From positions 1 to 32,231 of the forward strand of contig DSCM01000098.1 of the NCBI GenBank assembly GCA_011049115.1: 32,231 nt of DNA. The letters run 5' to 3'. This stretch comes from Pseudomonadota bacterium (GTDB lineage Bacteria; Desulfobacterota; Anaeroferrophillalia; Anaeroferrophillales; Tharpellaceae). The notes under the pieces are model-generated. The model was not told where the DNA came from, searched no databases, and saw nothing but the letters and a program-made list of their open reading frames with translations. Shown here in pieces: positions 1-32,231 of the stretch; position 1 is the stretch's first letter; each line of letters begins with the position of its first letter. The translations under genes and the position numbers were made by a program.

Positions 1-464
1 GAACCCATCCAGGGACGACGATTTTGGCGCAGGAAGTGTCCTTTAAGATTTTGCAGATATTCCGAAGGAATGCGCGATAAGGGGTGACGCAGGACAAAAA
101 GGATGCGACAGCCACCGAAAACCTGAAGCAGCCGCTTCAACATCTCTACATACTTTTCCGTCATCCGGTTTCCCAGAATTTCCCATGACGCCACCAGAAC
201 CATCTCCGGCGAGATTTCCGGCAACACTTTTTCCACGTAAAGATTCCGTGGATAAGTGCAATCAAAAAGCTGACAGAGTTGCCAGAGAGTGGGCTTGAAA
301 ATTTCGTAGAGAAGCTCTGTAACACACCCCTCCCTGTGGGCCAAACCTTTGACCTTACCGCAATAGAAAACCTGGGAGTGGTGGGCGAAAAGCGCCTCCT
401 GTAGAGTCGTCGTTGCGGTTTTGGTTAATCCGACATGCAACAAGAGGCCATTTTTATCGGCCAT
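1..464 (-). CDS. Sulfotransferase-family protein, partial (runs off the left edge)
   Basis: An ATG at 464-462 opens a frame of 154 codons without a stop to the window edge. It is preceded by AAGGAG about 10 bases upstream. Near the N-terminus it reads HVGLTKTATTTLQ, the expected form of the 5'-phosphosulfate-binding loop of PAPS-dependent sulfotransferases (Lys-Thr-x-Thr-Thr-Leu-Gln). Around residues 126-135 it reads LFVLRHPLSRIPSEY, resembling the strand and Arg/Ser motif that binds the 3'-phosphate. The family transfers sulfate from PAPS to sugars or other acceptors; the acceptor cannot be told. It follows a broken glycosyltransferase and is a paralogue of the broken gene at 1944-2589, so a role in sulfated surface glycans is inferred. 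Unlike its neighbours, the visible part is intact. Confidence 0.75.
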   Translation of the reverse strand, partial: MADKNGLLLHVGLTKTATTTLQEALFAHHSQVFYCGKVKGLAHREGCVTELLYEIFKPTLWQLCQLFDCTYPRNLYVEKVLPEISPEMVLVASWEILGNRMTEKYVEMLKRLLQVFGGCRILFVLRHPLSRIPSEYLQNLKGHFLRQNRRPWMG

Positions 465-515
465 TGCGAAAATGCTCCTTTCGCAAACCATCCACGATTT
501 GCCCCCAATTAATCT

Positions 516-1855
516 TTATTGACTTTTTTCGGCTAAAGCCAGACTCAAAGTCACAAACTCTCTGGTACTTTCCCGCCAGTCGGGCCAGGAAAACTTTTGC
601 TGCTCACCAAAGCCCTCCGCCGACAACCAGAGTGCTCTTGCCACTCTTCTAAAAGAAGGACCAATTCATCAGGAGAATCGAGTTTAAAAAATCGACAGAA
701 ATTCTCCCCACTTTCGCGAAACACCGGAATATCGCTGGCGAAAACGGTCAAACCGTGCATTAGTCCCTCGACAACCGGCAAACCGAACCCCTCGGCAAGG
801 GAAGGACAAACCAGACAATCAGCTCTTTCGATCGCTTCAGAAAGATCCCGGTCGCTGGCGTTATCAAGATGCAGAAGTCGTGTACCAAAATCGGCATGGC
901 CTCTGATACGATCGATAACCTCGCGATTCTTCCAGCCCGGTCGACCGATAATTATCAACGAGACATCGACATCTTTGGCGCGCAGGAGGTCGTAGGCATC
1001 CAAAAGCAGGAGGTGGTTTTCCCTGGGTTCTATGGTTCCAATCGTAAGGATGGCCTTACCGGGGGTATTCCAGAGGGGTTGCAGGTAGCGTTAAATTTTC
1101 TTCCGTTCAGAAATCGAATCTAGTTCAGCTCCAAGTCGAAAAGATCCACCGGCAAAAAAAATGAGGGCGCAGCTCCGGATGTTTTTGCAGATAGCCATTA
1201 AGAGCTTTTCGGGTTGCTTCGGAATTGGTTACGAAAAAATCCACCCGCGGAATAATCTGCGCAAACCAAGCTGAAAAACCCCTTACCGTTACCTCCTGGC
1301 AAAGCTCCGGCATAAGTAAAGGGAAAAGGTCGTGCACCATCGCCCCCAGGATAACCCCGCGCCCAAACTGAACTTTGAAAAGAGCCTCCAGCATAGCGGT
1401 TGAACGCCAAGTCGAATCGACCAGCACCACGATATCGCCCGCACGAAAGGAGATAAAACGACCGATTATCAGCTTGGCCGGAATTGTGGCCAGAGCCATC
1501 AGGGAAAAAGGAAGGTCACGCATTTTTTGCGCTGTTCCGGCGAAAACAGGAGTTTGACCAGACGAATTATAATTCGTCGGCAAAAATCCGGGAGATAGCC
1601 ACCGCTCGATTCGACCAGAGACTCGACGCTCTTCTTTAACCTGATCATGAAATATGGTCTTATCTTGACCTTACGGGAGGGAATAATAAAACCGAAACCG
1701 GTCCAAAGCAAGGGATAGACATCAAAATCGCGGCCCGAAAATGCCGGCCCATGATTGGCAAGATTACGCACAACCCTCTGAATGCCGCTATTTCCTCCAT
1801 GAAAAAAGGTCTGCGTACACTCAATAAAAATTCGGGTTTTATTCTTTACTGCCAT
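516..1855 (-). pseudogene. GT4-type glycosyltransferase, broken by frameshifts and a stop
   Basis: The gene starts at ATG 1855 (AGGAA upstream) and must be read in several frames. The N-terminal part shows FFHGGNSGIQRVVRNL, the nucleotide-sugar glycosyltransferase opening. The middle shows DIVVLVDSTW and VDFFVTNSEATRKAL. The C-terminal half shows GTIEPRENHLLLLDAYD, then SLAEGFGLPVVEGL, the GT4 donor-binding E-x7-E region, and ends with an FSWPDW segment. Joining these needs one extra base at each of four homopolymers: A6 near 1525, T8 near 1160, GG near 1126 and T4 near 593. A TAA also interrupts the frame near 1093. A functional parent would be about 440 residues and add a sugar to a glycan at the inner membrane. 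Either true decay or homopolymer under-calling could explain the shifts. Confidence 0.8.
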
Positions 1856-1943
1856 CAGCTTTCCTAAAATGGGTACTCATACCTGATAAACAGATCCACA
1901 TGTAACCAAAAACCTTTAGCCGATATCTTACGACTCTCCACAA

Positions 1944-2589
1944 CTAGCCAAAATAGCCATGGCGGGTCAAAGGCAGAGCGAAAGTCTCCTCCAGCCAGCG
2001 ATTTCCCTTAAAGGTCAAAGAAAAGATCCGCTCGCGCCAGGCGGGAGGGATCGGAGCACGCGCCTTACCTCCTCTAGCCCCAGGCTCCCTTTTTCGATCA
2101 AGGCCCAGAAGTTCCTTCCGCCGCCGCCGCGGGGCGAATCTGAAACGCAATGATTGCATCTGCGAGCCTTTGATTTTTTGCAAGGCCTCAACCTGCGCCG
2201 TCGTCCATCTCTCATTATCGATGCTGGCAGCGGTCAGTTGAACCCCTTTTGGCCAGGATATCGGTGAAGTAAGATTCCCAGGACCAAACCGGCGCCAGAT
2301 TTTCCTTGGCGGCATGCATTGAGATGTCGGCATAAAGCTCGCGACAAGCGGCAAAATCGGGAGCATAAACCTCGCCATAGGCGACCCCCTGCATGAGCTT
2401 GAAAACCGTGGCATCGCGACAGGCTTCAAAACGGCGATAGCGTCCTTGGAAAAAAGGGCCGTCAAAACGACCCAGATAATAAATCTCACTGTGGCCGGCA
2501 AAAAGACGCCACTGCAGAGTTTTAGTCGCAGTTTTGGGCATCCCGATATGAATAACCGGCAAACGACCGGACAACAGCTCCGCCTTCAT
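1944..2589 (-). pseudogene. Second sulfotransferase-family gene, frameshifted and internally shortened
   Basis: The start ATG overlaps the stop of the upstream ABC exporter gene (ATGA-type junction). The first 115 residues carry VIHIGMPKTATKTLQ, a PAPS 5'-phosphosulfate loop, and later WSWESYFTDIL, similar in layout to the fragment at 1-464. Near 2220-2260 the frame changes, and the remaining stretch ends with IPPAWRERIFSLTFKGNR and LEETFALPL, a typical sulfotransferase C-terminus. The central part that should hold the 3'-phosphate-binding Arg/Ser motif is missing, roughly 90-100 residues by comparison with usual family length (250-300). The gene is therefore unlikely to make an active enzyme. 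Confidence 0.7.
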
Positions 2590-4030
2590 TGCAAAAAAAC
2601 CTCACTCTTTTGAGATTTGACCATCTCAGCATAAAGACCCTCACGTGCCAGCAGTTCAGCATGGCTGCCATCCTCCACCAGACGCCCCTCATCGAGTACC
2701 AGAATCCGATCCGCCTCCTTGACCGTCGACAACCGATGTGAGATAAAGATGATCGTTCGCTTGGCCGCCAAATCTTTGAGAACCTGGAACATCGACGCTT
2801 CGGAAGCCATATCGAGGTTTGAGGTCGGTTCATCCAAAATCAAAAGTGCCTAGCTGCGGGCCAGAGCCCGGGTAATCGCTAACAGCTGCCACTGACCGGC
2901 AGAGAGGGTCTCATCGCCAAAAAGGCGACCGAGATGGGTCTTAAAACCTTGCGGCAATTTTTCAACAAAACCCTTAATTCCGGTTTTAGCGGCCAACCGG
3001 CAAACCTCTTCCGGAGCATCTTTTAATTTCTGCCAATCGCCAAAAGCAATATTGTCATGCACAGTGGCCTCAAAACGGGTTGGTTTTTGGAAAACCATCG
3101 CAATATGGTCGTGCAGCCACCGCAACGAAAGCTTTCTCACATCAGTATCATCTATCCTGATGCTACCCTGTTCAAGCTCATAGAATCTGGCGATCAATTT
3201 AACCAAAGTAGTCTTACCCGCGCCGTTCCGACCGACAATCGCAACCGTTTGACCGGACGGAATCGATAACGTAAGCTCCTTAAGAACCGCAACCTGGCTA
3301 TGGGGATAGGTAAAGCTGACACGCTCAAAATCGATACGCCCTTTGTACTCTGCCGGCACACTCCTCCCTTATCCGAAATTTTCGGTTCAACCGCGAGAAA
3401 ATCAAGCAGCGGAACGATAGCCAAAGAGGCCTCCGCTCCCAGCGCCATTGCGTTGAAGAGTTGAGTATTGCTCCTCAGAGCCCGGAAAAAGCGGCCAGCG
3501 AAAAGGTGACAAGGACCCCGACGGCAACCGTCCCCTGACAAAAATCATAGGTCAACCAGGTTATCGTTGCCAGCAGTACCACCATATAGAAGAGGATGGT
3601 GAATCCCAGACGAAGCGATATCTTTTCCAGAATCTCTCTTCTGGCGATGACGATAGAACGGGCCGTCTCTTCGAAACGCTGAATTATCTCACCGGCCAGG
3701 TTAAGAAGTTTTATCGCCGGAACATTCTCGGTTCCGGCTAAACGCGAGGTGTAGTAACGCCCCAAACGGCGCCTTTGCGTAGTTTTGATATCAAGTTGAT
3801 AATTGCTGTACGACACTGAAACTGCGCACCGCCAAAAGCGGAATACCGGCCACAAAAAGGAGTAAAGCCGGCAGCGGTTGACGCCACCGGGATGACCGCT
3901 TCAAGAAGAAAGCAACCGACAATTGTGGCAAATAAGCGGCGCGAGGCGCGCCAGGCCAAGCGGAAAGACCAGGCCACCGCCACAATAAAATCGGCGGAAA
4001 GTTTATTTTTTTTTTCTTATTCAGACCCAT
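2586..4030 (-). pseudogene. ABC exporter (membrane plus ATPase half-transporter), broken
   Basis: The ATPase domain is clear: IVGRNGAGKTTLVKL (Walker A), a FQKPTRFEATVHDNIAFG segment after the Q-loop, a signature reading LSAGQWQ instead of LSGGQ, LLILDEPTSNLD (Walker B) and FISHRLSTV (H-loop). A TAG at 2849-2851 sits between the signature and Walker B. The membrane domain is spread over several frames; joins fall at A10 near 4005-4014, in the 3780-3870 area, at GGG near 3480 and at GGG near 3365. About 110 residues seem lost between the first membrane helix region and PALLLFVAGIPLLAV. Full-length exporters of this kind are near 580-600 residues and move lipids or glycolipids outward. The likely start is ATG 4030, without a good ribosome site, so the true N-terminus may also be lost. 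Confidence 0.8.
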
Positions 4031-4574
4031 CAACAACAACTGGCTAACAGCGTTATAACTCTACATGGCAACGACAACCAGAAATGGAAACGCAGACTAT
4101 TTAGTGGCTTACTGCGTTATTTTCTTATTTTTTTCTACATTTTTTCAACCGCAAAAACAAGCAACTGTTAAGTGCTTCACGGGTTATCCCTGAAGGGGAT
4201 GTCCCGAGGAAGAAACTTATCCAGCTCTGCTGGGTCTGACAAGAGCACTCATTTGTGACCACCGAAAATACCTTTCGGTACGGGCCGCAAGACCCCTTTG
4301 GGTTGCGGGGCTAGCTCCCGCATTAGAGTTTCCTCAAAAAGTCGAAAGCTTAAGCCACAACTTAGAGCGGTTGATTGCCACTGACTGTGAGCTGCCCCCC
4401 AAGATTACCCAGAAGGCAAAAGCAGCTCCCTGATAAATGAGGAGGCGCCTCCAAACCAGGTTTTCAACGAGCCCAAAGAATTCCCGGTTCAGACCAGCAA
4501 GTTCATTGCCGGAAAGATGCGGCGCAGACCGGCTGCGGCGCTCCCGCAAAGGGCAATAACTTGCGGATAAGCGG
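4031..4574. other. Gene-free stretch with three consecutive hairpins
   Basis: No reading frame here resembles a known protein. Three hairpins follow one another. At 4180-4206, CGGG and ATCCC pair with GGGAT and CCCG around a small internal loop. At 4261-4279, ACCGAAA pairs with TTTCGGT. At 4281-4320, an outer CGGG/CCCG closes a CCGCA...TGCGG stem with an inner ACCC/GGGT. None is followed by a T-run in either direction, so these are not ordinary terminators. They could be a structured RNA, a regulatory leader of the broken ABC gene, or remains of a mobile element. The stretch lies at the border between the decayed glycan cluster and the intact sulfur/trp block. Confidence 0.45.
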
Positions 4575-5771
4575 TCAATCAGCCACAAACCGCCGGTTTT
4601 TTAAATATAAAGGAGAAATCGCCCAGAGACGGCGGACAATGGCGGTAAATTTTTCGAGGAAAAGATCCACTTCGGCCTGAGTGCTCCACCGCCCCAGACT
4701 GATGCGCAGCGCCCCCTGGACCAACTCCGGGCCAACCCCCATGGCGCGCAGCACCGGCGACCCCCGATGATCACCGCTGGAACAAGCGGAACCGGCTGAA
4801 ACCGCGATATTTTCAAGATCGAGATGGGCCAGCAGAGACTCACCGTCAACCCAGGGAACACTTAAACAGCAGGTATTGGGCACCCGCTGACGGCGATGCC
4901 CATGAAAAATCAGTTCTCCATCCAGGGCGGTCTGCAATGAAGCCTCAAGATAATCGCGCAGTCGACCGATACGTTCGCTTTCCTCCCCCATCCGCCCGCG
5001 CAAAAGCTCGCAGGCCAGACCCAACGCGGCCATGGCGGGAGGATTTTCCGTGCCGCTACGCCGACCTCGTTCCTGTCCGCCGCCATGCAGTAGAGGCTCC
5101 AGTTCAACCCCGGAACGCAGCCACAGGGCTCCAATGCCCTTGGGCGCGTAAACCTTATGACCGGACAGCGACAACAGATCCACCCCCAGGGTCTTTACAT
5201 CAATCGCCACCTTACCGAAAGCCTGCACCGCGTCCGTGTGCAGAAGCACGCCCCGAGGCCGGGTCAGGGCGGCAATCTCCGCCAACGGAAACAGCACTCC
5301 GGTTTCATTGTTGGCCAACATCAGGGAAACCATCAGCGTTTCATCGCGTAAAGCCTCGCCTACCTGGTCCGGACTCAGGGTGCCATCGGCGGCAACCGGC
5401 AAACGCGTAATCTCGGCGCCCAGACTCTCGAGATAAGCACTGGTCGCCATTATCGCCGGATGTTCGACCGCGGAGATGACGGCATGGACCTTGCGCCCCC
5501 GGCAGAGCGAAGGCAGCAAGCCACCTTTCAGAGCCAGGTTATCACTCTCGGTACCGCCCGAGGTAAAACAAAGCTCCTCGGGTTCGGCGTTAAGCAGATC
5601 GGCAATCTGCCGGCGAGCCCGGGAAACGATTCCGGCCACAGGCCTCCCAAAACAATGACCGCTGGAAGGGTTACCAAAATTTTTCCGGGCCACCTCGGCC
5701 ATCAGAGCCAACACCTGAGGATCGACCGGAGTGGTCGCGTTATAATCAAAATAGATTCGATTATCTTTCAT
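4575..5771 (-). CDS. nifS: Cysteine desulfurase, NifS/IscS family
   Basis: The 398-residue product matches the family's usual length. It is a pyridoxal-phosphate enzyme that takes sulfur from L-cysteine and passes it on as a persulfide. Visible landmarks are YFDYNATTPVDP at the N-terminus, the Schiff-base lysine in SLSGHKVYAPKGIGAL (about K206), the cofactor-contacting EHPA and TDAVQAFGK segments, and the catalytic cysteine loop SAGSACSSGDH (about C330). The ACSSGDHRGSPVLRAMG form resembles NifS-type enzymes more than E. coli IscS, but the split is not secure. The start ATG has a weak GGA upstream. The gene lies 174 bases downstream of the IscR-like regulator and no iscU or nifU scaffold is next to it in the window. 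It likely supplies sulfur for Fe-S assembly or for the neighbouring sulfur-assimilation genes. Confidence 0.93.
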   Translation of the reverse strand: MKDNRIYFDYNATTPVDPQVLALMAEVARKNFGNPSSGHCFGRPVAGIVSRARRQIADLLNAEPEELCFTSGGTESDNLALKGGLLPSLCRGRKVHAVISAVEHPAIMATSAYLESLGAEITRLPVAADGTLSPDQVGEALRDETLMVSLMLANNETGVLFPLAEIAALTRPRGVLLHTDAVQAFGKVAIDVKTLGVDLLSLSGHKVYAPKGIGALWLRSGVELEPLLHGGGQERGRRSGTENPPAMAALGLACELLRGRMGEESERIGRLRDYLEASLQTALDGELIFHGHRRQRVPNTCCLSVPWVDGESLLAHLDLENIAVSAGSACSSGDHRGSPVLRAMGVGPELVQGALRISLGRWSTQAEVDLFLEKFTAIVRRLWAISPLYLKNRRFVAD

Positions 5772-5789
5772 TTTCCAGTCACTTAAAGC

Positions 5790-5810
5790 AAAAACCGGCT
5801 TGCGGCCGGT
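5790..5810 (-). terminator. Short intrinsic terminator or attenuator between iscR-like gene and nifS
   Basis: Read on the minus strand, ACCGGC and GCCGGT pair around a CGCAA loop and are followed directly by TTTTT. The stem is only 6 bp but GC-rich. It ends about 20 bases before the nifS start, so it could cut or tune transcription of nifS from the upstream operon. Its place in front of a gene, not after one, favours partial termination. Confidence 0.45.
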
Positions 5811-5945
5811 CGGTTACACATAACACAAGACGATCCCCCGCGGAGCCGGAAAACCATATTCAAAGCCATCGCGGCGCCGGACTCCAGCTGCGGTGCGGCG
5901 GGAAAAACTTTCGTCCGCCCGTCTACCCGTCGAACATTTATCCGC

Positions 5946-6389
5946 CTATGCGCCCTTTGACCCGGAAAGCAGATTGGCCAGGGAAATCGAATGCAGATAA
6001 GAGCTGATCTTTTCGTCGAGCTCCTCCCACATCGGTCGGGTCACACAACAGGCGTTCCGTGAAGAACCCGAAGCACAGGCGGCCTCGTCATAATATTCAC
6101 AGTTACGACAATCAACCGGATTGATTGATTCCTTGACCACCGCCATGATCTCATCCAGAAAGATCGCCTCGGGATCACGGGCAAACAGATATCCACCCCC
6201 GGGCCCCCGAACGCTTTTCACCAGACCGGAACGCCGCAAATGAACAAACAACTGTTCCAGATAACTGACGGAAATCCCTTCAACCCGACTGATATTCTTA
6301 AGAGAAACCGGACCCTCCTGGAGTTTCGAGAGAATCCCCAGGGAAACCATGGCCCGAATCGAATAACGACCTTTAGTAGAAAGCTTCAA
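5946..6389 (-). CDS. iscR: Rrf2/IscR-family Fe-S-sensing repressor
   Basis: I choose a TTG start at 6389-6387: it follows GGAGGT by 7 bases and gives the family's normal opening, MKLSTKGRYSIRAM. The product is 147 residues. A winged helix-turn-helix occupies about residues 1-70 (VSLKNISRVEGISVSYLEQL, then the GPGGGY wing). Three cysteines at about 94, 97 and 105, with a further pair at 114-115, form the likely [2Fe-2S] ligand region; the spacing differs from E. coli IscR (C92, C98, C104). Rrf2 proteins sense Fe-S status and control Fe-S and sulfur genes. The TTG overlaps the TGA stop of the preceding ferredoxin gene, so translation is probably coupled. nifS follows downstream. Other Rrf2 members such as CymR are possible alternatives. 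Confidence 0.85.
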   Translation of the reverse strand: MKLSTKGRYSIRAMVSLGILSKLQEGPVSLKNISRVEGISVSYLEQLFVHLRRSGLVKSVRGPGGGYLFARDPEAIFLDEIMAVVKESINPVDCRNCEYYDEAACASGSSRNACCVTRPMWEELDEKISSYLHSISLANLLSGSKGA

Positions 6390-6790
6390 AAGTTTACCTC
6401 CATCGCCCGAGGCGGACAGACATTGACACAAAGACCGCAGGCACTGCATTTTTCCGGGGTGAAAATAACCTTCATCGAAGGTCTTTCAATCGAAAGCGCC
6501 CCGGTAGGACAAATCGCCGTGCAAGCTCCGCAGCTGGTGCAGATTTCTTCATTGCGCTTAACGCTTTTGCGAATCGACTCGACCTCGACCCCGCTTTCCT
6601 GAAGATAGGTCAGACCCTGCTCCAACGGAATTTCATCGCCGTCGATTTCCAGAACCAGATAACTTTCCTTACGCGGCAGAATTACGGCGCGCAGAATATT
6701 GACAACCAGATCATAATTTTTAATGAGCTTATAAACAATCGGCTTGTCGTAGTTATTTTGGTTGAAATGAAGAACATAAATTCTCTTCAT
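6386..6790 (-). CDS. NIL-domain ferredoxin (two 4Fe-4S clusters)
   Basis: The 134-residue protein has an N-terminal NIL domain (about residues 1-75), as found at the end of methionine ABC transporter ATPases. A C-terminal ferredoxin part follows with two Cys-x2-Cys-x2-Cys-x3-Cys-Pro motifs, ligands at about C84, C87, C90, C94 and C115, C118, C121, C125. In Methanosarcina, NIL-ferredoxins of this layout act with a COG1900 protein to turn aspartate semialdehyde and sulfide into homocysteine. That role is established for the family, not shown here. The gene sits 16 bases after a UPF0280 gene, also tied to sulfide use in methanogens, and overlaps the iscR-like start. A COG1900 partner is not in the window. 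A GGGA ribosome site precedes the ATG. Confidence 0.88.
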   Translation of the reverse strand: MKRIYVLHFNQNNYDKPIVYKLIKNYDLVVNILRAVILPRKESYLVLEIDGDEIPLEQGLTYLQESGVEVESIRKSVKRNEEICTSCGACTAICPTGALSIERPSMKVIFTPEKCSACGLCVNVCPPRAMEVNF

Positions 6791-6806
6791 GAATTTTCCC
6801 TATTAT

Positions 6807-7574
6807 TCATATTTCAATCAATTCAAGATTCCCCCCGGTCGCCAGGTCATCGTCCATGATCGCCAAGGCCGCCGACACCCCCGGCCAGGCCAGCGCTTTT
6901 TCCACGACCCGGCCGAGATCCCGCTTGCCATGAACCAGGTTAGCCAAAGCCGTTGCCGCGGCATCGGCCAGAGCGGCATCTTCGGCGACAATAGTAACCG
7001 CGTCGGCCCGGCCGAAACTCAAAGAATGTCCCACGCTGGCCGAAGAGGTGCAAACCCCGCAGGCAAAAGGGGCCGAGCCCGTAAGTCGGACTCCCAGCCG
7101 GCCGCTGAGCGGCGAGTTCCCCGCAAACACCCCTAAAGTGTAAACCCGACTGCCGGCCAGAAAAACATCGCCGCCATTTTCAACCACAACCATTCCACTC
7201 GCCGCCGGCAAATCCCGGCCGACGGCTTCAGCCAGGGCTCCGGCCACCGCCGCCATAGGACCGACCCCGGTAAGCGCAGCGGCCGCCATCATACTCCGTA
7301 ACAGCTTTGGCGCCGGTGGATAGGCGGCCGCCTCGACCGGAACCAGGCTGCCGCCCCAATCCGGATGACGCGCCAGAAAGGCCTCGAGCTGACCGCGATA
7401 ATGCAGCAGACGATTCAAGGCCAGACCTTTATATTGAGGCTCAACCCCGCTGATCCAGAGATCGCTTTCCGCCGCATGCACTTCAAAGGCAAACTGCGGG
7501 GACAGACCGCCGTCCGGTCGATAAAATCTCCGCCGATAGCCGCCCGGCCGCGATTCGCCCTTCCCTATAGACAT
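6807..7574 (-). CDS. UPF0280 family protein (COG2122, ApbE-like fold)
   Basis: The 255-residue product shows the family core: ALTGVGPMAAVAGALAEAVG near the middle, VVVENGGDVFLAG after it, and a C-terminal CGVCTSSASVGHSLSFGRAD stretch containing a Cys-x2-Cys pair. The opening RRFYR and the length fit UPF0280. The exact reaction is not known; the Methanosarcina member helps assimilate sulfide into homocysteine and the fold resembles the flavin transferase ApbE. Here it follows trpA by 42 bases and precedes the NIL-ferredoxin by 16 bases, so it links the tryptophan operon to the sulfur genes. The ATG is preceded by AAGG about 11 bases away. A TTGACA (7595-7590) just upstream might be part of an internal promoter. 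Confidence 0.85.
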   Translation of the reverse strand: MSIGKGESRPGGYRRRFYRPDGGLSPQFAFEVHAAESDLWISGVEPQYKGLALNRLLHYRGQLEAFLARHPDWGGSLVPVEAAAYPPAPKLLRSMMAAAALTGVGPMAAVAGALAEAVGRDLPAASGMVVVENGGDVFLAGSRVYTLGVFAGNSPLSGRLGVRLTGSAPFACGVCTSSASVGHSLSFGRADAVTIVAEDAALADAAATALANLVHGKRDLGRVVEKALAWPGVSAALAIMDDDLATGGNLELIEI

Positions 7575-7616
7575 AACCCAATAACCTTGTCAAGTATAAT
7601 GTTTTACTGCGACGAT

Positions 7617-8417
7617 TCAGTCGAGGGCCTCGCGCAGGCTTTTTACCCGCGCGGTCAATTCCCGGCGACCGGCATCCGACGCCTGACCTCGGCCGATGAT
7701 TTCCACCAGGGCGCTGCCGACAATCACGGCATCGGCATGGGAACCGACACTGCGCACCTGTTCCGGCGTGGAGATGCCGAAACCGGCAGCCACCGGCAGA
7801 TTTTTCGCGACGCTCCTGACCAGATCCAGATTTTCAGCCAGTTCAGGGGGTAAACCGGAACGAGCCCCGGTAATGCCGGTAATCGTCACATAATAAAGAA
7901 AACCGCTGCCCGAAGCCACGATCTCCGCCAGACGCTCGGCGGAAGTCGTCGGAGCTGCCAGAGGAATCACGGCCAGACGTCCGACCGCCAAGCGGCGTAA
8001 TTCTCCCGACTCTTCCAGGGGCAGATCGGGAACGATCAGACCATCGACCCCGACCGCGACAGCCTCGGCCACCAGCCGCTCCAGGCCATAATGGAAAATG
8101 GGGTTGTAATAGGTCATCAGAACCAAAGGCAGCTGCGGCTGACGCCGGCGAATGCCTTTGACCGTCGACAAAATCCCCGCCAGAGTCGCGCCCTGGGCCA
8201 GAGCCCGACCTGAGGCCGCCTCAATTGTCGGGCCATCGGCCAGGGGATCGGAAAAGGGCACCCCCAGTTCCACAATATCGGCCCCGCCCGCCACCAGACA
8301 ATCAACCAGCTCGGGGGTCGCGTCCAAAATCGGATCGCCGGCGGTGATAAACGTGATCAAGGCCTTGCGCCCCGCCTGCCGAAGCCGGGAAAAACAATTT
8401 TCAAGACGCTGCATCAT
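7617..8417 (-). CDS. trpA: Tryptophan synthase alpha chain
   Basis: The 266-residue protein cleaves indole-3-glycerol phosphate to indole and glyceraldehyde 3-phosphate, passing indole to TrpB. It shows ITAGDP near the N-terminus, [14 protein letters not shown] with the catalytic Glu and Asp region, and [13 protein letters not shown] and [10 protein letters not shown] for phosphate binding. The start overlaps the trpB stop (ATGA). Two ATGs stand in tandem; the second is 5 bases from AGGAG and may be the true start, making the protein one residue shorter. It is the last trp gene of the operon. Confidence 0.96.
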
Positions 8418-9616
8418 AGCTCCTTTCCACTTTTAAGCGCGGCCAGGGTCGCGACATCCTTGTCACCCCGCCCGGATAAATTAATCACAACCACCTGATC
8501 ACGCAGGCGTTCCGCCAAAGCCGCAACCCCGGCAATCGCATGGGCACTTTCCAGGGCGGGAATAATCCCTTCACTGCGACAGAGCAGCGCCAGGGCGTCC
8601 AGGGCTTGGTCATCGGTGACGGCGATGTATTCGACCCGGCCCGCATCCCGAAGAAAACTGTGCTCGGGACCGACCCCGGGATAATCAAGGCCGGCGGAAA
8701 TCGAATGGGCTTCTTTGACCTGACCATCATCGGTCTGCAGCAGATAACTCAGGGAGCCATGCAGCACACCAGGCTCACCGGCGGACAAGGGGGCCGCATG
8801 GGCTCCACCGGCGATACCGCTGCCGGCCGCTTCCACTCCGATCATGCGCAAACCATCCTCGAGAAAGGGGTGAAAGATACCAATCGCGTTGCTGCCGCCG
8901 CCGACGCAGGCCACCAGACAATCCGGCAGCAAACCGCTGGCCGCCAGAATCTGTTCCCGGGTTTCCAGACCGATAACCCGCTGAAAATTACGCACCAGCA
9001 TCGGATAAGGATGAGGACCAACCACCGAACCGATAATATAATGCGTGTCGCGAACATTGGTAACCCAGTCACGAATCGCGGCATTGGTGGCGTCCTTTAA
9101 GGTCCGGCTGCCGGAAAGCACCGGAATCACCCGGGCCCCGAGAAGCCTCATGCGGTAAACGTTCATGGCCTGACGGGCGATATCCTTTTCCCCCATGTAG
9201 ACCTCACATTCCAGTCCGAACAGGGCGGCGGCCGTCGCTGTTGCCACGCCATGCTGGCCGGCCCCGGTTTCGGCGATAATCCTTCTTTTTCCCATCCGCT
9301 GAGCCAGCAGGGCCTGTCCCATGGTATTATTTATCTTATGGGCTCCGGTATGGGCCAGGTCCTCACGTTTCAGGTAGACCTCCCGAATGCCGAGTTCCCG
9401 GGCCAGATTGCGGGCCCGATAGAGAGCCGTCGGCCGTCCGCAATAGTTTTTCAGCCATTCCTTAAGTTCAGCCTGAAAGGCCAGATCCTGAGTATATTCA
9501 GCACAGGCCTGCTCCAGTTCCTGAAGCGCGGCCATCAGGGTTTCCGGCACAAAACGTCCGCCATAATCCCCAAAATACCCCCTGGCATCCGGCAATAGAT
9601 CTTCGTTAAGCATCAT
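8414..9616 (-). CDS. trpB: Tryptophan synthase beta chain
   Basis: This 400-residue pyridoxal-phosphate enzyme joins indole and L-serine to give tryptophan in a complex with TrpA. The cofactor lysine lies in [15 protein letters not shown] (about K94). Other signs are [36 protein letters not shown], the glycine-rich phosphate loop [12 protein letters not shown] and NLSGRGDKD near the end. The form matches the classical TrpB1 branch, the one that partners TrpA. The start overlaps the trpF end by 11 bases with a GAGGG just upstream of paired ATG codons, so coupled translation is likely. Confidence 0.97.
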
Positions 9617-10280
9617 CCCTCACTCTCCTGTCCAGATTAAATGATCGTTCCTGCAACCTTTCATTGCCGTCGGCCCTTCTGACCGCCGCGACAAAAGTCT
9701 TGAGTTTATCCGGGTCCTTGATTCCCGGCGCAGCCTCGACTCCGGAACTGACATCGACTCCGAAAGGACGCAATTGCCTTATCGCCGCCTCGACATTCCC
9801 GGGGTTGAGGCCGCCGGCCAGAAAATACGGCTTGCCCCGCCAGGGTTCGGCCAGTCGCCAGTCAAACACCCGGCCCCCGCCCCCGGCCTGCTTCGGCAGC
9901 CAGGTATCGAGCAGCGCGGCCCAGCCGTAAGGGAAAGACTCGGCCGGCAGAACGCGACCGGAACCCAAACGGCAAACCCGCAGAACCCTCCGGGGACTCA
10001 GGGCCCGAGCAAAGGCTTCATCTTCATGACCGTGCAGCTGGATTAGATCAAGTTTGCAGAAATCAGCAATTTCCATAATCTCGTCTCGCTCCGCATCAAC
10101 AAAAACCCCGACCTTCATAACCTTTTCCGGAATTTCGGCACCGATCTTCGCCACGGTCTCCGGGCTTACGCGCCTGGGACTCTCGGCCAAGACAAAACCC
10201 ACCAGATCGACGCCGCAGCCAGCGGCCAGCCGCACATCCGCGGCCCGAGTCAGACCACAGATTTTAATCAGAGTTGTCAT
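9606..10280 (-). CDS. trpF: Phosphoribosylanthranilate isomerase
   Basis: A 224-residue TIM-barrel enzyme for the Amadori rearrangement of phosphoribosylanthranilate. Family motifs are [13 protein letters not shown] at the N-terminus with the catalytic Cys, [43 protein letters not shown] and [15 protein letters not shown] with the second catalytic Asp. The gene is separate, not fused to trpC as in enterics. Its ATG overlaps the trpC stop by 4 bases. The last 20 or so residues (after VAAVRR) are extra and basic; the end overlaps the trpB start. Confidence 0.95.
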
Positions 10281-11077
10281 GTCTGTAACTCCGTCAGCAG
10301 CCGCAACCGGTCGGCGCCGGCCCGCACCAGGCTGCCGCCGATCAGAAAAGCGTTGATTCCGCCCGCCTGCAGACGGCGAATATCGGCGGGTTTTTCAATT
10401 CCACTCTCGCTGACCACCAATCGGTCCTGCGGCAGCCGGGCCGCAAGCCTGAGACTGGTTTCCAGATCGATCGAAAAATCCCGCAGATCGCGGTTATTGA
10501 TCCCGACCAGAGGTGCATTGACGGCGGCCACCTTGGCGGCGTCATCCAGATCACGAATCTCGACCAGACATTCAAGATCGAGTTCCTCGGCCCGCGCCAA
10601 AAACCGAGCCAGCTCTCCCGTCTCCAAAACCGCGGCGAGCAGAAGAATGGCATCGGCGCCGGCGACCAGACTTTCCTCAATCTGCCAGGAATCGATAATA
10701 AAATCCTTACGCAACAAAGGCAAAGCAACCTGGGAGCGGATCTCGCGCAACCACGTCAGCGACCCTTGGAAAAAATTCCGCTCGGTCACCACGGACAGCG
10801 CGGCCGCGCCGCCGGACTGGTATTCGGCGGCCAGCGCCACAGGCACGAAGTCGCAGCTCAGAAGCCCGGCCGAAGGCGAGGCTTTTTTGATTTCGGCGAT
10901 AATACGCGGGGCCTGCGGACGGGAACCCTCAGAACCCAGCGCCGCTTTCAGGGAACGTCGCGGACCGCGTTCGCAAACGCCTTCTTTTGCAAAACGTTCC
11001 AAGACTTCGTCCTGTTTCCGTTTGGCCGCAGCGACTTCAAGCCTTTTGGCGGCGATGATCTGATCGAGAATACTCAT
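10277..11077 (-). CDS. trpC: Indole-3-glycerol phosphate synthase
   Basis: The 266-residue protein closes the indole ring from carboxyphenylamino-deoxyribulose phosphate. It contains IIAEIKKASPSAG with the catalytic Lys, LSVVTE, LPLLRKDFIID with the second Lys, LVGINNRDL and VVSESGI, all in the expected order for the TIM-barrel. Length is normal. It has 4-base overlaps at both ends, with trpD upstream and trpF downstream, so the three are translated as a coupled unit. Confidence 0.96.
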   Translation of the reverse strand: MSILDQIIAAKRLEVAAAKRKQDEVLERFAKEGVCERGPRRSLKAALGSEGSRPQAPRIIAEIKKASPSAGLLSCDFVPVALAAEYQSGGAAALSVVTERNFFQGSLTWLREIRSQVALPLLRKDFIIDSWQIEESLVAGADAILLLAAVLETGELARFLARAEELDLECLVEIRDLDDAAKVAAVNAPLVGINNRDLRDFSIDLETSLRLAARLPQDRLVVSESGIEKPADIRRLQAGGINAFLIGGSLVRAGADRLRLLTELQT

Positions 11078-12138
11078 CCTTGTCTCTCCCCACTAACCGG
11101 CTTGAGCGCCTGACTGAAGGCGACCAGTTTTTCCAGTTTGGCCAGGGCCCGCCCGGAAGCAATGGTCGCTTGCGCCAACTCAACCCCCTGGCGAAAACCG
11201 GCTGCCTGGCCGGCGACCACAAACACCGCGGCGCTGTTGAGTAAAACGATATCACGAGGAGGGCCGGTCTCGATTCCGGCCAGCACCTTTTTCAGCAAAA
11301 GCGCATTTTCCTCGACATCGCCACCCCTGACCGCGGCCAGCGGCGCTTCCGTCAGGCCGACATCGGCAGGCCTTAGAATCATTTCCGCAAGCTCCCCGTC
11401 CCGCAGCCAGACGACCTGGTTTGCTCCGGCCAGACTGAGCTCGTCCAGCCCCCCGGCGCCATGCACCACCATAGCCTGAAGCCCGCCCAACCCCTTCAAA
11501 ACCTCCGCCAGAGGCCGGGTCAGGGCCGGATCATAAACCCCGAGCAGCTGAACATTGGCCGCCGCCGGGTTGGTCAGTGGCCCGAGAAGGTTGAAAATCG
11601 TGCGAATCGCGATTTCACGTCGAGGGCCGATGGCATATTTCATGGCCCTGTGCAACAACGGCGCAAAAAGAAAACCGATGCCGATTTCCTGAATTGAAAC
11701 CGCAACCTGAGCCGGAGTCAATTCCAGATTGACCCCCAGAGCCTGCAGGACATCGGCACTGCCGCAACGACTGGAAACCGAGCGATTGCCGTGCTTGGCC
11801 ACTTTCAGACCCGCGGCGGCCACGACCAGGGCAGTAGTGGTGGAAATGTTGAAGGTCTGACAACCATCGCCACCGGTACCGCAGGTGTCAACCAGGATTT
11901 CTCCGCCGGAACTTAGATCAAACCCGGTTTCAACCCGGGTCGCCTTGGCGCGCATGACTCGGGCGGCGCCGGTAATTTCGGCGACTGTTTCCCCTTTCAT
12001 GCGCAGCGCCGTGATAAAAGAGCCGACCTGAGCCGGGGTCGCGGCCCCGGTCATAATCTCTTCCATGACCTGTTCCATGTCGCTTGCGTTGAGATCATGG
12101 CGTTCCACAATCCTGGCGATCGCTTCATTGATTTTCAT
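11074..12138 (-). CDS. trpD: Anthranilate phosphoribosyltransferase
   Basis: TrpD moves phosphoribose from PRPP onto anthranilate. I place the start at ATG 12138, preceded by AGGAG at 8 bases, giving 354 residues that begin MKINEAIARI, the normal family opening. The frame stays open for 59 more codons upstream, but that extension has no similarity to TrpD or TrpG. Motifs include LVDTCGTGGDG for PRPP/pyrophosphate, VAKHGNRSVSSRCGSADVL, and IFNLLGPLTNPA. It is not fused to a TrpG domain. A 204-base gap separates it from trpE where trpG would be expected. Confidence 0.95.
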   Translation of the reverse strand: MKINEAIARIVERHDLNASDMEQVMEEIMTGAATPAQVGSFITALRMKGETVAEITGAARVMRAKATRVETGFDLSSGGEILVDTCGTGGDGCQTFNISTTTALVVAAAGLKVAKHGNRSVSSRCGSADVLQALGVNLELTPAQVAVSIQEIGIGFLFAPLLHRAMKYAIGPRREIAIRTIFNLLGPLTNPAAANVQLLGVYDPALTRPLAEVLKGLGGLQAMVVHGAGGLDELSLAGANQVVWLRDGELAEMILRPADVGLTEAPLAAVRGGDVEENALLLKKVLAGIETGPPRDIVLLNSAAVFVVAGQAAGFRQGVELAQATIASGRALAKLEKLVAFSQALKPVSGERQG

Positions 12139-12342
12139 TATAAGCACTCCTGTTCCTAACCGTCCCCGACCAGCGGGGAAATCTAAATAAAAGGATAACG
12201 CTTCAGCCAGCAGATGCTGGCTGACATGATATTCTGGCGGACACGATTCCGATTTCCTGTAAAAAGCAGGCCATAGCTCCAGCATCTCCGGAGGGCGAAG
12301 GGTTTCAAAAAACAACCCCCGGCAAAGGTGGTTACCGGCCCC
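12139..12342 (-). other. trpE-trpD gap without trpG: palindrome, weak hairpin, degenerate repeat copy
   Basis: The gap is far too short for trpG (about 570 bases). Directly after trpE, on the minus strand, AACCACC and GGGGGTT can pair (12314-12333) and are followed by a T-rich GTTTTTTG, a possible partial terminator. At 12236-12280 lies a degenerate copy of the palindromic repeat found at 25227, 30107 and 31782. At 12203-12224 is a perfect inverted repeat with 10-base arms, TCAGCCAGCA and its complement, spaced by 2 bases. Together these look like a scar or a regulatory patch where trpG once stood; loss of trpG at this spot is inference. Confidence 0.6.
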
Positions 12343-13839
12343 CTACCAGCCCCGGGCCGCGAGTTCCAGAGCCCGACGCATGGCCGAAGCCTTGTTGAGC
12401 GTTTCCTGATACTCCAGTTCCGGCCGGGAATCTGCCACAATCCCGGCCCCGGCCTGAAAATAGAGGCGCTCGTCCTTGACCGTCACCGTGCGAATCGTAA
12501 TCGCGAAATCCATATCCCCGGAAAAGCCGAAATAACCAACCGCCCCGGCATAGGGACCCCGACGGGTCGGTTCAAGTTCGTCGATAATTTCAAGGGCCCT
12601 GACCTTGGGAGCCCCGCTCACAGTGCCGGCCGGATAACAGGCCCGAAAAGCGGCAAACATGTCAAGTCCCTGACGCAATTCCCCTTCAACATGGGAAACG
12701 ATATGCATGACATGCGAATAGCGCTCGATTTTCATCAGTTCCTCGACCCGCACTCGGCCGTAATCGACAACCCGGCCGATGTCGTTGCGCCCCAGATCCA
12801 CCAGCATGATATGCTCCGCCCGCTCCTTGGGATCCGCCAGCAGCTCTTCCGCCAGGCGGCGGTCCGCGTCCGCATCGACTCCGCGCGGCCGGGTTCCGGC
12901 GATCGGCCGCACCTCCACCCGGTTGCCGTTTTTGCGTACCAGAAGTTCCGGCGAAGAACCGATCAACCGCTCGCCGGCAAAATTAAAATGAAACATGTAA
13001 GGCGAAGGGTTGATCAGACGCAGAGCCCGGTAAACGGCCCCCGGATCGATTTTCTGCAGGCAGTGAAAACGCTGGGCCAGAACCACCTGAATCAGATCTC
13101 CGGCCTTGACATAATCAACCGCCCGCGCCACCATCCGCAGGAACTGAGCCTTCGTCATATTGGCCTCAAAGGCCAGGGGTTCAGATACCGGAGTCGGGGC
13201 CACCCAGGCCAGCGGCCGGCGAATCCGACTGACAACCTCATCCAGGTCAGTCAGCGCCTCGCGATAAAGCTCGGCCTTTTTTTCACCGCTAATAGCTTCG
13301 TCACCGACATCAACCAGACGAACCAGAGACAGACTGTGCCGCAGATTGTCATGGACCAGCAGCATGCCGGGAACCATGAACCAGGCGTCGGCCCCGTCGA
13401 CATCACGGTGGGTCGTATCCGGTAATTTTTCAAAGGCCTTGACGGTCTCAAAAGAGAAAAAACCGACCGCTCCGCCGTAAAAATCAGGCAATCCGGCCAC
13501 CGGAGCGGGGCGCATCAGTTGCATCAGGCGGGCCAGTTCCGGCAGAGGATCGACCGTGATCAGCCGCTGCCGCAGCGCCCCCCTGACGATCTCGATTTCG
13601 CCCCGGCGCTGGCAAAAAAGCAGGGCCGGCCGATAACCGATAAAACTGTAACGCCCCCAGCGCTCTCCACCCTCCAGACTTTCCAGGAGAAAGGAAAAAT
13701 CTTCCGCTGCGGCCAGCTTGTAATAGAGGGTCAGCGGGGTATCGAGATCAGCGACAATCTCGCGGCAAACCGGGATATAGAGATAATGTTCCGTCAGCTG
13801 GGAAAACTCGCTGAATTCCGGAAAAATCTTTTCGCTCAT
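12343..13839 (-). CDS. trpE: Anthranilate synthase component I
   Basis: The 498-residue protein makes anthranilate from chorismate, using ammonia normally handed over by the TrpG amidotransferase. The N-terminal domain (about 1-180) has a LESLEGGERWGRYSFIG segment typical of feedback-sensitive TrpE. The chorismate-binding domain shows NPSPYMFHF, PIAGTRPRG, LVDLGRNDIGRV, GTVSGAPKVRALEIID and GYFGFSGDMDFAI. Length and the LESxxxGRYSF region favour TrpE over PabB. The ATG follows GAGG by 6 bases. Transcription entering the gene must pass the attenuator just upstream. No TrpG gene is adjacent, so the glutaminase must be encoded elsewhere, perhaps shared with PabA. Confidence 0.95.
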   Translation of the reverse strand: MSEKIFPEFSEFSQLTEHYLYIPVCREIVADLDTPLTLYYKLAAAEDFSFLLESLEGGERWGRYSFIGYRPALLFCQRRGEIEIVRGALRQRLITVDPLPELARLMQLMRPAPVAGLPDFYGGAVGFFSFETVKAFEKLPDTTHRDVDGADAWFMVPGMLLVHDNLRHSLSLVRLVDVGDEAISGEKKAELYREALTDLDEVVSRIRRPLAWVAPTPVSEPLAFEANMTKAQFLRMVARAVDYVKAGDLIQVVLAQRFHCLQKIDPGAVYRALRLINPSPYMFHFNFAGERLIGSSPELLVRKNGNRVEVRPIAGTRPRGVDADADRRLAEELLADPKERAEHIMLVDLGRNDIGRVVDYGRVRVEELMKIERYSHVMHIVSHVEGELRQGLDMFAAFRACYPAGTVSGAPKVRALEIIDELEPTRRGPYAGAVGYFGFSGDMDFAITIRTVTVKDERLYFQAGAGIVADSRPELEYQETLNKASAMRRALELAARGW

Positions 13840-13870
13840 GGCAAACCTCGTTCAGAGCCTTGCGGCCCGA

Positions 13871-13920
13871 AAAAAACAAAAAAGGGCTGCGGAAAGCATC
13901 CAAGCCTTGCCGCAGCCCTT
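13871..13920 (-). terminator. trp attenuator (intrinsic terminator upstream of trpE)
   Basis: On the minus strand AAGGGCTGCGG (13920-13910) pairs perfectly with CCGCAGCCCTT (13892-13882). Three more base pairs form above a single mismatch and a 9-base loop. TTTTGTTTTTTT follows. It lies 27 bases after the leader-peptide stop and 31 bases before the trpE ATG. A competing pairing is available: GCATCC at 13986-13981, just behind the Trp codons, is complementary to GGATGC at 13901-13896 in the terminator loop and extends by G-U pairs, a candidate antiterminator. Confidence 0.88.
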
Positions 13921-13947
13921 AAAGATCGGTTCAAAGGTCAATCCCTG

Positions 13948-14046
13948 TTACCCTAAACCCATCCCTTGCCGAGGTAGCCCGGATGCAACAATTGTGCATG
14001 GCCACCACCAGCCCCAAACAAGATTATGGTTGAGAGTCATCTTCAT
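13948..14046 (-). CDS. trpL: trp operon leader peptide
   Basis: A 32-residue reading frame runs from ATG 14046 to TAA 13950-13948. Codons 11-15 (14016-14002) read Trp-Gly-Trp-Trp-Trp, four tryptophan codons in five. This is what a ribosome-stalling trp leader needs, and it stands directly before a strong terminator and trpE. Shortage of charged tRNA-Trp would stall the ribosome here and free downstream RNA to form an antiterminator. An in-frame second ATG lies at 14040. No strong Shine-Dalgarno is seen before either start. It was found by eye and is too short for routine gene calling. Confidence 0.88.
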   Translation of the reverse strand: MKMTLNHNLVWGWWWPCTIVASGLPRQGMGLG

Positions 14047-14054
14047 AGGCGCTC

Positions 14055-14082
14055 ATTAACCTGTCAGGCGCGACCATGTCAA
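14055..14082 (-). promoter_or_regulatory. trp operon promoter (sigma-70 type)
   Basis: On the minus strand TTGACA (14082-14077, perfect -35) is followed after 16 bases by GTTAAT (14060-14055, 4 of 6 to the -10 consensus). The predicted transcription start, about 14048, almost touches the trpL ATG at 14046. The site is the only good -35 element between the ygiQ-like stop and the leader peptide. Confidence 0.6.
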
Positions 14083-14279
14083 GTTCTTTTCAAAAAAACC
14101 GGCACCGATTTCGTCATTTTTTAGTTTTGAGGGCACGTAAGCTGGTTTTCCGTAACCTTCTTCGCGAAAGTTCGTCGTTTTTCCGAGCCCAGGAAGCACC
14201 ATAACATTGCGGTTGTCTGAGCGCGGTCGCGAAAGTGCGGCCATTCGGGCGCGATGAGCGCTGGAAAGATAAACCATGA

Positions 14280-16064
14280 TCAGCTTTTATGCCTGACCTT
14301 CGCCCCGGATTTTCCCGGTTTTTGTTGACGACCGCTGACTTTTTCCAGTTCCTGCCGCTGCCGGCGACGTTCACTGCTGCCGAAGGGAACATGAAGGGGC
14401 CGCCGCGTGTCGCGATCGAGACCGCTGAAATACATGGCGGTGGAGATCGTGCCCGGCGTCGGGGTAAAATCCTGAAACTGTCGCGCCCGAAGGCCGCAGT
14501 TCACCAGACTGCGGGCGAGCCGTTCCATTTTGGCGACCGTCGAGCCGGGATGCGAGGCTATCAGGTAGGGAGAAAATTCAACCGCGACCCCGAGTGCTTT
14601 GGCCTGACCACGACACTCAAGCAGAAAATCCTCCAGCTCCAGGCCGTCATTTTTATGCATCAGGCGCAACAGTTCCGGGTCGTTGTGCTCCGGAGCGATC
14701 TTCATGACTCCGGGCAGATGGCGGGCGATAAGCCGACGCAGCAATTTCGGGGTGCGACGCAGCAGGGCAAGGCGCAGACCGGAGGAGATCAGCACCTTCT
14801 TGACGGACCCGATCCTTTCAACCCGGTCCAGGAGCTTGAGAAAAGCCCTCTCATCAATCGCCAGATTGGAACAGGGCCGCGGGTAGAGACAGTCAATCTG
14901 CGGACAGGGTTCAGCTCGACGGCAGGAAGTTCCGTAAAGATTAGCCGTGGGACCGCCCAGGTCACTGATTATCCCGGAAAAGTCAGCTTGGCGCGCAAGT
15001 TTTTCGGCCTCTCGAACAATCGACGCTTGACTGCGGCTGACTACCCTCGCCCCCTGATGCCGGGTCAGAGCACAAAAGGAACAGTTGCCGCTGCAACCCC
15101 GAACAATGGTCAGAGAATCCTTGATCATGGTCCAGGCCGGCACCTGACCCGCATCCGGATGCGGACGCCTGGTGTAGGGGAGTTCATAAACCCGGTCCAG
15201 CTCGGCCGGGATTAAAGACTCGGCGGCGGGATTCTGCCAGAGCCAACCGCTTTTCTGCTCCTGCACAAGCACTTCCCGAGCTGGCCCGCTCCGCCGGGCG
15301 ACCTGGTCGATCAACAACTCGGCATAAAGAAAATTTCCCCGGTCGGCGACCATCTCGGTCCAACCCGGCAGTCGCATCACCTTTGCGTTTACCTCCCGGT
15401 CCTGAATCTGGCTCGGGCGCAAAACCTCACAGGTTCCGGCAATGCCGGCCAGATCCTGCCCGACGGCCAGGCGGCGGGCGCTTTCCAGGATTGCCCGCTC
15501 CCCCATGCCATACACCAGAAGATCGGCCTTGGCGTCGGCCAGAATCGAGGTTCTGAGTTTTTCCTGACGGTAATCATAATGGATAAAACGCCGCAGCGAG
15601 GCCTCCAGCCCTCCGAGTATCAGAGGCACCCCGGGGAAAGCGGCCCGGGCCAGATTGGCGTAGAGCAGCGTCGCCCGATCCGGACGCCGGCGGTTGGTTC
15701 TGCCCTTCGCCCCGGGAAAATAAGGGTCGCCGGCGGGAGAAAACGGATCATCGTCACGGATTTTTCCGTTGCCGCTGTAATTAGCGACGATAGAATCAAG
15801 ATTGCCGGCCGTAATCCCGAAAAAAAGCCGGGGCCGTCCGAAGATTTTAAACCCTTCGGAACCCTTACGATAATCGGGCTGGGCCAAAATCGCCACCCGA
15901 AAGCCATGGGCCTCAAGCCAGCGTCCGATAACGGCAACCCCGAAAGCGGGATGGTCGACATAGGCGTCACCGCTGACCAGAACGATATCGATCTCCGACC
16001 AACCCCGCCGCGAGCAAGCGGCGGGGTTGGTCGGTAAAAAGTCGCTTATTTTGAATATCGGCAC
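14280..16064 (-). CDS. YgiQ-family (UPF0313) radical SAM protein
   Basis: The 594-residue product is slightly shorter than many YgiQ proteins (around 640-740). An N-terminal part carries VLVSGDAYVDHPAFGVAVIGRWL, typical of the family. The radical SAM cluster motif is the unusual-context CSGNCSFC (C324, C328, C331), preceded by TIVRG. Further on come SDLGGPTANLYG and KIAPEHNDPELLRLM, both family hallmarks. The function of YgiQ proteins is not known; a [4Fe-4S] cluster and SAM cleavage are expected. The start is GTG 16064 with GAGGA 5 bases upstream. The last 45 residues are rich in Arg, Lys and Gln. The gene is transcribed away from the RNase D gene and ends 197 bases before the trp -35 site. 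Confidence 0.9.
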   Translation of the reverse strand: MPIFKISDFLPTNPAACSRRGWSEIDIVLVSGDAYVDHPAFGVAVIGRWLEAHGFRVAILAQPDYRKGSEGFKIFGRPRLFFGITAGNLDSIVANYSGNGKIRDDDPFSPAGDPYFPGAKGRTNRRRPDRATLLYANLARAAFPGVPLILGGLEASLRRFIHYDYRQEKLRTSILADAKADLLVYGMGERAILESARRLAVGQDLAGIAGTCEVLRPSQIQDREVNAKVMRLPGWTEMVADRGNFLYAELLIDQVARRSGPAREVLVQEQKSGWLWQNPAAESLIPAELDRVYELPYTRRPHPDAGQVPAWTMIKDSLTIVRGCSGNCSFCALTRHQGARVVSRSQASIVREAEKLARQADFSGIISDLGGPTANLYGTSCRRAEPCPQIDCLYPRPCSNLAIDERAFLKLLDRVERIGSVKKVLISSGLRLALLRRTPKLLRRLIARHLPGVMKIAPEHNDPELLRLMHKNDGLELEDFLLECRGQAKALGVAVEFSPYLIASHPGSTVAKMERLARSLVNCGLRARQFQDFTPTPGTISTAMYFSGLDRDTRRPLHVPFGSSERRRQRQELEKVSGRQQKPGKSGAKVRHKS

Positions 16065-16160
16065 AGCTTCCTCAAAAAAACTTCTGGAGATTTACGGCCA
16101 AGTCACCTATAGAGACATGGGATAAAGGGGTTAAACGACTCCGCTTTTTAAACTCTCACA

Positions 16161-16194
16161 GTTCATTTTCGGTTTGCAGAAACCGGAAATGAAC
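16161..16194. other. Strong hairpin in the ygiQ-like / rnd divergent gap
   Basis: GTTCATTT and CGGTTT pair with AAACCG and AAATGAAC around a GCAG loop, with a single T/G mismatch, giving 14 Watson-Crick pairs. No T-run follows on either side, so it is unlikely to be a terminator. It lies in the 245-base gap between two divergent genes, so it may be an operator-like site or an RNA hairpin in a leader. A second small GCGGGG/CCCCGC hairpin follows near 16246-16263. Confidence 0.5.
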
Positions 16195-16309
16195 TCAAGC
16201 AAGTACCTCTTTGCAAACCGAGCAAACCGTCGTTGGATAGTCGAGCGGCGGGGTTCATCCCCGCGCTGGAAAAGGCTTCATAATCTTTGCGACAAGGAAA
16301 AGCCAAGCC

Positions 16310-17446
16310 ATGAGCCTGCCTGAAAGCGGCCGCACCAGGCTGATCGAAATCCCGGAAGAACTCGAAGAGATTTGCGACCGCATTCGTCGCCACGGCCGGG
16401 TTGCCATCGATACCGAATTCTTCTGGGAAAGAACCTTTTATCCCCAGCTGGGACTGGTCCAGCTGGCTCTGCATGAAAAACAGGCCTGGCTGATCGATAT
16501 TCCGGCCCTGAATAACCGGCTGGCACCACTGGGGCGGATTCTGGCGGACCCCACCATCGAAAAGATTATTCATGACGCCCGCCAGGACCTGACCATTCTC
16601 AAAAACCAGACCGGCAGCTACCCGCGTAATATTTTCGATACTAGGCTGGCCTGTGGTTTTATCGGCCCTTCGGCCAATTATTCTCTTTTCGAACTCTGCC
16701 GCACCTTTGCCGACCGCAATCTGAGCAAGGAGGAAACCCGCAGCAATTGGCTGCAGCGCCCCCTAAACCCCGAACAATGTCAGTATGCCCTTGAGGACGT
16801 TATCTTCCTGCCGCGAATCAGAACGGCTATCAAGCAAAAAGCCGAGCTGCTGGAACGCTGGGCCTGGATCGACGAGGAGATGAAACTCTATGATCGACCG
16901 GAACTTTATGACGACCCGCCTTTTGACCAGGTTTTCACCAAGGTCAAAGGCTGCCGTCGGCTATCCGGCAAGGAACTGGCCCTGTTGCGGGAGCTGGCGG
17001 CCTGGCGGGAGAAGGAAGCCCGGCGGCGGGACCTGCCGCGGCGCCATGTTCTTTCCGATGAAATGCTGGTCAATCTGGCGATTCGGCAACCACAAACCCT
17101 CGCCAGCCTCAAAAACAACTGCGACCTTCCGGCCCGAAGCGGACAACGGCACGGTCAGGCCCTGCTGGAGGCGATCAAAAAAGGCCTGCAGACTCCGGCC
17201 GAGCTCTGGCCCCAGCCCGCAAACGAGCGGCAGAAAAAAACCGCGCGCGCGCCCTACCGCAAAATTTCTGATTTCATTCTTGAACTGGGCCGCGAGCACA
17301 ACCTCGATCCCGGACTGCTGGCCAATCGCCAGCAAATCGAAGACCTGATTGAAACCCGGGGCAGCGACCCCAAGCGGCATCCTCTGTTACAAGGCTGGCG
17401 CCATGAGTTTGCCGGCAGGAGAATCATCGCGGATTTTCTGAGCTGA
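16310..17446 (+). CDS. rnd: Ribonuclease D (DEDDy 3'-5' exoribonuclease)
   Basis: The 378-residue protein has the family layout: a DEDD exonuclease domain (about 1-195) followed by HRDC domains (about 210-290 and weaker to the end). Metal ligands are visible: D34 and E36 in AIDTEFFWE, D93 in IIHDARQDLTIL, and Y159 with D163 in YALEDVIFL, the DEDDy signature. RNase D trims the 3' ends of tRNA and other small RNAs. Length is close to E. coli RNase D (375). The start is ATG 16310 with AAGGA about 11 bases upstream. It is a single gene on the plus strand, convergent with the RND pump gene 72 bases downstream. Confidence 0.93.
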   Translation: MSLPESGRTRLIEIPEELEEICDRIRRHGRVAIDTEFFWERTFYPQLGLVQLALHEKQAWLIDIPALNNRLAPLGRILADPTIEKIIHDARQDLTILKNQTGSYPRNIFDTRLACGFIGPSANYSLFELCRTFADRNLSKEETRSNWLQRPLNPEQCQYALEDVIFLPRIRTAIKQKAELLERWAWIDEEMKLYDRPELYDDPPFDQVFTKVKGCRRLSGKELALLRELAAWREKEARRRDLPRRHVLSDEMLVNLAIRQPQTLASLKNNCDLPARSGQRHGQALLEAIKKGLQTPAELWPQPANERQKKTARAPYRKISDFILELGREHNLDPGLLANRQQIEDLIETRGSDPKRHPLLQGWRHEFAGRRIIADFLS

Positions 17447-17518
17447 ACCCCGGCAACCATGACCTCGCAGGCGCCGCGGACGCGACGATCCGGAAACCTC
17501 AGGGGAAATATATTTTTT

Positions 17519-20500
17519 TCAGCTTTGCCCCCATAATCCCCGCCAGAGTCCTTTAAAATCCTCGATAATGATGTAGAGAGCCGGAACCATGACAAGTAAG
17601 ATAGCGGTTGAAAAAAGGATGCCGAAGCCCAGGGAGATCGCCATGGGAATCAGAAAGCGGGCCTGCCTGGAGGTTTCAAAAATCATCGGCATCAAGCCCA
17701 GAAAGGTCGTCAGCGTGGTCAGAAGAATCGGCCGAAAACGCTGGGTTCCGGCATTGATGATCGCGGCATAAGGGGTTGCACCGTCACGCACCTGACGATT
17801 GGCGAAGTCGATCAGCACCAGGGCGTCGTTAACCACGACCCCCGAAAGCGCGACGATGCCGAACATACTCAGCAAGCTTAAACCATAGCCCATCAGGAGG
17901 TGGCCGACAATCGCCCCGACAATGCCGAAAGGAATGCTGATCATGATAATCAGAGGCTGAATATAGCTGCGAAAAGGAATGGCCAGAAGAAAATAAATCA
18001 CCATCAGAGCCAGGATCATACCCTGCCCGAGGGCCGCCATACTCTCCATGCGATCCGCCTGCTTGCCGGCGAAATCATAGTTTAAACCATGATATTTCTG
18101 CTGCAAAAGCGGCAGGACTTCCTTTTTCAGAGCCGCCCCCACCATATCCGCCTTACTTTGCGGGGTCACCTCACAAGTGACATTGACGATCCGACGTCCA
18201 TCCAGGCGCTCAATGCTGGTATAGGCCTTTCCCCGCCTAACATTAACCACATCCAGCAGCGGCACCTTGATCCCTTTCGGGGTTGTGACCAGCATCTCCT
18301 CCAGATAATATTCAGCTTCTCTTTCAATCTCCGGATGACGAACCATGATCTTGATCTCATTGCGGCCGCGCAGCTGGCGAAAAACCTCATACCCGTAGTA
18401 GGCGTTGCGAATCTGGCGGGCGACCTCGGCCGGCTGCAGGCCGAGCTGGTAACCGGCGCTCTTCAGGGTAAGATCGAACTGATCCTTGCCCGGGGTAAAA
18501 CCGTCGTCGATATCCGAAACCAGGGGATACGAGGCCAGGGCTTGCGCCAGTTCGGCACTGGCCGAGGCCAGCACCTCAGTGTCCCGATGCTGCAATTCCA
18601 CAGTCAGAGCCGCGCTGGAACCCGGCCCCCCCCGGTCGGACTGAAACTGCAGGGTCTCGACCCCGGCCAGACCGCCGACCTGACGGCGCCAGCGCTCAGT
18701 GAAAGCGCCGGTATTGACCGGCCTGATTTCCGGGGCCGTCATATGGACCTGTACCCAGGAGGTATGACGATCAATATAGGAAAGAATGCCCTTGAGCTGT
18801 TGGTCCCGCCCGATTTCATCCAGCAGGCTCTCGGCGGAAGCAGTCAGCCGGCGGCTGACGGCCAGAGTTTCGGCCACCGGCACGCCGACCGGCAAGGTGG
18901 CCGAGGCATAGGCATAATCGGATTCTACCTTGGGAAAGAGCGTCATACCCATACGTCCGCTGGCGACATAGGCCACCGTCACCGCCAGAATCAGAATTCC
19001 GACGCTCATACTGACATAGCGAAACCGCAATGAAAAGGAAAGCGACGGAGCGTAGAGATTGCGGATCAGGGCGGCGATCGCCAGGGAAACCTTCTGCTGC
19101 TGTCGACTGAGAAAAACCATGATCGGATTTCTCAGCTCTCGCTGATGACCGAGATGGGCCGGCAGCACAAAAAGGGCTTCAATCAGGGAGATAAGAAAGA
19201 CCGCGGCCACGACCACCGGAATATGGCGAAAGATCTTACCCAAGACTCCGGGCACGAAATAGAGCGGCATGAAGGTGACGATATTGGTGAGAATACTGAA
19301 GGTCACCGGCACCGCCACCTCTTTGCCCCCCTTGATCGCCGCGGCCAGCGAGCCTAAACCCGCCTGTTTGTAGCTGTATACGTTTTCCCCGACGACAATG
19401 GCATCGTCAACCACGATCCCCAATGCGATGATAAAGGCGAAAAGCGAGACCATGTTGATACTGACCCCGAACAACGGAATCACCAGCAGCGAGCCGAGAA
19501 AGGAAATGGGAATACCCATGGTCACCCAGAAGGCCAGTCGGGCTTCCAAGAAAACCGCGAGCAGGATGAAAACCAGGGCCAGTCCGAAATAGCCGTTTCT
19601 CACGAGCAGATTGACACGCTGTCTGAAGACTTCGGAACGGTCGTCAACCGTATCCAGAAAAACGCCTTCCGGCATCATCCGGCGTAGTTTTTCCAATTGC
19701 CGGAAAACCGCGTCGGCGACCTGGATCGGAGTCTGGTTTCCGATTCTGAAAACATTGATTCCCAGAGCGGGCCGATCGTTATAAAAAAGAAATTTGTCGG
19801 TTTCTTCGAAGCCATCTCTGATTTCGGCGATTTCACCCAGGGTCACGCTACTCCCCCCGGCATTACTGATGATCGGAATCCGGGAAAATTCCTCGGCGTA
19901 ATCCTTTCTTTCGGTCATCCGCACTAAAATATCGCCGCCCGCGGTCCGAATCGTGCCGCCCGGAATATCCTGCGCCGCGTTTTTAACCCGGGCCGCGACC
20001 TGGGCTAGGGTCAGGTTATAGGACTGCAGCACCTCCTGGGAAACCTCGATACTGAGTTCCATGGGACTTTCCCCCAGCAGCTCAACCTGGGTGATATCGG
20101 GATCATGCAACAACTGATCACGAATCATTTCAGTAACTTCGCGCAGAACCCGAGCTTCTCGCGGACCAGAAACCAACATCGTGATAACCTGCCGCTTATG
20201 GGAGGGAATGGTCACCAGGGGTTCTTCGGCATCCTCGGGAAAGGAATAGATGCGATCAACCTCGTTCTTGATATCAACGGCCAGCTGTTGCAGATCGGCA
20301 TCGATCTGAGCCTCGATTCGAACCGTACCGCTGCCTTCATTGGCAATCGAATACACCTCCTTGATGCCGTCCAGATTCTGAATCGCCTCCTCGATCGGCA
20401 GAATAATCCCATCGGCGACCTCTTCCGGACTGGCGCCGGGATACAGCACCGAAACCACGACCTGGTCAAGGGTAAATTCGGGAAAAACCTCCTGCTTGAT

Positions 20501-20650
20501 CCTGGTCCCCCAGAAAAAACCACCCACCAGGAGAAAAATCATCAACAGGTTGGCGGCCACCGAATTACCGGCCATCCAGCCGATCGGACCGCGGCCGAGG
20601 CGCAAACCGCCCCGCGGCGGTTTAGGGTCAGGGTTTTTCAGTCGAGTCAT
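17519..20650 (-). CDS. RND-type efflux pump, inner-membrane transporter (HAE1-like)
   Basis: The 1043-residue protein has the AcrB-family plan: TM1 at about 25-47, a large periplasmic porter domain, a block of membrane helices at about 340-540, a second periplasmic domain, and a final helix block at about 870-1030. ASPEEVADGIILPIEEAI and the proton-relay pair in ALGIVVDDAIVVGENVY in TM4 are clear. The second half contains GVVVNDALVLIDFANR. It exports substrates using the proton gradient in a tripartite complex with the adjacent fusion protein and outer-membrane factor. Substrate cannot be told; HAE1-like motifs suggest drugs or hydrophobic compounds, not metals. Its start overlaps the end of the fusion-protein gene by 23 bases. 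Confidence 0.93.
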   Translation of the reverse strand: MTRLKNPDPKPPRGGLRLGRGPIGWMAGNSVAANLLMIFLLVGGFFWGTRIKQEVFPEFTLDQVVVSVLYPGASPEEVADGIILPIEEAIQNLDGIKEVYSIANEGSGTVRIEAQIDADLQQLAVDIKNEVDRIYSFPEDAEEPLVTIPSHKRQVITMLVSGPREARVLREVTEMIRDQLLHDPDITQVELLGESPMELSIEVSQEVLQSYNLTLAQVAARVKNAAQDIPGGTIRTAGGDILVRMTERKDYAEEFSRIPIISNAGGSSVTLGEIAEIRDGFEETDKFLFYNDRPALGINVFRIGNQTPIQVADAVFRQLEKLRRMMPEGVFLDTVDDRSEVFRQRVNLLVRNGYFGLALVFILLAVFLEARLAFWVTMGIPISFLGSLLVIPLFGVSINMVSLFAFIIALGIVVDDAIVVGENVYSYKQAGLGSLAAAIKGGKEVAVPVTFSILTNIVTFMPLYFVPGVLGKIFRHIPVVVAAVFLISLIEALFVLPAHLGHQRELRNPIMVFLSRQQQKVSLAIAALIRNLYAPSLSFSLRFRYVSMSVGILILAVTVAYVASGRMGMTLFPKVESDYAYASATLPVGVPVAETLAVSRRLTASAESLLDEIGRDQQLKGILSYIDRHTSWVQVHMTAPEIRPVNTGAFTERWRRQVGGLAGVETLQFQSDRGGPGSSAALTVELQHRDTEVLASASAELAQALASYPLVSDIDDGFTPGKDQFDLTLKSAGYQLGLQPAEVARQIRNAYYGYEVFRQLRGRNEIKIMVRHPEIEREAEYYLEEMLVTTPKGIKVPLLDVVNVRRGKAYTSIERLDGRRIVNVTCEVTPQSKADMVGAALKKEVLPLLQQKYHGLNYDFAGKQADRMESMAALGQGMILALMVIYFLLAIPFRSYIQPLIIMISIPFGIVGAIVGHLLMGYGLSLLSMFGIVALSGVVVNDALVLIDFANRQVRDGATPYAAIINAGTQRFRPILLTTLTTFLGLMPMIFETSRQARFLIPMAISLGFGILFSTAILLVMVPALYIIIEDFKGLWRGLWGQS

Positions 20651-21908
20651 GCGCCGCCCCGGCCTCCTTCACTTTTCCCGCTTCATGATCGTCGGTTGCC
20701 GTCCGTGGCGGCCTGACCTTCAGCGGCATGCCGTCCAGCGGCGCCGCCAGTTTTGAAATGATCACCCGGTCTTCGGGCTGAAGCCCGGAACCGACAAAAA
20801 CCTCGCGCAAGCCCCGCCAGACAATTTCAACCGGCTGAAAACGCAATTTATCCTCGCTGTCGGCCAGCATGAGAATATCATTTTCGGACAGCACCGAGCG
20901 CGGCAACCGGTAAACCCGATCAAGGGTCGCGCCCTTGATCACGGCCCTAACAAAACTGCCCAACAACAACGGAGAACGACCGTTTTTCAACCCCAGAGGA
21001 TCGTCGACCGCGATCAGCAGGCGGGCCATCAGGCCATCCTTGTCGAGATCCGGCGCGAGCGCCACGATGCGCCCTGAATAGGGCAGCGGCTCACGGCCGT
21101 AGAGTTCAACCAAAGCTCCTTTTCGGTCTTGCGAGGGCAGCTCGAACCAGGCCAGTTTGGCGACCGGAACCGAAATTTCAGCCCAGAAAAGATCAATCGC
21201 CGCCAGGGTCGCAATCGGGGTCGAGGTCAGAATTTCAGATCCCAGATCAATACTTTCCTCGCGCACAACCAGATCGAAAGGCGCCCTGATCACCGTCCTG
21301 TCAAGATCGACCCGAGCCCGTTCCCGCAGCGTCCGCGCCGATTTCACCTGGGCTTCGGCCTTGGCCAGCTGTGGTTTGCGCAGGGCCAGATCCAGACTGG
21401 TGGTTTCGAGATCATCGGTTAAGGCCGTGATCAGATTCCACTCCTGCCGAGCCACCTCCTGACTGCCCTCTTCCAGACGCAGATCCGCCTCGGCCAACGC
21501 CAGGGCGTCATCCGCCCGCCGCAACTCCAGATCATAATCAATCCGGTCCAGACGCAACAACACTTCCCCCTCCCGGATCACTCCGCCGGGAATAAAATCG
21601 GGATGGAGGTAGACCACGCGGCCGGGGACCCGGGCCTTGAGACTGATCTCCCGCGCCGGGACCACGCGGCCATGGGCTTCGATGGTAACCGTTTGCGAGG
21701 TCGGCGTAACGGCCATGACTTCCACCATGGTTTCCATCTTCGCCGGCGCCTGACGCCTCACCTGCGGTCGGGTCAGCAACAGATAACGACTGAGGACAAA
21801 GGCCGCCGTCAAAAACAGCAGCACCAGGGCCAGGGCCAGCAGACGCATGGCCCGGGAACGTTTCGGCATGGCTGTATCCGCCGCCATTTTCTGTAAGATC
21901 TCGGACAT
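20628..21908 (-). CDS. RND efflux periplasmic adaptor (membrane fusion protein)
   Basis: The product (426 residues from ATG 21908; a GTG three codons upstream is possible) has a membrane anchor at about 21-43 (LALALVLLFLTAAFVLSRY). It then has the adaptor layout: a first beta segment and half lipoyl region (SLKARVPGRVVYLHPDF, REGEVLLRLD), a long Ala/Leu/Glu-rich helical hairpin at about 125-205, the returning lipoyl half (TVIRAPFDLVVREESIDLG), and beta-barrel and proximal domains. It bridges the RND pump and the outer-membrane channel. There is no lipobox, so it is likely anchored by the helix. It lies between the outer-membrane factor gene and the pump gene in one operon. Confidence 0.9.
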   Translation of the reverse strand: MSEILQKMAADTAMPKRSRAMRLLALALVLLFLTAAFVLSRYLLLTRPQVRRQAPAKMETMVEVMAVTPTSQTVTIEAHGRVVPAREISLKARVPGRVVYLHPDFIPGGVIREGEVLLRLDRIDYDLELRRADDALALAEADLRLEEGSQEVARQEWNLITALTDDLETTSLDLALRKPQLAKAEAQVKSARTLRERARVDLDRTVIRAPFDLVVREESIDLGSEILTSTPIATLAAIDLFWAEISVPVAKLAWFELPSQDRKGALVELYGREPLPYSGRIVALAPDLDKDGLMARLLIAVDDPLGLKNGRSPLLLGSFVRAVIKGATLDRVYRLPRSVLSENDILMLADSEDKLRFQPVEIVWRGLREVFVGSGLQPEDRVIISKLAAPLDGMPLKVRPPRTATDDHEAGKVKEAGAAHDSTEKP

Positions 21909-21950
21909 CTTTTCCACTCTTCAAAAAAAAATTCATTACTAAAGTTGACT

Positions 21951-22007
21951 ATTCAGCCAACCCGAATATTCTCGGTTAAACACGAGTTCATAAGCACGTG
22001 GCTGAAT
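21951..22007. other. Inverted repeat in the gap between outer-membrane factor and adaptor genes
   Basis: ATTCAGCCA at 21951-21959 is matched by TGGCTGAAT at 21999-22007, with inner AACCGA/TCGGTT-like pairing around GAATATTC. The 104-base gap is the only sizeable spacer inside the efflux operon. A folded RNA here could set the ratio of channel to pump. There is no T-run after it. Confidence 0.4.
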
Positions 22008-22021
22008 CGTTATAAAAAGGA

Positions 22022-23461
22022 TTACTTCGCCGGCCGGCTGGAGTTTCCGACGGTCTCGACCGTGGGTCCGACCGCCACCCTCTGCAACCAGGCTCCACCC
22101 AAAGCCCGGTGCAGCCCCACCCGGGCCACCAGCAAACGTTTCTCTTCACTGATAATATCGTGCTCTAATTGCAACGAAGTCAGCTCTTCATTAAGGACAT
22201 TGATAAAATCACTGCTGCCGTTGAGATAGCGCCGCCGGGCTTCACGCAGGGTCTGACGCGAAAGTTCCAGCTGACGGCGCAATGACGCCAGAATCGCGGC
22301 CGCTTCCGCTTCGCGCACCAAAGCGTCCTCAACCTCATGCACAGCCTTGATCACAATTTGCCGATAGGCGGCCAGCCGTTCGTCCGCCAGCGCCCGAATC
22401 CGGCCGATCTCGGCCCGACGCCGGCCGCCGTCCAGCAGGGGCGCGCTCAGACTGCCGGCCAGATTGGCAATCCAGTTGTCAAAAAGATCTGCCGGAGCCT
22501 CGGCAAAATAGCGACCCGAAGAGGTCAGACGCAGCGCCGGCAGCCGCTCGGCCCGGGCCGCGACCAGCTCCCAGTCCGTGGATTTCAGGCGCAAGCCGGC
22601 GGCGCGAACATCGGGCCGGGCGGCCAGCAGGTCGGCCGGCAGGCCAAGGGCCGGCAGAGAGTCGATCCGGGGAAAATCTCGGGCGCCCACCAACGCTTCC
22701 TCAAGCCGCTCACGCCCGGCCAACAGCGCCAGGCCCCGCCGCAGCACGAACTGATTCTTACGGGTTGGAATCAGGGCGGCCTCCAGTTTTTCGACAATTT
22801 GCCGCTGCTGATAAATATCCAGCGCCGTGGCCCGGGCCAGAGGAAAACGCAGGGTTATAAGTTGCAGCAGTTGTCGCTGCAACTCCAACTGCCTTTCGAA
22901 CAGGTCCTCATGACAACGATTTTCAATCAGTTCGAGCCAGATTTCCGTCAGCTCGCAGCTGACCCCCAGAACCGCCGTCTGCAGATCGGCTCGCGAAGCC
23001 TGAAAATTTTCCTTTTCGCTTTCCTTGAGGGCTCGCACCCGACCCCAGAGATCGATCTCATAGGACAGACTCAAACCCATACTCCACTCATCTTCAGAAA
23101 CCGCCGGGCTGCCTTGGCGGTCGATTTTTTGCCGGTCTCCGGTAGCGGTCTGCAGGATTTCGGGGAATTGATAGGCGCCGGCCTTCAGAGCCGTATAGCG
23201 CGCCTGTTCAAGACGGGCTTGAGCCTGAACGATCGTAAAATCAGATTGCAGGGCGAGCGTGACCAGAGAGTCGAGTTCCGGACTGTTAAATGAGTGCCAC
23301 CAAGGTGTCGACGATGGTTCGGCATCGCTGTAAAGAGAAAACCCGGACGGCAGCGCGACCGCCGCCGCGCCCCGAACTTCCGGCTGCGGCCGCAGAACAC
23401 AACCGGAAAACAACGCCAGGAAAGCAAACCCCAACCCCAATCTCGTCAGCTGATGCGACAT
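22022..23461 (-). CDS. Outer-membrane efflux factor (TolC/OprM-type lipoprotein)
   Basis: The 479-residue product begins with a lipoprotein signal, LGFAFLALFSGC, placing the lipidated Cys at about residue 21. The rest has two repeats of the outer-membrane efflux protein fold, rich in long helices (QARLEQARYTALKAGAY, LTEIWLELIENR, VHEVEDALVREAE), with YEIDLWGRVRAL and LARPDVRAAGLRLK typical of the OprM/NodT branch. It forms the trimeric exit duct for the adjacent adaptor and pump. The start is preceded by GAAGG at 7 bases and lies 15 bases after the tetR stop, so it is co-transcribed with the regulator. Confidence 0.92.
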   Translation of the reverse strand: MSHQLTRLGLGFAFLALFSGCVLRPQPEVRGAAAVALPSGFSLYSDAEPSSTPWWHSFNSPELDSLVTLALQSDFTIVQAQARLEQARYTALKAGAYQFPEILQTATGDRQKIDRQGSPAVSEDEWSMGLSLSYEIDLWGRVRALKESEKENFQASRADLQTAVLGVSCELTEIWLELIENRCHEDLFERQLELQRQLLQLITLRFPLARATALDIYQQRQIVEKLEAALIPTRKNQFVLRRGLALLAGRERLEEALVGARDFPRIDSLPALGLPADLLAARPDVRAAGLRLKSTDWELVAARAERLPALRLTSSGRYFAEAPADLFDNWIANLAGSLSAPLLDGGRRRAEIGRIRALADERLAAYRQIVIKAVHEVEDALVREAEAAAILASLRRQLELSRQTLREARRRYLNGSSDFINVLNEELTSLQLEHDIISEEKRLLVARVGLHRALGGAWLQRVAVGPTVETVGNSSRPAK

Positions 23462-23476
23462 GAGTTAACCTTCAAA

Positions 23477-24106
23477 TCATTCCCGGCAACAAAAATTGAT
23501 GCCGGCCAGGGAAAAATCGGTGATGTGCCGGGCGAAGCGCTCGGCGTCGACAAACCGGATCGGATTTTTTTGCAGATGATAGCGACGCCCTTTTTCGTTA
23601 TAGCTTAAAAACAAGCACTGACTCATAACACTGAACAGCAGGCGAAAAAGTAAATTTTCATTCAGTTCCCGGCCGCAGACATCCCGAATCAAGGCTTTGA
23701 CAAGCCCTTGATGCCGCAAGATCTCACCGGCGACCAGAGCGCAGCCGGCCCCGCTCGGTTCAACCATTTCCTTGGCCACCAGACCATAAAAATTACCTGC
23801 GGTTTCCTCACTCAGGATCCGCCGCAACAAGGCCAGGACAAAATCGTAAAACCGTTTCTCCGGCCTGTCCCTGAAGTCGAGCTTGAAGGGATAGAGGGCT
23901 TCCGCCTGTTCCCCGGTGAACTTCAGAACCGCCAGATAAAGTGCTTCCTTGGAGCGAAAATGATAATTCACGGAAGCAATGTTGGCTTCGGCGTGGTCAC
24001 AGATTTCGGCCACCGAGGTATTGGCGTAGCCTTTTTCGGAAAAAATGATCGCGGCGCTCTCGAGAAGACGCTGCCGGGTGCCCTTTTTTTTTCGCTTGAC
24101 CGTCAT
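23477..24106 (-). CDS. TetR/AcrR-family repressor of the efflux operon (CecR-like C-terminus)
   Basis: I choose ATG 24106, preceded by GGAAGG at 8 bases, giving 209 residues that open MTVKRKKKGTRQRLLESAAIIF. The helix-turn-helix is at about 25-60 (TSVAEICDHAEANIASVNYHF, then RSKEALY). The ligand domain contains VAKEMVEPS and FSVMSQCLFL, resembling the DUF1956/CecR C-terminal domain. Members repress efflux genes and are released by small ligands. It is the first gene of tetR - outer-membrane factor - adaptor - pump, so it very likely represses its own operon. The protein ends with two adjacent cysteines near the C-terminus. Confidence 0.88.
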   Translation of the reverse strand: MTVKRKKKGTRQRLLESAAIIFSEKGYANTSVAEICDHAEANIASVNYHFRSKEALYLAVLKFTGEQAEALYPFKLDFRDRPEKRFYDFVLALLRRILSEETAGNFYGLVAKEMVEPSGAGCALVAGEILRHQGLVKALIRDVCGRELNENLLFRLLFSVMSQCLFLSYNEKGRRYHLQKNPIRFVDAERFARHITDFSLAGINFCCRE

Positions 24107-24332
24107 CAATAAAACCTTCCGCGAGAAACCCCGCCGGTAATTATGCAATCAACCCGAAAAGCCGGGAACACGCGCCCCGACTTCCCGCAGAAATCAGGGC
24201 GGCTCCTTTGATTCTCCGGGTTTTCGCGGCGCAATCCATACCGAAAGCAACGAGGATAAAGAGTTGGCCCCGGCAAATCCTCGCTAAAGCGCAAAAAAAA
24301 AACCTCAGCCGCCGCAAAGAATACAAACGGAT

Positions 24333-24360
24333 ACTTTAAACATCCATTTAAATTTGTCAA
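24333..24360 (-). promoter_or_regulatory. Promoter of the tetR-efflux operon with candidate operator
   Basis: On the minus strand TTGACA (24360-24355) stands 16 bases from TAAAGT (24338-24333, 4 of 6 to the -10 consensus). The spacer contains two TTTAAA boxes (24335-24340 and 24347-24352) set symmetrically around six bases, a plausible site for the TetR protein to block RNA polymerase. The leader to the tetR ATG is about 220 bases and contains no recognised element. Confidence 0.5.
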
Positions 24361-24411
24361 GAAAAAAACAGGGCGAATCATCTCAATTTCATTCCGACCC
24401 TGAAAAAACCA

Positions 24412-24431
24412 TTTCGACAAGATTGTCGAAA
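24412..24431. promoter_or_regulatory. Perfect 9-2-9 palindrome, candidate activator or repressor site
   Basis: TTTCGACAA, two bases, then TTGTCGAAA: a perfect inverted repeat. A further TTGTCG half-site lies at 24443-24448. The centre is about 117 bases upstream of the predicted sigma-54 start at 24539, a normal distance for an NtrC-type enhancer. It is also about 50 bases upstream of the -35 of the tetR promoter, so binding by the TetR protein is an alternative. Confidence 0.6.
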
Positions 24432-24511
24432 CCTGACCCTGATTGTCGCACTGCAATTTTATAACAAGTAAAAAAACATGAACAATCAAATAGTTACAAC
24501 ACGCGATAGGG

Positions 24512-24527
24512 TTGGCACACTCTTCGC
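24512..24527 (+). promoter_or_regulatory. Sigma-54 (-24/-12) promoter for the Cys-tailed exported protein
   Basis: TTGGCACACTCTTCGC shows GG at 24514-24515 and GC at 24526-24527, exactly 10 bases apart, with TGGCAC perfect and TCGC in place of TTGC. This fits the sigma-54 consensus with one change. Transcription would start about 24539 and read into the gene at 24708. The 170-base leader holds a TCCGGT/ACCGGA hairpin and a GTCCGGCCGGAC palindrome followed by T6. Confidence 0.65.
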
Positions 24528-24707
24528 TAATACTCATAACCAAACCAGCAAACCGCAGCCTGAAGGATCCGGTCCGACCGGAAAACAAAAAAGTTTCAGG
24601 CGCGGTTGTCCGGCCGGACCTGTTTTTTAAGCCTCGGCAAAACTGCGGGGGAAATAGTCACCACCGCAAACGAACGTAAACCCTTAAATAGACAAATGGA
24701 GAAAACC

Positions 24708-25193
24708 ATGCAAAAAACTCTGGTAAGTATCACCCTGGCTCTGATTTTCGCTCTTTTCTGCAGTTCCGCCCTGTGGGCCGGCAACGGCAAAGGCATGCGG
24801 GACGGATCAATGCTTGAGATTGATCTGGACAGCGCCGTAAACATTGCGGGAACCGTCAGCGCCTCCGGCATCGCCGGCGCCGGCCTGACCATCGATACCG
24901 GCGCCGGTGAATTCGTCACCGTCTACGGTCTCGGTTCCCAGGCTTTCTGGAATTCCCTGGGTGTGGTCAAGCCTCAGGTCGGTGAAGAGATCGAGCTTGA
25001 TGCGGTTGAAGTGACCTTCAGCGACACTTCGACCCGTTTGATCGCCATCAGCCTGACCATGGCTGACGGCACGATCATCACCCTGCGCACAGCCGAAGGA
25101 CCGGTCTGGAGAGGCGGCCGGCAAGCCGGCGGCTCCTGTGTCAATGGGGGAACCTGCGTCAAGGGTGGAACCTGTCCCCTGGGCCAGAAGTAA
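24708..25193 (+). CDS. Small exported protein with Gly/Cys-repeat tail, function unknown
   Basis: ATG 24708 follows GGAG at 6 bases and gives 161 residues. A signal peptide covers about 1-24 (ITLALIFALFCSSALWA). The central 100 residues are beta-rich, with LTIDTGAGEFVTVYGLG, QVGEEIELDAVEV and RLIAISLTMADG, resembling small OB-like exported domains, though I cannot name a family with confidence. The last 20 residues repeat Gly-Gly-x-Cys: GGSCVNGGTCVKGGTC, three cysteines spaced by six residues. Such a tail could bind metal, form disulfides or carry an attached group. It stands alone behind a sigma-54 promoter and is divergent from tetR. A dispersed palindromic repeat follows 33 bases after the stop. 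Confidence 0.75.
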   Translation: MQKTLVSITLALIFALFCSSALWAGNGKGMRDGSMLEIDLDSAVNIAGTVSASGIAGAGLTIDTGAGEFVTVYGLGSQAFWNSLGVVKPQVGEEIELDAVEVTFSDTSTRLIAISLTMADGTIITLRTAEGPVWRGGRQAGGSCVNGGTCVKGGTCPLGQK

Positions 25194-25226
25194 AACCTTT
25201 CAGTCCAAAACCCTATAACCGTTCGC

Positions 25227-25283
25227 TCTTCCGGGGACAGGATCTGATTTTCGTCGAGGAATCAGGATCGTGTCCCCGGAAGA
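25227..25283 (-). repeat. Dispersed palindromic repeat, copy A
   Basis: TCTTCCGGGGACA and TGTCCCCGGAAGA form the ends of a 57-base imperfect hairpin. Read on the minus strand it gives GGGGACACGATCCTGATT, a 10-base loop and ATCAGATCCTGTCCCC. The same unit occurs at 30107 and 31782 in the opposite orientation. It follows the stop of the Cys-tailed protein gene. Confidence 0.8.
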
Positions 25284-25655
25284 TTCCAATAAGGGTACCA
25301 GCCCCGCAACCCAAGCGTTCTTTACGACCCGCACCTGACGGCACGTCTGCTGGTCGCAAACAAGTACTCCCATCAGTTCACTTTCTGATTCTTTCAAACC
25401 CAAAATGAACTGCGCGGTACGGTAAAGGCGACATTAATTTTTTAATTGCATCGGCGCGACAAATAACCTAAAGTTGAAACCAATCAAACCCGTCAGCCAC
25501 GACTGAAAAAAGCCGGCTCGCGCCGACAAACACCAGCAAGGCCGGACCATGCCGCTGAAAAACCGGGCCCGCGGAGCCGGGCCCGGCAACCCAAAAGATG
25601 CCGGGCCGCGTCCGCCGACAAGGATTTCCACCCAAACCTTTTCTGGTGTAAAAGC
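25284..25655. other. Non-coding stretch upstream of the outer-membrane barrel gene
   Basis: No convincing gene was seen. A CCGGGCCCG motif occurs twice around 25563-25589 and could fold into a GC-rich hairpin. A weak sigma-70-like pair, TTGCAT at 25446 and TAAAGT 17 bases later, may drive the downstream operon. The ribosome site of the barrel gene (GGTG, 25644-25647) is weak. Confidence 0.4.
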
Positions 25656-26672
25656 ATGAAAAGGTTCTATGAAGGCCTGAAAAGATGGCGAAGCCCGCTG
25701 CTTTTGGTCGCGATCAGCCTTTTCACGTTCGCTGAGGCCGCTGCGTTCAATCTTGAGACCGGAATCAGTTGCGGCTATGACGATAACCTTCTGCTGACCA
25801 AAGGCGGCCCGGGTGCCTTTTTCAACCAGGCGGAAATTGATTTTCGGTGGAATCGGTCCTTAAGCGGAGCCACGACGCTCACCCTCTCTGCCTTTGCCGA
25901 TTATTGTGATTATCATGGAGAAGATGACCGCTACCAGCTCGGTCTGGGCCTGGAGAGCGCGAGCCGACTGCAAGCCCTGCCCTTGTCCCTGGAATTTTTC
26001 AGCCTGGTCAACAACCGGCGTAACCCGCTGATTCCGGACAACGACTTTGACGCTCTGAACCTTGGCGGCCGCCTGGTCTGGCCTTTCGACTTACGCCTTG
26101 ATCTGATCTTCGCCTGTGAACTGAGCTGGGAGAAATATTGCGCCGATTATGTTACCGACGGTTTCCACCGAAAGTTGAGTCTCGGCTCAGGACCGACTGC
26201 AAACCAAACCCGGCAAGCTCGCGGCGATCTTTCCCCGGGCCGGGGCGAGCCCGGAAGCTCCCGCCATAATAACGGCGAACGCAGTGACCGCCTGACCACG
26301 ATCAGGTTTGAATCGGCTTACGCCGTCAACCCCTATCTGGAACTCGGGGGCGGGATTTTCTACCAGCAGCGTCACTCTTCGATTGACCTGGAAAGCCGGA
26401 CGACCTCGGGGCTGAATCTGAGTCTGGACCGGCGGATTACGCCGACACTTTCACTGAACGCTGCGGGCGGGGGCGAACGCTCGTCTTACAAATATGACTA
26501 TCAGCAAAAGGAGCGCCGCGAAAAAAACTATTTTTTCACTCTCGGCGCCGCCTGGCGGCAAGGTCCTTGGACGATTTCCGGCAGCTGGAGTCGGCTGCAA
26601 AGAAACTCTGATCTGGAAGAAGATAATTTTCGGGCAAATCAATGGCAAGGTCGCTTAAGCTACTCATTCTAG
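25656..26672 (+). CDS. Predicted outer-membrane beta-barrel protein, function unknown
   Basis: The 338-residue product has a signal peptide at about 1-30 (SPLLLVAISLFTFAEAAAF). It then has alternating beta-strand patterns, many aromatic residues at strand ends, and a final Tyr-Ser-Phe, the usual C-terminal signal for outer-membrane insertion. The segment LETGISCGYDDNLLLT at the mature N-terminus resembles barrel proteins with a repeating GYxDN motif. A loop at about 180-210 is rich in Gly, Arg and Ser. It may be a pore or sensor protein. It heads a plus-strand unit: the next gene overlaps its end by 31 bases, and a two-component system follows. I do not recognise a named family. Confidence 0.72.
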   Translation: MKRFYEGLKRWRSPLLLVAISLFTFAEAAAFNLETGISCGYDDNLLLTKGGPGAFFNQAEIDFRWNRSLSGATTLTLSAFADYCDYHGEDDRYQLGLGLESASRLQALPLSLEFFSLVNNRRNPLIPDNDFDALNLGGRLVWPFDLRLDLIFACELSWEKYCADYVTDGFHRKLSLGSGPTANQTRQARGDLSPGRGEPGSSRHNNGERSDRLTTIRFESAYAVNPYLELGGGIFYQQRHSSIDLESRTTSGLNLSLDRRITPTLSLNAAGGGERSSYKYDYQQKERREKNYFFTLGAAWRQGPWTISGSWSRLQRNSDLEEDNFRANQWQGRLSYSF

Positions 26673-27082
26673 TCTTCTGGGGCGTTTGCTGCCTGATTTT
26701 TGGCGGCCGGCCTGGCCTGGCCCAAACCTGGGAGCTGACCCGCGGCCGAGTCCTCAGCCTGGTGGAAACTGAAACTCCGCCGATCGTTCACCTGAAAATC
26801 GCCCTGAATGCCGGCTCCGGCGTTTCAACCGCGCCGACCGGTCCCGACCGAAAGTCTACAGATTCAGGACTCATCGAGCTTGATATCCCCGCCGGTGAAC
26901 TGCCCGCAAACCTCAAACCCGGGGATGATATTCGCATCTGGGAAAAAGCCGACCCCAACGGCCGCATCCTTCGCCTTTCCAGGGCTTGCCATCATGACGC
27001 AACCGGCGTCCGCTCCCGGCTCGGCGGCAAGGGACGGATTCGCGGCGGCCGCGGCCACGGCGGCAAAGGCGGAGGCCGCTGA
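26642..27082 (+). CDS. Small exported basic protein with Gly/His/Arg tail
   Basis: The 146-residue product begins with a signal peptide (about 1-27, LLILVFWGVCCLIFGGRPGLAQ). Its middle part is beta-rich with GRVLSLVETE and LKPGDDIRIWEKADPNGR, reminiscent of a small OB-like domain. The C-terminal 30 residues start with Cys-His-His and become Gly/Arg/Lys-rich (GGKGRIRGGRGHGGKGGGR), possible metal or polyanion binding. The start overlaps the barrel gene by 31 bases. The kinase gene starts 47 bases after its stop, so it is probably co-transcribed with the signalling pair. It may be an accessory sensor in the periplasm; this is inference. Confidence 0.65.
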   Translation: MARSLKLLILVFWGVCCLIFGGRPGLAQTWELTRGRVLSLVETETPPIVHLKIALNAGSGVSTAPTGPDRKSTDSGLIELDIPAGELPANLKPGDDIRIWEKADPNGRILRLSRACHHDATGVRSRLGGKGRIRGGRGHGGKGGGR

Positions 27083-27129
27083 AATAAGAACCGCCCGGCG
27101 CCGGCCCCTTGATCCAGGGAAAACCTGAA

Positions 27130-28749
27130 ATGAAAAAAAAATCGCCCTCGAATTCAGCCCCAAGCGGTCCGCCTCTCTGGCTGATCAACCTCGCCCTTTT
27201 CGGCATTCTGATTCTTGTCGTGCTGCTTTATTTTTTTCGTCAGGCGGAGAATGAACGCCGTTCTTTTAACCGGCATTCCCAGGAACATGCACAACTTCTG
27301 GCCCGCGTTATTCAACTCAACGCGGACAATGCCGTCGCCGCCGCCGCCGCCATCCGCGAAGCGGCCCACACCTTTTTGTTCAACTCGGCCCGGTTCGTGG
27401 ATTATCTGGCCGCGATTGAACCTTTCAACGAAGAAGAACTGACCGCCTTGGCCCTGGAATCGGGCCTCAACGGGATCACCCTGCGAAACCAACTCGACCG
27501 CAGCAGCGGCCCGCCCGGCTGGGAAAGCGAACAGGCTCTGGCCCTTCTCAGCCAAAGCCGGCCCGAGGAAAAACTTTTTATCCATGATGCCGCCGGCCGG
27601 ATGTTTCTGTTTTTCTATCCCCGCCGGGAGAGCGAGGGCGGCATTCTCCTGGGTTTCAATGCCCGGGGGCTGGAAGAATTACAGGACCGGGTCGGTCTAC
27701 CGCGACTTTTACAGACCCTGAGTGGTCTGCCGGGCATAAACCAGGTCGGAATTGTGGCTGAGAAACCGGCGGACCTGCCCGGCGCGTTACCGGAAAGCCG
27801 CCGTTTGCCGGCCAACATGATGGTCGAAGTCCGGCTGCCGTCCGGCCATACCCTGGTCGCCGGTTTTGATGCGGAATTTCTCTTTGCCCGGCAAAAAAGC
27901 CTGTGGCGCGATTTTTTGCTTTTCGCCCTGATTTTGAGTGCTCTCGGCATCTTTTTTTCGTGGCTTCTCTACCGCTACCAGCTGACCTCCGTACACCGGG
28001 CCCGGGACTTTGAACGCCGCCTGGCCCGCGAGCACGAAGACGCCGCCCTGGGCCGGGCCGCGGCGGCCCTGGCCCACGAAATCAAAAATCCTTTAAACGC
28101 CATCGCCATCGGCCTACAGCGGCTGGAACTCGAGGACAGCGGCCTTACTCCCGAATACGCCAGGCTGGTGGAAGCCCTGCGGCAGGCGGTCGGCCGCGCC
28201 GACCATATCGTCGGCGATCTGCGCCGTTTCGCCCACCCCCTGCATATTCGAAAACAAGCGCTGGATCTCGTCGCCCTGCTCGACAACCTGATCACCCTCT
28301 ATCGGGAATATGGAAACGCGGCCGGCATCGAAATCAGTCTGCAAAGCGCTTTTCAGACAACTCCGATCACGATTATGGCGGACGCCGATCTTCTCGGCCA
28401 GGCCCTGGAAAATCTTTTTAAAAACGCGGCCGAGGCTCAACCCAAAGGCGGTTGGTTGAAAATTTCCTTGCAAAACCGAAATAATTTTGTCGAAATGCTC
28501 ATGGAAAACCCCGGCCTGCGCGTTCCGGCCCCGGAACTTGAGCGTATCGTCAAGCCCTGGTTTACAACCAAGGCCCGGGGCAGCGGGCTCGGGCTGGCGA
28601 TTGTGGAACGTATCATCAGCGCCCACGGCGGCGGTTTTCGGGTAAGCAGTCCCGCGCCCGGAATCCTGCGCCAGCACATCCGGCTGCCGGCGCCCGGCGC
28701 TCAGAACGAAAAGGTGAAAGAAAACATTCATGCACATTCTGATCATTGA
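27130..28749 (+). CDS. Membrane sensor histidine kinase (NtrB/ZraS-like)
   Basis: From ATG 27130 (AGGGA 9 bases upstream) the product has 539 residues. TM1 is at about 17-38 and TM2 at about 262-284, with a 220-residue periplasmic sensor domain between. The phospho-acceptor His is in AALAHEIKNPLNAI (H316). The ATPase domain has the N box ALENLFKNAAEA (N432), a divergent ENPG segment in place of the usual DxGxG, and GSGLGLAIVERIISAHGG. This layout, paired with an NtrC-family regulator, matches ZraS and HydH-like kinases, which respond to zinc or envelope stress; the signal here is unknown. The gene overlaps the regulator by 20 bases. Confidence 0.92.
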   Translation: MKKKSPSNSAPSGPPLWLINLALFGILILVVLLYFFRQAENERRSFNRHSQEHAQLLARVIQLNADNAVAAAAAIREAAHTFLFNSARFVDYLAAIEPFNEEELTALALESGLNGITLRNQLDRSSGPPGWESEQALALLSQSRPEEKLFIHDAAGRMFLFFYPRRESEGGILLGFNARGLEELQDRVGLPRLLQTLSGLPGINQVGIVAEKPADLPGALPESRRLPANMMVEVRLPSGHTLVAGFDAEFLFARQKSLWRDFLLFALILSALGIFFSWLLYRYQLTSVHRARDFERRLAREHEDAALGRAAAALAHEIKNPLNAIAIGLQRLELEDSGLTPEYARLVEALRQAVGRADHIVGDLRRFAHPLHIRKQALDLVALLDNLITLYREYGNAAGIEISLQSAFQTTPITIMADADLLGQALENLFKNAAEAQPKGGWLKISLQNRNNFVEMLMENPGLRVPAPELERIVKPWFTTKARGSGLGLAIVERIISAHGGGFRVSSPAPGILRQHIRLPAPGAQNEKVKENIHAHSDH

Positions 28750-30061
28750 CGACGAAGCCGACCAGCGCGAGCTGCTGGGCGGCTTTCTGGAAAAACAGGG
28801 TTTCACCGTCAGCCTCGCGGCTGACGGCGGCGCGGCGCGGGCGGCGGTCGCCGAACGGCATATCGACCTGGCCCTGCTTGACCACCGGCTGCCCGATATT
28901 ACCGGGGACGGCTTGCTTCCGGTCCTGCAGGAAATCAACCCGCTACTGAAAACCATCATGATCACCGCCTACGGAGAAGTGGAAACCGCAGTCAGCGTGA
29001 TGCGCGCCGGCGCCGTTGATTTTTTTGAAAAACCGGTCGATTTGCGACGACTGCTGCAACGCCTGCGCGAGCTTGAGCAGGAGTTGCTGATCAGCCTGGA
29101 TGTCGAGGAGGTCAATCGCATTCTGAGCCGGGAGCAGGAACTGCCCTTGAAAATGGTGGGAAAAAGTCCGGCCATGCTCAACCTGCTCTCCCTGGTCCGG
29201 CGGGCGGCGCCGACCCCCTGGACGGTTCTGATCCGCGGAGAAACCGGCACCGGCAAGGAGCTGATCGCCCGCCTGCTCCATCTCTTAAGCCCCCGTAAGG
29301 AATCTCCCTTTATCGCCGTCAACTGCGCGGCAATGCCGGAGCATCTGGTGGAATCGGAACTTTTCGGTCACGAAAAAGGAGCCTTCACGAGCGCCGCCGG
29401 GCGGCATCGCGGCCATTTTGAAATGGCCGCCGGCGGCACCCTCCTGCTTGACGAAATCGGGGAGCTGCCGCTGAACACCCAGGCAAAGCTGCTGCGCGCC
29501 CTGCAGGAAAAGAAAATCAACCGGGTCGGAGGAGAAAAGGAAATCGAGGTCGATATTCGGCTGCTGGCCGCGACCAACCGGGATCTGGGGGAAATGGTGG
29601 CGGCCGGCGGTTTTCGCGAGGATCTTTTTTACCGCCTCAAGGTAATCGAGGTGGAGCTTCCGCCGCTGAGACAACGCCGCGAGGATATTCCCCAACTGGT
29701 TCGGGAGCTGCTGCAGCGCCATGGCCTACACGGCATCGAATTCGCGCCCGAGGCTCTGAGCGCCCTGGCCCGTTACGGCTTTCCCGGAAACATCCGCGAG
29801 CTCGAGCATATCGTTCAACGCTGCACCACCCTGGCCCGCAGCTCCCTGATCAAGCTCGAAGATCTGCCGACCGAAATTCGTTTTCCCGAAAAAAGCAACC
29901 GCAACACCCTGGAAGCGCGACTCTTCGCCCTGGAACACCGGCTCTTGCTCGAAGCCCTGGAAAACGCCGACTGGGTTCAGACCCGGGCCGCCGACGCCCT
30001 GGGTTTAAGCGAGCGGGTTCTGCGTTATAAAATCGGCAAACATAAAATCAGACGCTCCTGA
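28730..30061 (+). CDS. Sigma-54-dependent response regulator (NtrC/ZraR family)
   Basis: The 443-residue protein has a receiver domain (1-115) with D7/D8 and the phosphorylated D51 in LALLDHRLPD. It also has an AAA+ domain (about 140-365) with Walker A GETGTGKE, Walker B GGTLLLDEIGELP and sigma-54 contact loop GAFTSA, and a C-terminal Fis-type helix-turn-helix (about 415-440, TRAADALGLSERVLRYKI). When phosphorylated by the partner kinase it should activate sigma-54 promoters. The contact loop has Ser where most have Gly (GAFTGA); functional GAFTSA forms occur. The nearest sigma-54 promoter in the window is at 24512, in front of the Cys-tailed exported protein. The start overlaps the kinase end by 20 bases. 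Confidence 0.95.
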   Translation: MHILIIDDEADQRELLGGFLEKQGFTVSLAADGGAARAAVAERHIDLALLDHRLPDITGDGLLPVLQEINPLLKTIMITAYGEVETAVSVMRAGAVDFFEKPVDLRRLLQRLRELEQELLISLDVEEVNRILSREQELPLKMVGKSPAMLNLLSLVRRAAPTPWTVLIRGETGTGKELIARLLHLLSPRKESPFIAVNCAAMPEHLVESELFGHEKGAFTSAAGRHRGHFEMAAGGTLLLDEIGELPLNTQAKLLRALQEKKINRVGGEKEIEVDIRLLAATNRDLGEMVAAGGFREDLFYRLKVIEVELPPLRQRREDIPQLVRELLQRHGLHGIEFAPEALSALARYGFPGNIRELEHIVQRCTTLARSSLIKLEDLPTEIRFPEKSNRNTLEARLFALEHRLLLEALENADWVQTRAADALGLSERVLRYKIGKHKIRRS

Positions 30062-30106
30062 TGCAAGCAGCGCTCACACCTGGGAAATCTGATAAACGGA
30101 AAATCC

Positions 30107-30167
30107 GGAAAATCCGGGGCACGATCCCGATTTCCTGCGGCAATCAGGTCATGTCCCCGAATTTTCC
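30107..30167 (+). repeat. Dispersed palindromic repeat, copy B
   Basis: GGAAAATCCGGGG and CCCCGAATTTTCC bound a 61-base imperfect hairpin with inner CACGATCCCGATT and AATCAGGTCATG. It is the same unit as at 25227 (inverted) and 31782, and lies just after the response-regulator gene. No long T-run follows, so it is not a plain terminator. Confidence 0.8.
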
Positions 30168-30206
30168 GCCCGAGTTTCGGGGTGGACCGAATAATTACGT
30201 TTTTAC

Positions 30207-30235
30207 TTGACTAAAACAGTAATAATAGCTATCTT
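30207..30235 (+). promoter_or_regulatory. Promoter of the rhodanese-PHP unit
   Basis: TTGACT (30207-30212, 5 of 6) and TATCTT (30230-30235, 4 of 6) are separated by 17 bases. The surroundings are AT-rich. A start near 30242 would give a leader of about 57 bases before the GTG of the rhodanese gene. Confidence 0.55.
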
Positions 30236-30298
30236 CAGCCGCGAATCTATCAAAATATAACACTATCCATATAATTTCATAAAAAAAGACGAAAACCC

Positions 30299-30733
30299 GT
30301 GCGCCGACTTTCAATTCGACCTCTCCCGAGGATATTGTCCCGGCTCTTACTTTTTTTGCCGTTACTGCTTAACCTGTTCTGGGGCGACCCTCTTCGGGCT
30401 GAAACCCGGTCTTTTACCGACAGCATCACCGGCGCTGAGTTGCTGGAACTGATTGAAAAAGGCGAGGCGCCGCTGATTCTGGATGTCAGAACGGCGCGGG
30501 AATATAAAAGAGGGCGCATCCCAGGGGCCATCAACCTTCACTACCGGGAAGATTTCAGCCTGGCGCTGAAGCTGCTCGGCGACCGCCAAAAGCCGCTGAT
30601 TATCTACTGCGCTTACGGCCCCCGCGCCGCCTGGGCCCGGCGGAAACTCGAAAGCCTGGGTTTTACAAACGTCATCACCCTGACCGGCCACATGGCCAAA
30701 TGGGAAAGAGAGAGGCGGCCCCTGGAAAGATAG
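30299..30733 (+). CDS. Exported rhodanese-domain protein
   Basis: The 144-residue product starts at GTG 30299 and carries a signal peptide of about 35 residues (LLLFLPLLLNLF, cleavage near LRAET). The single rhodanese domain shows LILDVRTAREYKRGRIPGAINL and the active-site loop IYCAYGPRA with the catalytic Cys. It ends in a typical LTGHMAKWE. Such proteins move sulfane sulfur; being exported, it would act in the periplasm. The loop is one residue shape away from canonical Cys-x4-Arg rhodaneses and fits it (C-A-Y-G-P-R). The PHP gene begins 12 bases downstream, so the two are co-transcribed. Confidence 0.86.
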   Translation: MRRLSIRPLPRILSRLLLFLPLLLNLFWGDPLRAETRSFTDSITGAELLELIEKGEAPLILDVRTAREYKRGRIPGAINLHYREDFSLALKLLGDRQKPLIIYCAYGPRAAWARRKLESLGFTNVITLTGHMAKWERERRPLER

Positions 30734-30745
30734 AAGGATAAAACG

Positions 30746-31687
30746 ATGCCGGATTCCACCCCACGCAAAATTGTCGCCGACCTGCATAATCACAGTCTGG
30801 CTTCAGACGGCGAACTGAGCCCGGCCGAGGTGGTCGCCCAGGCCGCGGCCAAAGGCCTGACGGCGGTCGCCCTGACCGACCACGACACCCTGGCCGGGCT
30901 TGACGAAGCTTTGGCCGCCGGGGGCGCCGCCGCCATATTGGTCATTCCCGGCGTGGAGCTGACCCTGCGCTTTAAAAGACCTGAGTTCGTCGGTTCCCTG
31001 CATCTGCTGCTTTATTTTCAGCCGGAATGGCTGCGACAACCGACTTTTTGCCGGACGCTGGAGGAACTTTTCGCCGCCGGTCGCGGCTCGTCCCTGGCCC
31101 GGGAGCGGGTGGCCGCCATCAATCGGGTTTACGGCCCCACCGGAAGCTGTCCCCGATTAAAGAGAATTTTGACCACGACCGAGCTGGAAAGCCTGGCGGA
31201 CAATGTCACTCGCCGCCATTTCGCCAGGGTTCTGGCCGAAAACCACCAGCTTGCGCGCGGCCAGGTCAATGAGATCATCGCCAACCACAGCCCGGCCTAC
31301 ATCCCTTCGGGCGTCGACCCGGAAAAAGTGCCGCCGCTGCGTGCGAAATTTCCCTTTCTCAGTCTTCTCGCTCATCCGGCGGCGGGCTCTTTTCCCCCCC
31401 CCTCACACTACCGCGAGGTTCTGCCGCCCTGGCCGGTAGTCGCCGGACTCCTGCCGGAACTGCTGGATGCGCAAAAACTCGGCCTTGACGGCCTGGAAAT
31501 CGAGTACCCCGGACACCGGGAGCAAGAAAAAAGGATTTTGAGAAGGCTGGCCGCCGAGCAAGGGCTCTTGGTCGGCGGCGGTTCCGACGGGCACGACCTG
31601 CGGGAACGCCCTTACGGCGTCGCCGGGCTCGAGCAAGCGGACTGGGAACGTTTTCAGGCCAGGTTTAACACCTTGGCCAGGCCCTGA
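30746..31687 (+). CDS. PHP-domain metal-dependent phosphoesterase (TrpH/YciV-like)
   Basis: The 313-residue protein has the metal-binding PHP motifs in order: DLHNHSLASDG near residue 12, LTDHDT near 44, PGVELT near 69, LAHPAAG in the C-terminal half, and GGSDGHD near 285. This fits the TrpH/YciV branch, whose E. coli member is a 5'-3' exonuclease acting on short RNA and 3',5'-bisnucleotides. The family is usually about 280-300 residues. AAGGA precedes the ATG. A run of nine C residues (31395-31403) within the gene stays in frame. The name TrpH comes from its place beside trp in enterics; here it is 17 kb away from the trp operon. Confidence 0.88.
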   Translation: MPDSTPRKIVADLHNHSLASDGELSPAEVVAQAAAKGLTAVALTDHDTLAGLDEALAAGGAAAILVIPGVELTLRFKRPEFVGSLHLLLYFQPEWLRQPTFCRTLEELFAAGRGSSLARERVAAINRVYGPTGSCPRLKRILTTTELESLADNVTRRHFARVLAENHQLARGQVNEIIANHSPAYIPSGVDPEKVPPLRAKFPFLSLLAHPAAGSFPPPSHYREVLPPWPVVAGLLPELLDAQKLGLDGLEIEYPGHREQEKRILRRLAAEQGLLVGGGSDGHDLRERPYGVAGLEQADWERFQARFNTLARP

Positions 31688-31781
31688 GAAAGCAACCTGC
31701 GGGGTAACTCGCTGTTCAGACCGGCCGAAGAACCGCGCCGAAGGATAGCGTTGGTGTTAATTCAGCCCTCCCGGTAAACCT

Positions 31782-31825
31782 GGAGACACGATCCTGATTT
31801 TCAACATAAATCAGGTCATGTCCCC
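31782..31825 (+). repeat. Dispersed palindromic repeat, copy C
   Basis: GGAGACACGATCCTGATT, a 9-base spacer, then AATCAGGTCATGTCCCC: a hairpin with nearly the same arms and the same orientation as copy B. It lies between the PHP gene and the convergent feoB end. Confidence 0.8.
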
Positions 31826-31886
31826 GATCTTCCTGATTTTCACGTCTCGATGTGAAAACAACAACGCTAAAGTTATGCGGGGGGTT

Positions 31887-32231
31887 TTAAAAGCCCAGCC
31901 AGCGGCCGCCCTGATAAACCCCGACCGCCAGGATAAAAGCGATGGTGGTGCTGTAGGCCACGGAAAAAAGGGCCCACTTCCAGGAACCGGCTTCGCCGGC
32001 GATACAGACCACGGTAACAAAACAGGGCGCGTAAAAAACCATGAAAAACAAGGCGCTCAAAGCCACCAGCGGACTCCAGGCCGGATCCCGGGCCAGGCGC
32101 TGAGCCAGCGATCCGGAGGCCTCCGGATCGGTTTCCCCCATCGAGTAAGCCGTCCCCAGGGTTGAAACGACCACCTCCTTGGCGGCGAAACCGCCGATCA
32201 AAGCGATATTGGTGCGCCATTCAAAACCGCA
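31887..32231 (-). CDS. feoB: Ferrous iron transporter FeoB, C-terminal part (partial)
   Basis: The minus-strand frame is open from the right edge to a stop at 31887 and gives about 114 residues. It reads FEWRTNIALIGGFAAKEVVV, the second Gate motif of FeoB, followed by STLG. After a hydrophobic segment with APCFVTVVCIAGEAGSWKW it ends with VYQGGRWLGF. These match the C-terminal membrane region of FeoB, the GTPase-linked Fe(II) importer of anaerobes. The GTPase domain is outside the window. It is convergent with the PHP gene. Confidence 0.88.
   Translation of the reverse strand, partial: CGFEWRTNIALIGGFAAKEVVVSTLGTAYSMGETDPEASGSLAQRLARDPAWSPLVALSALFFMVFYAPCFVTVVCIAGEAGSWKWALFSVAYSTTIAFILAVGVYQGGRWLGF

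Follow-up and report, generated by a model that had tools for sequence, protein, structure and literature searches.

In Escherichia coli, the ZraSR-ZraP system is a two-component system for envelope stress and zinc, in which an NtrC-family regulator and a kinase control a small number of genes via sigma-54, including one for an exported protein and their own (PMC7657598). In Desulfovibrio vulgaris, the two-component sigma-54 activator DVU3381 acts on the operon that encodes it and on a single small gene, a regulon assigned to envelope stress (Table 1 of PMC4641369). The locus considered here lies in a window of 32,231 nucleotides, that is, the whole stretch of DNA that was analysed, from a draft genome of 2.64 Mb in 143 contigs. 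A relative in the same family, Candidatus Tharpella, has been described as a Desulfobacterota lineage from Auka vent sediments (PMC9213671).

The locus resembles ZraSR-ZraP in that it encodes an NtrC-family regulator, a kinase and an exported protein, with self-control that would be exerted via sigma-54. At related loci, ZraP-like Metal_resist proteins follow the same regulatory element, but no ZraP-like protein was found in the window's operon, where the first gene encodes an OB-fold protein and is followed by a barrel gene. As judged from its sequence, the region 24412-24527 very probably controls a sigma-54 operon that regulates itself.

Organisation of the operon

The first operon gene (24708-25193, + strand) encodes an exported OB-fold protein of 161 aa with a Gly/Cys tail. 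In its predicted structure, a signal helix precedes an OB fold, whose core has a prediction confidence mostly >90, and the Gly/Cys tail is disordered. The best structural matches are OB-fold-domain proteins, with low whole-chain scores; in searches, nothing in Pfam exceeded the cut-off and NCBIfam gave no match. The genes that follow, all on the + strand, encode an outer-membrane beta-barrel protein (25656-26672), a small exported protein of 146 aa whose gene overlaps that of the barrel (26642-27082), a sensor histidine kinase with HisKA and HATPase_c domains (27109-28749, listed with a TTG start, an ATG at 27130 being possible) and an NtrC-family response regulator (28730-30061). The earlier note had placed a sigma-54 activator and its kinase 4 kb away, and the activator gene starts 4.0 kb from the first gene (28730 vs 24708).

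The genes from 25656 to 30061 overlap or nearly touch and therefore fit a single transcript. The gap between the first gene and the barrel gene is 462 bp long and contains an inverted repeat without a T-run (25227-25283), so that read-through past the first gene is uncertain and has to be inferred. This repeat (TCTTCCGGGGACAGGATC / GATCGTGTCCCCGGAAGA) is probably a mobile extragenic repeat, and a similar element occurs in the leader region of the orthologue in genome G013. On the other side, a TetR/CecR-type regulator of the neighbouring RND efflux genes (23477-24106, - strand), with a separate sigma-70-like promoter at 24360-24333, lies outside the system. The cluster at 17519-24106, with RND efflux pump, membrane fusion and outer-membrane genes together with this regulator, adjoins the operon but is apparently unrelated to it.

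Enhancer, IHF-type site and promoter

The predicted full site for an activator dimer is the palindrome TTTCGACAA-GA-TTGTCGAAA at 24412-24431, which has no mismatch. A half-site, GATTGTCG at 24441-24448 (+ strand), is a direct repeat of the GATTGTCG at 24421-24428 with 20-bp spacing, and 117 bases separate the palindrome centre from the expected transcription start (~24539). The perfect 9-2-9 palindrome with an extra half-site, which the earlier note had described some 117 bases 5' of this start, is thus exact in position and sequence. The genome was searched for TTTCGACAAGATTGTCGAAA, and the sole exact copy in 2.64 Mb is that at 24412-24431. In a shuffled window, 0.02 matches to the palindrome would be expected with up to 3 mismatches. 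Nonetheless, perfect palindromes with 9-bp arms occur at ten places in the 32-kb window and are not rare, so that chance statistics by themselves say little; it is conservation that decides, and because the palindrome is conserved it stands beyond chance. Among 49 non-redundant sites, a TGTCG was found 9-16 bases past the palindrome in 32, vs 0.2 expected in shuffles.

The sigma-54 -24/-12 element TTGGCACACTCTTCGC is located at 24512-24527 on the + strand. Its GG (24514-24515) and GC (24526-24527) are separated by ten bases, and re-reading of the sequence bears out the exact GG-N10-GC spacing reported before. With a score of 10/12 against TGGCACG-N4-TTGCW, the element is among the top two of the window; its counterpart, at 13535 on the - strand, falls inside coding DNA. 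The TGGCAC-type -24 box and the GG-N10-GC spacing are those by which a sigma-54 promoter is recognised, and the position is kept in relatives, which present TGGCACGACAATCGCW at the same place. The -12 box reads TCGC, not TTGC, a form common to close relatives. Furthermore, rpoN is encoded in the window's genome (PF04552 match, E 2.4e-60).

An IHF site between enhancer and promoter is common at NtrC-type systems, although not universal. Here, a candidate site, AATCAAATAGTTA at 24484-24496 (+ strand), matches WATCAANNNNTTR exactly and lies 16 bases before TGGCAC, a position that recurs in relatives. Among the same 49 sites, a match to the IHF consensus, one mismatch being allowed, was found at offset 15-19 or 26-29 in 23 sites and in 10 of 16 families, against a shuffle expectation of 1.07 sites and 1.03 families, with offsets picked after inspection and shuffles that preserved base composition only. 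The enhancer distances group near 88-95, 99-104 and 109-114, with a helical phasing at 11 bp that reaches p ~4e-7 over all sites and drops to ~0.01 when they are thinned by family; such phasing is only suggestive.

The predicted 5' leader (24539-24707, + strand) holds a terminator-like element by fold prediction, GTCCGGCCGGAC with T6 at 24606-24628, and a second control after initiation is therefore possible. The stretch 24551-24628 contains a hairpin in addition to GTCCGGCCGGAC and the T6 after it; as judged by eye, 24573-24583 could instead pair with 24611-24621, which might make for a stronger terminator. GTCCGGCCGGAC has no second copy in the genome; it occurs at the same place before the orthologues in G013 and G014, and was not found before that in G010. 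Rfam returned no RNA family in the window or in the leader.

Conservation across the family and the phylum

Orthologues of the Cys-tailed protein were identified in ten relatives, and most of those with readable upstream DNA are preceded by the palindrome, a TGTCG about 13 bases further on and a TGGCA[CT] box. The earlier note had named absence of the palindrome before orthologues as grounds for abandoning the proposal; instead, both it and the -24/-12 pair stand before these genes, also across families. In G003 and G009, the Cys-tailed gene and the palindrome-promoter pair are on separate contigs, with the pair near a contig end, which probably reflects assembly breaks. G001 and G005 lack the Cys-tailed gene, and there the element lies directly 5' of the barrel gene; for this reason, the promoter is probably operon-wide. 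A DNA search of relatives with the entire upstream region gave no match, conservation being limited to the short elements.

Elsewhere in the phylum, too, orthologues or the same operon follow the element in families other than this one. The order of Cys-tailed gene, barrel, small exported protein, kinase and regulator is kept in several members of the family (loci L022, L024, L025 and L028), and in other families a kinase and a regulator again come after a Cys-type or DUF1104-like gene. Among 59 genomes of related lineages, the palindrome with at most one mismatch was found in 22, namely in 13 of the 14 that encode an orthologue of the regulator and in 9 of the 45 that do not (Fisher p = 1.4e-6, uncorrected for relatedness). 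These orthologues show 57% identity or more, the next best being 51%. One-mismatch palindromes in G002, G042, G047, G056 and G050 C6 are intragenic and have no promoter, and were set aside as chance occurrences.

A composite pattern, in which the palindrome is followed after 67-97 bases by TGGCAY, has 55 occurrences among the matches listed, vs 3 for the reversed control; the search covered 395 genomes from the phylum, and the 55 are spread over 46 of them. The binomial p of 4e-13 was obtained from 54 matches with genomes treated as independent, which they are not. Taken at the sequence level, the predicted enhancer, the candidate bending site and the putative sigma-54 promoter are an old arrangement that is found phylum-wide before small exported proteins.

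The regulator that may read the enhancer

The palindrome is a conserved site 5' of the promoter and linked to a regulator gene, whose product (28730-30061) contains receiver, AAA+ and Fis-type HTH domains and is the predicted palindrome binder. Since the genome encodes eleven full sigma-54 activators and cross-talk between them is possible, the enhancer could be used by one of the ten others and not by the cluster's own regulator. This seems very unlikely, as the recognition helix SERVLRYK occurs in the cluster's regulator and in none of those ten, and the presence of a regulator orthologue correlates with that of the palindrome. Palindrome-linked regulators elsewhere, including those near ZraP-like genes, share [SN]ER[VM]LRYK, and the linked regulators taken together [SN]ER[VMA]LRYK, which the ten others lack. 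At two loci, L030 and L137, helix and site shift together: the regulators carry SERALRYK, and the enhancer arm is TCGACG in place of TCGACA (TCGACG-TTTT-TGTCGA and TCGACG-TTTT-CGTCGA, respectively, both with the half-site ATCGTCG). These loci, which had first been scored as lacking the palindrome, are two cases that may be related, and their joint shift is suggestive of a direct pairing and co-evolution of regulator and site. The variant enhancers lie upstream of 3719 in L030 and upstream of 7011, on the - strand, in L137.

The sigma-54 contact motif of the window's regulator reads GAFTSA, one residue off GAFTGA, whereas nearly all linked relatives have GAFTGA or GSFTGA, and one has GAFTDA. 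Contact with sigma-54 could therefore be weakened, and the site might be a relic in this genome, with an activator that no longer drives sigma-54, given that GAFTSA is unique to the window's regulator among the linked ones. Such a loss is similarly improbable, as palindrome, half-site, IHF-type site and promoter are all intact in the window and other natural activators with assigned targets also depart from GAFTGA, with GAFSGA and GAYTGS among the motifs in Table 1 of PMC4641369.

Other roles for the palindrome

TetR proteins bind palindromes of this size. The palindrome sits between divergently oriented genes, with the start of the TetR gene about 300 bp away, and could accordingly be the operator of the divergent TetR/CecR-type repressor, an alternative that the earlier note had raised. 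However, a search next to the orthologues of the Cys-tailed gene gave no TetR homologue at any locus, so the TetR gene does not travel with the palindrome. Furthermore, the position of the palindrome relative to the -24/-12 element is kept across families, and the sigma-70-like promoter of the TetR gene lies away from it, which makes an operator highly improbable.

A transcription terminator or other RNA hairpin is the least credible reading, for although the palindrome forms a hairpin on the - strand followed by GGTTTTTT, and the core at DUF2202 promoters lies in longer arms whose two sides vary in concert and precede T's, the core sequence itself is kept in dozens of sites with no compensating changes, the arms are mostly without extension at Cys-gene loci, the palindrome keeps step with the -24/-12 element in its position and no - strand gene lies upstream for termination.

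Targets and regulon

With regard to the genes controlled, the first genes after the element encode the OB-fold protein or DUF1104-like, DUF2202, ZraP-like Metal_resist, EF-hand or glycine-zipper proteins, nearly all of which look exported; the DUF1104 assignment falls below the Pfam cut-off. The earlier note had proposed the Cys-tailed protein as a specific regulon member. This holds insofar as the palindrome and the promoter precede its gene and the orthologous ones. The gene does not appear to be the sole target, as transcription from the promoter probably extends over the entire operon, kinase and regulator included, and the Cys tail is not a defining mark: the Gly/Cys tail is mostly confined to one family, and the OB-fold domain is the conserved part. 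The regulon in the window's genome looks like a single promoter, with more members in relatives. DUF2202, a regulon member in relatives, was not found in the window's genome, and no mention of it was found in the literature searched. A text search of the literature for both half-sites gave, among the matches listed, none on sigma-54.

At the DUF2202 loci L040, L041, L042, L046, L047 and L048, the enhancer core lies within longer inverted repeats whose outer arms co-vary on both sides and are followed by T's, an arrangement that resembles an enhancer inside a terminator, and the -12 box is mostly GT instead of GC. Separately, MITE-like GTAACTATTCAGC inverted repeats about 130-240 bp apart were observed in L013 (2125-2254), L014 (1454-1690) and L040 (838-1077), two of the three between promoter and gene or just 5' of the gene.

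Proposed mechanism and implications

In the proposed mechanism, the kinase (27109-28749) would sense an envelope signal and phosphorylate the NtrC-family regulator (28730-30061), a dimer of which would occupy the palindrome and spread to the half-site at 24441-24448. IHF would bend the DNA at 24484-24496, so that the AAA+ ring could contact the sigma-54 polymerase waiting at 24512-24527 and open the promoter. The resulting transcript would encode the OB-fold/Cys-tailed protein, the barrel, the small exported protein, the kinase and the regulator. As the element usually recurs beside the same sensor-regulator pair, the cluster probably activates itself once its own sensor responds. The types of target point to envelope or metal stress as a possible signal, as do those of known systems, through the functional likeness to ZraSR and DVU3381.

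We lean, if only slightly, towards a broader joint claim: that one code, made of TTCGACAA-N2-TTGTCGAA with half-site, IHF site and sigma-54 promoter and read by SERVLRYK-type regulators, underlies an undescribed phylum-wide envelope/metal response, in which the slot of ZraP is taken by unrelated exported proteins (OB-fold Cys-tailed, DUF1104-like, DUF2202, EF-hand and ZraP-like).

The analysis matches a regulator family to its putative DNA site from sequence alone. The uncharacterised DUF2202, DUF1104-like and OB-fold proteins gain a common regulatory context, and one inducing condition in any culturable relative would therefore hint at the roles of all of them. Additionally, the related promoters offer a natural series on the co-evolution of enhancer distance, IHF position and activator specificity.

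Comparison with known systems

Exported bacterial OB-fold proteins of the YgiW/YdeI type consist of a signal peptide and then one OB-fold domain. The first protein of the window's operon shares this architecture and differs in its Gly/Cys tail. Classical NtrC/NifA promoters present an upstream enhancer, an IHF bend and a -24/-12 element in the same order as the window, but with another enhancer sequence and other target genes. The likeness to the DVU3381 regulon lies in the targets, and is drawn from the description of that regulon, not from the enhancer sequence.

Against the equivalog models, the window's regulator scores 352 bits for ZraR (cut-off 760) and 383.2 bits for NtrC (cut-off 558.6), and the kinase scores 147.6 bits for ZraS (cut-off 479); with scores below these cut-offs, the pair is not assigned to either ZraSR or NtrC. 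The best reading of the sequence is an autoregulated, ZraSR-like envelope two-component system, which would be new in its detail and ordinary in its kind.
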